Assembly: GCF_000179575.2 (NCBI RefSeq)
Contig: NC_015636.1
Coordinates: 1,217,495 to 1,281,494 of the forward strand
From: Methanothermococcus okinawensis IH1
Lineage (GTDB): Archaea; AGJL01; Methanococci; Methanococcales; Methanococcaceae
Length of the DNA: 64,000 bases
Direction of reading: 5' to 3'
Part shown: positions 1-64,000 of the stretch, one piece after another
Position numbering within the stretch: position 1 is the first letter of the stretch
Layout of the letters: each line of letters opens with the position of its first letter
Program-made: the position numbers and the translations under genes
Notes under the pieces: model-generated
Database searches by the model: none
Told to the model about the DNA's origin: nothing
Seen by the model: only the letters and a program-made list of their open reading frames with translations

Positions 1-134
1 TAAATTAAATCAAGATAAGAAATATATATGATATATATTTATAATAATTTTTGCTTCTTTGAATATAAAATATATTTTAAGTAATATATATTTAATTTTT
101 TAAATTTTTATTATTATTTTTATTACCTTTATTT

Positions 135-1268
135 TTATTCTTTATTATATTTAGTCAATCTTATGTTTATATACAATAATAATGCAACTATGACCCATAT
201 TCCGTAATTTAACCCAACTTCACAGTAAGATAACAGTATCGAAGCATAAATTGCATATAATTTTTTATCCCCTTCATATATGAATTTTGAGAATAATCCT
301 AAAACCACAGCTATCAAAACACCAAAATATCCAAAATCAAGATATGATGTTCCAAACATGGTTGTTGTAAGGTTATGGTGGTAATTGTACAATATATCTC
401 CAATACTATTTTGACCATTGGGTGTAAATAGTATCTGTCCGTAGGTGTGGATATTAGAATTTATTATTTTTAGGAATATCGTTAAATCGAGATGAGCTCT
501 GTAACATAAAATTTCAATAGCGTGAATTTTCCAGTGCTGATTTGATGTCAATAATACAATCTCTCCAACAACGCTCAAAAGTATTAAGGCAACAAATCCA
601 TAAATTAAAAGATGCTTAAAAGAGGCTTTTTTATAAATTACATAAGATACAAATAGCATTAATATACTTCCTTTATATCCAAAAAGTGTTAATATTATAA
701 GAGAAATTATAAAGTATATCTTATTTTCTATTCCAGCATATATTAAAGCCCCAGTGGATATCAATCTTAAAGGTTCTGAGCAGGAGCTCATCCTTATGTT
801 GTAATCAAATAATGGTATTCCACCGTATATTAAAATTACCAGTATAAAAGAAATTACCCCAATACCAAAGATTGCATCAACAAATAATTTTTTATTATAT
901 AATTTTGTATAGAGCTCTACAACTACAAAAATAAATGCCAAGTATATAATAGACAGTAGTAATGAATGGCTAACTTCATAAGCTCCGTAAATTACGGTTA
1001 GAGACAATATAAAAGATGAAATATATAAAAATAAAATATACGATGATTTTTTATTAAGATTAAGTTGCACTGGAAAAATAAACGGCAATGAAAAACCTAA
1101 AATAAAAATAAATAAAACCCCTAAAATTTTAAGTAGTGAATATGTCCCAATATCTCCCAAATATGGCAATGCCAATACAAAAATTATCAAATGACCAAAT
1201 ACAACAATAGAAATAGGATGGAATAAGTTTATCTTTTTAATATTCTCAATAATATCACATATATGCAT
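135..1268 (-). CDS. Multi-spanning membrane protein, oligosaccharide repeat unit polymerase-like
   Basis: 377 residues, almost entirely hydrophobic, with roughly ten or more membrane segments. An IPLFDYN motif near residue 151 precedes a polar loop, and the next gene has IPLFDPTSRR in the equivalent place, so the two look like divergent paralogues. The layout resembles archaeal Wzy-like oligosaccharide repeat unit polymerases, which polymerise or transfer surface glycans; that role is inference. The start codon follows a GGTATT site and overlaps the end of the upstream gene by 40 bp, which suggests one operon read leftward. Family assignment is moderate. Confidence 0.6.
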   Translation of the reverse strand: MHICDIIENIKKINLFHPISIVVFGHLIIFVLALPYLGDIGTYSLLKILGVLFIFILGFSLPFIFPVQLNLNKKSSYILFLYISSFILSLTVIYGAYEVSHSLLLSIIYLAFIFVVVELYTKLYNKKLFVDAIFGIGVISFILVILIYGGIPLFDYNIRMSSCSEPLRLISTGALIYAGIENKIYFIISLIILTLFGYKGSILMLFVSYVIYKKASFKHLLIYGFVALILLSVVGEIVLLTSNQHWKIHAIEILCYRAHLDLTIFLKIINSNIHTYGQILFTPNGQNSIGDILYNYHHNLTTTMFGTSYLDFGYFGVLIAVVLGLFSKFIYEGDKKLYAIYASILLSYCEVGLNYGIWVIVALLLYINIRLTKYNKE

Positions 1269-2344
1269 AATACCAACCCAAAGAAATAGTAAAGAATAAC
1301 ATCTAAATCTAAAATACCTGTTTCAATACCCACCAACAAATAGGATACTAAGATACTATAAACTCCCAAATAGATGCCTTTTAAACTTTCAGAGATTTTA
1401 TAAAATATGCCTAAAAATATGCCCAAAATACCAAAATATGGAATTATTCCAATAGTTCCATAATCTCCAATTACAGCTCCAAAAATCGTTGGAGTTATTG
1501 TGGCTCCATATACGCCTATGTTATTTGCAATAACTGTTCTTGGACCAGGTGATAATCCTAAATAGGAATAAACTGCACAATAATGTAGAAGTCCCCCAAA
1601 CATTCCATTAAAATTCTTGACTATAATATCAAAAATACTCATGGTTAAATCTACTCTTGAAAATATTGGATTTCCACCACTACCCAATACATAAAGCCTT
1701 AATATTGACATGAAAAGAAGTATTAAAAATATTCCAAATGCCGAATAAATTAGCTCCTTTGTTTTTATTCTGTTGGAATAATACATTACAAACAATATGG
1801 ATAAAAACAATATCATAACATTTGTTCTATACCCCAAAAGCATGATAAGTCCTGAAAAAATAATGGAATATAAAATAATCTTTACCCTATCCAAAGATAG
1901 ATTTGAAGCTACTACTATTGCCCAGCCTAAAAGTAAAAGATGGGATAAAGCAGTAAATGGCACATTTAAAAACCTTCTTGAAGTGGGGTCAAAAAGCGGA
2001 ATATCCCTAACCCATAAAATATCAAAAAATATGAATAATATACCTATAAACATTAATAATATCCCAAATTTATAATGTTTTGAATAGTTTGGCTTATATG
2101 GTTTTTTTAAATTAAATATACTGGAATATTTGGAAATATCGTCTAAATTTAAGATGTAATATAACCTTTCGCCAACAATAAATGAAATATAAAAGAAAAT
2201 TGCACTAAATAAAGCTAAAAAACCTGAATAATAGGATACACTGGACGCTAAAATATAAAAAGAAGTAATTAGCAAAAATAAATGATGGGCTTTAATTTTT
2301 TCATACTTAGGCATATTTTTTAAATAGGTTTTTAGGAGCTCCAT
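1229..2344 (-). CDS. Oligosaccharide repeat unit polymerase-like membrane protein
   Basis: 371 residues with about ten to twelve membrane segments and the IPLFDPTSRRF motif near residue 113, typical of the archaeal oligosaccharide repeat unit polymerase family. Such proteins join glycan repeats on the outer face of the membrane; in a methanogen the product could be a cell-surface polysaccharide or part of S-layer glycosylation (inference). The ATG follows GGAATTGAT. It is the first gene of a leftward pair and overlaps its paralogue downstream. No glycosyltransferase is visible in the window, so the substrate cannot be guessed. Confidence 0.65.
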   Translation of the reverse strand: MELLKTYLKNMPKYEKIKAHHLFLLITSFYILASSVSYYSGFLALFSAIFFYISFIVGERLYYILNLDDISKYSSIFNLKKPYKPNYSKHYKFGILLMFIGILFIFFDILWVRDIPLFDPTSRRFLNVPFTALSHLLLLGWAIVVASNLSLDRVKIILYSIIFSGLIMLLGYRTNVMILFLSILFVMYYSNRIKTKELIYSAFGIFLILLFMSILRLYVLGSGGNPIFSRVDLTMSIFDIIVKNFNGMFGGLLHYCAVYSYLGLSPGPRTVIANNIGVYGATITPTIFGAVIGDYGTIGIIPYFGILGIFLGIFYKISESLKGIYLGVYSILVSYLLVGIETGILDLDVILYYFFGLVLCIYVILLRILKR

Positions 2345-2393
2345 ATCAATTCCTTATATTTAATGTTTTATTAATAATATACTCATTTATTAT

Positions 2394-3188
2394 TTATTTT
2401 AGAGGTATAATCATTGAATTATTGTGATATGTAGTTATGTTTTTAGGTATGTTATTAATTGTCTCATTTACAATTAAATATACTGTTATTTGCGAAGTGA
2501 TGATGTTATGAGGTTTTATAAGGTTATCTAACATATTTAATGTATCCACATCCAATTTCCCTGTTAAAAATAAACCATTTTCAACAAAATTAATTGATAA
2601 CTTATTATTTCTATTATTTAAATCCAAATGCAGGTTATTTTTAATATTTTGCTGTTCTGATGGCGTAAAGGTTTTTGAATCTACTGCAAGAGAACCACCG
2701 ATGTAAGTATCAAGTATCGTTAAATTGTTATGCTTATAAGGTTTTTCTGAATCTTTTATTTTTTTATTGATTTCTTCAAATGAGTTTCCATTAATTGGAT
2801 TTAGAGAATATGTAATTATTGAATTACCTAATGGCTTTAAAATTATCTTTTTGGCAGCAATATCCTCTTTATATGCCATTTCCCCTCCAATTGTAATAGG
2901 TTGGTTTTTATATATTGCATAAAGGGTTCCACCATGAGCTCCGGTAATCAATACAGTATCGTTAAATTCTTCCTTAGAAGAAGACCATTTTCCTTCCACA
3001 TAAGCATATAATGGAAAATTTTTATTTAGTATTTTCTCAGAAATCCATGCACATTTATACATTTGGTCTCCATCAAATTCGTAGTTATCATTTTCACTAT
3101 TGGATTTTAAAAATTTATATATCAGAGCTCCGGAGGTAATCAATATAGCGAGTATGACCAAAATTTCAAGAATCCCTATTTTTCTCAT
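2394..3188 (-). CDS. Membrane-anchored protein of unknown function
   Basis: About 264 residues. One N-terminal hydrophobic segment (ILEILVILAILITSGALIY) acts as an uncleaved anchor or signal; the rest is polar, with several N-x-S/T sequons fitting an extracellular, glycosylated domain. An upstream in-frame GTG at 3197 is possible, but GTGAT at that position serves as ribosome binding site for the ATG at 3188, so I take the ATG. It lies 50 bp upstream of the two polymerase-like genes, on the same strand, and may act with them in envelope synthesis. No family recognised. Confidence 0.6.
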   Translation of the reverse strand: MRKIGILEILVILAILITSGALIYKFLKSNSENDNYEFDGDQMYKCAWISEKILNKNFPLYAYVEGKWSSSKEEFNDTVLITGAHGGTLYAIYKNQPITIGGEMAYKEDIAAKKIILKPLGNSIITYSLNPINGNSFEEINKKIKDSEKPYKHNNLTILDTYIGGSLAVDSKTFTPSEQQNIKNNLHLDLNNRNNKLSINFVENGLFLTGKLDVDTLNMLDNLIKPHNIITSQITVYLIVNETINNIPKNITTYHNNSMIIPLK

Positions 3189-3350
3189 ATATATCACTAA
3201 AAATAAAGTAAATATTGTTATTTATTGTTTTATTATTAGCTATTATTTATCCAAATGTAATATATATTACATCTATATTACATCAACAATAATATCTTAA
3301 TTATTTTTTACTTATTTTTAATTTTTATTTATTTTTTATTATTTGCAGTT

Positions 3351-4307
3351 TTATTGCTTAGTATATTCTTTCATTATTCTTTTAGCCACATTTTCGCCAT
3401 CAAGTTTGTAATATTTTAAAAGTTCCTCGGCTTTTCCAGAAATTCCAAATTCATCGTTTATGCCAATTCTTAAAAGTTTTTTATTTAATCCATATGTTGC
3501 TATAACCTCAGATATTGCACCACCTAAACCGCCTATAATATTGTGGTCTTCAAGTGAAACTATAAAATCATTGGAGTTTTTTATGGCATCTTCATCAATC
3601 GGCTTTATAGTGGGCATAGATATTACTTCCGCATTTATTCCATTTTCTTTTAATATTTTCGATGCCTTTATGGCTTCTGGAACTAACTCCCCCGTGGCTA
3701 TGATTGTTAAATCATTTCCTTCTTTTAATAATCTTGCCTTTCCAAATTCAAATTTAGCATCCTCTTCACTACTAAATATGGTTTTGGTATTTCCTCTCGG
3801 CATTCTGACATAAACGGGTCCGTTATATTCGGCACACCATCTTATTACATTTTTTGTTTCGTAGTAATCACTTGGAGCTATCACTTTCATGTTTGGTATT
3901 GCCCTCATTATGGCGATATCTTCTGTCATTTGATGTGTAGCTCCATCTTCTCCCACGGTTATACCGCTATGGGTTGCAACAATCTTTACATTTAATCCTG
4001 CATAAGATATGGTGTTTCTTATTTGTTCCCATGCCCTTCCACTTGCAAACATGGCAAATGTTGAGGCAAATACTATTTTTCCAGTTCTTGCAAGTCCTCC
4101 TGCCACGCCCATCATGTTCTGTTCTGCAATACCTGCATTAAAAAATCTATTGGGGTATTCTTTTGCAAACATACCTGTTTTTGTTGAGCCAGATAAATCT
4201 GCATCAAGAACAACCAAATTTGGATATTTTCTTCCCAATTCAACCAATGTTTCTCCATAGGCATTTCTCATAGCTTTCTTTTCTCCAAGTTTAATTTTAT
4301 ATTCCAT
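3351..4307 (-). CDS. Transketolase, C-terminal subunit
   Basis: 318 residues covering the pyrimidine-binding and C-terminal domains of a split transketolase (thiamine diphosphate enzyme, non-oxidative pentose phosphate pathway, cytoplasm). Visible features are LDADLSGSTKTG, the GIAEQNMMGVAGGLA motif with the glutamate that activates the cofactor, and a C-terminal SLEDHNIIGGLG. I chose the ATG at 4307 because GGTGAAACT lies just upstream; a longer frame to 4358 lacks a site. The partner N-terminal subunit is at 5370-6194 with the epimerase between them, as in other methanococci. This makes C4-C7 sugars and pentoses without the oxidative branch. Confidence 0.95.
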   Translation of the reverse strand: MEYKIKLGEKKAMRNAYGETLVELGRKYPNLVVLDADLSGSTKTGMFAKEYPNRFFNAGIAEQNMMGVAGGLARTGKIVFASTFAMFASGRAWEQIRNTISYAGLNVKIVATHSGITVGEDGATHQMTEDIAIMRAIPNMKVIAPSDYYETKNVIRWCAEYNGPVYVRMPRGNTKTIFSSEEDAKFEFGKARLLKEGNDLTIIATGELVPEAIKASKILKENGINAEVISMPTIKPIDEDAIKNSNDFIVSLEDHNIIGGLGGAISEVIATYGLNKKLLRIGINDEFGISGKAEELLKYYKLDGENVAKRIMKEYTKQ

Positions 4308-4424
4308 AGTTTCACCGTTAAATAATTTATATCGATAAATAATTATTATTAATAACAATAGGTAATAATAGTAATAATTATAATAATTATAATATTACAC
4401 TAACAGTATTGTAGATAGTTAAAT

Positions 4425-4475
4425 AAAAAATTATAGTTCAAGACGGAACTTTATATACTTCTGGTGAATTACTCA
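4425..4475 (-). promoter_or_regulatory. Probable promoter of the transketolase C-subunit gene
   Basis: On the minus strand a TATA box GTATATAAA lies at 4450-4458, in the 217-bp gap between the transketolase C-subunit gene and the epimerase gene. A start of transcription about 25 bp downstream would give a leader of roughly 120 bases. This implies that the C-subunit is not only read through from the epimerase gene. Confidence 0.4.
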
Positions 4476-4524
4476 TAACAATAACTATGTAAATAACGAT
4501 TATTTCAACACTTAATGAGAAATA

Positions 4525-5235
4525 TTATTGAATTAATATTTCATTGGTTGATATTATTATGTCGAGAACTATAAATTTATTTTTAAATTTCGCAGACTCT
4601 CTCAAAATCTTAACAGCCTCTTCAATATTTTCCTTATTATAAATTGCAGATGCTGCAATAAGCACATCGGCACCAGCTTCAACAACCTTTGGAGCAGTTT
4701 CTGAATTTATGCCGCCATCAACCAAAATTTTCGTATTATATCCCTCTTTAAGAATTATATTTTTTAATCTATCTATCTTTTTTAGCATAGGATTAATAAA
4801 TTTTTGACCAGAAAACCCTGGTTCAACAGTCATTATAAGGACGCCACATAAATCTTCTAAAATATATTCGATGGTATCAATTGGTGTTGAAGGATTTAAT
4901 GCTACTATTGGTTCAGCACCTTTATCTTTTATTAATTTTATAGTTCTAAATGGAAATTTACATGTTTCTATATGAAATGTAATCATATCGGCATCATCTG
5001 CAAGTATTGGGATAAATAAGTCGGGATTTTCTACCATTAAATGAACATCTGTTGGTAGTCCAGTTATATTTTTTATATATTTTGAAATACCAATACCCAT
5101 ACTTAGATTTGGAACAAAATGCCCATCCATCATATCTATATGGATAAAATCCACGCCTGCTTTTTCTACTTTTTTTACCTCTTTTTCAAGATGGCCATAA
5201 TTTGCCGATAATATGGATGCTCCTATTTTTACCAT
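4525..5235 (-). CDS. rpe: Ribulose-phosphate 3-epimerase
   Basis: 236 residues, full length for the family. It interconverts ribulose 5-phosphate and xylulose 5-phosphate. TIM-barrel signatures are visible: KIGASILSANY at the N-terminus, the metal-binding FIHIDMMDGHFVPN, DVHLMV, MTVEPGFSGQKF and LVDGGIN. The ATG at 5235 matches the conserved N-terminus; an upstream frame of 17 Lys/Asn-rich residues is not supported. It sits between the two halves of transketolase, so the three form one pentose phosphate functional group. Confidence 0.96.
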   Translation of the reverse strand: MVKIGASILSANYGHLEKEVKKVEKAGVDFIHIDMMDGHFVPNLSMGIGISKYIKNITGLPTDVHLMVENPDLFIPILADDADMITFHIETCKFPFRTIKLIKDKGAEPIVALNPSTPIDTIEYILEDLCGVLIMTVEPGFSGQKFINPMLKKIDRLKNIILKEGYNTKILVDGGINSETAPKVVEAGADVLIAASAIYNKENIEEAVKILRESAKFKNKFIVLDIIISTNEILIQ

Positions 5236-5369
5236 AATTACGCCTTTTTTATTCTTTCTTTCATGTTTATTCTTTTGTTTATTCATTTATATTTTAACAT
5301 TGATAACAATACATATTTAATGAAAAGGTTTTAATCAAATTTTAGCCTTAATATATAACCTTTTTTATC

Positions 5370-6194
5370 TTATTGAAGTTCTTTAAGAGCTATTTTTAAC
5401 TCTTCCTTATTCGGAGCTTTGCCATGAAATCCAACATTATTTTCCATGAATGACACTCCCTTACCCTTGATGGTATTTGCCACAATCATTTTTGGTTTGC
5501 CATTTTTCATAGATTTTGCCTTTTCAATGGTATCAACAATTTGTTTAAAATCATGACCATCTATTTCAAATACATCCCATCCAAATGCTTTGAATTTTTC
5601 TCTTAAATCGCCTAAACACATTACATCTTCTGTGCAACCATCTATTTGAAGTTTATTTCTATCAACAATTCCTATTAAATTGTCCAATTTGTAATGAAAT
5701 GCCGCCATTGCAGCTTCCCAGACTTGACCTTCCTGACACTCACCATCTCCTAAAAGAACATAAACATTATTATTTAATTTATCTATTCTACAACCCAATG
5801 CCATTCCAACAGCTACTGAAAAGCCCTGACCTAATGAACCTGTGTTTGCTTCTATTCCTGGGATTTTTATATTTGGATGCCCCTGCAACAGAGCTCCGGT
5901 TTTTCTTAATTTCCAGAGCTCATCCTTATCGAAGTATCCGAGCTCTGCAAGAACTGCATATAATGCGGGACAGCAATGTCCTTTACTTAAAACAAACCTA
6001 TCCCTATCTTTTTTATTTGGATTTTTTGGGTCATGATTCATTAATTTATAATATAATGCCACAATTATATCTGTTGAAGATAATGAACCTCCGGGATGTC
6101 CAGATTCTGCCAATCCTATCATTTTTACTACATCGTATCTTATTTTTTTAGCTATTTGTTTTAAATCTTCTATTTCCTTAATGTTAATTGCCAT
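5370..6194 (-). CDS. Transketolase, N-terminal subunit
   Basis: 274 residues: the thiamine-diphosphate-binding half of transketolase. GHPGGSLS near residue 33, [11 protein letters not shown], and [14 protein letters not shown] with downstream DRNKLQ form the diphosphate/Mg2+ site. It works with the C-terminal subunit encoded at 3351-4307. GGTGAAAAT precedes the ATG. The split into two polypeptides is usual in methanogens and thermophilic archaea. Highly confident. Confidence 0.96.
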
Positions 6195-6500
6195 ATTTTC
6201 ACCTTTATAAATTTTATAATCTTATAATATTATGTATAAATTAATATACACGTAGTATATTGCCATATTCAGTTATTATTTTAAATTAACTTTTTAAAAT
6301 TTTTAATAAGTTTATATAAAATTATTATTAGAATAACTATTAACTTATGACATTATAAATTAAATTAATATAATAAATTGAATAAACTGAATAAATTAAT
6401 AAAATATTATATTAAATATTACTGTAAATAAATTAGCTATAAATATAGAATTGTTAAAATCATTATTAATTAGAATATTGTAATTTAGGTTATTTTACTT
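6195..6500. other. 306-bp AT-rich spacer with likely leftward promoter
   Basis: No coding potential seen. On the minus strand a TATA-like TTTATATAAA lies near 6310-6319, suitably placed to drive the transketolase N-subunit gene. The remainder is AT-rich low-complexity sequence downstream of the NMD3-like gene. Confidence 0.35.
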
Positions 6501-7601
6501 TTACTTTATAACTTCTACAATATAATTTATACTTTCATTCTTAAATATTTTTAATATATTTCCTTCTTTTATATCGCTATATATATTACCGTAATTGTCA
6601 TATTCATATACTTCGTAGTTTTTATCATCCATGGCAATTATCCTGTTTGGTGATGTGGAAATCACTGTGGCAGTAGGACATTCATCACCTTTTTTTAATA
6701 ATTTTGTGTTTTTCTCGGCATCATTCCACTGTAATGATATCTTTTCATGCTTACCTGTTAAATTTTCTAAATATAGTTTGTTTTCATTCATTGAAACTAC
6801 TTTATGCGGTTTATTTTTATATTCTACAATATCTCCTAATTTATACTCTGGAATTCTAACAACAACCGTTATTCTGTATTGATTCTTTCCAGTATCCTTT
6901 TCAACACCAACAAGTTTTGCAGTTTCATTTATCTTCCCACCATATTTAGATTTTATTGCAGAGGCTACATTTCTTGCACTGCCCATAGAACCTATTTGAT
7001 AGTCCAATCCTTCTTTTTGGGGTATAAATTTGGATATAAATGCCATTCTATCTTTTTTTAATCTTTTATCTGTCTCATTTCTTACAAAGTTGTCGAGCTC
7101 CTCTCTTTCATCTTCTGTTAAAAATCTATTCATTGCCCTTACTTGTAATGTGGCTTCGTAATAATTGGACATATATCTTGAACATCTTGGACATTGAACC
7201 ATTGCTAAATATACCGTTATATCTTTTTCTTCGGTTCGTTCCTCATCTTCACCTGCGAGTTTTCCTGTGGCTATTATTTTTACAGGAATTTCCACCCTTG
7301 ATTTTTTACCTCCGGGAAGTTGTCTTGGTTCCTGCGGTATTATTTCAATATCCATATTTTTATGGGCAGTTTTTAAATTATCCTTTGCAGCATAATAGAC
7401 TATTTCGTCAAGTATCCCATAAAGGTCCCTACCTTTTGGGTTTTGCCAAGTTCTTCTTTTATAGGAGCCACACATATGACATACTTCAACCTTTATTTCG
7501 TCTGGAATATCGAATAATGGATGGAGTTGAGCATAACATACTTTACACAATCCATCGATTAATTCATCTTCATGACCGCACCTATAACAAAATCCTTTCA
7601 T
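6501..7601 (-). CDS. NMD3-like zinc-finger protein
   Basis: 366 residues. It begins with paired CxxC knuckles (C5, C8, C19, C22), then [12 protein letters not shown] and a further CPRCSRY motif near residue 138, the arrangement of the NMD3 family. Eukaryotic NMD3 is the export adaptor of the 60S ribosomal subunit; the archaeal homologue probably binds or helps assemble the large subunit, but its exact role is not settled. The C-terminal part looks like a beta-rich eIF5A/OB-like region. GTGAAATT precedes the ATG. Upstream on the same strand is aIF2 beta, consistent with a translation context. Confidence 0.88.
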
Positions 7602-7847
7602 AATTTCACACTCATATATTTTTCTATTATATTAATTTATTAATTTTTTAAATTATAATACTAAATAATAAAAAATAAATAAAATTTATTAAAATAAAAA
7701 ATTAAAAAAGTAGGTAAAATATCGTAAAATACACATCACATATGCCATGTCTTATCAATTTAAGCATTTCAATCATTTTAATATAAATTATAAATTAATT
7801 TAGTTAATTAATATTATTAATTTAATCTTATTTTATTATTTAATAAT

Positions 7848-8276
7848 TTAAATTAATTTGATAGGTTTCATAGCACCACATGCCATACATTTAAGGAAGT
7901 GAATCCTACCTTCTTTAACGATTTTAGTATCTGGCTTTCCACATTCTGGGCATAAAACATATTCTTCTACAAAGTTTTTAATCTTTGAATTTATCATGTA
8001 ATTTCCAAATTTACCCTGAAGTATTAATCTCTGACCTTCAACATCCCCTGCTGTCCCCAGCTCCTTCATTACATATTTTGCAAAGAACTGCACATCCCTA
8101 TTTATGGCTTTTGCAATATCTCTAAAGTTTTTAATTATTGTCCTGTTTCCTTCAACAAAACTTTCTGCATGTGGAATTTCAAATCTCACATCTTTAAATA
8201 CTTCTTCTGGAAGTTGGCTAATAGCCCTTTTTAAAAGACCATCATAATCATAATAATTTTCACTATCTGTATTCAT
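7848..8276 (-). CDS. eif2b: Translation initiation factor aIF2, beta subunit
   Basis: 142 residues, normal for archaeal aIF2 beta. This subunit of the heterotrimer helps deliver initiator Met-tRNA to the small ribosomal subunit. An N-terminal helix, the central alpha-beta domain (LPEEVFKDVRFEIPHAESF) and a C-terminal zinc ribbon with C109, C112, C130 and C133 are visible. GGTGAGAATAT precedes the ATG. It is divergent from the L15e gene. Confidence 0.96.
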   Translation of the reverse strand: MNTDSENYYDYDGLLKRAISQLPEEVFKDVRFEIPHAESFVEGNRTIIKNFRDIAKAINRDVQFFAKYVMKELGTAGDVEGQRLILQGKFGNYMINSKIKNFVEEYVLCPECGKPDTKIVKEGRIHFLKCMACGAMKPIKLI

Positions 8277-8462
8277 ATATTCTCACCGAAATAATAGTAT
8301 AATTTTAAAGTTATATTAATTAGTTATTATTCAGTATTATTGTTATTAATTAGTTATTAATTAATTATTATTAATTTACTTTTATAATTTTTTATATTTT
8401 TTATTTTAATTATTTTATTATTGCTGTTAATCATTGATAATAATATTAAAATATATATCTAT

Positions 8463-8478
8463 GACTTATATATATAAC
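8463..8478 (+). promoter_or_regulatory. TATA box upstream of L15e
   Basis: CTTATATATATAA at 8465-8477 is a strong archaeal TATA element. A start about 25 bp downstream (near 8500) would give the L15e mRNA a leader of about 165 bases that includes the structured segment, or would transcribe a separate small RNA. Confidence 0.6.
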
Positions 8479-8518
8479 TACCGTTAGATTAATATACTAC
8501 TTACTACACACCATAAAA

Positions 8519-8605
8519 AGGTAAATATTGATATCAGTAACGGGCGATTAAACCCGTAGGGTATGTGGCTAAAAAGCTGAACCCATAAACAGTGATAGCC
8601 AGTGA
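8519..8605 (+). ncRNA. Candidate structured leader or small RNA before L15e
   Basis: This segment stands out by base composition and pairing. Hairpin A: ACGGG (8540-8544) with CCCGT (8553-8557). Hairpin B: GGGT (8559-8562) with ACCC (8581-8584), enclosing GGCT/AGCT (8567-8570, 8575-8578) with an AAAA loop. A competing pairing joins TGGCTA (8566-8571) to TAGCCA (8596-8601). An ACA follows hairpin B, which recalls H/ACA guide RNAs, but a pseudouridylation pocket was not established. It could be an autoregulatory leader bound by a ribosomal protein or an independent RNA. Confidence 0.4.
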
Positions 8606-8665
8606 TGTAATTATAATAGAGCTAAAAATAAATAAAAGCAAAAAAAGTAAAAATAGGAGATAAAC

Positions 8666-9250
<585 letters not shown>

Positions 9251-9530
9251 GTTATATGTAACTTTTTATTCACTTTTTTAATTTTTAAATTGTCTATATT
9301 ATCATTTATTTTAATTATTTATTTATTTTTTTATTATTTTATTTTAATTATTTTGTTATTTGCAGATTTATTTTTTATAGTATAATTTAAATATATGTTA
9401 AATTATATATTCATTTAAAATTTTTATAAATATTTATATTTGCAATATATATGATTTTTATAGTTTAATTTTATGATTATATACATAAATTATGCGTTTT
9501 TTATTATTTTAATTTAGCATTGGTGAAAAA

Positions 9531-11507
9531 ATGGCTGAAAGCGATGTCATATTTGATGAATTTAAAGAACATTCAATTTCTGAATTTTTTAGAAAAAACA
9601 GGCACATGCTTGGATACAGTGGTAAATTAAGAAGCATGACTACAATTATCCATGAGCTCGTAACAAACTCATTGGATGCCTGTGAAGAAGCAGAAATTTT
9701 ACCAGATATTGACATAGAAATCAAAAAACTTGGAGCAGACCATTATAAAGTAGTTGTTGAAGATAATGGTCCAGGGATTCCTCCTGAATTTGTTCCAAAG
9801 GTCTTTGGTAAGATGCTTGCAGGTTCAAAGATGCACAGGCTTGTTCAATCCCGAGGTCAGCAGGGAATTGGTGCAGCAGGGGTTCTTTTGTTTGCACAGA
9901 TAACAACAGGAAAACCTTTAAAGATTACCACTTCAACAGGAAACGGAGAAATACATACAATGGAAATAAAGATGAGTATTGAAAAAAATGAAGGGGATGT
10001 AGTTTCTCATGAAGTAAGGAGTGGTTTTTGGAGGGGAACAAAAGTTGAAGGAGAATTTAAGGAAGTTACATACAATAGAAGAGAGCAGGGACCTTTTGAA
10101 TATCTAAGGAGAATAAGCTTATCCACACCTCATGCTAAAATAACCCTTAAAGACCCCGAGGAAACTGTGGTTTTTGATAGAACAGTTGAGGATATTCCTG
10201 AGAGACCGGAAGAAATGAAACCTCATCCTTATGGTTTAACTCCAGATGAGCTCCTATACATATCGAGAAAAACTGAATCTATAAAAATTTCAAGCATGCT
10301 CACAAGTGAATTATCGAGGATGACTTCAAAAAGAATCAAGGAGCTTCAAGAATACATTTTGAGAGATAAACTGCTTGAAAATTATAGGGATAGCACATTT
10401 TGGGATATTGTAGTGGATTGTTATTTAAATGTAAAAATTAATGATTATATTGAAAAATATGCTAAATATGTGGATAAAAAGGAAATCTCAGATGTTAAAG
10501 AGATTATAAACACACTTCCAGATAGTTTATCAGAATTAAAGATTTATTATTTAAAATACTTGATAATGGATTATTTAATTGAGAAATTAGATGAAGAAAC
10601 CATCAATGAGATTAAGAAGCACTTTAAAAAGAAACCTGAAAATTTCATCGAATTTGCAGAGAAAAATTATTTAAATGCTTCATTAATGGATGAATTCAAC
10701 AGAAAACTTAGAACTATTACAAAAAGTCCAAAAGAATTTGTAGATTCATTGGTAAATATGGCAATGGTGTCAGAGGCTGAGCTCGAAAGATTCAAAAATG
10801 AAGTAAAGAATCTCCTAAAAAAGAATCCAAGGGATATGAATTGGAACGATGCAGAGCTCATTGTTAGAGTGATTCAAGACATGGATTTTATGGCACCATC
10901 AACAGCAGGTTTAAGACCTATTGGTGAAGAAAATATTCAGAAATCCTTAAAAACCCTAAATCCAGAATTTGTTAAAACTATTACAAGAAGACCAAAAACC
11001 TATAAAGGAGGTATTCCCTTTGCAGTAGAAGCTGGGCTTGCATACGGTGGAGATGCAGGTAGGATATCTGATAATACGCGAAAAATGGAAATAATGAGAT
11101 TTGCAAATCATGTGCCATTGTTGTTTGATACCTCAGGATGCGGTATAACAAATGCTGTGAAAAGTATAAATTGGAGAAGATATGGACTTAGAAGTGATGA
11201 AGATGTTCCATTGACGGTATTTGTAAATTTAATCTCCACGCATATACCATATACATCGGCTGGAAAGCAAGCTGTGGCATGCAGTAGCGAAGAGAATGAA
11301 GAAATATTTAATGAAATAAGGCAGGCATTAATGATATGTGCAAGAGGACTTGAAAAACACATATCGAAAATAAGAAGAGAAAAGGAAGAAGAACAGAAAA
11401 AGAAATATGTTTTGAAATATGCTGTCATATTTGCAGAGGGGCTTGCCAATATAACAAATAAACCTAAGGAACTGATTGAAGAAAGGATTATTGAGTTATT
11501 AAGATAA
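9531..11507 (+). CDS. top6B: DNA topoisomerase VI, subunit B
   Basis: 658 residues. The ATP-dependent subunit of the type IIB topoisomerase that relaxes and decatenates DNA. The N-terminal GHKL ATPase shows [10 protein letters not shown] (residues 41-50, catalytic E42, Mg-binding N46), DNGPGI (78-83) and GQQGIGAAG (109-117); the helix-two-turn-helix and transducer domains follow, with a switch-lysine region near [13 protein letters not shown] lies 5 bases before the ATG. Subunit A is not adjacent here. Confidence 0.97.
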
Positions 11508-11654
11508 TAAGATAAATATAAGTTCTGTAATTTTATCTTTTTAGAATAATAATTTTTAATTTTAATTTTATTATTTATTTTATTATTGTTTTATTTTTAT
11601 TTATCATAAGTTTATTTATTTTATTTATTAATTAACTTAATATTTTTATTTTTA

Positions 11655-11878
11655 GTGAGATTATGAAACAGAATAAGAAATTAGGACAGTGCTTTTATAA
11701 GCAACCTTTAAAAAAGGTTGCTATCCAAAGTCCAAAACTCGCTATCGCTCGTTTTGGAACCTAGATGTGAGATTATGAAACAGAATAAGAAATTAGGACA
11801 GTGCTTTTATAAGCAACCTTTAAAAAAGGTTGCTATCCAAAGTCCAAAACTCGCTATCGCTCGTTTTGGAACCTAGAT
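11655..11878 (+). repeat. Two perfect 112-bp tandem copies of the ksgA start plus a palindromic insert
   Basis: Unit 1 is 11655-11766 and unit 2 is 11767-11878; they appear identical. Each starts with the ksgA ribosome binding site, ATG and first codons ([11 protein letters not shown]), then runs into about 70 bp unrelated to ksgA. That insert holds two hairpins: GCAACCTTT/AAAGGTTGC (11701-11709, 11713-11721) and TCCAAAAC/GTTTTGGA (11731-11738, 11751-11758). Each unit encodes a 33-residue frame ending in TAG. The third, true ksgA start follows at 11887. The units differ from the real gene by synonymous changes (GGA CAG TGC against GGG CAA TGT). Confidence 0.9.
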
Positions 11879-11886
11879 GTGAGATT

Positions 11887-12705
11887 ATGAAACAGAATAA
11901 GAAATTAGGGCAATGTTTTTTAAAAGATAAAAATATCGTAAAAAAAGCAGTAAATGCTGCCGACATAAATAAAAACGACATAGTCTTAGAAATCGGTCTT
12001 GGTAAAGGAATATTAACAAAAGAATTGGCAAAAAATGCAAAAAAGGTATATGTTATAGAATTAGATATGCGATTAGAACCTTTTGCAGAAGAGGTAATTG
12101 CCGAATATCCAAATGTCGAGATAATTTGGAATGATGCATTAAAGGTTAATTTGGATGAATTAAATTTTAACAAAATCGTGGCAAATCTTCCCTATCAAAT
12201 ATCCTCTCCAATTACATTTAAATTTCTAAAAAAAGATTTTGATGTTGCAGTTTTGATGTATCAATATGAATTTGCTAAAAGAATGATAGCTAAGGAAGGG
12301 ACAAAGGAATACGGAAGATTGAGCGTTTCTGTGCAGTATTATGCAAATGTGCAATTTGTATGTAAGGTTTCACCATCTGCATTTTCACCAAAACCAAAGG
12401 TAGATTCTGCAATTGTTAAAATTACCAAAAAAGAACCCAATGAACTTTATTATTTAGAAGATAAGGAGTTTTTTGAAAATGTTGTCAGAGCTCTGTTTCA
12501 GCATAAAAATAAAACTGCCAAAAAGGCACTTATAAACTCATGCCATGAGATGGGTTTGAATCGTGATGAAATTAAAAATATGATAGATACCTTAAATAAC
12601 TTAAATTTATCAAAATTTGATTTAAACGAGAGAGTTTTCACATTAAATATTGAAAAAATAGTGGAATTAAGCAATATGCTTTACAGGATAAAAAATAAAT
12701 TATAA
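11887..12705 (+). CDS. ksgA: rRNA small-subunit adenine dimethyltransferase (KsgA/Dim1)
   Basis: 272 residues. It methylates two adjacent adenines at the 3' end of 16S rRNA using S-adenosylmethionine. The SAM motif [12 protein letters not shown] (residues 33-44) and NLPY (100-103) are present, followed by the helical C-terminal domain. The frame stays open upstream into the tandem repeat, but [14 protein letters not shown] is the conserved N-terminus, so the start is 11887. Two upstream copies of the same start region may act as decoys for ribosomes. Confidence 0.95.
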
Positions 12706-12758
12706 TCAACGCTATGTTTTTTATATCTTAGTCATTTAGATAATAATATTTATCATTT

Positions 12759-12774
12759 TATCGGAGCTCCGATA
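12759..12774. repeat. Perfect 16-bp palindrome upstream of toxin-antitoxin pair
   Basis: TATCGGAGCTCCGATA is a perfect palindrome with GAGCTC at its centre. A related hairpin starting with the same bases lies after the toxin gene at 13446-13473. It may be the ksgA terminator, an operator, or a scar of module insertion. Confidence 0.6.
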
Positions 12775-12884
12775 GATTACTTAATTATTTTTTTTGCATC
12801 ATAAATAATTTTTTTATGGCATATCCTAAAATATATATACTATTAATACCATATTAATAATGTATAAATAAAATGGTGGTATCA

Positions 12885-13130
12885 GTGGTTAAAGCAATAG
12901 TGAATATTTCAGATGAAAACAACCAAATAATTAACATTATAAAGGCAAAATATAATCTTAAAGACAAAAGTGAAGCTATAAATAAGATAATAGAAGAATA
13001 TACGGAATTATTATTAGAACCTGAGTTAAAACCTGATTATGTTGAGAAGATAAAGAAAATTATGAAAAACGAAACACCTATCCATATAGGCTCTGTTAAA
13101 GAATTAAATAAAAGATATTTAGGTGAATAA
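12885..13130 (+). CDS. DUF2683-type antitoxin
   Basis: 81 residues from the GTG at 12885. It resembles the small archaeal DUF2683 family (VKAIVNISDENNQIINIIKAKYNLKDKSEAI), found next to RelE-like toxins and taken as antitoxins with an N-terminal ribbon-helix-helix-like DNA-binding part and a C-terminal toxin-binding tail. The in-frame ATG at 12873 overlaps GGTGGTATC, which is a good site for the GTG, so I prefer the GTG. The toxin starts at the next base after its stop codon. Confidence 0.75.
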   Translation: MVKAIVNISDENNQIINIIKAKYNLKDKSEAINKIIEEYTELLLEPELKPDYVEKIKKIMKNETPIHIGSVKELNKRYLGE

Positions 13131-13436
13131 ATGTATGATATTGAAATTATGCCTTCATTGGATAGAGCTATTACAAAATTATCCAAAAAAGATAGAAAAA
13201 AAGTAGAAATTATTTTGAAAAAAATTAGTGAAATAGCTAAAAATCCACATCACTATAAAAATTTAAGAAAGCCCATGGAAGATTTTAAAAGAGTTCATAT
13301 TGATAAAAGTTTTGTTTTAATATTCACCGTAGATGATAATGAAAAGAAGGTTATATTTGTGGATTTTGCACATCATGATGAGATATACACCAATAAAAGA
13401 TTATTAAAAGTAATAGAAAAATTACGAAAAGATTAA
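13131..13436 (+). CDS. RelE/ParE-family toxin
   Basis: 101 residues with the RelE-like fold signature: an N-terminal strand (YDIEIMPSLDRAI), two basic helices (KLSKKDRKKVEIILKKI), NPHHYKNLRKP, and the strand pair RVHIDKSFVLIFTVD and KKVIFVDFAHHDEIY. Members of this family usually cut ribosome-bound mRNA. The ATG directly follows the antitoxin stop and AGGTGA overlaps the antitoxin end, so the genes are translationally coupled. Confidence 0.85.
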   Translation: MYDIEIMPSLDRAITKLSKKDRKKVEIILKKISEIAKNPHHYKNLRKPMEDFKRVHIDKSFVLIFTVDDNEKKVIFVDFAHHDEIYTNKRLLKVIEKLRKD

Positions 13437-13445
13437 TTTTTTATT

Positions 13446-13473
13446 TTTATCGGAGCTCTGATACTCCGATAAA
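13446..13473 (+). terminator. Hairpin after the toxin gene
   Basis: TTTATCGGAG (13446-13455) pairs with CTCCGATAAA (13464-13473) around an 8-base loop, 10 bp after the toxin stop. It is related in sequence to the palindrome at 12759-12774, so the pair brackets the toxin-antitoxin genes. It could end transcription or mark the borders of a transferred cassette. Confidence 0.45.
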
Positions 13474-13551
13474 TAACATAACTAAATAATTATTATCCAA
13501 TATAACATGAGCATAATTAAAAAACTAAAATTTAATAGGTATTATTATGTA

Positions 13552-15642
13552 TTAATTACTTTTTAAAGACGTATTTTCAAATACAAGGGGGATTATTTCT
13601 TCCAAGGTTTTAGCAGGAATTATCGTTATTCCCTCCGAATCTATTACATCAATCATATTGGATTCTGGGATAATTACCCTTTTAAATCCATATTCTTTTG
13701 CAGCATTTATCTTTTCATTTACTCCGCCTATGGCAAGTATATTACCGTTTAAATCAAGGCTTCCCGTTATTGCAAAATCCTGCTTTAATGGAATTTTTAG
13801 AAGGGATGAAATTATACTTAGGCAAACTGCCGCAGTTGCACTGTCACCATCGATTTTTGAATAGGATTGACTGAATTGTATATATATTTCTTTCGAGTTT
13901 AAATCAATTTCTTCCTCAGATTTTAAAGGTAATTTACCCTCGGATACATATTTTTTAGATAATGCTGATGCCAAAGTAATACTATGTTTTGCAAGGTCTC
14001 CGGTAATGTTTAATAGATGAGTTCCTGGATTTTTTGAATCAACTATTTGGGTAATTATCTTTGTTACATCGCCTATACCATCAGAACCAAGCACTGCTAA
14101 ACCGTATATAACACCAACCTTTGGACTATCATTTGGGACGATATTTTTGTATCGTTTAAAGTTTCTCAGGTAGTCAATGGCAACCTGTTTTGTCATGCTG
14201 TATATACCAGTATTTACAACAGACAGCACATGCTCCCTATCGATATAAATTTTTTCTTTTTCTTTTATTTCTTTTTTAGAATATTTAGTTTTATCTGTTG
14301 CTGTTATTCCTGTTTTTTCTTTTTCCTCTTTATTCTCTTTATCTTTTTCTGTTATTTTGTTTAATACGCCCATAATGCTTTTTAATTTATCTTTATCAAC
14401 ATTTACTGGTAGTGTTTCTGATTTTTTAATATTTTCTTCTTCTGACATTTCATTTATTATGTCCTTTATATTTTTGCCCATTGCTATATCATTTGCCATT
14501 TTTATAATATTTGAAAGTCTTCTTAGTCTTAAAGTTAATCTATCCTTTGAACCTGCAAGCAATTGAGCTATTTTGACTATTTCACAACATGCCTCATAGG
14601 TCATTGGATGTAAATTGTTATTTCTTATCTCCTGAATTATGAACTGTAATAATTTGTCCCTATTTTCCTGGGTATTTTCCATCTTATTTTTGAGAACAAT
14701 TTTATAGTCAATTCTATCAAGTAGCGGAGCTCTTAAATTATTTACATCATCCATGTTTCCAGACATTATCAATGTGAAATCACAAGGTATGGGATTTGTC
14801 TCAACAGTAGCCCCACTTGAATTTGGATTTCTACCGCTTATTGCAAGGCATTTGTCCTGCAATGCAGTTAATATATAATCCTGAACTTCTGGAGGCATGG
14901 TTTTTATCTCATCCACATATAAGATACCTTTATGGGCTTCATGTATTGCCCCAAGAATTATTCTCTTATGAGGTGGGGTTCCAAGAGGTGGCTTACCTCC
15001 GAGAGGGCAGTGTTTAACATCCCCTAACAATTTGGTTACATTATATGCACTGGCTCTTACGAGAGGTCTTTTTTTACATTCGTAAAGCACCACGGGTTTT
15101 AAATCCATAGGACTAACAGCATTTGACATAGAACCTTTTGTAGCTCCAAATACTGTTAAGAAAATAATTACAAATGCCAAGGCAAATGCCACAATTGAAA
15201 CAGTAGCTATTATTCCAAGAACTTTTGAATCTGGAAGTCCTTTCATTAAATATGAGGTAATTGCAGTGAATGCAATCATAAATATTAATATTGTTAATAT
15301 ACTTGGTGGTTGCCTAACCATGCTTGGTTTTATAATTTCGACTTTTTCTTCATAATGACCTTCAACTAACTCTACAATAGGTTTTTCAGGATTTTTTAAA
15401 TTGGGTTTTGCCAATATGGTGTATGGTTTAAAGTCTGTGCTGGATTTTTCTATGAGCTCACCTACTGCTTTAACCATCATGGATTTCCCTACACCGGGGT
15501 CTCCTAAGAGTAAGGCATGTCTTTTATTTTTAACCGCACTTAATACAATATTAAGAGCCTCATCCTGACCTATTATTTGGTCTATTAGTCGTGGTGAAGG
15601 CTCTGGCAGTTCATCCGTTGTTTTAAATTTAATGGAAAACAT
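13552..15642 (-). CDS. lonB: Archaeal membrane-bound Lon protease (LonB)
   Basis: 696 residues. AAA+ module with Walker A GDPGVGKS (residues 47-54) and Walker B ILYVDEIKTMP, two membrane segments inserted after the Walker A region (ILTILIFMIAFTAITSYLM and VLGIIATVSIVAFALAFVI), then a C-terminal protease domain. The Ser-Lys dyad is Ser601 in GDSATAA and Lys644 in VNEKINAA, 43 residues apart as usual for Lon. The ATG at 15642 follows AAGGTGAATAT; the frame to 15672 is longer but unsupported. It degrades misfolded and regulatory proteins at the membrane. A charged Lys/Glu linker precedes the protease domain. Confidence 0.96.
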   Translation of the reverse strand: MFSIKFKTTDELPEPSPRLIDQIIGQDEALNIVLSAVKNKRHALLLGDPGVGKSMMVKAVGELIEKSSTDFKPYTILAKPNLKNPEKPIVELVEGHYEEKVEIIKPSMVRQPPSILTILIFMIAFTAITSYLMKGLPDSKVLGIIATVSIVAFALAFVIIFLTVFGATKGSMSNAVSPMDLKPVVLYECKKRPLVRASAYNVTKLLGDVKHCPLGGKPPLGTPPHKRIILGAIHEAHKGILYVDEIKTMPPEVQDYILTALQDKCLAISGRNPNSSGATVETNPIPCDFTLIMSGNMDDVNNLRAPLLDRIDYKIVLKNKMENTQENRDKLLQFIIQEIRNNNLHPMTYEACCEIVKIAQLLAGSKDRLTLRLRRLSNIIKMANDIAMGKNIKDIINEMSEEENIKKSETLPVNVDKDKLKSIMGVLNKITEKDKENKEEKEKTGITATDKTKYSKKEIKEKEKIYIDREHVLSVVNTGIYSMTKQVAIDYLRNFKRYKNIVPNDSPKVGVIYGLAVLGSDGIGDVTKIITQIVDSKNPGTHLLNITGDLAKHSITLASALSKKYVSEGKLPLKSEEEIDLNSKEIYIQFSQSYSKIDGDSATAAVCLSIISSLLKIPLKQDFAITGSLDLNGNILAIGGVNEKINAAKEYGFKRVIIPESNMIDVIDSEGITIIPAKTLEEIIPLVFENTSLKSN

Positions 15643-15682
15643 ATATTCACCTTTTAAGATATTATTTTTCATTTTTTATTTA

Positions 15683-16237
15683 TTAATTATTTCTCATTAT
15701 TTTCATTTTTAAAAAAGAATCCAATAAATTAATAAGCATTTCTGTAAATTTTAAATTTTTTTCATAAATTTTTTTTGATAATGATTTTCCAAAATCTATT
15801 TGTTCTGGTTCAATACCTATTATTAGTATTTCTGTATCTATATAATATGACAGGTATTTAACTATTACGCTCATAGGTAATGAGTGCGTGGAAAATCCAA
15901 TTTCTGATATATCTTCACTATTTACAATATTTAATGTTCCTGGCGACTTCCCCATAAGTGCAGCGTCAATTATAAGTATTTTGTCAGGTTTTTCCTGTTT
16001 TAAAACATCCGTAAAATTTTCTGGAACCACCCCGCAATTTAGAAGTATAATTTTATCTCTTATGTTATTTACTTCGTTGTTAAGGTCTAAATTATATTTG
16101 TTTTTATAATGTTTTACCAAATTTTCAATCAATAATACTCCAAAGCCATCATCCCCTTTCATAGTATTTCCAATACCCATTATAGCTATTTTTTTACAGT
16201 CTTTTAAATATTCCTCTAAAATTGGTTTTATATCCAA
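15683..16237 (-). CDS. Hydrogenase maturation protease (HycI type)
   Basis: 184 residues from a TTG start at 16237, preceded by AAGGTGAGAACT; an ATG at 16309 is in frame but has no site. The family removes the C-terminal tail of the NiFe hydrogenase large subunit after nickel insertion. Landmarks are IMGIGNTMKGDDGFGVLLIENL with the nickel-sensing acidic residues, IDAALMGKSPGT and the STHSLPMS motif. It is adjacent to and divergent from the Ehb operon, so an Ehb or F420-type hydrogenase subunit is a plausible substrate (inference). Confidence 0.9.
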   Translation of the reverse strand: MDIKPILEEYLKDCKKIAIMGIGNTMKGDDGFGVLLIENLVKHYKNKYNLDLNNEVNNIRDKIILLNCGVVPENFTDVLKQEKPDKILIIDAALMGKSPGTLNIVNSEDISEIGFSTHSLPMSVIVKYLSYYIDTEILIIGIEPEQIDFGKSLSKKIYEKNLKFTEMLINLLDSFLKMKIMRNN

Positions 16238-16620
16238 AGTTCTCACCTTAAATAATAATTTTATATAAAACTTCTTAAGTTTTTTCACTTTTTTATTATT
16301 TTCTACCATAATATTTATATATTTTAAAAAATATTTATCATTATAATTAATGACAAATTATTTATAGCTTCGCATTATTATATTAATATATCACCTATCG
16401 TAATACTATACCATAGTTTTATCATAGAGTATTACTTATTATTTTGCTACATTATATATTATTACAATATGCTACTATATGGCATTAATACTACATATTG
16501 CTATAATTACCACATTATTTCCATATTATTACATATTTACCTCATATCATTATATTATTACATAGCTCTAATTATTAAATTATAATTAAAATTAATGATT
16601 TTTCCTTTTTGGTGATGAAT
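16238..16620. other. 383-bp divergent control region of hycI-like and ehb genes
   Basis: Low-complexity AT-rich sequence with many TATTACATA-like repeats between 16380 and 16570. A leftward TATA candidate lies near 16311-16322. The rightward promoter is not clear by eye. No open frame of interest. Confidence 0.4.
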
Positions 16621-16980
16621 ATGGATTTACAACTTGCCTCATTTATAGCTGCTGGGATTTTAGCTGTTGTAGGATTATATGGTGTCTTCTTTGTAGATAA
16701 TGTTTTAAAAAAAATCATAGCCCTGTCTGCACTTGGAAATGGGGTAAATTTAACTCTTATTGCTATTGGATACAAGGTCGGTGGAATTGTTCCTATTAAA
16801 ATGCCCAATATGGAATTTACATTGTTTGCTACAAAAACAGTTTATCCCCTACCTCAGGCACTTGTATTAACAAATATTGTTATTGAAGCTTCAATGCTCG
16901 CTATAATGCTTGCACTCTCCATAGTATTTTATAAAAAATATAAAACACTTAAATCCTCGATTATATTGAAGGAAGATTAA
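16621..16980 (+). CDS. ehbE: Energy-converting hydrogenase B subunit E (NuoK/MrpC-like)
   Basis: 119 residues with three membrane segments, homologous to NuoK/MrpC. GGTGAT (16611-16616) places the start at the ATG at 16621. It is the first gene of the Ehb operon found here. Ehb is a membrane NiFe hydrogenase that uses ion flow to drive low-potential ferredoxin reduction for carbon assimilation. The subunit letter rests on gene order compared with other methanogens. Confidence 0.8.
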   Translation: MDLQLASFIAAGILAVVGLYGVFFVDNVLKKIIALSALGNGVNLTLIAIGYKVGGIVPIKMPNMEFTLFATKTVYPLPQALVLTNIVIEASMLAIMLALSIVFYKKYKTLKSSIILKED

Positions 16981-17049
16981 ATTTATTACAATATAATTGT
17001 TAAATAATTATTAAAATTAATTTATTATTAAAATAATATGGTGAAAATA

Positions 17050-18498
17050 ATGAATCTACTGCCATTAATTGTAGTGTTTCCATTAATCATGGCTATAATA
17101 TTTAATTACATTTATAAAAGTAAAGTAATTAGGATTTTAGCATTATTAATGGCATTATCCCTTATGGTGCTCCCATTCTTGGGAAGTTATGGAGCATACT
17201 TCTTCGGAGCTCATGGTGTAGAAGGTGGTTTAGTCTCAGGGATAGCATATATATTTAATTCTGCAAAGCAGTTAATGATTTTTATATTGATGTTAATAGG
17301 TTCATTGGTGCTTATTACTGGAATGGGTGAAAAAAAATTAAACGGATTATTTGTAGCACTTATATTAATGGGACTTGCAAGCGTTTCAGCGGTAATTTTG
17401 GCAGATGACCTTTTTAACATATATGTATTTTACGAGATTGTGGCAATAGTTCAGACTGGATTGGTGTTGGCATCTGGAACAGAAAATGCCTACAAAGCAG
17501 GATTTAGATATATGTTAGTAGGTAATATGGCAGGTTCGTTGTTATTGTTGGGAATAGCCTTTTTAATGTCTGCAACAGGAACTCTCAATATAAGCGATAT
17601 GCACAATTACCTTGCAAATAATCCTGCAACACCCACCATATACGGCGGATTATTGATGTTAATTATAGGTTTATGTTATGGTAGTGGTCTTCCACCATTC
17701 CACACAGTTAAAGCGGATGTATATGCCAGAGCAAAACCATTTGTAGCTTCAATGTTGCAAACCTATTCAAAATTTATTCTTGTAGCAATAATGCTTGTAA
17801 TTTTAAAGTTATTTGGTGGATTATCCTACTTCAATGCATCTCATGGCGTATTGATAGCATTATCTGTATTTGGAATGGTATTTGGTGTTGTAATGGCATT
17901 GTTGCAAAGCGATTATAAAAAACTTCTTTCATATCACGCCATAAGTCAGGTCGGTTATGTTGCAGCAGGACTTGCCATTGGAACGCCATTGGGTATTATA
18001 GCGGGGGTATTCCACGCAATAAACAATGCTCTATTTAAAAGTGCATTATTTTTAGGAGCTCATATTGTAAGTAAAAAAGGTTCATCAAATTTAACAAAAC
18101 TTGGGGGTCTTTTACCTGTTATGCCAGCAGTAGCGTTTATGATATTGTGTGCAAAACTTGCAATAAGTGGAGTTCCGCCATTTAATGGATTTCAAAGTAA
18201 ATTATTGCTCGCAGAAGCGGCTATGAATGTAAATATGCCAGAACTTGCAGTTATAATGATATTGGTAAGTATAGGGACATTTGTTTCAATGATGAAAGCA
18301 TTTTACTTAATATTCTTAAAACCTTGCAGTGAAGAAAGGATTGAAGAATATAAAAATACAAAGGTATCCAAATATTCTATATTCTCCTTGGCTATATTGA
18401 CGATATTGTGTATCTTATTAGGTGTTTATCCAGATATTGTAATAAATAACATAGCTCCTTATGCAAATGAACTCGGAAAATCTTGGATATTAAAGTAA
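17050..18498 (+). CDS. ehbF: Energy-converting hydrogenase B subunit F (NuoN/MrpD-like antiporter)
   Basis: 482 residues with about 14 membrane segments. A proton-conducting antiporter-type subunit. The key residues expected are visible: the membrane glutamate in YVFYEIVAIVQTG and the lysine in GLPPFHTVKADVYARAKP. GGTGA sits just before the ATG at 17050, overlapping an unsupported upstream in-frame ATG at 17038. Confidence 0.88.
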   Translation: MNLLPLIVVFPLIMAIIFNYIYKSKVIRILALLMALSLMVLPFLGSYGAYFFGAHGVEGGLVSGIAYIFNSAKQLMIFILMLIGSLVLITGMGEKKLNGLFVALILMGLASVSAVILADDLFNIYVFYEIVAIVQTGLVLASGTENAYKAGFRYMLVGNMAGSLLLLGIAFLMSATGTLNISDMHNYLANNPATPTIYGGLLMLIIGLCYGSGLPPFHTVKADVYARAKPFVASMLQTYSKFILVAIMLVILKLFGGLSYFNASHGVLIALSVFGMVFGVVMALLQSDYKKLLSYHAISQVGYVAAGLAIGTPLGIIAGVFHAINNALFKSALFLGAHIVSKKGSSNLTKLGGLLPVMPAVAFMILCAKLAISGVPPFNGFQSKLLLAEAAMNVNMPELAVIMILVSIGTFVSMMKAFYLIFLKPCSEERIEEYKNTKVSKYSIFSLAILTILCILLGVYPDIVINNIAPYANELGKSWILK

Positions 18499-18611
18499 AA
18501 AATAATAAAAAATTAAATTAAAGTTAAAATAAAAAAATATTATAAAAATAATAAATTAAAATAATAAAATAAAACGAAGAGTAAAAAATGGAAAAATAAA
18601 AGGGGATAATT

Positions 18612-18947
18612 ATGAAAACTTTGGAGTCAAAAAGCCTTGAACTTAAAAAGGTAATAACAAAATCTGGTGCCGAGCTCTATGTAATTGAACTTTCAGATAA
18701 TCATTTCTTTATTGAGCAGAATCCACTGAAAAAATCAAAATATGGCGTAGCATATAGTAAATTAAAGGAAAAATATCCTGAATATTATATGTTTTGGGAG
18801 ATTAAAAATAACAAATATACTGGAAAATTATTAACCGGAGCTCTTCTTAAAAAGGAAGATATCGACCCATTTATTACTGAAATCTTAAATGATGAGGAAT
18901 ATAAGGAATATGAGGATGTAAAAGAAAATATTGAAGATTATAGGTAA
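18612..18947 (+). CDS. ehbG: Small soluble protein in the ehb operon, probably EhbG
   Basis: 111 residues, no membrane segment, mixed charged sequence (ELYVIELSDNHFFIEQNPLKK; then KEKYPEYYMFWEIK). It lies between the EhbF and EhbH positions, so the EhbG name comes from order only. AGGGGATAATT precedes the ATG. Its biochemical role is unknown; a soluble gene here suggests a peripheral part of the complex. Confidence 0.55.
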   Translation: MKTLESKSLELKKVITKSGAELYVIELSDNHFFIEQNPLKKSKYGVAYSKLKEKYPEYYMFWEIKNNKYTGKLLTGALLKKEDIDPFITEILNDEEYKEYEDVKENIEDYR

Positions 18948-18976
18948 TAATATGCAATATAACTAATGGTGGTTTT

Positions 18977-19285
18977 ATGGAATACGATAAATTTCAGAAG
19001 GAAATGGAAAAAGAAGGACATGGAGATGGAATATCCGTTGGTGCAGGGCTAACAGGTGAATCCATATTATATGGTTTTTTGATTATGTCTGTTTTGCTGT
19101 TATTTAGGGTATTCAGCGATATATTATTTGCAATTATGGGGGTTTCAGTAATTGGATTAATGCTTTCAGTTATGCCAGTATTGTTTAAATTCAATGAAGA
19201 AAATTCAAATCATATAAACATGCAGTTATTCTGGATATCCATATTTGTAGGTATTTTATCCGTTGTGGTATACTTTGCTAAGTAA
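18977..19285 (+). CDS. ehbH: Energy-converting hydrogenase B subunit H, membrane protein
   Basis: 102 residues: a polar Gly-rich N-terminus then three hydrophobic helices. The sequence resembles the small Mrp-like subunits of group 4 hydrogenases. A GGTGG site precedes the ATG at 18977. Named EhbH by position between EhbG-like and EhbI-like genes. Confidence 0.6.
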   Translation: MEYDKFQKEMEKEGHGDGISVGAGLTGESILYGFLIMSVLLLFRVFSDILFAIMGVSVIGLMLSVMPVLFKFNEENSNHINMQLFWISIFVGILSVVVYFAK

Positions 19286-19316
19286 TAATAAATATTATTA
19301 ATATTTTGGTGATACA

Positions 19317-20105
19317 ATGCCTGAATCTAACAATAGCAGGGAAATTGCAGTTTCATTGTCTTTTATGTTCTTCGGTGCAGCCATACTTTATTCTGTTTAT
19401 AATATAAATGTAGTTGAAGGTGTAAATGCCATTTATACCCACAATTATATTATACCTAATTTTGTAAGTGCAGTTTTATTCGATTGGAGAGGATTTGATA
19501 CACTTGGAGAATGTTTGATATTGATTAATTCAGTTCTTGTTACAGGAATGGTATTTGGAAGAGGATTATTTAATTCTGAGTTTCTTAAAGAGGTTTATGG
19601 AATAAATAAAAATACTACCAATAATAACATTAAAAATGGCGATATGGGTGGATTTACGCCTATAATTAAAGTTTTAGCAATGCCTATGAGTGCAATATTG
19701 ATGGTTCTTGGAATAGTGGTAATACTTGGAGGACATATTACGCCTGGTGGTGGTTTCCAGGGAGGTTCATTGATAGCAGGTGCTTATATATTGGCAATTG
19801 TTTCATTTGGATTAAAAAATTGCCCTGTTAATTTCAGCCATAAATTTTTGGAAACTCTTGAAAGTTTCGGAGCTCTGTTATTTTTATTATTTGGAGTATT
19901 GGGCATGGTATTTTCAGGATATTACTTGCTTAATATACACACATTATTTGGAATAAGCATATTTCCTTCGCCATTAGGACTTGAACATGCTGGGATAATA
20001 CCATATCTAAACATAGTAGTAGGTTTAAAGGTATTGGCTGGATTATCCACAATTACCACATTATTGGCAGGTGAAAAAATCATCATGAAAAATATTGCGG
20101 ATTAA
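19317..20105 (+). CDS. ehbI: Energy-converting hydrogenase B subunit I (MrpB-like)
   Basis: 262 residues. The C-terminal two thirds match MrpB/MnhB: PMSAILMVLGIVVILGGH followed by ITPGGGFQGGSLIAGAYIL. The N-terminal third adds two membrane segments (an MrpA-end-like region). GGTGAT precedes the ATG. Forms part of the ion-translocating module. Confidence 0.8.
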   Translation: MPESNNSREIAVSLSFMFFGAAILYSVYNINVVEGVNAIYTHNYIIPNFVSAVLFDWRGFDTLGECLILINSVLVTGMVFGRGLFNSEFLKEVYGINKNTTNNNIKNGDMGGFTPIIKVLAMPMSAILMVLGIVVILGGHITPGGGFQGGSLIAGAYILAIVSFGLKNCPVNFSHKFLETLESFGALLFLLFGVLGMVFSGYYLLNIHTLFGISIFPSPLGLEHAGIIPYLNIVVGLKVLAGLSTITTLLAGEKIIMKNIAD

Positions 20106-20120
20106 TTAAATGGTGATATT

Positions 20121-20366
20121 ATGATAAACTATGGCTTGATTACAGTAAATACCATGTTTTTGCCGATTATAGGCATGCTTGTGGGTCTTGTGCTGGGAAT
20201 AAGGGTAAATGCAAAATTAAATATATGGTTTTATTTGATTGTAGGGGTATTCATAGCATACCTATTAGGAGCTCTACCTTATTACAAATTTCCTATGTCT
20301 TATTCGTTTATACTGTCATTGATAGGATTGCTAATTGGAAATATAATAAACAGGATATTGAAGTAA
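20121..20366 (+). CDS. ehbJ: Energy-converting hydrogenase B subunit J, small membrane protein
   Basis: 81 residues with three membrane segments and little else. GGTGATATT lies before the ATG at 20121, 15 bp after the EhbI stop. Assigned to EhbJ by order. Confidence 0.65.
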   Translation: MINYGLITVNTMFLPIIGMLVGLVLGIRVNAKLNIWFYLIVGVFIAYLLGALPYYKFPMSYSFILSLIGLLIGNIINRILK

Positions 20367-20441
20367 AAAGGATATAAAAATCTTAATTATAAACATAAAA
20401 TTAAAAATTAAAAAATTAAACTGAAATAATAATGTGATATT

Positions 20442-21947
20442 ATGATTATAACGGATATAAACAAATGTAGAGGCATTGAAAAGTGTGAAACCTGTCCATT
20501 TAAGGAAATTTCAAAATGCATGGAAGTGTGTCCTACAAACGCTATTATATTGATAGATAATAAAGCATTTTCCTGCATTACCTGCGGGACCTGTGCAAGG
20601 GAATGCCCAAACGATGCCATAAAGAAAAATGAATTTGGCGGATATTATGTGGATAGGAGAAGATGCAACGGCTGTGGAACCTGTGAAAAGGTATGTCCAA
20701 TAAATATAATCAAAATGAAAAAAGTGGAAAAAACTGTAAAGAACGGTAAAAGGGCTTTTGTATATCCCGATGGAATTTGTATAATGTGCGGATTATGTGT
20801 AGAAGTTTGTCCCTATGATGCAAGAATGTATTTTGACCCGAAAGATTTGAAGGATAAAAAGAACAGAGCTCTGGCAGAGAGGTATTTAGATATATTTAAT
20901 AAAGGAGGTATTAAGGAGATAGGAAGTGTAGAGCAACTAAAAGGAAAAAACGAGGAGGGTAAAAAAGAAAAATCAAAACTATCAAAACCAAAAACCGATA
21001 GGTCAGGTGTTAGAGTTTCAATAAATATAGACAGAGAAAAATGCGAAGAATGTGGAAAATGTATCTACCTATGTCCAAAAAACACGATATTAGAAAAAGA
21101 GAATGTAGATGGATGCACAAGATGTAATATTTGTGGAGATGTTTGTCCAAAGGATGCCATAAACTGTGGTGAAGTGAAAAATGAAAAATGTATATTGTGC
21201 GGAAACTGTATTGAAAAATGCCCAAAGGATGCCCTGCAAATATCAAACTTTAAGGTAGTTAAAATTAAAGAAGATAAAAAGACCATACCATTAAAACACT
21301 GTATAAATTGCGGTTTATGTGCTGATAACTGCCCAGCTGGTGCTTTAAAGATTGAAGATAACAAGGTGCTTTATGACCCGAGCTCCTGTAAATTGTGCAA
21401 TACCTGCGTAAATATATGTCCTCAAGGGGTTAGAATCAATAAAGGAAAATTTATAGATGGTGGATGTGTTTTATGTGGTATATGTGAAAATAACTGCCCA
21501 AATAAAGCCATATCTATAAAAGAAATCAAAAAATTCGATGTAATTAGGGATGATAACTGTATAGGATGTGGAACCTGTTCAAATGTATGTCCAAACGATG
21601 CCATTACAGTAAAAATTATAAAATTCAAAAATGAAATCTGTAAATCCATCAAAAGAGAAGTTATATTTAATGAAAACTGTGTAATGTGTGAAAATTGTGC
21701 CATACACTGTCCAAGGGATGTAATTCCAAATATCACAGGATATAAAAAGATTGTCGATAAAAATAACTCATTTATAAGAACAGACTTTGATTTCTGCGTG
21801 CAGTGTGGATTATGCAATAAAATCTGTCCAAATAATGCAGTAGATAAGGGTAAATTTGACTTGGATAAATGCGAATTTTGTTCAGCATGTGCAAATATAT
21901 GCCCTACACATGCCATTACAATATATAGAACATGGATTGAAAAATAA
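20442..21947 (+). CDS. ehbK: Polyferredoxin of energy-converting hydrogenase B
   Basis: 501 residues made almost wholly of ferredoxin repeats. I count 13 regular CxxCxxCxxxCP motifs (for example [52 protein letters not shown]) plus one irregular N-terminal set, so up to 14 [4Fe-4S] clusters could form an electron wire. A Lys-rich linker near residues 150-190 splits the protein into a 4-cluster and a 10-cluster part. It probably connects the hydrogenase small subunit to soluble ferredoxins or oxidoreductases. Confidence 0.88.
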
Positions 21948-22024
21948 AATAAATTATTATTAAAAAATAAAAATAAAATAATAGTACTAAAAAAATGGAT
22001 AAAATTTCCTCTAAGGTGCATATT

Positions 22025-22537
22025 ATGAGCAATCCATCCTTTAAAAATCTTGCAAAAATATTCATTTCTGGATTTTATGAAAATCTTGAACGGATAATCT
22101 TTGGAACGGATAGATATACTTCTATGGAGATGAGAAATAATATACTTTCAGGGGTAAAGCTTCCAAGGAGTGTGTTTAATGAGCTCTGCATTGGATGTGG
22201 AGGATGTGCAAATGCCTGTCCAACTGGATGTATTGAGATGGTAAAAATCGAACCTGTGAAAATAACTGAAAATTACACAAAAGAGTATATTCCAGTAATA
22301 AACTCAGAAAAATGTGTTTATTGTTTATACTGTCATGATTTTTGCCCTGTATTTTCTATATTTAATGAAATATCTCCTATTCATCCAAGGCATGTTGGTG
22401 ATGAATATATTGAAGTTGATTTAACTAAAATGTTTGAAAAACCTGTGGATATTCCAAAAGAACAGTTAAAAAAGATAGCCAATATCCTTTCAATAAATCT
22501 CTCAAAAATGGTTAAAGAAGAAAAGAAAAATGAATAA
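22025..22537 (+). CDS. ehbL: Ferredoxin-type subunit of energy-converting hydrogenase B (NuoI-like)
   Basis: 170 residues with two [4Fe-4S] motifs, CIGCGGCANACPTGCI and CVYCLYCHDFCPVFSI, as in NuoI/EchF. The start is the ATG at 22025 because AAGGTG precedes it; an in-frame ATG at 21995 has no site. Electron transfer between small subunit and ferredoxin. Confidence 0.82.
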   Translation: MSNPSFKNLAKIFISGFYENLERIIFGTDRYTSMEMRNNILSGVKLPRSVFNELCIGCGGCANACPTGCIEMVKIEPVKITENYTKEYIPVINSEKCVYCLYCHDFCPVFSIFNEISPIHPRHVGDEYIEVDLTKMFEKPVDIPKEQLKKIANILSINLSKMVKEEKKNE

Positions 22538-22668
22538 TCCAAAAATGAAATAATAAATAAATAATAAAATAAAAAATAATAATAAAATAAGATAAAAATT
22601 AAAAAAGCAATAAAAAGTAAAAGTAATAAAAGAAAAAGAAAAAGGAAAAAAAAGAAAAAGGTGAATAC

Positions 22669-23115
22669 ATGGTTAAAAAACATGCAAGAAAAAAATGTAT
22701 TCATATCATGGTGGCATATACGGGGGGATGCAATGGTTGCGATATCGAGGTTGTGAATTGTGTTTTATCTCCATTTTATGACGCTGAGCAATACAATGTT
22801 CTTTTAACATGGAATCCAAGAGAAGCCGATATATTGGTTGTAAGTGGATGTGTTACAAAGGTAATGACTGAACCACTTAAAAAGATATATGAGGCTATAC
22901 CTGAACCTAAGGCAGTAGTCGCAGTAGGATGCTGTGCATTGATGGGCGGAGTATATGGAAATATAGGTGGAGATTTGGGAACTTCCGATTGGATAGATGG
23001 TCCTGTTGAAAATATTATTCCAGTAGATGTTAAAGTTCCAGGATGTCCTCCAAGACCTGAGGATGTTATACAGGGTATCGTGCAGGCACTTCCAAAGGTT
23101 ATAAATGGAGATTAA
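22669..23115 (+). CDS. ehbM: Energy-converting hydrogenase B small subunit (NuoB-like)
   Basis: 148 residues. The proximal [4Fe-4S] cluster is bound by cysteines in [25 protein letters not shown] and [11 protein letters not shown], the pattern of group 4 hydrogenase small subunits and NuoB. GGTGAATAC precedes the ATG. Its catalytic partner EhbN (NuoD-like large subunit) is not in this window. Confidence 0.9.
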
Positions 23116-23134
23116 ATAAATGAGGTGTATTTTT

Positions 23135-24112
23135 ATGTATGCAATGATTGAAGAGATACTCTCAATATTGGGCGTTCCGTTGATAGCATTTGGAGTATCC
23201 ACATGGATTCCAGGCATTAATAGAAAAATCCAAGCGAGAATTCAGCAGAGAATAGGACCTTCAATATTAACGCCGGGTTTTTGGGCGTTATTTAAGTTTT
23301 TAGCAAAAAAAACAAAAGAACCATATAGCACAATGCCAAAATTATACAAATTTCTTCCCATAGTGAGCTTTATAGCTATATGGTTAATTCTTGCATCTAC
23401 CTCAATTACAGAGGTTAAGGCTGTATCTAACTTAATTTTTATAGTAGGGCTTTTGAAAATAGAGGAGATGGATTATGTAATCATGGGTTCCCTTGCGAGC
23501 TCGGTTATGGGAGTAAGGATGCCTTATGTTGATGAATGTAAAGGCAGTAATTTTTTAAATACTCTTAAAATGTCCCTTGAACAATTAGGGGCTGTTAGGG
23601 CTTTTAAAATGATTACAATAGGTTCATTTCCATTTTATACTGCCATGTTCATTCCATTTATAGCTCATAAAAGCATATATTTGGATAGCATAGTTGGAAA
23701 TAATTTTTTATTTACAATAGGCGGGATATTTGGGGCAATAGCATATTTTATAGGTTATCTCGTATTAACAAATGATTATCCATTTGCCATTATGCATACA
23801 AAGGCTGATGTTATTGAAGGTCCAACCTTGGAATATTCTGGAAAATACAGGGCAATATATTTATCTGTAAAGGAGCTCCTAATGATAACACTTGGAAGTT
23901 TATTTGCAACACTTTATCTCGGCATTGCACCAGAGATATCTAACCCAATAACAATTGTTGAGAATTTTGCAGTGGCATTGATATTCCCCATACTGAGCTC
24001 GGTTGTTAGTGCATATTCACCAGTCTTAACATATAGGCAATTATACCCTATTTCGTTATATACTACAATAATAGCATTTATAGGGCTTATTTTTGCATTA
24101 TTGGGGCTCTAA
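23135..24112 (+). CDS. ehbO: Energy-converting hydrogenase B subunit O (NuoH-like)
   Basis: 325 residues with about eight membrane segments. NuoH/EchB landmarks are RIQQRIGPSILTPGFW and the acidic loop TKADVIEGPTLEYSGKYRAIYL. The start is the ATG at 23135, after GAGGTG; an ATG at 23120 is in frame but is itself part of the site region. It anchors the hydrogenase arm to the membrane. Last ehb gene of this operon. Confidence 0.88.
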   Translation: MYAMIEEILSILGVPLIAFGVSTWIPGINRKIQARIQQRIGPSILTPGFWALFKFLAKKTKEPYSTMPKLYKFLPIVSFIAIWLILASTSITEVKAVSNLIFIVGLLKIEEMDYVIMGSLASSVMGVRMPYVDECKGSNFLNTLKMSLEQLGAVRAFKMITIGSFPFYTAMFIPFIAHKSIYLDSIVGNNFLFTIGGIFGAIAYFIGYLVLTNDYPFAIMHTKADVIEGPTLEYSGKYRAIYLSVKELLMITLGSLFATLYLGIAPEISNPITIVENFAVALIFPILSSVVSAYSPVLTYRQLYPISLYTTIIAFIGLIFALLGL

Positions 24113-24290
24113 CAAAATTAGTTAAGTTTATTTATTTTATTTTAAATTAATATTTTTTATTTTATATTGAGTTAATTTTATAATTATTATTGAATAAATG
24201 AAAGATACATATCAAAAATTATATATATTGGAAAGAACAATATAATTATGTGGATTGTGGGGTGTGGTATTCACAAGCAGAGGTGTTTGC

Positions 24291-24551
24291 ATGAAATTGG
24301 ATTCATTTATAATTACAACTACAAATACCATACCTGGGATAGAGCTATATTATTTAGGTATAGTTTCAGAGTCTGTTGAAGGCTATAATATGGATAAATT
24401 GTTAAACCTAATGAAAGAAAAAGCAAAATCTATGAAAGCCATAGCCATAATAGGATTTAAAACAACTGCGGTATATGATGGAAATAATGTAAAATTAATA
24501 GGATATGGAACTGCTGTTAAAGATGTTGAAGGTCAATGGGCTGTTTATTAA
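24291..24551 (+). CDS. YbjQ/UPF0145-like small protein
   Basis: 86 residues. FIITTTNTIPGIELYYLGIVSESVEG followed by KAIAIIGFKTTAVYDG resembles the YbjQ (UPF0145, heavy-metal-binding-type) fold, which forms pentamers; its function is not established. GAGGTG precedes the ATG at 24291, so the longer frame from 24255 is rejected. A TATA-like ATTATATATA lies near 24213-24225, so it seems independent of the ehb operon. Confidence 0.6.
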   Translation: MKLDSFIITTTNTIPGIELYYLGIVSESVEGYNMDKLLNLMKEKAKSMKAIAIIGFKTTAVYDGNNVKLIGYGTAVKDVEGQWAVY

Positions 24552-24733
24552 AAAATATAAGTTTTTATTATTTTTTTATTTATTTATTATTTTTATTTTT
24601 AACTTTAATATGTTAGAAACATTCTTATGTTGGTAATTAATTTTAATTTCTTTTTTGTTTATTGATTAATGCTTTTAAATTGCCAATTTTTTAAAATAAC
24701 TAGTATATATAGTTTTTGAAATGATTTAAACCA

Positions 24734-24790
24734 AAAATTATATAATAGATGACTTCCATATATGTGGTTAGCACCCCACAAGACCACAAT
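24734..24790 (+). promoter_or_regulatory. fdhC promoter and leader hairpin
   Basis: An AAATTATATAA box at about 24735-24745 fits a TATA element, with expected start near 24768. TGTGGT (24763-24768) can pair with ACCACA (24783-24788) around a 14-base loop, so a hairpin or inverted operator lies close to the transcript start. Methanogen formate genes respond to H2 limitation; a link to this hairpin is inference only. Confidence 0.4.
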
Positions 24791-24818
24791 AAACAAAAAC
24801 CGGAAAGGAGGTAATATT

Positions 24819-25643
24819 ATGGATTTTAACCCACCTGATAAAACTGTTGAATTAGCAGGAAATGTAGGAGGATATAAAGGGAAATTAGGAGCTAATCAAT
24901 TATTTATAAGAGGAATTATGGGGGGAGCCTACATCGCAATAGGTGCGGGGCTTTGCACGGTGTGTGTTACGGGTGTATCTCAATATCTCGGAGCAGGTAT
25001 CGCAAAATTTATAGGTGCAGCAGTATTCCCTGTTGGGCTTATATTAATTATATTAACCGGTATGGAGCTGGTTACAGGAGACATGATGTTATTACCTATT
25101 GCAATGTTCCAAAAAAAAGCGTCATTTTCCCAACTTTTAAAGGTTTGGTTTTGGGTATATATTGGAAATCTTATAGGTTCTTTGATATATGCTGCAATAA
25201 TGGTATATGGACCATTAAGGTCATTCAATAGCAAAACTGGAGAATGGGCTGTTAATTCATTTGGTCAAACTGCGATACATATAGCAGAAGCAAAAGTTTT
25301 ACCCTACATGGCAGGAGGAGCTCTTGGATGGCTGTCCTGTCTTGTAAAAGGTATAGGATGTAATTGGCTTGTTAATCTTGCAGTTATCGGTTCTTTGACT
25401 GCAACAAGCGTATTGGGTAAATTCTTTATGATATGGTTCCCAATAATGGCGTTTGTAGCATCTGGATTCGAGCACTGTGTTGCAAACATGTATTTCATCC
25501 CTGCTGGAATGATGCTTGGTGCAAATGTATCTATATCGGGATGGTGGCTATGGAACGAGTTGCCCGCCACAATAGGAAATATTATAGGAGCAGTAATATT
25601 TGTAGCGATGGTGTATCAGTATGCATATGGTAAAAAAATTTAA
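24819..25643 (+). CDS. fdhC: Formate transporter FdhC (FocA/NirC family)
   Basis: 274 residues with six membrane segments, typical of pentameric formate/nitrite channels. Visible are ELVTGDMMLLPIAM and GCNWLVNLAVI, near-invariant in the family, and FEHCVANMYFIPAG. GGAGGTAATATT lies immediately before the ATG at 24819. It opens a group with a carbonic anhydrase and FdhAB; the same order is known from Methanococcus maripaludis. Confidence 0.94.
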   Translation: MDFNPPDKTVELAGNVGGYKGKLGANQLFIRGIMGGAYIAIGAGLCTVCVTGVSQYLGAGIAKFIGAAVFPVGLILIILTGMELVTGDMMLLPIAMFQKKASFSQLLKVWFWVYIGNLIGSLIYAAIMVYGPLRSFNSKTGEWAVNSFGQTAIHIAEAKVLPYMAGGALGWLSCLVKGIGCNWLVNLAVIGSLTATSVLGKFFMIWFPIMAFVASGFEHCVANMYFIPAGMMLGANVSISGWWLWNELPATIGNIIGAVIFVAMVYQYAYGKKI

Positions 25644-26160
25644 TTTAAATAATATTTTAAGGCATGCTAAAACCATGCCTTCTGCCACATTATCTCTGAT
25701 AATCTGGTCTGCAATAGCAATATGGGCCACAATAATGTCCAAAAATATATGGATATTAGTGTGTTCCATACCATTTATAATAGCACTTACCTTAATTCCT
25801 TTAAAAATTTCAAGCATGAATTATGATATCTCCCAGGAATTGCTTCCAAAGTATGAAAATACCCTTTCCACAACTAAAATAGGAAATATTACAAAAGAGA
25901 TGTTAAATCAAAAGGTTAAAGTTGAAGGAACTGTGGAAAAAATAATTTATGGCATTTCTCCAAAACCCACCATTAAAATTAGAGACGATACCGGAGAGAT
26001 ATACACACTTCTCATTGTTCCACTTCCTGAGGGTGTAAAAAAAGGGGATAAAATAGCTCTATACGGGATTGTATCAAAACATTATAAATACTTTGGATTT
26101 ATGGGAATACCAAAATTGTGGAAACCAAAAATTTTTGGAATTGGTGTTGATAAACTCTAA
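25627..26160 (+). CDS. Membrane protein with C-terminal OB-fold-like domain
   Basis: About 177 residues: a basic N-terminus, two membrane helices (LSLIIWSAIAIWATIM and IWILVCSIPFIIALTLIPL), then a soluble domain whose KVKVEGTVEKI and IRDDTGEIYTLL pattern resembles an OB-fold (NfeD/bOB type). It overlaps the end of fdhC by 17-23 bp, so it is translationally linked. The start is uncertain: ATG at 25621, 25627 or 25675. A homologue sits in this place in other methanococcal formate gene groups, but no function is known to me. Confidence 0.65.
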   Translation: MVKKFNLNNILRHAKTMPSATLSLIIWSAIAIWATIMSKNIWILVCSIPFIIALTLIPLKISSMNYDISQELLPKYENTLSTTKIGNITKEMLNQKVKVEGTVEKIIYGISPKPTIKIRDDTGEIYTLLIVPLPEGVKKGDKIALYGIVSKHYKYFGFMGIPKLWKPKIFGIGVDKL

Positions 26161-26305
26161 TGTTATTATATACTGTAATTTTATATTATATTTATATTTT
26201 GATACTTGGATTTATGCAATGTTGGAGGAATAGAATAGGAGCTCTACATATATCATAATATAATATAAATACAGTAAAAAACGTCGAAATATTGGAGGTC
26301 ATAAT

Positions 26306-26758
26306 TTGAGCGATAATGCCAAGCCTAGGAAAAAACTTGCAATTGTTAGCTGCATGGATACCAGATTGGTTAATTTCCTATCTGAAAGACTTGGAATAGG
26401 TCCCGGAGATGCCAAAGTGATTAAAAATGCTGGAAATATAATAACCGATGATACGCTGAGGTCACTTGTAGTTGCAATATATTTACTTGATGTAAATAAA
26501 ATCATGATTGTAGGACATACAGACTGTGGAATGAAATCAGTGGATATTGAGGATATTAAAAATAAAATGATTGAGAGAGGGGCAAATCCATATTTTACTC
26601 CAAATTTAGAACAGTGGATAGGTAAAATTGATTCTGAGGAGGACAATGTTATTAAGGGAACAGATTTAATAAAAAACCATCCTGCAATTCCAAAAGATAT
26701 CGAGGTTAAAGGATACATATTAGATATTGTTACTGGAAATCTAAAACAGTTATGCTAA
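26306..26758 (+). CDS. Beta-class carbonic anhydrase
   Basis: 150 residues, compact archaeal (Cab-like) form. Zinc ligands are Cys16 in SCMDTRL, His71 and Cys74 in VGHTDCGM; Asp18 and Arg20 form the usual dyad. It starts with TTG, preceded by GGAGGTC. Between the formate channel and formate dehydrogenase it probably interconverts the CO2 and bicarbonate arising from formate oxidation. Confidence 0.93.
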   Translation: MSDNAKPRKKLAIVSCMDTRLVNFLSERLGIGPGDAKVIKNAGNIITDDTLRSLVVAIYLLDVNKIMIVGHTDCGMKSVDIEDIKNKMIERGANPYFTPNLEQWIGKIDSEEDNVIKGTDLIKNHPAIPKDIEVKGYILDIVTGNLKQLC

Positions 26759-26918
26759 ATAATTAAGTATATTTAAATGTGGATGAAGCTATATGCCGAC
26801 ACATGCCCATGAGTCACCATATTAACATTTTTCTTTAAAATATACTTTTTACATTTTAATATTTAAGTATTATGATTATTATAATTTATAATAAATTATC
26901 ATTTAATTAGGCACCCTG

Positions 26919-26945
26919 TTATCTACGAACCATTGGAGTAGATAA
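26919..26945 (+). promoter_or_regulatory. SECIS-like hairpin in the fdhA leader
   Basis: TTATCTAC (26919-26926) pairs with GTAGATAA (26938-26945). Inside the stem are GAA on the 5' side and a single A on the 3' side, then CC-ATT-GG as tip. This GAA/A internal loop capped by a short G-C stem is the archaeal SECIS consensus for selenocysteine insertion. Archaeal SECIS elements normally lie in the 3' UTR, but a 5' UTR location is known for fdhA of Methanocaldococcus jannaschii, which matches this placement about 105 bp before the start codon. Confidence 0.85.
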
Positions 26946-27050
26946 TCGAAAAAAGACCAAAAAGTTTCCCAAAATGAAAAATAAATGATTAATAGATATA
27001 ATTAATAATTAATAATTTATGGCAAATTTAACTTAAAAAAGGTGAATAAT

Positions 27051-29084
27051 ATGACCAGATTAAAAATGGTCCATACAATATGTCCATATTGTGGATGTGG
27101 ATGTGGAATAGATTTAGTCGTAAAAGATGATAAAATCGTTGGGACTCATCCATTTAAGAGACATCCTATAAATGAAGGAAAGGTATGTATTAAAGGTAAT
27201 TATAGTTATGAATTTGTCCATAGCGATGAGAGGTTAAAAAAACCACTAATTAAAAAAGATGGAAAATTTGTTGAATCCACTTGGGAAGAAGCTCTAAATT
27301 TAATTGCAAGTAAATTAAAGGAATATGCCCCTGATGAAATGGGCTTTTTCTCATCTGCAAGATGCACAAATGAAGACAATTATGTATTCCAAAAATTTGT
27401 GAGAGCGGTAATGAAAACCAATAATATAGACCATTGTGCGAGAATTTGACACTCTGCTACTGTTGCAGGTCTTGGGGAAGCTTTTGGGTCTGGTGCCATG
27501 ACAAACTCAATTGAAGACATTGAAGAGGCAAATTGCATACTTATTATAGGTTCTAACACATTTGAACAGCATCCTTTAATTGCAAGAAGGGTTATTAGAG
27601 CAAAAGAAAATGGGGCTAAAATTATAGTTATTGACCCTAGAAAAACAATGACTGCAAACCAGGCAGATATATATCTGCAAATAACCCCTGGAACTAATGT
27701 TGCTCTAATAAATGCTTTAATGAATGTAATCATAAATAATAATTTAGTAAATAAAGATTTTGTAAAAAACAGAACAAAAGGATTTGAAGAGTTAAAAAAG
27801 ACTGTGGAAAAATACACCCCAGAATACGCCTCAAAGATTTGCGAGGTTTCACCAGAATTAATAGAAGAAGCAGCAAAATTATATGCGAGCTCTGAAAAAT
27901 CATCACTATTATACTGTATGGGAGTTACTCAATTTACACACGGTGTGGATAATGTTAAAAGTTGCTGTAATTTAGCACTAATAACCGGAAATATCGGAAA
28001 GAGAGGGACAGGAGTTAATCCATTAAGGGGACAAAACAATGTTCAAGGAGCATGTGATATGGGAGCTCTGCCTGATGTATATCCTGGTTATCAAAAAGTA
28101 CATATCCCTGAAATATACAACAAATTTGAGGAGCTCTGGGACACAGAGTTAAATCATGAAAAAGGTTTAACTATTCCAGAAATGCTTGAAAAAGCTGGAG
28201 AAAGTATAAAATGTTTATATATTATGGGTGAAAACCCTATGGTTTCTGACCCTGATATACACCATGTAGAACATGCATTAAAATCCCTCGATTTCCTTGT
28301 AGTTCAGGATATATTTTTAACTGAAACAGCTCAACTGGCTGATGTTGTATTGCCATCTGCATGTTGGGCTGAAAAAGACGGAACATTTACAAATACTGCA
28401 AGAAAAGTTCAGCTTATAAGAAAAGCTGTAAATCCACCAGGAGAGGCACTTGAAGACTGGGTTATTATAAAAAAACTTGCTGAAAAAATGGGATATGGAA
28501 ACATGTTCAATTACAATTCAGCACTTGACATATTTGAAGAAATTAGGAAAGTCACGCCTCAGTATTCAGGAATTACCTATAAAAAATTAGGTATAAATGG
28601 AATACCATGGCCATGTAAATCAGAAGATAGTTATGGAACCCCAGTATTACATGCTGAAAAATTCCTTACACCAGATGGATTAGGAAATCTATTTGCTATT
28701 GAATATGGAGAACCCGCAGAACTTCCAGATGAGGAATATCCATTGATGCTAACTACTGGAAGGGTGATATTCCATTATCACACGGGAACAATGACAAGAA
28801 AATGTAAGCACATAATATCTGAAATAAACGAAGGATTTATAGAGATACATCCAGAGGATGCCAAAAAATTAAATATTAAGGATAAAGAATTGGTAAAGGT
28901 TTCATCAAGAAGAGGGGATGTAAAAGTTAGGGCAAAAATCACTGAGAATATTAAAAAAGGAGTAGTGTTTATGCCATTCCATTTTGCAGAAAGTGCTGCA
29001 AATGTGCTTACAAATCCTGCATTTGACCCGTATTGTAAAATACCAGAATTTAAGGTATGTGCAGTAAAAATTGATAAATTATAA
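27051..29084 (+). CDS. fdhA: Selenocysteine-containing formate dehydrogenase, alpha subunit
   Basis: 677 residues including one selenocysteine read from TGA at 27447-27449 (residue 133). Around it the frame reads [20 protein letters not shown], the exact site where family members have Cys or Sec as molybdenum/tungsten ligand. The N-terminal [4Fe-4S] site is CPYCGCGCG plus KVCIKG; bis-pterin guanine dinucleotide-binding motifs follow, such as [13 protein letters not shown] and [11 protein letters not shown]. The start is the ATG at 27051 after GGTGA. Formate oxidation donates electrons to F420 through FdhB. A conventional gene caller would split this gene at the TGA. Confidence 0.96.
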
Positions 29085-29143
29085 TTATTATAATTTTTTT
29101 ATATTTTATATTTATTTTAATTTATATTATATATGGTGGTACC

Positions 29144-30283
29144 ATGAAATATCTCTTAGTCCAATCAACAGATGAAAATATATTAAAACATGCAGAATGT
29201 GGTGGGGCAGTAACTTCGTTATTCAAATATCTACTTGATAAAAAACTTGTTGATGGAGTTTTAACCCTAAAAAAAGGAGAAGATGTTTATGACGGAATAC
29301 CTACTCTTGTAGAAAATTCAGAGGAATTAATACAAACATGCGGTTCATTACACTGTGCTCCAACAAATATTGCTAAAATTATAAGCAAATATCTATACGA
29401 TTTAAAGTTAGCAGTAGCTGTAAAACCATGTGATGCTATGGCTATAAAGGAGCTCGAAAAAAGGTATCAAATAAATAAGGATAATATCTATACCATAGGT
29501 TTAAACTGCGGTGGAACAGTTCCACCCATAACAGCCATAAAAATGATAGAATTATTTTATGATGTAAATCCTGAGGATGTTGTTAAGGAAGAAATAGATA
29601 AAGGAAAATTTATAATTGAATTAAAGGATGGAACAGAAAAAGGAATAAAAATAGATGAATTGGAAGAAAAGGGATATGGTAGAAGAAAAAACTGTCAAAG
29701 ATGTGAATTAAAAATACCAAGAAATGCCGATATCGCCTGTGGAAATTGGGGGGCAGAGAAAGGATGGACTTTTGTTGAAGTGTGTTCAGAAAAAGGAAGA
29801 GAGTTAATTGAAAGTGCTGAAAAAGAAGGATATATTAAGATTAAAACCCCATCTGAAAATAACATTAAAATCAGAGAAAAGATTGAAAAAATTATGATTA
29901 AATTATCCAAATCATCTCAAAAGAAACAGCTTGAAGAGGAATATCCATCCATTGAAAAATGGAATGAGTATTGGAACAGATGTATAAAATGCTACGGTTG
30001 TAGGGACGTCTGTCCAATATGTTTCTGTAAGGAATGTGTTTTAAATGAGGATTATGTAGATAAAGGAAAAATTCCACCAGACCCTATAATGTTCCAAGGT
30101 ATAAGGCTATCCCACATGAGTTTTAGCTGTGTAAATTGCGGTCAGTGTGAGGATGTCTGTCCAATGGAGATTCCATTGAGCTGTATATATCATAGAATGC
30201 AGTTAAGGTATAGAGACACTGTTGGATTTATACCTGGTGTAGATGATGAGCTCCCTCCAATGTATGGTTCGGAAAAGGAGTAA
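29144..30283 (+). CDS. fdhB: Formate dehydrogenase, beta subunit (F420-reducing)
   Basis: 379 residues of the FrhB/FdhB family, with FAD and F420 reduction in the central domain ([33 protein letters not shown]) and two C-terminal [4Fe-4S] motifs ([19 protein letters not shown] and [16 protein letters not shown]). It transfers electrons from FdhA to coenzyme F420 and, in methanococci, can join heterodisulfide reductase complexes. GGTGGTACC precedes the ATG, 59 bp after fdhA. Confidence 0.95.
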
Positions 30284-30350
30284 TTAGTTAATGATTAAAT
30301 GATTTTTATTTATTATTGATATTTTTTATTTAATCTTTTTTATTTAATTT

Positions 30351-30791
30351 TTAATCACTGCTTTTTTCTATGTATTTATCAATTAATTTAGTGTCTAATT
30401 TTGTTTTTATACCTAATCTTTCTAATATAATATTATTCAATATTATTTTCAATATCTCTTTACCTTCTTTTAATTCCGTTATATTATTTAATTTTCTTGT
30501 TGTTGATGGAGATTTTAATTTTGAAAGTGCATTTGCTATATCCTCCTCTTTAACTCTACCTTTTTTCTTTTGATATATTTCATCAGCCATTTCTTCGATT
30601 TTTTTTATATCAAATGGAAGGAATTCCAATATCTTCTTATTAATGGTTTTGTCAATGGAATTTAAAAGCCTTGCAATTTCAATGTCTTCGGTGTTTTCAT
30701 TAATATCCATTTTTTTAACAACAAACCATTTTCCTCTTTTTGCTCTGAATTGTATTTTTTCACCAGTTTCTATTTTTCCCTTATTTTCCAT
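30351..30791 (-). CDS. Methanococcal protein, DUF2666-like
   Basis: 146 residues, soluble, charged. IQFRAKRGKWFVVKKMDINENTEDIEIARLL and SIDKTINKKI recall the DUF2666 family, confined to methanogens and of unknown function. GGTGAAATT precedes the ATG. It converges with fdhB and diverges from the pyrophosphatase gene. Identification rests on memory of the family and is moderate. Confidence 0.55.
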   Translation of the reverse strand: MENKGKIETGEKIQFRAKRGKWFVVKKMDINENTEDIEIARLLNSIDKTINKKILEFLPFDIKKIEEMADEIYQKKKGRVKEEDIANALSKLKSPSTTRKLNNITELKEGKEILKIILNNIILERLGIKTKLDTKLIDKYIEKSSD

Positions 30792-31131
30792 AATTTCACC
30801 ATATATTCTATATAAATTAAGTTGTTATTTTAAGATTTTTTATAAAGATTTTTTATAAATATGGATTTTTCTTTTAAAATACCTTTTGGTAATAATAAAT
30901 TAAAATAAATAATAATAATTAAATAAATTAAATAAATTAAATTAATACGATTTTAAGAATAGAATATTTAAGAAAATTATGTGGAGCTAACTATTTTTAT
31001 ATAATGTATATTAATTGGAAAAATATTTAATACATAATCATAAAATGGATAATAAAAAATAAATAAAATTAAAATAAAAAACTAAAAAACTAAATAATTG
31101 AAAATATAAAAATATAAATGGAGGAAGTATT
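30792..31131. other. 340-bp divergent spacer
   Basis: AT-rich; a rightward TATA candidate TTTTATATAA near 30993-31003 fits the pyrophosphatase gene. No open frame or clear secondary structure seen. Confidence 0.4.
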
Positions 31132-32052
31132 ATGTTGTATATTACAGGACATAAAAACCCAGATACAGATAGTATATGTTCAGCAATAGTTTTGGCACAT
31201 TTTTTAGACGGAGCTCCGGCAAGGTTGGGAGAATTAAATCCAGAAACTGAATTTGTGTTAAAAAAATTTGGCGTTATGGAACCAGAATTAATAAAATCTG
31301 CAAAGGATAAAGAAATTATACTTGTGGACCACGCTGAAAAATCCCAAAGTTTAGATGATTTAGATGACGGAAAACTTATTGGAATAATCGACCACCACAA
31401 AATCGGCATTACCACCTCAGAACCAATATTGTATATTGCAAAACCCGTAGGTTCAACAGCAACAGTAATATCAGAACTTTATTTTAGAGGAATGATGGAA
31501 TTTATCGGCGGAAAAAATAAGGAGTTAAAACCTGATTTAGCAGGATTATTACTTTCAGCTATTTTATCAGATACCATATTGTTTAAATCTGTTACAACAA
31601 CAGATATAGATAGGGAGCTCGCAGAAAAACTTGCAGAAATTGCAGGTATCAACGATATATATGCCTATGGTATGGAAATGCTTAAAGCAAAATCCACAGT
31701 AGGTAGTATGGACCCCGAGGAAATTGTTAATATGGATTATAAGGACTTTGAGTTTAACGGTAAAAAAGTAGGCATTGGACAGGTTGAAGTAATAGATGTT
31801 TCAGAAGTTGAGGCAAAAAAACAGGACATATATAAGGCACTTGAAGAAAAATTCAAAGAAGGCTATGACTTAATATTGTTCCTTATCACTGACATAATGA
31901 AGGAAGGAAGCGAAGTTTTAGTTGTAGGGAATAAAGAAGCATTTGAAAAGGCATTCAATGTAAAACTAAATAATAACAGCATATTTTTAGATGGTGTGAT
32001 GTCAAGAAAGAAACAGGTCGTTCCTCCTTTGGAAAAATATTATATGCAATAA
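31132..32052 (+). CDS. ppaC: Manganese-dependent inorganic pyrophosphatase (DHH family)
   Basis: 306 residues, full length for family II pyrophosphatases. Metal ligands are in GHKNPDTDSICSA (His7, Asp11, Asp13), LVDHAE, and the family motif IIDHHKIG; the C-terminal DHHA2 domain ends with SRKKQVVPPLE. It hydrolyses pyrophosphate from biosynthetic reactions. GGAGG lies before the ATG. Confidence 0.96.
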   Translation: MLYITGHKNPDTDSICSAIVLAHFLDGAPARLGELNPETEFVLKKFGVMEPELIKSAKDKEIILVDHAEKSQSLDDLDDGKLIGIIDHHKIGITTSEPILYIAKPVGSTATVISELYFRGMMEFIGGKNKELKPDLAGLLLSAILSDTILFKSVTTTDIDRELAEKLAEIAGINDIYAYGMEMLKAKSTVGSMDPEEIVNMDYKDFEFNGKKVGIGQVEVIDVSEVEAKKQDIYKALEEKFKEGYDLILFLITDIMKEGSEVLVVGNKEAFEKAFNVKLNNNSIFLDGVMSRKKQVVPPLEKYYMQ

Positions 32053-32208
32053 ATTTTATGCTGTAAATATTATATTAATAAAAATTGATTAAAATAATAA
32101 AAAAGATTAAATTATAATAATTACAATATATTAATTGAATAAATATTCGTTTTTGTTTTTTCATTTCTACATTTTAATTTTTATTTATTTTATTTATTTT
32201 TATTTCTT

Positions 32209-32823
32209 TTATATTACATAATTTCTTAAAATGCCAATATTTTCGATTTCTGCCTCAACTATATCGCCACGGTTTAATTTTCCAACACCAGGGGGAGTTC
32301 CTGTTGAAATTATATCATCAGGATATAATGTCATAATGGAAGATATAAATTCTATCAGTTCTTCAACGGTAAATATCATATTTTTTGTATTAGATTTTTG
32401 TTTTATTTCATCATTTACCCTTAATTGAATATCTAAATTATGAGGGTCAACATCTTTAACTAATTTTGGACCTATTGGGCAGAATGTGTCAAATGATTTA
32501 GCCCTAGTCCATTGTCCGTCTTTTTCTTGAAGGTCTCTTGCCGTAACATCATTTAATATGGTATATCCCTTGATATAATTTGATGCATCTTCTTTTTTTA
32601 CATTTTTACATTTTTTGCCAATCACTACTGCGAGCTCCGCCTCATAATCTACTCGATGGGATTGTGGGGGTATGACTATTTTATCGTTATTATATATTAT
32701 GGAGGATGTTGGTTTTAAAAATATAACTGGTTCTTCTGGAATTTTCATATTAAGTTCTTTTGCATGGTCAATATAGTTTAAACCTACACAGATTATCTTT
32801 GTTGGATTTATATTCAATGTCAT
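32209..32823 (-). CDS. Fumarylacetoacetate hydrolase family protein
   Basis: 204 residues. ICVGLNYIDHAKELNMKIPEEPVIFLKP, YEAELAVVIGKKCKNV, GYTILNDVTARDLQ and DIISTGTPPGVG are family hallmarks; the first two glutamates and the aspartate chelate the metal. Members are hydratases, isomerases or decarboxylases such as oxaloacetate or acylpyruvate enzymes, and the substrate here is unknown. The ATG at 32823 follows a GGATTTGAT site; the longer frame to 32901 is unlikely. Confidence 0.85.
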   Translation of the reverse strand: MTLNINPTKIICVGLNYIDHAKELNMKIPEEPVIFLKPTSSIIYNNDKIVIPPQSHRVDYEAELAVVIGKKCKNVKKEDASNYIKGYTILNDVTARDLQEKDGQWTRAKSFDTFCPIGPKLVKDVDPHNLDIQLRVNDEIKQKSNTKNMIFTVEELIEFISSIMTLYPDDIISTGTPPGVGKLNRGDIVEAEIENIGILRNYVI

Positions 32824-32915
32824 AGTATCAAATCCTTTTTTATTATTATCTATTATTTTAATGATGCAGTATATAAATGTAATATTAAATATAATATGCA
32901 TGTATATTTATAAAT

Positions 32916-33632
32916 TTATATCTCATCGATATATTTTCTAAATATTGGTATAAGTGCATCTGCCCGCTTTGGAGTATATCGCGGTGAAATTGCCAACACA
33001 ATATAGTTGAAATTCCCATTATCCTTAAAATCCTTATAAGGTATTTTCTCAAACTTTACCTTTGGTTCAAGGGATATTATGCTGTTTGGGTTATTTACAT
33101 CGTTCATTTTCTTCATTTGAATATATCCACTATTCAAATTATAATCCATAAAATATTCTTTTAAAAGGTCATTTCCACCTTTTGGATGGGTAATATAAGT
33201 TAATTTACTTATCCAACTATTAGCAATTGAAAATGCCAAATAATTTCCTTCACATATATATTTTGGATTAGGATTATCTCGTTCATTTAATGGTTTATGA
33301 AGGAGCTCCTCCATGATATATTTATAAGACAGGTCTCCCAATCCCAAGTCAGCATGGGCATCGATATGCACAACCTCAAATGGTAGGGTGAGCTCACCTC
33401 TGTATATGAGCTCCCTCCAAAAGTAAAATGCCTCATGATGTTTTTTGATAATTCTACCTTTAATTTTATTATCTGATGATAATCCACATCTATTTTCTAA
33501 AAAATCAATTACTTTCTCTTTTTTCCAAGGTATGTACTCCTTTTCATTTAATCGTTTATTGTCCTTTTTCCAAAACATTATTTTGTTTAAAAAGAAATCT
33601 AAATCTATATCTAATATTCTCATAGCTCCCAT
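32916..33632 (-). CDS. UPF0489 (C5orf22-like) protein, arginase-like fold
   Basis: 238 residues. RILDIDLDFFLNK at the start and VVHIDAHADLGLG near residue 90 give the acidic metal-site pattern of arginase/deacetylase folds; the overall form matches UPF0489, whose activity is unknown. NYLAFSIANSWISKLTYI is also typical. Start at 33632 or three codons later is not certain. Stands alone between FAH-like and hpt genes on the same strand. Confidence 0.7.
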   Translation of the reverse strand: MGAMRILDIDLDFFLNKIMFWKKDNKRLNEKEYIPWKKEKVIDFLENRCGLSSDNKIKGRIIKKHHEAFYFWRELIYRGELTLPFEVVHIDAHADLGLGDLSYKYIMEELLHKPLNERDNPNPKYICEGNYLAFSIANSWISKLTYITHPKGGNDLLKEYFMDYNLNSGYIQMKKMNDVNNPNSIISLEPKVKFEKIPYKDFKDNGNFNYIVLAISPRYTPKRADALIPIFRKYIDEI

Positions 33633-33737
33633 AAAATCCCAAAAAAATAATTATTTAATTTTATATTTATTTTTTTATTTTATTTTTATTATTTTCATTT
33701 AATTTATTTTATTATATATATGTTATTTTTATAAAAT

Positions 33738-34289
33738 TTATAAAATTACGACTTTTCCATTCACTACATCTATTTTAACAAGAGTTTTTACATCATAACC
33801 TGTTTTCTCTTTTACCTCTTCCTTACCATTTCCTCTTTCAATTACGCAAACAATATCTTTTATATGGGCTCCTGCTTTTTCCAAGGCTTTGATTATTGCC
33901 ACCATTGTTCCTCCTGTTGATATGACATCATCAACTATCAAAACTTTATCTCCTTTATTAACCCCATTTAAATACAATTCACCTTTACTATATCCAGTTT
34001 CCTGATGAACAGGAATTTCCCCTTCAAGTAAATACTTCCTTTTTCTCATGATAACATAAGGTATATCCGTATATAACGATATCGTGGTTGCAATAGGTAT
34101 GCCCATAGCCTCAGCCGTAACTATTTTATCAATGTCCATATCTGAGATTTTTATAATTTTCGTGGCTACTTCCCTCAACAGTTGAGAATTCATTAAAGGG
34201 ACTCCATCAGTTATTGGATGTATAAAATAATTATATTCCCCTCTTTTTACAATTGGGCATGATTTTAAGGTATCCTCCAATAAATTCAC
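33738..34289 (-). CDS. hpt: Hypoxanthine/guanine phosphoribosyltransferase, archaeal type
   Basis: 183 residues with a GTG start after GGTGATACT. The PRPP-binding motif is [13 protein letters not shown]; the start region [22 protein letters not shown] is characteristic of methanogen Hpt. It salvages purine bases into nucleotides and could work with AMP phosphorylase seen later in the window. Confidence 0.9.
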
Positions 34290-34412
34290 AGTATCACCAG
34301 TATAGTTTTTTATGTTGGTTATTTTTATTTTACATTTTTTTATACATATACTTGATATATATTAATTTAATCTTTAAATCTTTTTATTTTTTAATTATTT
34401 TTACTTAATTTG

Positions 34413-35876
34413 TTATTTATTTTTATTATTTTTATTAAATGTATTGTCGAGCTCAGATAACATTACCTCAACAGAATATGCTGCCCTTGTAATACCCATA
34501 CTTCTCGGGTCAGCATCTGTTCCAACAACATAAAAATTATCCTTAACCTTTGGATAAACAAAGAATTGATTAACTGCACAGGATGCCTGCTCAGGAATAG
34601 CCTCTTGAAAGTGAATCATATCTGCTTTATTTAGATTTAAACCTAGTTTATTTTCTATAATATTTAAAACTTCCTCTTTTTTTGTATTGGTAAATGAAAA
34701 TCCAAGCAAATGCTTTCCATTGGGTGCTAAGCTTTTATCGTAATTTGATGTGCATGTTGCCCAGCACGGATAGTCTATCCAAACCTCTGAACCCATATAT
34801 GGAAATGGATTTTCTTCATGACCTATCCAAACAGTTAATGATTTTGTAAATTTTATATTTTTAAAATCCTTTTTATTTTTCTGAATTTCAGGTATTTGTG
34901 CAATATCTGGAAGATACCGAGAAGGAGCTGAATATATTACAATATCCGCATAATAGCTGTTTTTATCGGTTTCAACAATATAGCCATTTTTATGATTATT
35001 GTTATTGTTGCTATTATTATTGCTATTATCATTACTATTACTATTAGTTTCACTGCTCGTTTCAATAATTCTTTTTACCTCTTCATTTCTAATATCTGTT
35101 TTGGTTAGTGAGTATAATATGCAATTACAAATGGATTGAACTCCTCCGAGAGGATAACCCTGTGTCCAGTATCTGTTTTTATTTATAAATTTGTTGATAT
35201 ACTTCTTGGAGCCACTTTTTATAGATGATAAAAAACCCGCGTTTAATATATCCATGATTTTATTTCTGCTAAATTTTTTAAATAATACGGTTTTTAATGG
35301 ATTTATTTTTAAATCTTTATATATAAAAGGTAATATATCATCTTCTGGTATATACCCTGCACCCGTGAATAATCTCCATAATGGTGTTTTTTTAGCATCT
35401 TCTCCGCTTAAAAAATAGCATATTGTGTTAAAAAAATCAATAGATGTTTTGCTTAAATTCATATCCTTAATTATATCATAAACGGAGGTTTCTTTTGAAA
35501 AACCGCTTGTCATTAGGTCTATTATTTTTGTAGTAATTAAAATTTTATCCTTATTTGGCACTACTGGTGTGGTTGTCCATTCCTGCATGGATACGGGAAT
35601 ATTGTATAATTTATCCGTTCTAATGTAGTAATCCCCATAAGGTCTAAAATTTGGAAGATATCTTGAATATTTTTTCAATAACCTTATCAACGGTCCATCG
35701 TTTAACATGGTGATGGCATGGATTCCAATATCAACAGTATAACCATCTATATATTCGCTTCTACATAATCCGCCAACTTTATCTTTTTCAAGGACTACTA
35801 CATCATGACCCTTCTTTTCAAGTGCTAAGGCAGACAATAAACCCGATGTTCCCCCACCAACTACCACAATCTTCAT
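34413..35876 (-). CDS. FAD-dependent oxidoreductase (phytoene desaturase/protoporphyrinogen oxidase-like)
   Basis: 487 residues. The N-terminal dinucleotide motif is VVVGGGTSGLLSALALEKKG with GGLCRSEYIDGYTVDIG, and a C-terminal DADPRSMGITRAAYSVEVM segment completes the FAD site, as in the CrtI/protoporphyrinogen oxidase superfamily. Substrate unknown; ether-lipid or isoprenoid metabolism are possibilities. An Asn/Ser tract at about residues 278-300, encoded by 34990-35060, is an odd low-complexity insertion. GGTGAAATT precedes the ATG. Confidence 0.8.
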   Translation of the reverse strand: MKIVVVGGGTSGLLSALALEKKGHDVVVLEKDKVGGLCRSEYIDGYTVDIGIHAITMLNDGPLIRLLKKYSRYLPNFRPYGDYYIRTDKLYNIPVSMQEWTTTPVVPNKDKILITTKIIDLMTSGFSKETSVYDIIKDMNLSKTSIDFFNTICYFLSGEDAKKTPLWRLFTGAGYIPEDDILPFIYKDLKINPLKTVLFKKFSRNKIMDILNAGFLSSIKSGSKKYINKFINKNRYWTQGYPLGGVQSICNCILYSLTKTDIRNEEVKRIIETSSETNSNSNDNSNNNSNNNNNHKNGYIVETDKNSYYADIVIYSAPSRYLPDIAQIPEIQKNKKDFKNIKFTKSLTVWIGHEENPFPYMGSEVWIDYPCWATCTSNYDKSLAPNGKHLLGFSFTNTKKEEVLNIIENKLGLNLNKADMIHFQEAIPEQASCAVNQFFVYPKVKDNFYVVGTDADPRSMGITRAAYSVEVMLSELDNTFNKNNKNK

Positions 35877-36268
35877 AATTTCACCAAAATTAATAAGTAT
35901 TTAAGTATTTATTTTATTACTAATATACATATAACTTGTTAATTAAATAAAAAAATATAAACAGTAATTTAGCAATAATAAATAAAAAATTATAAGTAAA
36001 TGTAGTGGGATGATAATAATATATATTTAAATTTTATAAAAGTATGATTAGATATTAATCTTATCTTACAATATCAAATAATAATATTAATAATTATAAT
36101 AATACTTATTATATAATCGATTATTTGATTATATTGTACAAAAAGTAAGAAGTAAGAATTAAATCAATAAATAAATAATATTGGTAATAATGTAATAAGT
36201 ATAAATCAATTTAATTAAAATAATTTAAAACTATAAACTATCATAATAAAACATATACGGGTGATAAT
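35877..36268. other. 392-bp divergent spacer
   Basis: Between the FAD oxidoreductase and dapL genes. Strongly AT-rich with simple-sequence character; promoters for both sides are presumably inside but I cannot fix a TATA box. No open frame. Confidence 0.4.
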
Positions 36269-37519
36269 ATGGAAAGCTATATCCAAAATCTGTTTGCTGA
36301 GAGAATTGGAGGAAAAAATTTTGGTAAAGAGGATGTAATATATAAGTTCGAGAAGATAAAAAGAGCAAAAAGGGAAGCTAAAAGTAGATTTCCAGATGTT
36401 GAACTAATAGACATGGGTGTAGGAGAACCAGATGAAATGGCAGACCCAGAGGTAATAGATGTATTATATAATGAGGCAAAAAAACACGAAAACAGGGGAT
36501 ATGCAGACAACGGTATTCAAGAATTAAAAGATGCTGCTGCTGAATATATGGAAAAGGTATATGGTGTTAAAGGTATCAACCCAGTAAATGAAGTAATACA
36601 TTCAGTAGGTTCAAAACCTGCATTGGCATATATTACATCGGTTTTCATAAATCCAGGAGATATTACACTTATGACTGCACCAGGCTATCCAGTAACTGCA
36701 ACACACACAAAATGGTATGGTGGGGAGGTTTATACGCTCCCATTATTGGAAGAAAATGGATTTTTACCAGATTTAGAAAGCATTCCTGAGGATGTAAAAA
36801 AGAGGGCAAAAATATTATACTTAAACTATCCAAACAACCCAACCGGAGCTCAGGCTACTGTGGAATTTTATAAGAAAGTTGTTGAATTTGCAAAGGAAAA
36901 CAATATAATTGTTGTTCAGGATGCTGCTTATGGAGCTCTTACTTACAACAGCAAGCCATTATCGTTTTTATCGGTAGATGGTGCAAAGGATGTTGGTGTG
37001 GAAATTCACAGCTTCTCAAAGGCATTTAATATGACAGGTTGGAGATTGGCTTTTGTTGTTGGAAACGAGTTAATAGTGAAAGGTTTTGCAACAGTTAAAG
37101 ATAACTTTGATAGTGGTCAGTTTATACCCATTCAAAAGGCAGGCATATACTGCTTAAAACATCCGGAGATTACTGAAAGAACAAGACAAAAATACGAAAG
37201 AAGATTGAAGAAAATGGTAAATATATTCAACGAATTAGGATTTGATGCTAAAATGCCCGGTGGAACATTTTATTTATACCTAAAAATACCAAAAGGAACA
37301 AAGAATGGTATTGTATTCAACAATGCTGAGGAGTTTTCACAATATTTAATAAAAGAAAAACTTATTTCAACTGTTCCATGGGATGATGCAGGAAGCTTTG
37401 TAAGGTTGGCTGCATGTTTCTCAGCATTTAAAGACGGAAAGGTATCAGAAGAGGAGGAAGACAGAGTATTAAATGAGGTAAAAAGGAGATTATCAGAAAT
37501 TGAATTTGTATTTGAATAA
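36269..37519 (+). CDS. dapL: LL-diaminopimelate aminotransferase
   Basis: 416 residues, class I/II PLP aminotransferase of the DapL type. It converts tetrahydrodipicolinate directly to LL-diaminopimelate for lysine synthesis. LIDMGVGEPDEMADPEV, LNYPNNPTGAQA, QDAAYGALTY and the PLP-lysine segment SFSKAFNMTGWR are visible. GGTGAT precedes the ATG. The methanogen form is known to provide lysine although the cells lack peptidoglycan. Confidence 0.92.
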   Translation: MESYIQNLFAERIGGKNFGKEDVIYKFEKIKRAKREAKSRFPDVELIDMGVGEPDEMADPEVIDVLYNEAKKHENRGYADNGIQELKDAAAEYMEKVYGVKGINPVNEVIHSVGSKPALAYITSVFINPGDITLMTAPGYPVTATHTKWYGGEVYTLPLLEENGFLPDLESIPEDVKKRAKILYLNYPNNPTGAQATVEFYKKVVEFAKENNIIVVQDAAYGALTYNSKPLSFLSVDGAKDVGVEIHSFSKAFNMTGWRLAFVVGNELIVKGFATVKDNFDSGQFIPIQKAGIYCLKHPEITERTRQKYERRLKKMVNIFNELGFDAKMPGGTFYLYLKIPKGTKNGIVFNNAEEFSQYLIKEKLISTVPWDDAGSFVRLAACFSAFKDGKVSEEEEDRVLNEVKRRLSEIEFVFE

Positions 37520-37679
37520 AAAAAGAACTAAGTAATACATTATTTTATAATATTAGTGTCTAAAATGGTATATTATATATTATTATATAGTTATATTATA
37601 AAATATTATAAAATTATTTTTATTTAAATTTTTATTTAAATTTTTAATTTTTATTTTTAAAAGATTTTTAGGTGTTATT

Positions 37680-38942
37680 ATGGATAATGATTATTTAATA
37701 GATAAAATATTAGAAATTGGGGAAAAAAATGGTTTTGAAGTGGATATTTTTTTATCAAAATCAGAAAGCACAAGTGCAGATTTGGATGGAGATAGCTTAG
37801 ATAGTATTGAAGAAAATAAGGATTTTGGCATTGGAGTTAGGGTATTAAAGGATAATAAAATAGGCTTTGCATATTCATCCGATGAAAATGAGAAGGTGAT
37901 ATATAAAGCCATGGAAAACCTTGTTCTAGATAAATATACAGATTTTCCAGAGCTCGCAAAAAACTACCCAAATCCAAGTGGTATATTCTATAAAGATATA
38001 CTAAATATGGACGAGCAGGAGCTCATAAGTGATTTAATTACTATGGAAGATATATTGAAAGAAAGTGATATTACTATTACAGGTGGTGGCATAGGCAAAT
38101 CCTACGAATACAATAGGATAGTAAATTCAAAAGGATTGGATATTGGAGAGGAATTTACATACTATTCAGCATCAATTTCTGGGATAAAAGATGGTGAAAC
38201 TGCCTATGACTATTTGACAAAAACTCACAGATTCAATGTCGAAGAAATGGCAAATAAGGTTAAAGAATTACTAACCTTACCACAAGGTATTAAAACAGAA
38301 TATAAAGGAAATATTGTATTAAATACAAAAGCTTTAAACTCTCTTTTGGGATATACTCTTATACCTTCCTTCAATGCTGAGAATGTCCAAAGAAAAAGGT
38401 CTGTTCTTACTGGAAAAATTGGAGAAAAAATATTTGGAGATAATATCAATATCATCGATGACGGAACTTTAAATAATGCACTTTACTCTGCCAAGGTTGA
38501 TGGTGAGGGAACACCCACAAAAAGAACAATTCTCGTTGAAGATGGAGTTTTAAAGAATTATTTGTATGATATAAAAAGGGCAAATATAGAAGAAGGAAAA
38601 GAATCTACGGGAAATGGAATGAGGGGATACAGCAGTTTGCCAAGTGTTTCAGCTTCAAATTTTATTATAGAACCCGTTGAAAAAATTGATGATTTTGATG
38701 AATATTTATGCATAAATAATTTAATCGGAGCTCATACTTCGAATCCTATCACAGGGGACTTTTCAGTAGAAATAAGAAACAGTTATATAGTGAAAAACGG
38801 CGAAAAGATACCAGTTAAAAAAGGTATGCTTTCTGGAAATATATTTGAAATTTTTAAAGATGCCATACCATTGGATAATGTTGAACAGCGTGGAAAGCTT
38901 ATTTCACCACCATTGCTTATTAATGGAAAGATAATTGTATAG
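37680..38942 (+). CDS. TldD/PmbA family protein (PmbA-like)
   Basis: 420 residues. IGVRVLKDNKIGFAYSSDE, NSKGLDIGEEFTYYSASIS and GNGMRGYSSLPSVSASNFIIEPV match PmbA/TldE. In bacteria TldD and TldE form a metalloprotease acting on unfolded peptides; a TldD partner with the zinc motif is not in this window. AGGTGTTATT precedes the ATG. Confidence 0.9.
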   Translation: MDNDYLIDKILEIGEKNGFEVDIFLSKSESTSADLDGDSLDSIEENKDFGIGVRVLKDNKIGFAYSSDENEKVIYKAMENLVLDKYTDFPELAKNYPNPSGIFYKDILNMDEQELISDLITMEDILKESDITITGGGIGKSYEYNRIVNSKGLDIGEEFTYYSASISGIKDGETAYDYLTKTHRFNVEEMANKVKELLTLPQGIKTEYKGNIVLNTKALNSLLGYTLIPSFNAENVQRKRSVLTGKIGEKIFGDNINIIDDGTLNNALYSAKVDGEGTPTKRTILVEDGVLKNYLYDIKRANIEEGKESTGNGMRGYSSLPSVSASNFIIEPVEKIDDFDEYLCINNLIGAHTSNPITGDFSVEIRNSYIVKNGEKIPVKKGMLSGNIFEIFKDAIPLDNVEQRGKLISPPLLINGKIIV

Positions 38943-39071
38943 TTTATAGGTATAACTAAATAATAATAGTTAAATAATAGCTAAATAACCAAATGATTAA
39001 CATATATGATTAATATAAATACTATAATTTTTATATAATTTTATATAAATTTTAAACATTCGGTGAATAGA

Positions 39072-40046
39072 ATGGGAGTGCAATTCAATGATTTAATCCC
39101 TAAAAAAGAAATATCTTTAAAGGATTTAAAAAACAAAACCGTAGCAATAGATTCTATGAATATTTTATATCAATTTCTATCAAGTATAAGATTAAGGGAT
39201 GGGAGTCCGCTTAGAAATTCAAAGGGGGAAATCACTTCAACATACAACGGCATATTCTATAAAAATATATATATGCTTGAAAATGATATTACACCTATAT
39301 GGGTATTTGATGGAAAACCGCCAGAATTGAAACATAAAACAAGGGAAGAAAGAAAAAAGGTAAAAGAAAAAGCAATGGAAGAATACATCTCAGCAAAAGA
39401 AGAAGGAAATCTCGAAGATATGCAGAAATATGCAAAAAGAATTAACTATTTAGAGCCAAAAGTTGTGGAAAATTCAAAAAGACTTCTAAATTTAATGGGC
39501 ATACCATTCATAAATGCACCATCAGAAGGAGAAGCTCAGTGCTCATATATGGCAAAAAAAGGAGATGTCTATGCAGTTGTAAGTCAGGATTACGATGCTT
39601 TATTATACGGAGCTCCGAGAACTGTTAGGAACATCACAGCATCAAACAAACCATTGGAGTTAATCGAACTTGATGAGGTTTTAGGAGCTCTGAATATAAC
39701 ACTTGATAATCTTATAGATATGGCTATATTAATAGGAACAGATTATAATATAGGCGGTGTTAAAGGCATAGGTCCAAAAAAGGCATTGGATATAGTAAAA
39801 AATAATAAAATGGGGGAATATATAAAAAACATTGAAAACTATGAAGTTATAAAAAATATATTTAAACATCCAAAAGTAACGGATGAATATAGTTTAAAAT
39901 TAGGAGCTCCCAATATTGAAGAATTAAGAAAATTTTTAATTGATGAAAATAATTTTTCAGAAAATAGGATATTGCCATCCCTTAAAAAGTTGGAAAAAAT
40001 AGTTAATAAGAAAAAAAGTCAAACCACTATTGAATCATGGTTTTAA
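39072..40046 (+). CDS. fen: Flap endonuclease FEN-1
   Basis: 324 residues. It removes 5' flaps in Okazaki fragment processing and repair. Motifs: N-terminal GVQFNDLIP, KTVAIDSMNILYQF, WVFDGKPPELK, APSEGEAQCSYMAKKGDVYAVVSQDYDALLYG with catalytic acids, and GTDYNIGGVKGIGPKKA. The C-terminus QTTIESWF is a clear PCNA-binding box. The ATG at 39072 follows GGTGA at 39062. Confidence 0.97.
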   Translation: MGVQFNDLIPKKEISLKDLKNKTVAIDSMNILYQFLSSIRLRDGSPLRNSKGEITSTYNGIFYKNIYMLENDITPIWVFDGKPPELKHKTREERKKVKEKAMEEYISAKEEGNLEDMQKYAKRINYLEPKVVENSKRLLNLMGIPFINAPSEGEAQCSYMAKKGDVYAVVSQDYDALLYGAPRTVRNITASNKPLELIELDEVLGALNITLDNLIDMAILIGTDYNIGGVKGIGPKKALDIVKNNKMGEYIKNIENYEVIKNIFKHPKVTDEYSLKLGAPNIEELRKFLIDENNFSENRILPSLKKLEKIVNKKKSQTTIESWF

Positions 40047-40064
40047 ATTTATTTAAGTGATAAT

Positions 40065-40736
40065 ATGATTAAGGTATATCGATTAGACGGAGTTTCGGGG
40101 ATTATTATTTTATTGTTATTGATTATTTTATTAATAATACTGGCAATAATATTATCTCCCTTGTTTATTGGACTAATCCTATTAATATTGATTTATTTGG
40201 GTTATAAAAAATTTAAAAAATCTATAAACAGGTTTATCATGAAAATAAGAAAGAAAAAAATAAAAATAAAAAATGAATCAGAAAATGGGGAGGTAAAGAT
40301 ACATTTTGCTAAATCTATCTCAATAGAAGAAGAAAAAGATAATAACAGTAATAATACTACTAAAAATGTAAATGACAAAGACACTATTATAAATGTAAAT
40401 AAGCCATTAATGGAAAAAGAGAAAGAAGGAATTAAAAAGATAAACGAAGAAACAGAAGAATTTATTAGATACTTGATAGAAAAAGGACTTAAATTTGAAA
40501 ATAATTTATTGTATTATAACGATAAATTGGTTTATCCAGTTTATAAAAAATCCTATCCAATAAATGAGATTATTAGATTATACGATAAAGACAATAAACC
40601 TAAAACTGATGCAATAATTTTAGGATTAAAGGGAAAGCCCGATAAACCAAAATTCATATACATTATACCAACAGAACAGGCAAAGGAAAGGATGAGTATT
40701 GACGAGCTCAGGCAATATTTAATTAATAACTTGTAA
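40065..40736 (+). CDS. Membrane-anchored protein of unknown function
   Basis: 223 residues: a long N-terminal hydrophobic hairpin (IIILLLLIILLIILAIILSPLFIGLILLI), a very basic stretch, an Asn/Glu/Lys-rich linker and a C-terminal globular part of about 90 residues (FIRYLIEKGLKFENNLLYYNDKLVYP). AGTGATAAT precedes the ATG, 18 bp after fen, so it may be co-transcribed. No family recognised. Confidence 0.65.
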   Translation: MIKVYRLDGVSGIIILLLLIILLIILAIILSPLFIGLILLILIYLGYKKFKKSINRFIMKIRKKKIKIKNESENGEVKIHFAKSISIEEEKDNNSNNTTKNVNDKDTIINVNKPLMEKEKEGIKKINEETEEFIRYLIEKGLKFENNLLYYNDKLVYPVYKKSYPINEIIRLYDKDNKPKTDAIILGLKGKPDKPKFIYIIPTEQAKERMSIDELRQYLINNL

Positions 40737-40780
40737 TATTATTATACTATTATTTATTATTTTATTTATTTTATTATTTA

Positions 40781-41161
40781 TTATAACTTATTATTTTTAT
40801 TATTATTTTTTTCATAATTTCTAAGTATTTCATAACATTTAGGTTCTTTATAATTCTTTATATTTTTTACATAGGGACAATCCTTAGGTAAAGCCTGTGC
40901 CATTATGGCTTCCATCATAGACAGGCATGTTTTTTCCTTTTTAAATCTGTCTTTATAAATTTTGCATAATTTTGTTTCTTTATCAAAATGTTTGCAGTAT
41001 GTGATTACAGGGCTTTTATTTTCAGGGTCGATATATACATTTACTATACAACATCTTCCACATCTTTTGCAGAGCTCATCTTGGAAGAGCTCACCACTTA
41101 TCTTAATTACCATATTTCTATCATATTTTAGTGTTTTATATTTTGAATGAAATATATCCAT
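40781..41161 (-). CDS. YkgJ-type cysteine-cluster protein
   Basis: About 126 residues. LCKRCGRCCIVNVYI, YCKHFDKETKLCKIYKDR and KTCLSMMEAI provide the conserved Cys set of the YkgJ/zinc- or iron-binding cysteine-cluster family; function unknown. The ATG at 41161 is favoured by GAGG six bases upstream; 41173 is the alternative. Same strand as the HD-domain gene. Confidence 0.75.
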   Translation of the reverse strand: MDIFHSKYKTLKYDRNMVIKISGELFQDELCKRCGRCCIVNVYIDPENKSPVITYCKHFDKETKLCKIYKDRFKKEKTCLSMMEAIMAQALPKDCPYVKNIKNYKEPKCYEILRNYEKNNNKNNKL

Positions 41162-41264
41162 AATATGCCTCATATTCTTTATTTCTATAATTTTTATTTT
41201 TTTAATTTTTTATTATTTATCTAAATTCTTATTATTTTTTTAATTATTTATTTTATTTTTATTC

Positions 41265-42044
41265 TTATTGTTTAGCCATCTCGTTTAGGTAATTTTCCAT
41301 CTCTTTATATATATTATAAATTCTTTCAGATTTTGGCAATGTATCGTATATTTTTTTTAAATAATTTCTTTCTTTTATTATTTCAAAGGTTCTATGAAAG
41401 TTTATATCATAAATCCACGCCATTTGTAGCAGTTTTAAATCATTTATTGTTTTTAATTTATCATATCCAATAATTTCCTTATTTTTTATAGCGTTATATA
41501 TTTCATCAGATATGTATGGCTCATTTAGTAATCCAAGCCCTATTTTCTCGTTGTTTGATTTTTTCTCATAATAATCAATTACAACACGCCAAATATCAAG
41601 TTTATCTGCATCGCGGATTAATTTGGTGAATAATAAACTTTTAGCATCTAAATTGGAAGGTATTTTTACCTTATTATGATATTGAATTGCATTTATTATT
41701 ATTTTAATATTGGATTTACCGAGCTCCTCCAAGATATTATTATTTAGAAGTATTTTTATACCTAATAATGCGTGGTCTTCGGATTTGGCATCTGAAAAGG
41801 TTTTGTATTTTGCATACTGCTCAAATCTTCCAATGTCATGGAACAATGCAATAGTTTTTGCCAAAAATATGTCGAGCTCATTTAAATTCAAACTATTGCC
41901 AATATCCACTATCTCTTTACAAACACGATAGGTGTGGTGTATTTTTAAATTTATGTTTTCTTGGTCTTTTGGATTTAAATTATAACTATTTACATAATCC
42001 TCAAACCAATTTACAAATACCGAATATTTTTGCATGATTTTCAT
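41265..42044 (-). CDS. HD-domain phosphohydrolase
   Basis: 259 residues with metal-site motifs HHTYRV, ALFHDIGRFEQY, DHALLGIKIL and IRDADKLDIWRVV. These proteins hydrolyse phosphate esters, often nucleotides or cyclic nucleotides; the substrate is unknown. AAGTGAAATA precedes the ATG. Confidence 0.85.
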   Translation of the reverse strand: MKIMQKYSVFVNWFEDYVNSYNLNPKDQENINLKIHHTYRVCKEIVDIGNSLNLNELDIFLAKTIALFHDIGRFEQYAKYKTFSDAKSEDHALLGIKILLNNNILEELGKSNIKIIINAIQYHNKVKIPSNLDAKSLLFTKLIRDADKLDIWRVVIDYYEKKSNNEKIGLGLLNEPYISDEIYNAIKNKEIIGYDKLKTINDLKLLQMAWIYDINFHRTFEIIKERNYLKKIYDTLPKSERIYNIYKEMENYLNEMAKQ

Positions 42045-42240
42045 TATTTCACTTTATATTTCTAAATTTTATTTTAATAATGTAATATTTTTAATATATT
42101 TACTTAACATTTTAAGTTATATAACTTTATTAATTATATAAAAATGAAAAATAAAAATAACTAAAATAAAACTAAAAACTAAAAATAATAGAATAAATAT
42201 ACTAAAATAAAAAAATAAAAGATAACTAAAAAATAAAAAT

Positions 42241-43506
42241 TTATTGAAGTTTGACATAATATTTTAAATCATTATCTCCATTAGGAAATAATTCTGGATG
42301 AACCATTTTAGCGTAGTCTTCCATAGTTCCGATAGGGTCTTTTGCCTCCCATATATAGTAATCAGGTTTTGAAACATAGAATCTTCCAGTTTTATATGCT
42401 TTAAAGTTTTCAAAGCCTGAATTTGGATACCTATTTAGTAAATCCTGTTTTGTTTTTATATCCTTGCACTGTCTTAATATCACTACATCGGCATTTGAAG
42501 CCCTTTCCATAAATGTTTCAGTATCTATCTTTTCGGAGCCTGTTCCTGGCAAATCATTAAATGCATAATCTCCTCTAAAATTGTTTATTAATTTACTGTA
42601 ATAATTCTGTGCCTCTGGAATATATGGGGTGCTTGTATCGCTGTATTTCCAGAAATTAACAACTTTTGGGTATTCTTTTGCATTTCTTGTAATTCTTACC
42701 AATTTATTTTTCTTTTTCCATGATGTTTGGAAATAATCATTTGCTTTGTCATATGCCGTTTTACCCCATAATGCAGCAGCATATTTTGTCCATTCTATTT
42801 TTCCCAGAAATGTGGGCCCATCATAGGCAAAAGCCCTTGAAACAGTAATTCCTAACTCGTTCAATTTAGTTTCCATTTCGTCATGCTGTGACCATGCTCC
42901 TAATACTACAATATCAGGGCTTGTGTTGATTACCACATCATACTTCATAGTAGATGATGTGCCAATATTTGCAACTTTGCCTTCATTGTATCTTTTTGAG
43001 AGCTCAGGTGAATATTTCAAGACTGAACTCGAAACTCCTTTTATACTATCATAACATGAGGAATCGTTTAATATATCTGCTGTTGAAACGATTGGACAGT
43101 AAAATATGGTATCAATGCTTTTTACAGGAACTCTTAGTATCTTTGCACCTTGTATATTTGGTGCTGTTGCATTTTCATTTACTAAAACAAATTTATGTCC
43201 TTTTGAATCCACTACATAACAGTATCCTTCATCCCAGTGAGGGTCCAATTGGAAGTTTTTAGCAAATATAACAGGTTCTCTATATTTATCGTAGTTTTTG
43301 AATAGATATACAACATCTGCAATATCAATGGAATTATCGCAGTTTAAATCTCCATCTTCGATAGGCACATTTCTATGCTTGAATAGATATACAACATCTG
43401 CAATATCTATGGAACCATCTCCATTTATATCGCCTATCTCTGTTCCCATTACTGATGGAACTAGTGATATTAATGTCAAAATAGTAAGTGTTAATATTCT
43501 TTTCAT
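42241..43506 (-). CDS. Secreted solute-binding protein with N-terminal dockerin
   Basis: 421 residues. A signal peptide (MKRILTLTILTLISLVPSVMG) is followed at residues 24-72 by two dockerin repeats, GDINGDGSIDIADVVYLFKH and GDLNCDNSIDIADVVYLFKN, with the Ca2+-binding DxNxDGxxD pattern. The rest (about 75-421) resembles the class III solute-binding proteins for Fe-siderophores, haem or cobamides (BtuF/FepB fold): SPDIVVLGAWSQHDEMETKLNELGI and IEWTKYAAALWGKTAYDKANDYF. No lipobox or membrane anchor is present and no permease is nearby, so I infer attachment by cohesin binding. Ligand unknown. Confidence 0.85.
   Translation of the reverse strand: MKRILTLTILTLISLVPSVMGTEIGDINGDGSIDIADVVYLFKHRNVPIEDGDLNCDNSIDIADVVYLFKNYDKYREPVIFAKNFQLDPHWDEGYCYVVDSKGHKFVLVNENATAPNIQGAKILRVPVKSIDTIFYCPIVSTADILNDSSCYDSIKGVSSSVLKYSPELSKRYNEGKVANIGTSSTMKYDVVINTSPDIVVLGAWSQHDEMETKLNELGITVSRAFAYDGPTFLGKIEWTKYAAALWGKTAYDKANDYFQTSWKKKNKLVRITRNAKEYPKVVNFWKYSDTSTPYIPEAQNYYSKLINNFRGDYAFNDLPGTGSEKIDTETFMERASNADVVILRQCKDIKTKQDLLNRYPNSGFENFKAYKTGRFYVSKPDYYIWEAKDPIGTMEDYAKMVHPELFPNGDNDLKYYVKLQ
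43273..43436 (-). repeat. Dockerin-coding inverted repeat, left copy
   Basis: 164 bp encoding the two dockerin repeats, matching 47532-47695 in opposite orientation with only about two mismatches by eye. The genes differ outside this block, so the block seems homogenised by recombination. Confidence 0.9.
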
Positions 43507-43726
43507 GATAACACCTTTTTTATTTATTAATAATTAGTATTATATTATTACTAAAATGATAATATTATAAAAATAGTATTTAAAATTTACTACTTATTTT
43601 TAAATAATTATTATCATATAAATATTATAAAAGAAAATTGTAATAATTATAAAATAAAATTTAATATAAAAAATATAAAAGATAAATAATAAAATATTAC
43701 ATAAAATACATAAGGAATAAGTATAA

Positions 43727-45805
43727 TTATTTAATTTTAAATCTAATCAATATAAGCCCTATCATAAATCCAAATAGAGATACAAATGAATAATATGGAG
43801 CCATATAATTATCACTTGATGTTATGGTTTTATTTATAACATAATTTTTAACAGTCTTGACTTTATTTACTTTTAACACCACCTTTGTATTATTGAGTTT
43901 AATAATTTTTGTATAATTATTTACTTTTACTTGTGGTTTGGATGTGAATTCTATCTTTTTTTCAAAATTCCATTGGTAATATCCCATCTCAACATTATAT
44001 TTTCCATTATTTTTTATAGCAGGATAATACACAACATTCCAATTAATATTGCATGATTTTGATACATTTATAGGAATAATTAGTTTTTTTGTTTCATTTG
44101 GTTTTAATGTTATATTGTACTGGGTTTTTAAAGGAGTATAATCCTTATAATCTAAAAAATTGATATATCCATTAACATTATGGGTAAGTGGATTTCTTAA
44201 TGTCATATTTAAATAAACGGTTTTATTTTTATTATCGTCTGACAAGAAAGAATCTTTTGAAAAGGAATAATTCACCACATAATATTTTTTGAGTTCTATA
44301 ATAGTCACTACTTCATCTGTTCCATTTAATGGGTCTTTAACAGTGCATTTTATTTTATATGTTGAATAATTCGAATACCTATGGATTGGATTTTCATCTG
44401 TTGAATTTTGCCCATCTCCAAAATTCCATATATATTTTAAATCATCGTTATCTTCATCATAACTCAGTGCATAAAAATGGACTTCATTGTTATTAAATAT
44501 ATTATAGGCCATTTTTAATTTTGGTGGATGATTTGTTTTTCTTTTTACAATATCTATTGTCAAATTTTTAACAGTTAGGTTTATCTTTGTATTATTGGCA
44601 TATACCGATAGATTTTTAAGATATATTGTTGAAGAAATATTTTTATCCACCTTTGGGGATATTTTAAACTTTAAAATACTAAATGTTCCATTTGTTCCAT
44701 TTATGAGGGAAATATTTAAATATAGATAATTATTGTTTAAAGTAATATTTGATGTGTTTATCGTATTATATATGTCAGAATATTCTGGAATTCCATAATC
44801 TGAAACATCAAATAAGGAATTATTTATAAAAATATATCCTGAAATATTTGTTAAATTTTTGTCAATATTAAATACTTTTAATTTAATTTCTTTTGAATGA
44901 CCAAAAGTTATATTTGTTTTTTCATTATGTCCGGAATCTACATAGAATGCCAACCCTTTATACTCTGAGATATTTTCATGTTTTTCTTCCGTTTTTATTG
45001 TTATGTTCTTGATTTGCTCCCCATTTATCATTAAATCCACTGAAATATTATAGTTAGTATCATTAACATTAATGGGTATTTTTAAAAGATTAAATATGGT
45101 TTTATTTTCGTCCTTTTCATTTGGAATAATAAAAAATGAAATATTATTATTATGTTTTACATAGCTGAAATTATTACAAAATATATCTATTAGAGTAGGA
45201 TTATTTTCTATTGTTATGTTCTTGAATGAAATGATACCTGAAATATTCTTTATAGGAGTTTTTGCCCCAGTTATAGATAAAACTGCATCGATATTTTTAT
45301 TCAGTTCAAAATCTTTCAATGCAATGATTCCTAAAGTCTGGTTTAATGGATTTATTGTTATATTTGAGTTTTTTAAAGTTATATCATAATTTACACCATT
45401 TGCATCAGATACGGAAGTTTGAGTTAAATCCACTGAATCATTTCCATCCTTTAAAGCTTTAAATGATAGGGTTGCTATTGTGAAGTTTCCGTATGGGGGG
45501 TTATTAAACCATATTAAGCTTATTTTTCCCTTAGAAATATCCACTGTTTTTAGGCTAGCAGTATTGGATGTATTGCTTAATACAATATTTGTTAAATTTA
45601 AAAGATTAGTGTTATAATGTATTTTAGTTTCAAACCCAGCACATTTTTTATCAGAAGGAATATTTTTTACAACCAAATCTAAATTAATAGTATCTCCAAC
45701 ATTGGCTGATATATTATTTGGGGTTAACTCTACGGATACATTTTCACCAAATACACCAGATATAAGAATAAAAAAAGATAAAAATAATATTATTGCATAT
45801 TTCAT
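43727..45805 (-). CDS. Cohesin-like and PKD-domain surface protein with C-terminal membrane anchor
   Basis: 692 residues. Signal peptide, then a cohesin domain (about 22-152) starting NVSVELTPNNISANVGDTIN and ending in SVSDANGVNYDI; two more divergent cohesin-like beta regions (about 155-430); a PKD domain (about 432-515, YIWNFGDGQNSTDENPIHRY); another beta domain; and a C-terminal helix (YYSFVSLFGFMIGLILIRF) with basic end. Dozens of N-x-S/T sequons suggest heavy glycosylation. Its ATG overlaps the stop of the upstream gene by 4 bp. The first cohesin is close to that of the large scaffold, so it may bind the same dockerins. Confidence 0.82.
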   Translation of the reverse strand: MKYAIILFLSFFILISGVFGENVSVELTPNNISANVGDTINLDLVVKNIPSDKKCAGFETKIHYNTNLLNLTNIVLSNTSNTASLKTVDISKGKISLIWFNNPPYGNFTIATLSFKALKDGNDSVDLTQTSVSDANGVNYDITLKNSNITINPLNQTLGIIALKDFELNKNIDAVLSITGAKTPIKNISGIISFKNITIENNPTLIDIFCNNFSYVKHNNNISFFIIPNEKDENKTIFNLLKIPINVNDTNYNISVDLMINGEQIKNITIKTEEKHENISEYKGLAFYVDSGHNEKTNITFGHSKEIKLKVFNIDKNLTNISGYIFINNSLFDVSDYGIPEYSDIYNTINTSNITLNNNYLYLNISLINGTNGTFSILKFKISPKVDKNISSTIYLKNLSVYANNTKINLTVKNLTIDIVKRKTNHPPKLKMAYNIFNNNEVHFYALSYDEDNDDLKYIWNFGDGQNSTDENPIHRYSNYSTYKIKCTVKDPLNGTDEVVTIIELKKYYVVNYSFSKDSFLSDDNKNKTVYLNMTLRNPLTHNVNGYINFLDYKDYTPLKTQYNITLKPNETKKLIIPINVSKSCNINWNVVYYPAIKNNGKYNVEMGYYQWNFEKKIEFTSKPQVKVNNYTKIIKLNNTKVVLKVNKVKTVKNYVINKTITSSDNYMAPYYSFVSLFGFMIGLILIRFKIK

Positions 45806-46668
45806 AGTATCATCCTTCTAAATATTAATCCAAATATAATTCCAGATAATATACTCCCGATAAAAATAGATATCAATAAATTATAATTTAGACTACTTTT
45901 TCCATCACTGTTTATTATAACGGTTATATTTGGCTTCTCCTCCGAAATATTTACCTCTTTTACAATAATTTCAGGCATACTTTGGTTTGTAATGATATTT
46001 ATTTTATTAATTGTTGTTGATGAAGAGGATGAAACTGTATTTTCATTTAATTCTCCATTTAAATTAGTAGAACCTGTGTAATTTCCTGTTTTTTTAATAT
46101 TTACTGTGGCTCCATAAAATTTGGTGTCGGGGTAGGGCACTTTACTACCTGATTTTCCACCATAATCAATGTAATATTGGTTATGACTATCGTATTTAAT
46201 ACCATATTCGGAGCTCACCTTACCACTAACATTTAAGTTCGTTTTTCCCTTTTTAATTGGGTTAAATACTATTGTTCCTAAGTTTATACTACTGTCGTAT
46301 ATAGGTTCATCAAACATTATGGATAAAAAAAAAGTTCCATTTTCGAAGTGATATTCCTTTATCTTAACATCCTTATATTTATCGCTCCAATTAAAACCTA
46401 TGGGGCTTAAATAATCATTTGAATAATTTATGCAAATATCTACACCTTGACATCCTCCATCTTTTATTTTTGAGTCATCATAACCTGAGGGCATACCTAA
46501 ACTTTCCTTTGGAGGTATATTTTCAACTGTAATATTAAACTTTACCAAATTTCCATCTGTTTCTATATTATCAGGAGTTAATTTTATAACTACATCATTT
46601 AATGCGAAATTTTCAGAAATTAACATCAAAAAAAGGAGAGGAATAATTAATAATTTATTCACTTTCAT
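45802..46668 (-). CDS. Cohesin-like surface protein with C-terminal membrane anchor
   Basis: 288 residues: signal peptide, one cohesin-like domain (about 23-195; VIKLTPDNIETDGNLVKFNITVENIPP, ending SSEYGIKYD), a Ser/Thr/Asn-rich stalk and a C-terminal membrane helix (LISIFIGSILSGIIFGLIF followed by RRM). The membrane-stalk arrangement would display one cohesin near the membrane. Middle gene of a three-gene leftward operon, directly abutting the gene upstream. Confidence 0.75.
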   Translation of the reverse strand: MKVNKLLIIPLLFLMLISENFALNDVVIKLTPDNIETDGNLVKFNITVENIPPKESLGMPSGYDDSKIKDGGCQGVDICINYSNDYLSPIGFNWSDKYKDVKIKEYHFENGTFFLSIMFDEPIYDSSINLGTIVFNPIKKGKTNLNVSGKVSSEYGIKYDSHNQYYIDYGGKSGSKVPYPDTKFYGATVNIKKTGNYTGSTNLNGELNENTVSSSSSTTINKINIITNQSMPEIIVKEVNISEEKPNITVIINSDGKSSLNYNLLISIFIGSILSGIIFGLIFRRMIL

Positions 46669-47241
46669 TTAACCACCAAGTATAGATTTTAAGAAATTTG
46701 TTAGGGCATTAATTAAGGATGATAAAAAATTTCTATTAGAGGAGGATTGAATATCATTTCCATTATTGCTATTATTGATTATTAATAAATTAATAGTTTT
46801 TTCATCAACAGGTATCTTTTCTCCATTTTTGTCAGAGGCTACTGCTTCAAATGTAAGCGATAAATTACCGCTTTTTAATGCTACTGCTTTTATAGTCATT
46901 AAATGAAAATCTGAATTTAAAGGCTTGTTAAAACTGATAAATTTAATAGATACTGATGAATTTTTTTTATCAATACTATAAAATTTTCCTGCTTCTTTTT
47001 TTATCTTTTCATTTCCTTTGACATTTATTATTTTAATGTAGTTTTCTTTTCCAAAGGGGGGTTTCATTGCACATTCAAAACCTGTTATATTATTAGCCAT
47101 TGGATTGACATTTACATTAATGGTAAAATTATCTCCTTCATTGACTTTGCTTGGCATATCTACATTTAAATGGATATTGTTTGCCAATACAATAGGTGTG
47201 GATAATATACACATAATAATAAATAAAATTATTTTTTTCAT
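46669..47241 (-). CDS. Small secreted cohesin-like protein
   Basis: 190 residues: signal peptide (MKKIILFIIMCILSTPIVLA) and one cohesin-like domain (about 22-150; HLNVDMPSKVNEGDNFTINVNV, ending EAVASDKNGEKIP), then a short Asn/Ser linker and an amphipathic C-terminal helix (LSSLINALTNFLKSILGG) instead of an anchor. First gene of the cohesin operon, divergent from the second dockerin gene. Assignment to cohesin rests on fold pattern and context. Confidence 0.7.
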   Translation of the reverse strand: MKKIILFIIMCILSTPIVLANNIHLNVDMPSKVNEGDNFTINVNVNPMANNITGFECAMKPPFGKENYIKIINVKGNEKIKKEAGKFYSIDKKNSSVSIKFISFNKPLNSDFHLMTIKAVALKSGNLSLTFEAVASDKNGEKIPVDEKTINLLIINNSNNGNDIQSSSNRNFLSSLINALTNFLKSILGG

Positions 47242-47428
47242 ATACCATCACCATTTCATTACTATAATTCATAATGTCCAACCATGTAATAAACATATTT
47301 TTATATAATATAAATTAAACCGTAATCTATATATAATATATCATTATTAAATTTTTCTTGTATATAACTAATAATTAATATAGATGTAATTAATAATACT
47401 ACTTTAAAAACTTTTTGGGTGAATATGT
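47242..47428. promoter_or_regulatory. Divergent promoter region between cohesin operon and dockerin gene
   Basis: A leftward TATA candidate (TTTATATAATAT read on the plus strand near 47300-47312) and a rightward one (CTATATATAATATA near 47330-47343) lie in one 187-bp gap, so the dockerin protein and its putative cohesin partners may be controlled together. Confidence 0.45.
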
Positions 47429-48784
47429 ATGTCGAAAAATATAAATACTCATCCTATGATAATACTAAGTGTATTATCTTTATTAATATGCATAACTCCA
47501 TCATTTGCAGATGGAGATTACAACCACAGATTAGGCGATATAAATGGAGATGGTTCCATAGATATTGCAGATGTTGTATATCTATTCAAGCATAGAAATG
47601 TGCCTATTGAAGATGGAGATTTAAACTGCGATAATTCCATAGATATTGCAGATGTTGTATATCTATTCAAAAACTACGATAAATATAGAGAACCTATACA
47701 TTACGCTAACGATATAAAAATTACATACTACGACAGTAATGGAAATGAAGTAAATCCATACAATGGCGATTCATACGCTTATAAAATAGTTGAAGATGCC
47801 ACAGGGCAGAAATTCTTATTAAAAAATGCATCTCAATCTATACCTTCATGGGCAAATGGAAAATATGACAAAGTAATAAATGTTCCATTAAAAAATGTAG
47901 TTGTTATGAGCTCTACACATATAGCACTAATGGAACCATTAAATACTGATGGTTCAGTAATTGCTTCCGTTAAAGGAATTATGTGGGGCGGAAAATATAA
48001 ATGGTATTTCAAAGACATTGAAGAAGGTCTTAAAAATGGTTCAATAATCGATGTTGGTTCATCATACAGTCCAAATTATGATGAAATAATAAACATATCT
48101 CCACAGGTTGTATTTGTATATCCTGGATACAGTGGTAATGGTATTATTGCAAAATGTAAAGACTTGAATATAACCTATGTGGCTGATGCAGAATATTTGG
48201 AAGATTCATATCTTGCAAGATGTGAATGGGTTAAGATGTTTGCCGCATTCTACAATAAAGAAGATGTAGCAAATAAATACTTTACAAAAGTTGAAAAAAA
48301 GGCTTTGAATGTTAGAAGATTAACAAGAGGTAAAGAACCTGTTTCAGTTGCATGGGGTTCAAAGTCATCATGGGGAACTTATGTACCTAAGGCTCAATCC
48401 TATGTGGCTAAGGCAATAATGGATGATTGTCACGGAAATTATATATTCAGTGATTATCCTGGAACAGGTAGTACTAATATAGATTATGAAACATTTGCAG
48501 AAAGAGCAAAAAGTGCTGATGTTTGGGTTGTGCCGTCATCAACAACTTGGTTATCTTCATTCAAAGATAATAACCCAGGATATGATACCTTTAAATCAGT
48601 TCAGAATGGTAGAATATTCTGTATAAGCGGAGATTATTGGCAGTTAGGACTTATGAATACTGATGAAGTATTAATGGATTTAGGAACAATCATACACCCA
48701 GATGCCTTTAAAGGAAGAACAACACATTATTTCCTTAGGTATTATCCAAATAACAATACAGCAGTTCCATACACTGCAAATTAA
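47429..48784 (+). CDS. Secreted solute-binding protein with N-terminal dockerin (paralogue)
   Basis: 451 residues. Signal peptide (MIILSVLSLLICITPSFA), the same two dockerin repeats at about residues 36-84 (identical in protein sequence to the paralogue at 42241-43506), then a BtuF/FepB-like binding domain with SPQVVFVYPGYSGNGIIAKCKDLNI, ARCEWVKMFAAFYNKEDVANKYF and GNYIFSDYPGTGSTNIDYETFAERAKSADVW. Outside the dockerin the two proteins are clearly divergent, so they may bind different ligands. GGTGA lies 6 bases before the ATG. No anchor. Confidence 0.86.
   Translation: MSKNINTHPMIILSVLSLLICITPSFADGDYNHRLGDINGDGSIDIADVVYLFKHRNVPIEDGDLNCDNSIDIADVVYLFKNYDKYREPIHYANDIKITYYDSNGNEVNPYNGDSYAYKIVEDATGQKFLLKNASQSIPSWANGKYDKVINVPLKNVVVMSSTHIALMEPLNTDGSVIASVKGIMWGGKYKWYFKDIEEGLKNGSIIDVGSSYSPNYDEIINISPQVVFVYPGYSGNGIIAKCKDLNITYVADAEYLEDSYLARCEWVKMFAAFYNKEDVANKYFTKVEKKALNVRRLTRGKEPVSVAWGSKSSWGTYVPKAQSYVAKAIMDDCHGNYIFSDYPGTGSTNIDYETFAERAKSADVWVVPSSTTWLSSFKDNNPGYDTFKSVQNGRIFCISGDYWQLGLMNTDEVLMDLGTIIHPDAFKGRTTHYFLRYYPNNNTAVPYTAN
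47532..47695 (+). repeat. Dockerin-coding inverted repeat, right copy
   Basis: Partner of 43273-43436. The two copies face each other across about 4.1 kb that holds the three cohesin genes. Confidence 0.9.
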
Positions 48785-48867
48785 TATTAAATAATTATTA
48801 ATAAAATATTCTTTATTTCTTTTATTATTGATTTTTTATTATATGATATTATACCTGGTGATACCTT

Positions 48868-51800
48868 ATGAAGTGGAAGTTTTTTACACTCTCAGTTTTG
48901 ATGATTTCATTAATTGGGATGTGTTATGCAGAAAATGTATCCGTAGAGTTAATCCCAAATAATATATCAGCCAATGTTGGAGATACTATTAATTTAGATT
49001 TGATTGTAAAAAATGTGCCAGATAACTTAAAATGTGAAGGTTTTGAAACATATATTTATTATAATTCAAGTATGTTGAATATATCAAAGAACGATGTTGT
49101 TTTAAAAGATGTATCCGGAAGCATAAGCAAAGAAAATATAACTGTATCTAATGGAGAAATTTGGATTTCATTATGGTTTAGTAAAGATTTTTCAGGTAAT
49201 TTTACCATAGCAGCCTTATCATTTAAGGCATTAAATGAGGGAACTGGAAATGTATCACTCCACAATACTGTTGTATCTGATGCAAATGGACAGCATATTG
49301 AGGATAATCCTAACATATCATTAGTTCTTAAAAACTCAAATATGGATATAATTATCAAACCCATAGCTGATATAATAACTCCTAAAATTGCAAATAGTGA
49401 GCTCGGAGAGAATATAACTATTCCTATAATTATATCACCAAAAGAAAATGAAACTATAAATGAAATTTGTGGAACTTTAAGTTATGATAAAACAATAGTG
49501 AATCCTGTTAATTTATCATCAAGTGATGGAATAGTTTCATTTAATATATCAAATGGATTCTTTAAAATAGAAAATATTAATAAATCATCAAATTTCACAA
49601 TAAATGTCACTTATAATGTAATAAATGTAGGATCTACTGCAACTCAGTTAAGAGATGTTGCAATTAAAGATATTGAAAATTACAGTGTCGTTAAAAATTC
49701 TGATATTATAAATATTTACATCCCTGGACCGGATCTGGTAATTACTAATATCTCAATACCCTGCTTAAAATCATATCAAGACAATATAATACCAATCACT
49801 GTCAAAAATATTGGAGAAAGAAACATTTCAAATAATTTCACAGTTACATTATATATGGATGCTAATGAAATTGGTAAAAAGACAGTAAATGGATTAACTA
49901 TTGGAAAAACAAAAACTACAAACTTTACATTTATGCCTTTGGATAATAAAAACTACACCCTAGTTGCAGTTGTTGATTCATCTGGAAAAATAAAAGAAAC
50001 TAATGAAACCAATAATAAATATGTAAAAATTGTTGAAGCAGTTGAACAACCTATTTCACTAAACTTAGTTCCATCGACAAACTTAACAAAAACAGGCGAA
50101 ACATTTACAGTAGATATTAAATTGAACAACATAACTGATAAAAGACCTGCTAAGGGCATAGATGGAGTTTTAACTTATGATTCAAAAGTATTAAACTGCA
50201 CAAACTTTACATTCTCAATAAATGCATCAGAAAACCTTAAAAATATAACATTTAAAAATGGAAAGGTATTATTTAGTATAATGGATGGAAATATAACCAA
50301 ACCAACTGTTATAGGTAGAGCAACCTTTAAAGCAATAAATGTAGGTAACTCAAACATAGGATTAGAAAATGTCGTTGTTTCAGATATAAATGGATACAAA
50401 TTTAATAAGATATTTATATATCCAAAAACAATGACTGTTGAGGGTCCAGATGCGTATATTAAAAATATATCCGTTGAAAATCCATATTATTTAGAACCTG
50501 CAATAGTTAAAGTTGAAGTATCTAATAAAGGACATGCGGATTCAACAGAAACTTTTGATGTCCATTTATATGTGGATTCAAATGACTTAGGAACAAAAAC
50601 AGTAAATAATTTATCAATTGGAAAAACAAAAACCATATCATTTAATTGGATACCACAAGATAAAAAGAACTATACAATTGTAGCTTTAATAAATCCAACA
50701 GTTGATGAGAATGTATCAAATAATAAATTAGTTAAAAAAGTGATGATAGTTGAACAACCTATTTCATTAAACTTAGTTCCATCGACAAACTTAACAAAAA
50801 CAGGCGAAACATTTACAGTAGATATTAAATTGAACAACATAACTGATAAAAGACCTGCTAAGGGTATAGATGGAGTTTTAACTTATGATTCAAAAATATT
50901 GGAATGCACAAACGTTACATTCTCAATAAATGCATCAGAAAACCTTAAAAATATAACATTCGAAAATGGAAAGGTATTATTTAGCATAATGGATGGAAAT
51001 ATAACCAAACCAACTGTTATAGGTAAAGCAACCTTTAAAGCACTGGATGTTGGAAACTCAGAAATTGGATTATGTGGAGTTGCGGTATCGGATATAAACG
51101 GATACAAATTTAATAATGTAATTACTACTCCGAAAACTGTTGTAGTTCAAGGACCAAATATTAAAATTACAAGTATAGATGTTTCAAATCCATCATTATA
51201 CAGAGCACCTACTACAATAAATATAACAATAACCAATAATGGTCATCAGGATATTATAAACAAGTCATTTGATGTTCATTTATATGTAGATTCAAATGAT
51301 TTAGGAACAAAAACAGTAAATAATTTGTTAATTGGGGAAACAAAAACTTTATCATTTAATTGGACACCAACAGATATTAAAACATATACAGTTGTTGCAA
51401 TAGCAGATAAATTCAATGCTGTTAAAGAAGAAAACGAAAGCGATAATAAGTTGGTTAAGAAGGTGAATGTTGTTGAAGAACCTGTTTGGCTAAAATTATA
51501 CAACAGATCTGAATCTAATGGAACCATAACGGCATCTATTGATGTAGACTCCATAAATCCTAAAAGACCTTGCAGTGGTTATGACCTTGGCTTAACCTTA
51601 AAAAATGTTGAAATTTTAAATATAAGTGGAATTGGTACATGTTATTGGAATCTAACTAATGGCAGTTTATTTGTAAGTGGATACAACTTCTCAAAATCTG
51701 GAAAATTCAATATTGGAAATATAACATTTAAAGTTATTAATAAAAATGATACCTCTTACTTGATAATAAAACATGCAGTATTGTCAGATTGGAAGGGGTA

Positions 51801-52929
51801 TAAATTTAAGAGAATATTCCTAAACAATACAATTACAACTAAAACAATAAATGAAGCATTAAAATCCATTAATATGGATTCTAAAGTATGGAATCTAACT
51901 GAATTAGATAAGATAGATATAATCTCTGAAAGCTTTAATATAACAGTAGTTCCAATAGAAAATGATACTCTTAGAATACCTATCTTAGAAAATATATCCA
52001 TAAACCTTACTGAAGAAAATGTTGAGACTTTGGAAGAGGTTAAACAAAAAGCTACTGAATTTAACAATATTAAAATTGAAAATGAAAATGATATATATAA
52101 AATAATAAATAATACGGAAATCAAACCTATCGTAAATACAGGATTTAACATAACAAATATAACAAAGGAAACTAAAAAAGAAAACAATAAAGTGATATCT
52201 TCAATTAAATTTAATGTAACAAACACATCAACTAAGGGACTTTCGATAACAAGAATTCCAATAGGTCCTTTAAATGTTGAAGGTATAACTGTAAATAATG
52301 GAACAAAAAACATAACCTTAAAAGAAAATGATTATTCCAGTAAAATAGGATGGTATACAATACCAACTAAGGGGGTATTAGAAATAACCTTAGTTAAGGA
52401 CCCTGAAGTAAATGTTATATTATCTGCCACACTTCCATCAATAACTACAACATATTACAGTGGAGGTGGTGGAAGCCACCATATGACGATAAAAACTTAT
52501 TCAGATGTAGCACAAGATATTAAATCAGAAAAGATTAAAGAAATCGTTCATAACTACAAATTAATATTAGGTTCAGAAATTGACAATAACATGTCAGCAA
52601 AACATCTTAAAAACACATCAGAATTAATAAATAAACCATTGGAAATAAAAGAAGACTGTATATTAATAGGAGGTCCAGTAGCTAACCCATTGGTTAAAAA
52701 ATTCCTCTGGACATTCCCAGTTAAAGTAACAAATGATTACCCAGGAGCTCATATGGGAGTCATCCAAAAACAGATAATAAACGGACATAATGTAATATTA
52801 TTGGCAGGTTCAGATAGATACGGAACAAAAGCAGCAGTAGAATACTTTAAAACATTGGATGATATTCCATCAGAACCTATATTCGTAGAATGGAAAGATA
52901 ACAAAGCAATTAAAATAAATAAACCTTAA
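48868..52929 (+). CDS. Multi-cohesin S-layer scaffold protein
   Basis: 1353 residues. Order: signal peptide 1-21; cohesin 1 (22-162); divergent cohesin-like 2 (165-286); CARDB-like 1 (287-392); cohesin 3 (394-526); CARDB 2 (525-626); cohesin 4 (630-761); CARDB 3 (762-870); cohesin-like 5 (872-995); a mostly helical linker; a beta domain; a GGGGS hinge near 1199; and a C-terminal S-layer domain (ILIGGPVANPLVKKF; LAGSDRYGTKAAVEYFK). Methanococcal S-layer proteins share this C-terminus, so the scaffold should be embedded in the cell wall. Many N-glycosylation sequons. GGTGATACC precedes the ATG. I infer that it holds dockerin-tagged solute-binding proteins. Confidence 0.85.
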   Translation: MKWKFFTLSVLMISLIGMCYAENVSVELIPNNISANVGDTINLDLIVKNVPDNLKCEGFETYIYYNSSMLNISKNDVVLKDVSGSISKENITVSNGEIWISLWFSKDFSGNFTIAALSFKALNEGTGNVSLHNTVVSDANGQHIEDNPNISLVLKNSNMDIIIKPIADIITPKIANSELGENITIPIIISPKENETINEICGTLSYDKTIVNPVNLSSSDGIVSFNISNGFFKIENINKSSNFTINVTYNVINVGSTATQLRDVAIKDIENYSVVKNSDIINIYIPGPDLVITNISIPCLKSYQDNIIPITVKNIGERNISNNFTVTLYMDANEIGKKTVNGLTIGKTKTTNFTFMPLDNKNYTLVAVVDSSGKIKETNETNNKYVKIVEAVEQPISLNLVPSTNLTKTGETFTVDIKLNNITDKRPAKGIDGVLTYDSKVLNCTNFTFSINASENLKNITFKNGKVLFSIMDGNITKPTVIGRATFKAINVGNSNIGLENVVVSDINGYKFNKIFIYPKTMTVEGPDAYIKNISVENPYYLEPAIVKVEVSNKGHADSTETFDVHLYVDSNDLGTKTVNNLSIGKTKTISFNWIPQDKKNYTIVALINPTVDENVSNNKLVKKVMIVEQPISLNLVPSTNLTKTGETFTVDIKLNNITDKRPAKGIDGVLTYDSKILECTNVTFSINASENLKNITFENGKVLFSIMDGNITKPTVIGKATFKALDVGNSEIGLCGVAVSDINGYKFNNVITTPKTVVVQGPNIKITSIDVSNPSLYRAPTTINITITNNGHQDIINKSFDVHLYVDSNDLGTKTVNNLLIGETKTLSFNWTPTDIKTYTVVAIADKFNAVKEENESDNKLVKKVNVVEEPVWLKLYNRSESNGTITASIDVDSINPKRPCSGYDLGLTLKNVEILNISGIGTCYWNLTNGSLFVSGYNFSKSGKFNIGNITFKVINKNDTSYLIIKHAVLSDWKGYKFKRIFLNNTITTKTINEALKSINMDSKVWNLTELDKIDIISESFNITVVPIENDTLRIPILENISINLTEENVETLEEVKQKATEFNNIKIENENDIYKIINNTEIKPIVNTGFNITNITKETKKENNKVISSIKFNVTNTSTKGLSITRIPIGPLNVEGITVNNGTKNITLKENDYSSKIGWYTIPTKGVLEITLVKDPEVNVILSATLPSITTTYYSGGGGSHHMTIKTYSDVAQDIKSEKIKEIVHNYKLILGSEIDNNMSAKHLKNTSELINKPLEIKEDCILIGGPVANPLVKKFLWTFPVKVTNDYPGAHMGVIQKQIINGHNVILLAGSDRYGTKAAVEYFKTLDDIPSEPIFVEWKDNKAIKINKP
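50041..51470 (+). repeat. Internal duplication in the scaffold gene
   Basis: Cohesin 3 (from 50041) and cohesin 4 (from 50749) are about 90 percent identical at DNA level with a 708-bp period. The CARDB units at about 50553 and 51269 are also close, with a period of about 714 bp. A recent in-gene duplication of a cohesin-CARDB module explains this. Confidence 0.85.
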
Positions 52930-52930
52930 T

Positions 52931-52960
52931 TACTTTTTTATTTTTTATTTTTTTAATTTT
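52931..52960 (+). terminator. T-rich transcription terminator after the scaffold gene
   Basis: A run of T-rich sequence directly after the stop codon, with several T5-T7 blocks, as expected for intrinsic termination in archaea. It ends at the left end of the insertion sequence. Confidence 0.5.
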
Positions 52961-52972
52961 CTGACAGTGTGA

Positions 52973-54117
52973 TTACGGTATTCCTCTCTTTATTAGTTCT
53001 TTACTACACGATTTAACCACTTCATAAAATGATAAACCATATTTATGGCTTAAATATTCTATGCAATTTGAAACTATTGCTAAAAATCTAATAAACCCTA
53101 TATTACTATTTTTAGATGTTAAATAGTTCCCTTCAATTTTTAAAACTGATTTATCCCTTTGATGCTTTTCTTCTATCATAGGTCTCTTGATATATTCCCC
53201 TATTATATTTTCTGCCTTCTTTTTATGGTCTATACATACCAAATACTTGGGTTCCTCCTGGTTTCGAAGCGAATCTGAAAGATTCGCTGACTTACAAAAA
53301 CCCCTTGGGTTTTTGTTAAGTTTCATTAGCACTGCAACGATTTTAACCCTACCTACATTAGGGATATTAACCACTTTATGATATAGTTTAACTTCTGTTT
53401 CGTTAATTGTCCTTAATTTAAACTTATTTTCTTCCAAATCCTTCTTAAATAGTTTTTCTATTTGGACTTTCTTACCAAAATACTCAACTATGATGTTTTT
53501 CTTAATTTTCCCAATGTAACATAGACCCAATTTCTTAGACTCCTTCATAACATCCTTTGTAGTTATAAAAGCGTCTCCTATTACCGTCCTGATATCGGTG
53601 TTGGATAAGAACCCAAGAATATCTATAAATATATTTGTAGATTTTTTGTTTAAAGGTTTTGTTGTAGTATAAATTGAGTATATCCCTTTTTATTATGATA
53701 AATACAGCAATTTATTTGTTCTTGATATAATTTTCTATTGTTCTTCGATGTAATTATATCTAATAATACATCCATAAACCTTTTCACTCCATCTCCTTAT
53801 GAATGTTGAATCAATTATTGCAGTGAATCTAAACCTTTTATCATTCAAGATATCGGGAAGGCTTGCTAATTGGTTATATACGCAAATCTCATTTTTTGAT
53901 AGTTTTTGAATGTTTTTGATGATGGTAGTTCTGTGGATTTTTGAAATACTCTCTGAAAATGCTTTAATGGTCTTTATTGGGGTTAGCACTCTAACCTGTG
54001 CAAACCTGGATAACTCATCTGAACAGTTAAATCCTAAACTATTTATAGAATTAGTGAGTACATTATTAAGTGTTTCTAACCTGTTATCACTAAACTTTTT
54101 TATTTGAGTATGTTCCT
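52973..54117 (-). pseudogene. Broken DDE (IS4-like) transposase
   Basis: An N-terminal piece (53735-53989, with the first catalytic Asp in IIDSTFIRRW) and a C-terminal piece (52973-53548, with HKKKAENIIGEYIKRPMIEEKHQRD holding the likely Glu) are in one frame but separated by TAG and two TAA codons. Between them, homology-like sequence (RKLYQEQINCC) is in the +1 frame, then VIGDAF with the second Asp is back in the first frame, so at least two frameshifts occurred. No start codon is visible upstream of 53989. The C-terminal piece also has a palindromic in-frame insertion at 53262-53320. Confidence 0.8.
53262..53320. repeat. Double-hairpin insertion within the transposase
   Basis: AGCGAATC/GATTCGCT (53268-53275, 53281-53288) and ACAAAAACCC/GGGTTTTTGT (53294-53303, 53307-53316) lie side by side. 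The segment keeps the frame open and adds about 20 residues to a poorly conserved site. Its two-hairpin layout resembles the insert upstream of ksgA at 11700-11760. Confidence 0.6.
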
Positions 54118-54292
54118 TTTAACTATTTTTATTTTTCGATGTTAAGGTTGATATCGTTAAATCACACTATCAGTTAATTATAATTCTCAATGGATTCTAT
54201 TTTTTATTATTTTTTATTTATTTTATAAACTATATATATTATTAAAACATATATTTTATAATCTCATTATTTAATAGATAGGAGGGAATATT

Positions 54293-55807
54293 ATGCTGTT
54301 TTTAAAGGTTAAATATTTAGATTTGGATTTAGAAACTAATGCAATTATTATAAATGAGGAAGACTTAAAAGGAACTGCATATTACCCTCATGATAGGGTT
54401 TTAGTGGAAACCTCAGGAGGTTCTTTTATAGGAACATTATACTCAACAAAAACGATGGTATCTCCGGGAGAAGTGGGTTTTAGTAAGACTATCATGCCTA
54501 TGCCTTTGAAAGAAGGGGAAGAGGTTAGAATAAGACACGCTCAAAAACCTTCATCTTTAAATTATATTAAGAAAAAAATGGAAGGTCAGACTTTAAAACC
54601 TCATGAGATACATACGATAGTGGATGAAATTGTATCTAAAAAGTTATCAAACATTGAATTAACTGCATTTGTAGTTTCCAACTATATAAATGGTATGGAA
54701 ACAAATGAAATTGTCGAAATGACGAAGAGAATGGCTGATACAGGAGAAAAACTTGAATGGGAGAATAGCCCTATTGTGGATGTTCATAGTATTGGGGGTG
54801 TTCCTGGAAATAAATATGCACTCCTCACCATCCCAATAGTGGCATCTGCCGGTATAATCATTCCAAAAACCTCATCAAGAGCCATTACCTCAGCAGCTGG
54901 GACAGCTGATATTGTAGAAGTCCTTGCAAATGTAAATTTAAATGCAGAAGAGATAAAAAGAGTGGTAAAAGCTACAAACGGATGTTTAGTTTGGGGAGGA
55001 GCTGTTAATCTTGCACCAGCAGATGATATCATAATAAATGTGGAGAGACCACTTGCAATAGACCCTAAACCTCAATTGCTTGCAAGTGTTATGGCAAAGA
55101 AGATTGCAACAGGTATAAACTACACCGTAATTGATATCCCCATTGGACCTGGTGTAAAGATAAAAAATGAAAAAGAGGGAAACCAATTAGCAAGGAAATT
55201 TATAGAGCTCGGGGACTTACTTGGAATTCGTGTTGAATGTGTTTTGACATACGGTGGTCAGCCAATAGGTAGGGCAATAGGTCCTGCACTTGAAGCGAGG
55301 GAAGCTTTAATGGCATTAACAGATTTCAAATCAGCTCCAAACAGTTTAATTGAAAAATCCACTTCGCTTGCAGGGGTGTTATTAGAACTTGGAGGAGCAG
55401 CACAGCCCGGAAAAGGTAATAAATTGGCATGGGAAATTTTATCATCAGGAAAAGCATTGGAGAAATTTAATGAGATAATAACTGAACAGGGTGGAAAAGA
55501 AACAAAACCCGATGAAATTGAAGTGGGAAATTTCAGTGCAGATATAATTTCTCCTGATAATGGATATATAACATATATATCAAATAAGTTAATTACAAAT
55601 GTGGCAAAAGAGGCAGGAGCTCCGAAGGATAAAAAGGCAGGAATTCTATTGCATGCAAAAGTAGGGGATAAGGTGGATAAAGGGGAAGTATTATATACCA
55701 TTTATTCGAGCTCGGAAGAGAGGCTAAATGCCGCAGTTAATCTTGCAAGAAGAACCTATCCTGTGAAAGTCGAAGGCATGCTCCTTAAAAGAATTAGCAA
55801 ATTTTAA
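54293..55807 (+). CDS. deoA: AMP phosphorylase
   Basis: 504 residues, the archaeal thymidine-phosphorylase-like family that cleaves nucleoside 5'-monophosphates to ribose 1,5-bisphosphate and base. An extra N-terminal domain of about 90 residues precedes the core with VDVHSIGGVPGNKYALLTIPIVAS, TSSRAITSAAGTADIVEVL and the C-terminal biotinyl-like region. AGGAGGGAAT precedes the ATG. In archaea it feeds nucleotide ribose into central metabolism with ribose-1,5-bisphosphate isomerase and type III RuBisCO, not visible here. Confidence 0.94.
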   Translation: MLFLKVKYLDLDLETNAIIINEEDLKGTAYYPHDRVLVETSGGSFIGTLYSTKTMVSPGEVGFSKTIMPMPLKEGEEVRIRHAQKPSSLNYIKKKMEGQTLKPHEIHTIVDEIVSKKLSNIELTAFVVSNYINGMETNEIVEMTKRMADTGEKLEWENSPIVDVHSIGGVPGNKYALLTIPIVASAGIIIPKTSSRAITSAAGTADIVEVLANVNLNAEEIKRVVKATNGCLVWGGAVNLAPADDIIINVERPLAIDPKPQLLASVMAKKIATGINYTVIDIPIGPGVKIKNEKEGNQLARKFIELGDLLGIRVECVLTYGGQPIGRAIGPALEAREALMALTDFKSAPNSLIEKSTSLAGVLLELGGAAQPGKGNKLAWEILSSGKALEKFNEIITEQGGKETKPDEIEVGNFSADIISPDNGYITYISNKLITNVAKEAGAPKDKKAGILLHAKVGDKVDKGEVLYTIYSSSEERLNAAVNLARRTYPVKVEGMLLKRISKF

Positions 55808-55824
55808 ATAATAACTTTTAAATT

Positions 55825-56226
55825 CTAAATAGTAAATTTCATCTGCTTTCCTTCCCCTATTAATTCTTTAAAATCCTTAGCAATAGGGCATATCTTATAA
55901 TAATCCAATAAATAATTCTTTTTAGATGTTGTTAAAAGATATGGATTTATAAACAAAATTTTTCCATTCATCTTTAATGCAATATATGGCTGAGCTCCGA
56001 AAATTTCTGAAAAATTTATAAGTTTATCCACATCTTCCTTTGAAATATAAAATTTTTCTTTTGAGGTTATTTTACATTCTAATGCATAGATATTTCCTTT
56101 TTTTCCAACAATTAAATCGATACCATGACTTCCAGCACTTCTAACAACTGCAAATCCTTTATTTTCAAACATTTTTTTGAGCTCTCTTTCAAAATTAGAA
56201 CCTTTTTTATATTTATATCCTTTCAA
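55825..56226 (-). CDS. hjc: Holliday junction resolvase Hjc
   Basis: 133 residues. GSNFERELKKMFENKGFAVVRSAGSHGIDLIVGKKGNIYALECKIT contains the catalytic Glu, Asp and Glu-x-Lys set of archaeal Hjc (quoted positions about 9-53 of the protein). TTG start after a GGTG site. Resolves four-way junctions in recombination. Confidence 0.95.
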   Translation of the reverse strand: MKGYKYKKGSNFERELKKMFENKGFAVVRSAGSHGIDLIVGKKGNIYALECKITSKEKFYISKEDVDKLINFSEIFGAQPYIALKMNGKILFINPYLLTTSKKNYLLDYYKICPIAKDFKELIGEGKQMKFTI

Positions 56227-56308
56227 ATAGACACCATATTAAATAAAATAGCATATTAAATAATAAAAATAGATATAATGCTAATAATATATCAATATCT
56301 TATAAATA

Positions 56309-56752
56309 TTATTTAACAGCCTCAGCAATCTTCTTAAATTCATCTATACTTATTTTTTTATTTTTTTCCAATATGGAATTGTATTTTCTGTCAATTTCAT
56401 CGATATTTAATTCTCCTTTTTCAACCTCTTCCAAACCTTTTGAAATTAGTTCCAATGCTTTCTGTTCTGCTTCAAGTTGGTGAAATCCCTCTCTTGGACC
56501 TCCTTTTCTAAATGCCCTACATCTTCTCTTATCCCATATAGGAAATCCCCTATCCTTACAAAATATTTTATTTTTTTCAAGATTTCTAACCATGTCTGCT
56601 ATTTTATCTACAAGTTCATCTTCCCCTTCAATATATGCTCCAAAACATGTTTCTTTAACTTTTATATCATAATTCAATGAATTTAAATACCTGAATAGCT
56701 TTGAAGGAGAAGTATTGGCATCCTCTGCTAAAACAATTACCTTTGTTTTCAT
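56309..56752 (-). CDS. Methanogenesis marker protein 6
   Basis: 147 residues. VKETCFGAYIEGEDEL, IFCKDRGFPIWDKRRCRAFR and GGPREGFHQLEAEQKAL match the methanogen-specific marker 6 family; function unproven, found in organisms with methyl-coenzyme M reductase. GGTGGTAGT precedes the ATG. Identification from recalled family motifs. Confidence 0.75.
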   Translation of the reverse strand: MKTKVIVLAEDANTSPSKLFRYLNSLNYDIKVKETCFGAYIEGEDELVDKIADMVRNLEKNKIFCKDRGFPIWDKRRCRAFRKGGPREGFHQLEAEQKALELISKGLEEVEKGELNIDEIDRKYNSILEKNKKISIDEFKKIAEAVK

Positions 56753-56944
56753 ACTACCACCAATTACAATATAATTTTAAATTAAATATATTTTTAATTT
56801 TTTCAACATTATATCTAAAAATATAATCTCATATCCAATATAATATTTTTATTTTATATATATGTTAGTTATTACATTTTAGTTATATTTTACAATTTAT
56901 AATTTTATTAATATTTTATTAATTTATATTTTTATTAATTTATA

Positions 56945-58018
56945 TTATTCTACATCTTTTTTAAACCATCTGTAATAGTTTTTCTCAACATAAGCCCTTA
57001 TATCATCTGGAATTAGCCCATTTACATAAGAATACACTGAAATTCCACCTGCTCCTACACCCTCCTTTACAGAACCTTTGCAGTATGATTTTAAACCTTC
57101 AATATGTGATTTATCGTAATTGAATTTTGAAGCGAATATAGGCACATTCTCATCTATTTGCTCAATAATTCCTTTTAAGTCTGCGTTTTTATCATTTAAA
57201 ACAAATTCTGTTGTTCCTATTGATATCAACCCTGATTTTAATATATTTTCTTTTGTATGGTTTTTATTTATTTCCTTTATAACAGAAAGCACAGAAGCCA
57301 TTTGAGTTCCACCTGCCAATATTACGGGTTTTCCTTTTTTAACTGATGAGACCGCCATACCTGCAACAACAGGCATCATTTTATCGCCTACTGCATTTAA
57401 AATATCAAATACATCCTTTGATTTTGCATATTTTAAACCATTTTCAACGACATTTAATTTTAACTCCTTTGGATTTTTAACAGAGCCTGAGCTCATCCTG
57501 TTTTTTGCATCATATCCTAATCCCATTAACACACCCAATGCCGTGGTTGTCCCACCTGGAACACTTTCTCCAATTATTAAAGCATCGGATGTTAAATTTT
57601 TTCCAATTATTTCCCCCATTTTAAATAATTCCTTTGAATTGTTCATAGCTCTGCCTTTGTAAATATCCCCCGTTGGTTTTTCATCCACGGAGATATATGG
57701 TATTTTTGGTTTTATAGCACTTCCTGCATCCACCGTTAAAACTGGAATATTTTTTAAATCTACATTTGCCCTTGTAATGGTAGCTGGGCTTGGACATCCT
57801 GTGGCATCTATTGGTGGTGTTGGTATGGATAAGCTCTTACCCATTATTACGAGCTCCATGTCTGCTGCTGGAGTATATTCAATTACCTTTTTATTTACCC
57901 CAGATATTGGAATATATTTTGTGGTTTCTATTGATGAAATTACACAGGAAAATTGGACTTTTTTATTTTTTATTTTATCTAAAAATCCATTATTGTCATT
58001 TATAGATATTATTGACAT
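56945..58018 (-). CDS. cobT: Archaeal CobT, nicotinate-nucleotide phosphoribosyltransferase
   Basis: 357 residues. Activates the lower-ligand base for cobamide synthesis. DATGCPSPATITRA, GESVPGGTTTALGVLMGLG, VVAGMAVSSVKKGKPVILAGGTQM and GVGAGGISVY are conserved in the archaeal CobT/UPF0284 group. GGTGGTGTT precedes the ATG. Cobamides are needed for methyl transfer in methanogenesis. Confidence 0.92.
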   Translation of the reverse strand: MSIISINDNNGFLDKIKNKKVQFSCVISSIETTKYIPISGVNKKVIEYTPAADMELVIMGKSLSIPTPPIDATGCPSPATITRANVDLKNIPVLTVDAGSAIKPKIPYISVDEKPTGDIYKGRAMNNSKELFKMGEIIGKNLTSDALIIGESVPGGTTTALGVLMGLGYDAKNRMSSGSVKNPKELKLNVVENGLKYAKSKDVFDILNAVGDKMMPVVAGMAVSSVKKGKPVILAGGTQMASVLSVIKEINKNHTKENILKSGLISIGTTEFVLNDKNADLKGIIEQIDENVPIFASKFNYDKSHIEGLKSYCKGSVKEGVGAGGISVYSYVNGLIPDDIRAYVEKNYYRWFKKDVE

Positions 58019-58054
58019 AACACCACCTTATAGGCTTATAGGCAAATATAATAT

Positions 58055-58405
58055 TTAGCAGGTAATTTCCATTTCACCTTCATTTAATCCATTGTAATTT
58101 AAACCTTTTATGGTAGATTCTCTAACTATCTCTTTATTTCTTTTCAATACTTCCAATTTCATATTTAATTTAATTACATCCTTTGTTATTTTAATTACAG
58201 CTTCAAATTTAATTAAATTTTTTAATAAATCGTATTTATCAACTTTGAATATCTTTGAAGCATCCAATATCTCCATCCCTACAATACCTTTGTTATCAAA
58301 ATCCAATAAAACATCATCTAAATCAATAGTCATTTTTGATTTTGCACCTTTTTTATATACAAATAAGTCATCATTTTCAAAATCATAATCAACACTAATA
58401 GTCAT
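58055..58405 (-). CDS. DUF2283-like small protein
   Basis: 116 residues. The first 65 residues (ISVDYDFENDDLFVYKKGAKSKMTIDLDDVLLDFD and GIVGMEILDAS) match DUF2283, and a longer Lys-rich helical tail follows. DUF2283 genes often sit after DUF4258-type toxins, as here with the broken partner upstream; GGAGGG precedes the ATG, which overlaps the partner stop by one base. Confidence 0.75.
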   Translation of the reverse strand: MTISVDYDFENDDLFVYKKGAKSKMTIDLDDVLLDFDNKGIVGMEILDASKIFKVDKYDLLKNLIKFEAVIKITKDVIKLNMKLEVLKRNKEIVRESTIKGLNYNGLNEGEMEITC

Positions 58406-58672
58406 TATTTCTCCCTCCGTTTCCTATTTTGTGGATATATTGTGATTAAATTAATGGACAAAGGTTCTACTGATTTTATACTAATAACTACTACAATATC
58501 ATACTCTTCGCTGTTCTCATAATACACTTTAAATTTTCCATCCTTTTGTTTTAGTATTCCCACGGGTTTATTTTCAGTTATGATTTTAAGTATTTCTTCT
58601 TCATCAGGTAAATCCTCTTCCTAAGTTCCAATCTAATTTCATAGTGTTTAGTTTTATTAAAATTCTCCTTTT
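58405..58672 (-). pseudogene. Frameshifted DUF4258-like toxin relative
   Basis: Reading leftward, TKHYEIRLELRKR (near 58620-58665) is in one frame and DLPDEEEILKIITENKPVGI, then KFKVYYENSEEYDIVVVISI and EPLSINLITIYPQN, are in another, with stops on either side; a single small indel near 58617 would restore one gene. No good start codon is visible. The protein pattern is that of the DUF4258/MqsR-like family commonly paired with DUF2283. Confidence 0.65.
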
Positions 58673-58685
58673 GTATTAATTATAT

Positions 58686-59843
58686 TTATAAATTAATATC
58701 CTCATCCTCATCTAAGTATAACCTATACTGTTCTATATCATCGCCCAATTTATTTACAATAGCCCTAGCAACTCTTCCCGGGTCTCTTGATTTTGTAATG
58801 CCTCGTCCAACAACCAATATATCATACTTATTTTTTAATTCATCGATATTATCTATTGAAACGCCCCCTGCAACTCCCAATATTAATTTTTTGTCTTTTT
58901 CATTATCTGTATCTAAATATAACCTATCCTTATTAAATGTTTCCTCATCAATACCCCTATGCACCATTAAAACATCAGGTTTTAATTCTAAGGAATTGTA
59001 TAATTTCAATGGGTTTTCTATATTTATGGTATCCAAATAACTCATTATTCCACATTTTTCACATTCATGAATACCTTTTAAAATCGTAGCCTTTGGAGCA
59101 ACACCGCTTAAAACTACTGCATTTGCCGTGCATTCAAAAGCCATTCTAACCTCTACTCTACCCGTATCAATTGTCTTTAAATCTGCCACGATATACCCAT
59201 CGTAGAGTTCCCTTATATGTTCTATAATTTCTATACCGTATTTTTTAATAAGTGGTGTTCCTGCTTCTATTATTATTCTATCGGTTTTTGGAAGGGATTC
59301 GATTATAAATTCCATATTTTCAACTGTGGGAACATCGAGGGCAACCTGTAAATAGGGTGGTCTTTCCAACCTAACATCTCTAAAACCTACCAATGGATGC
59401 AATGCCCTATATTTTTCTTTTTTTATTTTTTCTTTTGATGGGTATTCATTCAGAGCTCTGGTAATAGCAAGTTTTGTTGCACCGTAGTAATAATGGAACA
59501 GCTTTCTTTTATTCAATGTAGTGTAGGGGACATCTGGAACTGAAACAGTAATTACTATTTTTAAATCTTCATCGAGGTCTAAATCTGCAATGGCTTTTGC
59601 TGCACCATATTGTATCACTCCATGTAGGAGCTCAGCTTGTATTTCATTGTCAATGTTATGTCTTGGAACAACAATGGATAACGGTTTTACAATTAAATTA
59701 TCTCTTAAATTGGCAAATATTGGGGATGGTGTTCTGGTTAATGCGTTTGAGAAAGCAATATCTATTTCGTTTCCTTTACCAATTATAACATTAACTACTG
59801 CTTTTAAATCTTTTCCAAGAATGGCTTCACCGAATTTTATCAT
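58686..59843 (-). CDS. Bifunctional formaldehyde-activating enzyme / 3-hexulose-6-phosphate synthase
   Basis: 385 residues. The N-terminal Fae domain (1 to about 160; GNEIDIAFSNALTRTPSPIFANL, the active-site His region HGVIQYGAAKAIA) condenses formaldehyde with tetrahydromethanopterin; the C-terminal HPS domain (about 165-385; LQVALDVPTVENMEFI, IVADLKTIDTGR, GVAGGVSIDNI) joins formaldehyde and ribulose 5-phosphate. The fusion occurs in many archaea and supplies ribulose 5-phosphate for nucleotide synthesis, complementing the transketolase group at the left end. The site before the ATG is weak (GATGAT). Confidence 0.95.
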   Translation of the reverse strand: MIKFGEAILGKDLKAVVNVIIGKGNEIDIAFSNALTRTPSPIFANLRDNLIVKPLSIVVPRHNIDNEIQAELLHGVIQYGAAKAIADLDLDEDLKIVITVSVPDVPYTTLNKRKLFHYYYGATKLAITRALNEYPSKEKIKKEKYRALHPLVGFRDVRLERPPYLQVALDVPTVENMEFIIESLPKTDRIIIEAGTPLIKKYGIEIIEHIRELYDGYIVADLKTIDTGRVEVRMAFECTANAVVLSGVAPKATILKGIHECEKCGIMSYLDTINIENPLKLYNSLELKPDVLMVHRGIDEETFNKDRLYLDTDNEKDKKLILGVAGGVSIDNIDELKNKYDILVVGRGITKSRDPGRVARAIVNKLGDDIEQYRLYLDEDEDINL

Positions 59844-60141
59844 AATATCATCGATAAATTTTATTTTATTATTTTATATTAATTACTTTAATTATTACTA
59901 TTTTTAATTATTTTAATTATTTAATTTATTGCAGTAAATAAAAAAATGAAAAATTAAATAAAAACTAAAAAAATAATTATCTAAAAAATAATTATATTTT
60001 TATTAATATTTTACTTAAATATAACTATAACTATAAAACATATAAATGTGTCAATTTAAATTAATTAAAAAGTAGAATAAAATTAATTAATAAGATTAAT
60101 AAAATAATAAAAAAGATTTAAAGGTTAATAATAATATAGTT

Positions 60142-61209
60142 TTACTGTGATGAGCTCATACCACCATTTGTAGATATGCTAACACTTGCATTGGCATTTG
60201 CGTTTGTAAAGTTATTATCACTATTTGCATTTGAGTTAGTTTTTGCATGAGCTTTTACATGGACAGATGCCTTACCATTTGCATGAGCTCCTGAACTGGA
60301 ATTGGTTTCAGTATTGAGTGTCATATTAGTTTTTAGTTTAGCATGACCATGGCCATTAGCATGCAATTTTAATTTAACCAATGCCATCTGCTCTCCTTCT
60401 AACTGTAAAACTGTCTTATATGCTTCTTTATATTTATTTTGACTCATTAACTCATTAGCTTCGTTTAATTTTACTTCTAATTCGGTAGTATCTATTCCTC
60501 TTCTCTTTAACATCTTGATTTTCATATCCATATGTCTTATTCTATTCTGTATTATCATTTTTAATTTATTTTCTGGGATGCTATTTACCGATACATTAAA
60601 TCCTTTATGCGTCAATCTAGCTATTACTTTTGAATTATTGCATGGACATGCCGGATTTTCAATTACTTCTACCTTATTAATTTTTAAATGTAATTTTGTA
60701 GGTTCTACTGATAAGTTTGTGCCATTTGATAATATTACCAAACAATGATTATATTTTACTTTTGTTGCTGTTTCATTTAATGATGCTTCATCTAATCCAT
60801 GGACAACGCATATTGTTGTATTACCGTATGTATTGGCAAATTTACTTTGGAATTTCAATGTAATATTTGCATTTGTATCATATCTTGTTTTGCCACCTAT
60901 TCTTTCAACTGATATGCCATCATTATTCAATGCCTCAACATAGTCATCAACAACTGCTGAACTTCCACCGATGATTATTACTTTGTCTGGGTTAAGTGAT
61001 TTTATATTTTCAACTATACTTTCGTTGTATATTCCCCATGCTGTGGTAACCACTGTTGCGTTTAATACATTTGCAATTTCTAAAGCTGCGGTCTGGTCTG
61101 CACAATTATCACTTACAAGTATAACATCTTTTGAAGAGACTGAAAATGCAGACACTGCGGATGCCGATAATGCTATAAGTGTTAATAGCACCATTAATTT
61201 TTTTAACAT
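60142..61209 (-). CDS. Secreted cell-wall-binding-repeat protein with Asn/His/Ala-rich tail
   Basis: 355 residues. Signal peptide to about residue 21, then a region related to the putative cell wall binding repeat 2 family (LNPDKVIIIGGSSAVVDDYVEAL, VERIGGKTRYDTNANI), as in methanogen S-layer proteins; a helical segment (about 225-275); and a low-complexity tail (270-355) rich in Ala, Asn, His and Ser with HANGHGHAKLK. GGAGGTGAGTAT precedes the ATG. Probably an S-layer-associated protein. The His-rich tail might bind metal. Confidence 0.75.
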   Translation of the reverse strand: MLKKLMVLLTLIALSASAVSAFSVSSKDVILVSDNCADQTAALEIANVLNATVVTTAWGIYNESIVENIKSLNPDKVIIIGGSSAVVDDYVEALNNDGISVERIGGKTRYDTNANITLKFQSKFANTYGNTTICVVHGLDEASLNETATKVKYNHCLVILSNGTNLSVEPTKLHLKINKVEVIENPACPCNNSKVIARLTHKGFNVSVNSIPENKLKMIIQNRIRHMDMKIKMLKRRGIDTTELEVKLNEANELMSQNKYKEAYKTVLQLEGEQMALVKLKLHANGHGHAKLKTNMTLNTETNSSSGAHANGKASVHVKAHAKTNSNANSDNNFTNANANASVSISTNGGMSSSQ

Positions 61210-61628
61210 ATACTCACCTCCATATTAATATTAAAGAGTTTTTATTAGTTATATGTCCATCAGTTAAATAAATCATTAATTATATAAAAGGATTAGTAAA
61301 GTGTTTTTTATATATTATTATTCTATGCAGTTCATGCTATCACCTAATTTCTTTTTCCAGTTATATATTTATGATTTATAAAAGTTATATATATTATTTA
61401 TAGAACATTTTTAGACAGTTTTATTTAAAAAATAAAATAATGTAGAAAATAAAAAAACTAAATCAAATAATATTAAAAATTATAAATTTTAATTAAATAT
61501 TAGGACATTACAAAATTCTAAAAATACCAATACTCGATAATAATAGTAATAATAATAAGTAATAATAGTTTAAATTAATTATAAACAATATAATGTATAA
61601 TGAAGATATTATAATAAATAATATTATA
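61210..61628. other. 419-bp spacer with leftward promoter
   Basis: On the minus strand CTTTTATATA (61281-61290) is a strong TATA box for the wall-binding protein, giving a leader of about 45 bases. The rest is AT-rich, with no coding signal. Confidence 0.5.
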
Positions 61629-62975
61629 TTAATCCTTGCTCAATAATTCCTTTACAAATTCCTTCTTTTTGATGGCTTCATCACATGCCTTTTTAACCTT
61701 TTCCTTCATAATTTCAAATTCTTCTTCATTAGGTTTCATCTTACCTACTACTTTTTTAACTGGGGTGTATGCAGCTTCCCTAAATTCTGGAATTAATGGT
61801 ATTTTTTTATCATTATCGATTAAATAACTAATGTTTCCTTCTTTCACCTCTCCAACTATTTTTGCACCAGTTTTTTTCATGATTTCATCTGCATATTCTT
61901 TTGGAGCTATTATCAATAAACTATCAACTGAAACACCTAATGGGTCAATATCCAATTTATTAAGCATATCCAAAACCTTAGGATTTATCAAATCGTATAT
62001 TTTATCTTTATAAAATTCCAGTGAAACATTTGCAGTTTTTGAAATTTCGTAGGCATCCCCTCTAAGCCCCCCGTTTGTTACATCGGTCATTACATGGATA
62101 TATTTTAATAAATCATATTTTATGAGATTTTTGCATGCCTTTAAAAAATCCACATTGAGTGTTTCATAAATTACATCAAACATGCCATAATACAAAGCCG
62201 TTGTGGATATTGTTCCTCCACCGCTTCCTTCGGTCATTAAAATTACATCTCCAATTTCTGCCCTTTTTCTTGCCGTAGGTTTGTTATCTTTAATTACACC
62301 TATTGCCCCTACGGAGCTCACCATTCTATCCCCCAATACCATATCCCCTCCAACTCTTAATGTGCTTCCTGAAACCAAAGGAACGCCTATTGCCTCAGAT
62401 ACTGCACAAATACCACCCGTAAAATCAAATATCTTGGATACATCCCCGTCATCTGCCAAATGGATATCGCTTATAAGTGCAACAGGGTCTGCACCCATCA
62501 CAAAAACATCCCTAAGACATGCTCTACAAACATGAAAACCTGCTAAAAAAGGAAAATCGCTTAATCTTGAATGAGTTCCATCAACTGCAACGACTATATA
62601 ATCTGCCTTTGATTTTACAACCCCTGCATCATCCTGCTCCCTGCTATCAACTTCTGTTTTTTGATTTGTGCTTTCAATTATCCTTGCTATCTGCCTATGA
62701 ATATAAAAATCCCCCTTTCCTCTACTGCCTCCTCCCATTTCTCCCATTTTTACCCCCGATTTTTTATAATCCAATAGGTATTTTAATTTTTTATCATCTA
62801 TTTTTTTATAGGACTGTGTGGTTTTTACCTCTTTAATGACTGCCTCAACAAATTCCTTTGCTATATCTTCATCTATTTTTTTTATTTCCATAATTCTTTT
62901 GAATCCATCTTCTATTATTTTATTTTCAGGGATTTTTTTCTCCAAACATCTTTTTACATATCCTTCAATATCCAT
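61629..62975 (-). CDS. AIR synthase-related (HypE/SelD-like superfamily) protein
   Basis: 448 residues: an N-terminal extension of about 75 residues then a PurM-type ATP-binding core. GGGSRGKGDFYIHRQIARII, DDAGVVKSKADYIVVAVDGTHSRL, RDVFVMGADPVALI and TDVTNGGLRGDAYEIS are PurM-superfamily landmarks. It is not canonical SelD or HypE; similar uncharacterised proteins exist in methanogens. Next to hypD across the NAC gene. GGTGAAAAAAG precedes the ATG. Exact substrate unknown. Confidence 0.75.
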   Translation of the reverse strand: MDIEGYVKRCLEKKIPENKIIEDGFKRIMEIKKIDEDIAKEFVEAVIKEVKTTQSYKKIDDKKLKYLLDYKKSGVKMGEMGGGSRGKGDFYIHRQIARIIESTNQKTEVDSREQDDAGVVKSKADYIVVAVDGTHSRLSDFPFLAGFHVCRACLRDVFVMGADPVALISDIHLADDGDVSKIFDFTGGICAVSEAIGVPLVSGSTLRVGGDMVLGDRMVSSVGAIGVIKDNKPTARKRAEIGDVILMTEGSGGGTISTTALYYGMFDVIYETLNVDFLKACKNLIKYDLLKYIHVMTDVTNGGLRGDAYEISKTANVSLEFYKDKIYDLINPKVLDMLNKLDIDPLGVSVDSLLIIAPKEYADEIMKKTGAKIVGEVKEGNISYLIDNDKKIPLIPEFREAAYTPVKKVVGKMKPNEEEFEIMKEKVKKACDEAIKKKEFVKELLSKD

Positions 62976-63197
62976 CTTTTTTCACCACAAATATATGCTA
63001 TTTGTAAAATATAATAATAATCATAATAATAAGTAATAATACATAAAAATAAAATTAATAAAATTTGAAAATTTAAAAAATAAATTATAATATATAAATA
63101 TATTATATTATAGTAAATAAATAACTGTAAATAACTGATATAATGGGTAATTAGATATTACAAGAAGGTAGAGGGATTTTATAAGTAATTACTATAT

Positions 63198-63578
63198 TTA
63201 TTCACTTAATTTTAAAATTGCCTCGGCTATATCTCCTTTGCATTCTTCCAGTGCTTTTTTGGCTTCTTCTTTTGAAACATTACACTGGTCCATTACCATT
63301 TCAATATCCTCCTCTGTGATGTCTAACTTAACTTCTTCATCTTTTATTTCTGACTTTTCGGTTTCTTTCTTAACCTTTTTTGCCTTTCCTGTTATGGAGT
63401 AGGTTTTGTTTCCCATCATATCCATTACTTGAACTTTTGGTTTCTCAAACACGAGTATTTTATCGTCTAACTCGATTGTTACCTTAATGGCTTTTAAATC
63501 CTCAGCGTCCATTCCAAAATCTTTCATCATCTTTTGCATTTGTTTTAACATTCTTGGATTCATTCTTCCAGGAAACAT
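63198..63578 (-). CDS. nac: Nascent polypeptide-associated complex protein (archaeal NAC)
   Basis: 126 residues. N-terminal MFPGRMNPRMLKQMQKMMK, the NAC beta-barrel (VTIELDDKILVFEKPKVQVMDMMGNKTYSITG), a charged linker and a C-terminal UBA domain (DIEMVMDQCNVSKEEAKKALEE). Homodimer at the ribosome exit tunnel. The ATG at 63578 follows GGTGAAAT; a GTG three codons upstream is part of that site. Confidence 0.95.
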   Translation of the reverse strand: MFPGRMNPRMLKQMQKMMKDFGMDAEDLKAIKVTIELDDKILVFEKPKVQVMDMMGNKTYSITGKAKKVKKETEKSEIKDEEVKLDITEEDIEMVMDQCNVSKEEAKKALEECKGDIAEAILKLSE

Positions 63579-63767
63579 ATATTTCACCTTTTTTTATTTA
63601 TATTTAGTTATACTTTTATATTTTTTAATTATTATATATTTATACTTAGATTTATATATTTTATATTAATTTTATATTTTTATAATTCATAAATAAATTT
63701 ATATGGGATAAATATTTTATTTTTTATAAATATTGAGAATTATATTATTTAAATGGTAGGGATTATT

Positions 63768-64000
63768 ATGATAAACATTAACGACAAAACTTTGATAAAA
63801 AAAGCAATAGAATCTATCAAAAAATTATCGGATAAAATAAACCACGACATACATATAATGCATGTCTGCGGTTCTCATGAACATACCATATGTAAATATG
63901 GGATAAGGGATGTTCTTCCTGAAAATATTACCGTTATACCAGGTCCTGGATGTCCAGTATGTGTGACCACTCAAAAAGAGATAGATACTGCAATTTATTT
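63768..64000 (+). CDS. hypD: HypD hydrogenase maturation factor, 5' part
   Basis: First about 77 residues only; the gene runs off the window. IMHVCGSHEHTICKYGIRDVLP and VIPGPGCPVCVTT are HypD signatures with cysteines that hold the Fe(CO)(CN)2 precursor in HypCD. GGTAGGGATT precedes the ATG at 63768. Confidence 0.93.
   Translation, partial: MININDKTLIKKAIESIKKLSDKINHDIHIMHVCGSHEHTICKYGIRDVLPENITVIPGPGCPVCVTTQKEIDTAIY

Follow-up and report, generated by a model that had tools for sequence, protein, structure and literature searches.

A gene cluster in the genome of Methanothermococcus okinawensis IH1 (two contigs with a total of 1,677,455 bases, of which the larger has 1,662,525) probably encodes a system in which the solute-binding proteins (SBPs) of an importer are anchored by cohesin–dockerin bonds that, judged from the sequence, would replace a lipid anchor. 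The cluster is found in the window, i.e., the whole stretch of 64,000 nucleotides analyzed here, and is composed of SBP1 and genes for cohesin proteins of 692, 288 and 190 amino acids (all on the minus strand), followed by SBP2 and a 1353-aa scaffoldin (both on the plus strand). Its products would form the outer part of an ABC importer of the BtuCD/FecCD type, where exported SBPs without an anchor of their own plug into cohesins through N-terminal dockerins with two, presumably Ca2+-loaded, EF-hand loops. The cohesins would be of two kinds: those that occur singly or in small numbers on proteins with a membrane anchor near the permease (the 692- and 288-aa proteins and, in relatives, the 190-aa protein), and the five of the scaffoldin, which is probably attached to the S-layer. 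A captured metal chelate or corrinoid/tetrapyrrole would then be passed to a single FecCD permease and its ATPase. We infer the binding of dockerin to cohesin, its dependence on Ca2+, the S-layer attachment, the ligand and the hand-over. Docking of SBPs by cohesin–dockerin pairs had been predicted in a sequence-only reading of this DNA, and the prediction is well supported, also by an exchange of dockerin for lipobox among relatives, by the co-occurrence of dockerins with cohesins and by adjoining importer genes.

SBP1 (421 aa; 42241–43506, minus strand) and SBP2 (451 aa; 47429–48784, plus strand) are secreted FecB/BtuF-class proteins, in which the Peripla_BP_2 domain is matched at 2.2e-15 and 1e-20, respectively; the signal peptide of SBP1 was read from the sequence. 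The AlphaFold2 model of SBP2 (pLDDT 83.8) was matched by Foldseek to CeuE, HtsA, BtuF and haem SBPs with E about 1e-12, i.e., both the PF01497 domain and the class III SBP fold that define the class are present, consistent with the earlier assignment to ABC-type binding proteins of the iron, haem or cobamide class. The dockerin pair is N-terminal, directly at or a few residues past the signal peptide, at residues 25–74 of SBP1 (43285–43434, minus strand; clade profile 3e-32, PDB 5lxv_B 3e-4) and 36–85 of SBP2 (47534–47683, plus strand; clade profile 3e-32), and the two are identical as protein. Their Pfam dockerin scores (0.03 and 0.0013) are below the cut-off; because Pfam alone misses these dockerins as well as the cohesin of the 288-aa protein, clade profiles and a structural model were used. 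The clade dockerin profile (A2), built from 13 relatives, matches solved dockerins (2ccl_B, 1.6e-5; 4fl4_A, 2e-5; 1ohz_B, 1e-4; also 1daq and 5lxv_B). Both EF-hand loops of the SBP dockerins are the canonical DxNxDxxxDxxD, and the D/N residues of the Ca2+ loop vary little, if at all, in either repeat of A2; with two duplicated F-hand repeats and this loop, the domains have the sequence features of type I dockerins. Scans of the dockerin SBPs for a lipobox and for a C-terminal membrane helix revealed neither, as expected from the earlier description of two secreted binding proteins with paired dockerins and no anchor.

The cohesins are found on four proteins of the cluster, each of which had been put forward as a candidate and is now identified by profile or structure. 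The 692-aa protein (43727–45805, minus strand) harbors a cohesin recognized by Pfam (9.9e-10), a PKD domain (9e-12) and a C-terminal membrane helix (hydropathy 1.9); cohesin 1 is at 45395–45712, minus strand (clade profile 8e-39), and the clade profile reveals a second, weaker cohesin at residues 298–403. The 288-aa protein (45802–46668, minus strand) ends in a membrane helix at residues 262–287 and gave no match to Pfam; its cohesin (residues 39–154; 46207–46554, minus strand) was identified by the clade profile and by an AlphaFold2 model (pLDDT 73, beta domain >80), for which the top 47 matches in the PDB are all cohesins (best E 8.5e-8). In the 190-aa protein (46669–47241, minus strand), residues 31–140 match the Pfam cohesin at 0.046, and orthologs in two genomes (G013 and G023) are above the cut-off; in Methanocaldococcus, proteins of this type also terminate in a hydrophobic membrane helix. 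The clade profile matches the 288- and 190-aa proteins at 4e-26 and 1e-27, where the E-values of its later version for these two types are not independent, because that version was built from iterated hits. Membership in PF00963 thus varies: the scaffoldin and the 692-aa protein are above the cut-off, the 190-type only in relatives and the 288-type not at all. A search of the PDB with the clade cohesin profile (A1) returned 31 sequences; all but one, among them Archaeoglobus 2xdh, belong to cohesins or scaffoldins (30 sequences, best 2.6e-12), and the nine-stranded jelly-roll fold of cohesins is supported both by this match to solved structures and by the 288-aa model. The proposal of three adjacent cohesin genes therefore stands, for the 692-aa protein by Pfam, for the 190-aa protein by orthologs and clade profile, and for the 288-aa protein by the model.

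The scaffoldin (48868–52929, plus strand) harbors five cohesins, at residues 33–141, 178–270, 405–509, 641–745 and 883–977 by the clade profile, three of which are also found by Pfam (2e-13), and three CARDB domains at residues 292–388, 531–625 and 767–866 (Pfam, 6e-46). Binding may fail for cohesins 2 and 5, both of which are divergent. The domain composition proposed from the sequence alone was thus correct with respect to the cohesins and CARDB domains, but the S-layer domain assigned to the end of the protein is partial. The C-terminal module (residues 1211–1353; 52498–52926, plus strand) shows homology to PF05124, S_layer_C, over the C-terminal portion of the model; positions 107–172 of the profile are all that these 143 residues match (9e-11). 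In the S-layer protein of this genome (C2:579-581 kb, L196), a complete S_layer_C is arranged around S_layer_N; the scaffoldin, with a partial S_layer_C and no S_layer_N, is not a methanococcal S-layer protein. Its module is, by sequence homology, a surface module related to that protein, and the same module ends two other proteins of the genome (L014 4239-5480 and L188 1278-2225). Because no more than the C-terminal portion of the S-layer outer domain is present, attachment of the scaffoldin to the S-layer is putative.

A survey of 36 Methanococcales genomes (a search at the level of the phylum gave the same 36) revealed cohesins (A1) in 25 and SBP-type dockerins (A2) also in 25. Both are present in 24 genomes and neither in 10, i.e., the two agree in 34/36 (Fisher p=5e-7, a value that overstates the co-occurrence because the genomes are related). 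One of the two discordant genomes has cohesins only, and there the SBP is truncated by a contig end (G027); the other is complete and has a dockerin SBP with no cohesin detected (G015). A scan of named genomes gave matches only in records of Methanothermococcus and Methanocaldococcaceae, plus one archaeon bin. The gene group, which the sequence-only reading had suggested looking for in other Methanococcales, is kept across both families and all five genera; the cluster is thus not a product of chance, but a real and well-conserved system.

In five Methanocaldococcus genomes (G002, G004, G007, G008 and G014), a lineage which we take to include M. jannaschii, the SBP orthologs have a lipobox and no dockerin, and no cohesin was found. 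No dockerin SBP has the lipobox cysteine of an archaeal lipoprotein SBP, which is present in the orthologs of the five cohesin-less Methanocaldococcus genomes examined. The lipid-anchored proteins (e.g., in G004) are orthologous to those described here and are found with permeases and ATPases of the same families, but a lipobox cysteine is located where the dockerin stands here. A tree of 53 SBPs groups the lipobox forms of each paralog into one clade among dockerin forms, with four rows in the SBP1 family (100/100) and five in the SBP2 family (100/99). As read from this tree, it is simplest to suppose that the two paralogs switched anchor in one lineage upon loss of the cohesins, although the root is not fixed, so that the direction of the swap could be the reverse. 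The swap is confined to one lineage and may be a single historical event. Lipid anchoring is also available in the source genome, where a different SBP (L015 396-1469) bears a lipobox.

In the source genome, the FecCD permease pair is found at C2:828-830 kb, away from the cluster, with an adjoining ATPase (together C2:827-830 kb) and without an SBP. In many relatives, the pair and/or the ATPase lies within the cohesin/SBP cluster or next to it (L075-L081, L089, L098, L102-L105), so that the linked FecCD permease and ATPase typical of this SBP class are present. The permease is closest to BtuC/FecC, and the ATPase to FecE and corrinoid BtuD models. Genes for CobN, a NifH-like reductase and a CbiR-like protein near the cluster in several genomes indicate a corrinoid or other tetrapyrrole as much as iron. 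The SBP fold, FecCD permease and FecE/BtuD-like ATPase are those of the BtuCDF and FecBCDE importers, where the SBP resides in the periplasm or on a lipid; the plug proposed here would instead hold it by protein–protein contact.

The dockerins of SBP1 and SBP2 are far more alike than the proteins that carry them. A tract of SBP1 (43273–43434, minus strand) is identical to one of SBP2 (47534–47695) at 160/162 nucleotides, with background similarity on either side, and outside the dockerin the two proteins are about 31% identical. In G000, G013 and G033, which stand for three lineages, the two dockerins are identical as protein and 98.6–99.3% identical as DNA, and the match stops within a few codons of the dockerin edges on both sides. 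On average, the identity of SBP1 and SBP2 dockerins is 88% within genomes and 72% between genomes; in G005, G034 and others they are not homogenized. Cohesin 1 of the scaffoldin (48964–49290, plus strand; from the clade profile and comparison within genomes) is the counterpart of cohesin 1 of the 692-aa protein in the same process, with average identities for these types of 66% within and 48% between genomes and near-identical DNA in G003 (223/240), G013 (322/329), G023 (293/322), G029 (314/334) and G030 (359/367). An inversion between the two dockerin copies, which lie in inverted orientation, might also account for their identity, but L075 and L084 do not differ in gene order, and gene conversion is therefore preferred. 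We know of no description outside cellulosomes of a dockerin that evolves in concert apart from its cargo. The recognition dipeptide (loop positions 10–11) is the same in both repeats in 37/44 dockerins, where 24.5 are expected by independent draw, an excess given little weight because relatedness is uncontrolled and most are IA/IA; between SBP1 and SBP2, it differs in G022 and G032.

If uniformity is maintained in the plug and likewise in the sockets, it would most simply mean that every SBP is meant to fit the sockets of both the membrane proteins and the scaffoldin. Tentatively, this uniformity could reflect a relay, in which SBPs that share an interchangeable dockerin dock on S-layer cohesins for capture and on membrane cohesins beside the permease for delivery, while gene conversion keeps the plug and both cohesin tiers alike; such a relay would be a nutrient conveyor over the archaeal pseudo-periplasm made of cellulosome parts. 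A somewhat doubtful alternative is that SBPs are anchored solely on membrane cohesins by the permease, and that the scaffoldin serves in adhesion or as an S-layer accessory. Two complete Methanocaldococcus genomes (G005 and G006) fit this alternative, as they have dockerin SBPs and, as the only cohesin, the 190-type with a strong membrane helix, and no scaffoldin was detected in them; membrane helices also end the 692- and 288-aa proteins. The membrane tier can thus suffice, and membrane anchoring may be the core of the system. The same observations argue against the S-layer as the only anchor, as envisaged in the earlier reading, of which the docking at the surface is retained. However, the scaffoldin is found directly after SBP2 in most genomes, and the homogenization of its cohesin 1 with the membrane cohesin in several genomes suggests that both have the same partner.

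The general reading, i.e., anchoring by cohesin–dockerin bonds, also has to be weighed against release. The genome harbors four Peripla_BP_2 proteins, all of the FecB class and all bearing the same dockerin type, for a single FecCD permease pair (one of the four genes has an in-frame TAG). This excess of SBPs without an anchor of their own would fit proteins that are shed, gather chelates like haemophores and return by docking to surface cohesins, but such scavenging is improbable, because the cohesin-less relatives have lipid-anchored rather than free SBPs, which suggests that retention is under selection. Still less probable is a role in adhesion or attachment to minerals, where the cohesin, CARDB and PKD proteins would act as adhesins, perhaps to keep cells on surfaces that contain metal, and the SBP dockerins would be just one of many cargoes. 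Adhesins often contain CARDB and PKD domains, and another dockerin and further cohesins are present in the genome; across the 36 genomes, however, essentially all A2 matches are in SBP genes or SBP gene fragments, and the genes are located with the permease and ATPase. That the dockerin-like part is a partnerless EF-hand domain that stabilizes the SBP or binds Ca2+, with shared ancestry behind its co-occurrence with cohesins in genomes that are all from one order, is very unlikely, since dockerin and cohesin are missing from the same genomes, where both paralogs have a lipobox at the position of the dockerin, and since the dockerins are homogenized apart from the SBP bodies.

The docking of SBPs had been thought undescribed, but in ANME archaea dockerins are common on ABC SBPs (NikA/OppA and TroA), proteins with up to five cohesins and, in ANME-2c, S-layer-plus-dockerin proteins are found, and attachment to the outer layer has been suggested (Chadwick et al. 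2022, PMC9012536); a 2017 survey called the function unknown (PMC5244752). The kind of system was thus already known, and the two share dockerins on SBPs, archaeal multi-cohesin proteins, a link to S-layer domains and the absence of a cellulosome. In contrast to the NikA/OppA- and TroA-type SBPs of ANME, those described here are of the FecB/BtuF type and are encoded in a conserved gene group together with the cohesins, the permease and the ATPase. Multi-cohesin proteins of ANME bear a dockerin as well, and there it is dockerin proteins that have the S-layer domain; here, an S-layer module terminates the scaffoldin. What is new is the class of SBP involved, the close grouping of these genes with those of an importer, the presence of an S-layer module on the scaffoldin, the exchange of dockerin for lipobox and the homogenization. 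A search of freely accessible literature found no paper on Methanococcales dockerins, and iron/pyrite proteomics papers on M. voltae do not mention them.

Dockerin–cohesin modules, a multi-cohesin scaffoldin and (here by inference) attachment to the cell surface are shared with the anchoring scaffoldins of bacterial cellulosomes. A cellulosome is defined by dockerin-bearing enzymes that degrade polysaccharides; here, the cargo is transporter SBPs, the S-layer module is of the methanococcal type and not SLH, and a Pfam search of the cluster gave no glycoside hydrolase or other CAZy domain, in line with the earlier remark that no carbohydrate-active enzyme is present. The non-cellulosomal cohesin of Archaeoglobus fulgidus (PDB 2xdh) has the same archaeal cohesin fold and is matched by both the profile and the model; we know of no importer context and no comparable multi-cohesin scaffoldin for it. 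For cohesin–dockerin pairs outside cellulosomes, one probable role becomes visible here, i.e., that of a transporter-SBP anchor exchangeable for a lipid anchor. Because the order includes genetically manipulable Methanococcus species, this role is directly testable. The concerted evolution of the plug apart from its cargo gives a rule for finding partner sets, and the thermostable dockerin–cohesin pairs of these hyperthermophiles are possibly useful modules.

At four loci in other Methanococcales (L082, L083, L093 and L102), the genes of the dockerin-bearing solute-binding proteins lie close to those for a CobN-type chelatase, which at L082 matches TIGR02257 above the cut-off, and a small 4Fe-4S protein; nitrogenase-like and CbiR-like genes are likewise found close by at some of these loci. 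This gene neighborhood is a possible clue to a tetrapyrrole ligand.

The length of the scaffoldin varies widely from genome to genome. In the scaffoldin of one relative (L080, 2766-6428) consecutive cohesin-CARDB units score near-identically, which suggests that this two-domain unit was recently duplicated in tandem. In another relative, both ends of a 3,846-base contig (L092, G029:C43) fall at the same residue of the homogenised cohesin 1, i.e., one within the membrane protein and the other within the scaffoldin, and this repeat apparently caused the assembly break. Immediately 3' of the window scaffoldin sits a transposase-like fragment with a weak IS701/IS4 match and a further short ORF beside it (window 52973-53548 and 53735-53989).

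The M. okinawensis genome (G000) also holds a second cohesin/dockerin group (L014, G000:C2:484000-503000). Here, a 1751-aa protein combines PKD, CARDB and TED/complement-like domains with a C-terminal type I dockerin of a different sequence type (VDAGDAIKILRYDAG). The adjoining 501-aa ORF (cohesin and three CARDB) and 413-aa ORF (S-layer module) may represent a single, broken scaffoldin gene.

The fourth dockerin-bearing binding protein of this genome (L015 4953-6257, G000:C2:956952-958256) is interrupted by an in-frame TAG, and the DNA of its dockerin and signal region is identical to that of the neighboring copy. What look like the decayed remains of a large surface protein lie at L188 (3163-6959, G000:C2:1658662-1662458), where the reading frame changes among several short ORFs with matches to C25-peptidase propeptide, NosD beta-helix, CARDB and cohesin.

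Follow-up and report, generated by a model that had tools for sequence, protein, structure and literature searches.

How can two genes whose products are largely dissimilar carry, close to their starts, a stretch of DNA that is almost the same letter for letter, and what keeps it so? The question is raised by a locus of the heat-loving methanogenic archaeon Methanothermococcus okinawensis IH1, situated in a stretch of 64,000 nucleotides (contig NC_015636.1, positions 1,217,495 to 1,281,494) that was analysed as a whole and is called the window here; locus coordinates count from its first base. A first-pass annotation had described inverted copies about two bases apart at 43273-43436 and 47532-47695, in two genes otherwise diverged, and had offered either gene conversion or an invertible surface switch as explanation. 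Both descriptions were confirmed: the arms are identical at 162 of 164 positions, and the bodies of the two genes, A and E, share 31% of protein and 49% of DNA positions over 330 aligned codons. Our comparison of sequences indicates that the inverted repeat is the dockerin of two binding-protein genes and that it is very probably kept alike by recurrent gene conversion limited to this domain. The locus is composed as follows.

42241-43506, minus strand: gene A, substrate-binding protein with N-terminal dockerin, 421 aa (Peripla_BP_2 above cut-off)
43273-43436, minus strand: left arm of the repeat, the gene A dockerin, 162/164 identical to the right arm
43727-45805, minus strand: gene B, N-terminal cohesin and PKD domain, 692 aa (PKD above cut-off; cohesin above cut-off in the genome search)
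45588-45745, minus strand: nested repeat arm, cohesin 1 of B (82% with 48931-49088)
45802-46668, minus strand: gene C, 288 aa, cohesin-like by weak similarity, without Pfam match
46669-47241, minus strand: gene D, 190 aa, weak cohesin match (Cohesin below cut-off)
47242-47428, no strand: divergent intergenic region between D and E, which would switch sides on inversion
47429-48784, plus strand: gene E, substrate-binding protein with N-terminal dockerin, 451 aa (Peripla_BP_2 above cut-off)
47532-47695, plus strand: right arm of the repeat, the gene E dockerin by profile and model, 162/164 identical to the left arm
47534-47589, plus strand: half 1 of the E dockerin, first Ca-binding-type loop and helix (direct repeat, 88% with half 2)
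47615-47670, plus strand: half 2 of the E dockerin (direct repeat with half 1; the halves covary)
48868-52929, plus strand: gene F, three cohesin stretches, CARDB repeats and S_layer_C domain, 1353 aa (domain matches)
48931-49088, plus strand: nested repeat arm, cohesin 1 of F (82% repeat match; cohesin fold modelled from 48928-49332)

The repeat finder returned the two arms as a 164-nt pair with 99% complementarity and a spacing of 4095 nt. The match ends abruptly at both edges, and its two differences, ATC/ATT and ATT/ATA in isoleucine codons, are both silent, so that the 54-codon dockerins of A and E are 100% identical in protein and 98.8% in DNA. Among inverted repeats longer than 75 nt, the 64-kb window holds these arms and one nested pair (45588-45745 / 48931-49088; 158 nt, 82%) and no others. 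The remaining listed inverted pairs measure 50-75 nt at 70-79% and are mostly AT-rich, except for two half-dockerin cross-matches of the same dockerin arms.

As judged from its loop-helix pattern in sequence and model, the module shared by A and E is a type I-like dockerin, although Pfam Dockerin_1 gave 14.9 and 19.3 bits in the two proteins, under the cut-off of 22.9. A profile built from 27 dockerin rows, in which G, D and N positions are invariant and two Ca-binding-type loops are each followed by a helix, matched solved dockerins from 1.8e-5. An AlphaFold2 model of the dockerin (pLDDT 88) has helices at 16-24 and 43-56, and the best 25 Foldseek rows obtained with it were all dockerins (best E 0.015, none below 0.001). 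On the partner side, a genome search placed PF00963 cohesin above cut-off once in B and three times in F, and a model of the first F cohesin, F1 (48928-49332; pLDDT 89), found cohesins from E 6.3e-8, including the Archaeoglobus cohesin 2xdh. Relatives of C in L037, L068 and L058 match the cohesin profile. An NCBIfam search returned no informative name.

Since Pfam Dockerin_1 exceeded its cut-off in the genome only at 491 kb, further dockerins were sought by sequence. Four Peripla_BP_2 proteins and four copies of the window-type dockerin were obtained, residing in the same genes: A and E, and a tandem pair at 955 kb (L067:5636-8257; 955.6-958.3 kb on contig C2). In this tandem pair, a stretch of 308 nt that runs from the leader through the dockerin into the body differs at 2 positions, and the second gene has an in-frame TAG within its body. 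The region at 490.7-498.6 kb of C2 (L001, L102, L103) combines Dockerin_1 above cut-off with cohesin matches and shows at most 28% relation to the window dockerin. An additional cohesin of the B1/F1 type (first cohesins of B and F; E 6.5e-41) lies at 1661580-1661927, near the end of the chromosome contig and far from the locus.

What could such proteins do together? The cohesins of B, D and F, perhaps also that of C, are the putative docking sites of the A and E dockerins. In this way several binding proteins would be retained at the envelope to serve one FecCD-type transporter, and sharing a dockerin would keep them interchangeable on the same scaffold. FecCD permease matches in the genome number only two, at 828-830 kb. 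In the relative G027, two FecCD permeases and an ABC ATPase are bordered by relatives of A and E that lack a dockerin; in G026 it is an ABC ATPase and a CobN-type chelatase that E and its partner border. These neighbourhoods suggest a putative role in metal or corrinoid uptake.

The history of the repeat was followed in 36 genomes of Methanococcales, M. okinawensis (G000) included, with one genome per species for orientation. A related binding protein is present in 33 of the 36, and the dockerin profile and the cohesin profile each match 25. From the extracted loci, 50 dockerin copies were taken; dockerin and body trees were computed without six of them (two each from G017, G020 and G021), the body tree also without three more short bodies, and a smaller set for AU tests of the dockerin comprised 23 of the 50.

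In four genomes A and E stand in inverted orientation on either side of B-C-D; here the identity of the E dockerin to that of A in the same genome is 0.988 in G000, 0.994 in G031, 0.938 in G012 and 0.901 in G010. Among the dockerin residues shared by each pair, identical codons amount to 52/54, 53/54, 48/51 and 40/51, respectively; of the residues of their bodies, 29-36% are common. Between orthologs (G000 versus G003 and G012), identity of the E dockerin is at most 0.83, although the bodies are 83-88% identical. In the fragmented assembly G003 the E dockerin and its partner reach 0.957. Paralogs are thus closer than orthologs in G000, G003, G010, G012 and G031. This does not hold for E and its partner in G004-G007, G014, G016, G023, G025, G026, G030, G034 and G035: identity is 0.66-0.67 in G026 and G030, which are inverted and linked with another partner type, and 0.73-0.80 in the direct-linked G016, G023 and G025 and in the separate G004-G007, G014, G034 and G035. 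The copies of G005 lie 298 kb apart on one contig, those of the other six separate genomes on different contigs.

The trees disagree accordingly. The dockerin tree joins A with E in G000, G010, G012 and G031 (four supports: 98/89, 100/100, 100/98, 99/99) and the E dockerin of G003 with its contig-end copy (93/72). The E bodies, 20 in all, make up a single clade of the body tree, where every pairing of an A with an E body is rejected by the AU test (p ≤ 1.7e-5); for the dockerins, the test rejects a clade composed of the E copies of G000, G012, G031 and G010, and likewise G000+G003. By this sequence evidence, bodies follow gene type and these dockerins follow the genome. Tandem dockerin partners at other loci are also identical, at 955 kb in G000 and in G014. 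In the smaller tree, the E and A dockerins of G004-G007 form one group and the G014 E dockerin joins the G014 A dockerin; the larger tree disagrees. Within genes, the two dockerin halves covary: in 22 E genes their core DNA identity is 0.886 versus 0.763 when shuffled (0/5000 shuffles as high), and in 18 A/X genes 0.844 versus 0.781 for DNA, with no excess for protein (p 0.33).

Bodies and leaders keep their sides and dockerins follow the genome, so the dockerin appears to have been copied with its flanks staying in place, which is what domain-limited gene conversion would produce. The most likely course is that a dockerin struck by a break or a stalled fork would be restored with the second copy as template, be it on the same or a sister chromosome. 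Such recombinational repair would overwrite one copy without a lasting crossover and would leave leader, promoter and ligand-binding body unmoved; the conversion tract could not extend further because the flanks no longer match. According to the accessible part of PMC4056108, which cites Hildenbrand 2011, gene conversion equalises genome copies in methanogens and Haloferax.

But could a single recent replacement or duplication of the dockerin, restricted to this species, not explain the repeat just as well? Sharp edges and nearly identical copies in G000 would be expected from it as well. In most relatives, however, both gene types carry a dockerin at this position, so that such an event must have overwritten a dockerin already there, and the within-genome pairing is observed separately in G000, G003, G010, G012 and G031, with identities of 0.90-0.99 and differing tract ends. 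The matching tract measures 164 nt in G000, 165 nt in G031 and 146 nt in G012, as separate events would give. We therefore regard a single event as quite improbable.

Selection alone, under which the dockerin proteins would be held alike by binding the same cohesins and no DNA would be copied, is highly improbable. Protein selection does not keep silent sites, and the codon counts of G000 and G031 exceed the identity between orthologs; moreover, none of the 10 pairs that are not inverted and linked reaches 0.90. Selection nevertheless has points in its favour. In 11 genomes with non-homogenised pairs, protein identity within the genome is 0.743 versus 0.678 with shuffled partners, and dockerin and cohesin occur together in 24 of the 36 genomes and are both absent from 10 (Fisher p 4.6e-7, kinship ignored). 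Two genomes depart from this pattern: G019 has the dockerin alone and G001 the cohesin alone, the latter a 64% complete assembly in which the match to E begins at the first base of its contig. As the small excess in non-homogenised pairs indicates that shared selection by cohesin adds something, our comparison suggests that, next to gene conversion, selection for a shared cohesin acts as a weaker force. Dockerin-free relatives of A and E were seen in L075, L076, L077 and L048 (G029, G027, G028 and G033) and in L083 and L084 (G024), all from genomes without a cohesin profile match.

The other explanation of the first-pass annotation was a switch. In this reading one arm would recombine with the other, a segment of about 4.1 kb would be turned round, the two genes would trade promoter and signal peptide, and cells would alternate between both states. 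The geometry was described correctly. The arms are inverted, flank a promoter-bearing segment and are in frame, and a crossover would therefore leave both genes intact. The inversion would place D beside the body of A; D stands head to head with the body of E in 17/17 loci where both are visible (window included), and the comparison of relatives thus revealed one orientation and no inverted state. The leaders keep their sides as well: the E-type residues just before the dockerin were present in 26/26 E bodies and in 0/23 other bodies, with one of 50 rows lacking a visible leader. Exchange of promoter or signal peptide was sought in the relatives and none was found. In the fixed states observed, promoter and signal peptide stayed where they were, whatever moved the dockerin. 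A search for two recombinase families, phage integrase and resolvase, gave no match inside the window, and homologous recombination would need no dedicated recombinase; in the whole genome the resolvase family was not found and the phage-integrase family only at 310-394 kb of C2 and on C1. Finally, the system is present with other pair arrangements in 10 of the 16 scored genomes. Hence, of the two explanations offered, gene conversion is favoured by discordant trees, silent sites and intact flanks, and a switch is highly unlikely given orientation and leaders. The sap S-layer inversion of Campylobacter fetus likewise has shared coding homology near the 5' end of the surface-protein genes, but there inverted states occur and one promoter serves several genes; at the present locus no inverted state was found and both genes keep their own leaders. 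One relative, G018 (L085), has A-B-C-D and F in the usual orientation and no E between D and F.

A chance repeat is ruled out by the rarity of long inverted repeats across the 64-kb window, and an assembly error is unlikely because the arms differ at two bases and relatives share the pattern.

If gene conversion equalises the dockerins, does the arrangement of the copies matter? Identity of at least 0.90 was reached in 4/6 genomes with inverted, linked copies versus 0/10 with other arrangements (Fisher p 0.008), in 4/5 inverted-linked genomes when the near-identical G026 and G030 are merged (p 0.004), and in 4/4 versus 0/5 when A-type partners only are counted (p 0.008). G003 was left out of the count because its contigs break at the dockerin. 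Collapsing the related G004-G007 to one weakens the comparison (4/4 versus 0/2; p 0.067), and the arrangement effect seen in these sequences is therefore suggestive and linked to the kinship of the genomes.

The nested inverted repeat is formed by the first cohesins of B and F, and these, too, are homogenised in 4 of the 13 genomes having both (one short cohesin, from G011, was left out): G008 (0.978, 116/118 codons), G003 (0.932, 94/102), G031 (0.904, 100/102) and G010 (0.862, 84/97). They are not homogenised in G000 (0.691), G012 (0.656) or another 7/13; G014 pairs weakly in the cohesin tree. One might speculate that the nested inverted repeats, dockerins outside and cohesins inside, form a conversion-competent layout that homogenises both recognition partners per species, an idea we consider rather unlikely. 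If true, species would drift to private cohesin-dockerin codes with their own binding proteins interchangeable, and the layout would be kept for permitting conversion.

How does the proposed conversion relate to known systems? For mtrA of the same order, domain-limited concerted evolution is described in the accessible text of PMC4632066. Both cases are alike in that conversion would be confined to one common domain of two paralogs, with the other domain differing, and would recur over the order; a benefit for protein complexes is suggested by the mtrA authors. In that text the converted part is a catalytic domain within one operon; here, it is a docking domain of two surface proteins inverted around cohesin genes, and cohesins are also homogenised in some species, unlike in the mtrA case. 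Recurrent concerted evolution in prokaryotes was reported for 26 genes, with silent-site identity as a mark of conversion (PMC6053082); as in our comparison, same-genome paralogs are closer than orthologs, silent sites included, and dockerins are not mentioned in the accessible part of that paper. A search that left most subscription journals outside found no literature relevantly linking dockerins and gene conversion, and none on an M. okinawensis dockerin. New here is the probable extension of known domain-limited conversion to dockerins; in some species both members of the presumed binding pair would be involved. The locus would thereby offer a compact natural case in which a module for protein-protein recognition undergoes repair-driven copying throughout an archaeal order, and for which inverted, direct and unlinked arrangements are built-in comparisons.

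Dockerin-bearing binding proteins of ABC transporters and multi-cohesin proteins have also been reported from ANME archaea; as far as the accessible part of PMC9012536 goes, that work cites the older view of archaea as being without multi-cohesin scaffoldins. The likeness lies in dockerin substrate-binding proteins together with multi-cohesin proteins in methane archaea; the ANME binding proteins are of the NikA/OppA and TroA types, those described here belong to Peripla_BP_2, and gene conversion is not treated in that part. The FecCD-class binding proteins of Methanococcales and a three-cohesin S-layer-type protein thus join the little-studied archaeal cohesin-dockerin systems. The latter, encoded by gene F, combines three cohesins with an S-layer domain.

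In fragmented assemblies, contig ends fall at the dockerin or within the cohesins of B and F (L037-L040 of G003; L058 of G011), as expected if these are long near-identical repeats. Gene F itself contains a direct repeat (50002-50301 / 50710-51009; 300 nt, 92%) over cohesin/CARDB units, a further homogenised pair.
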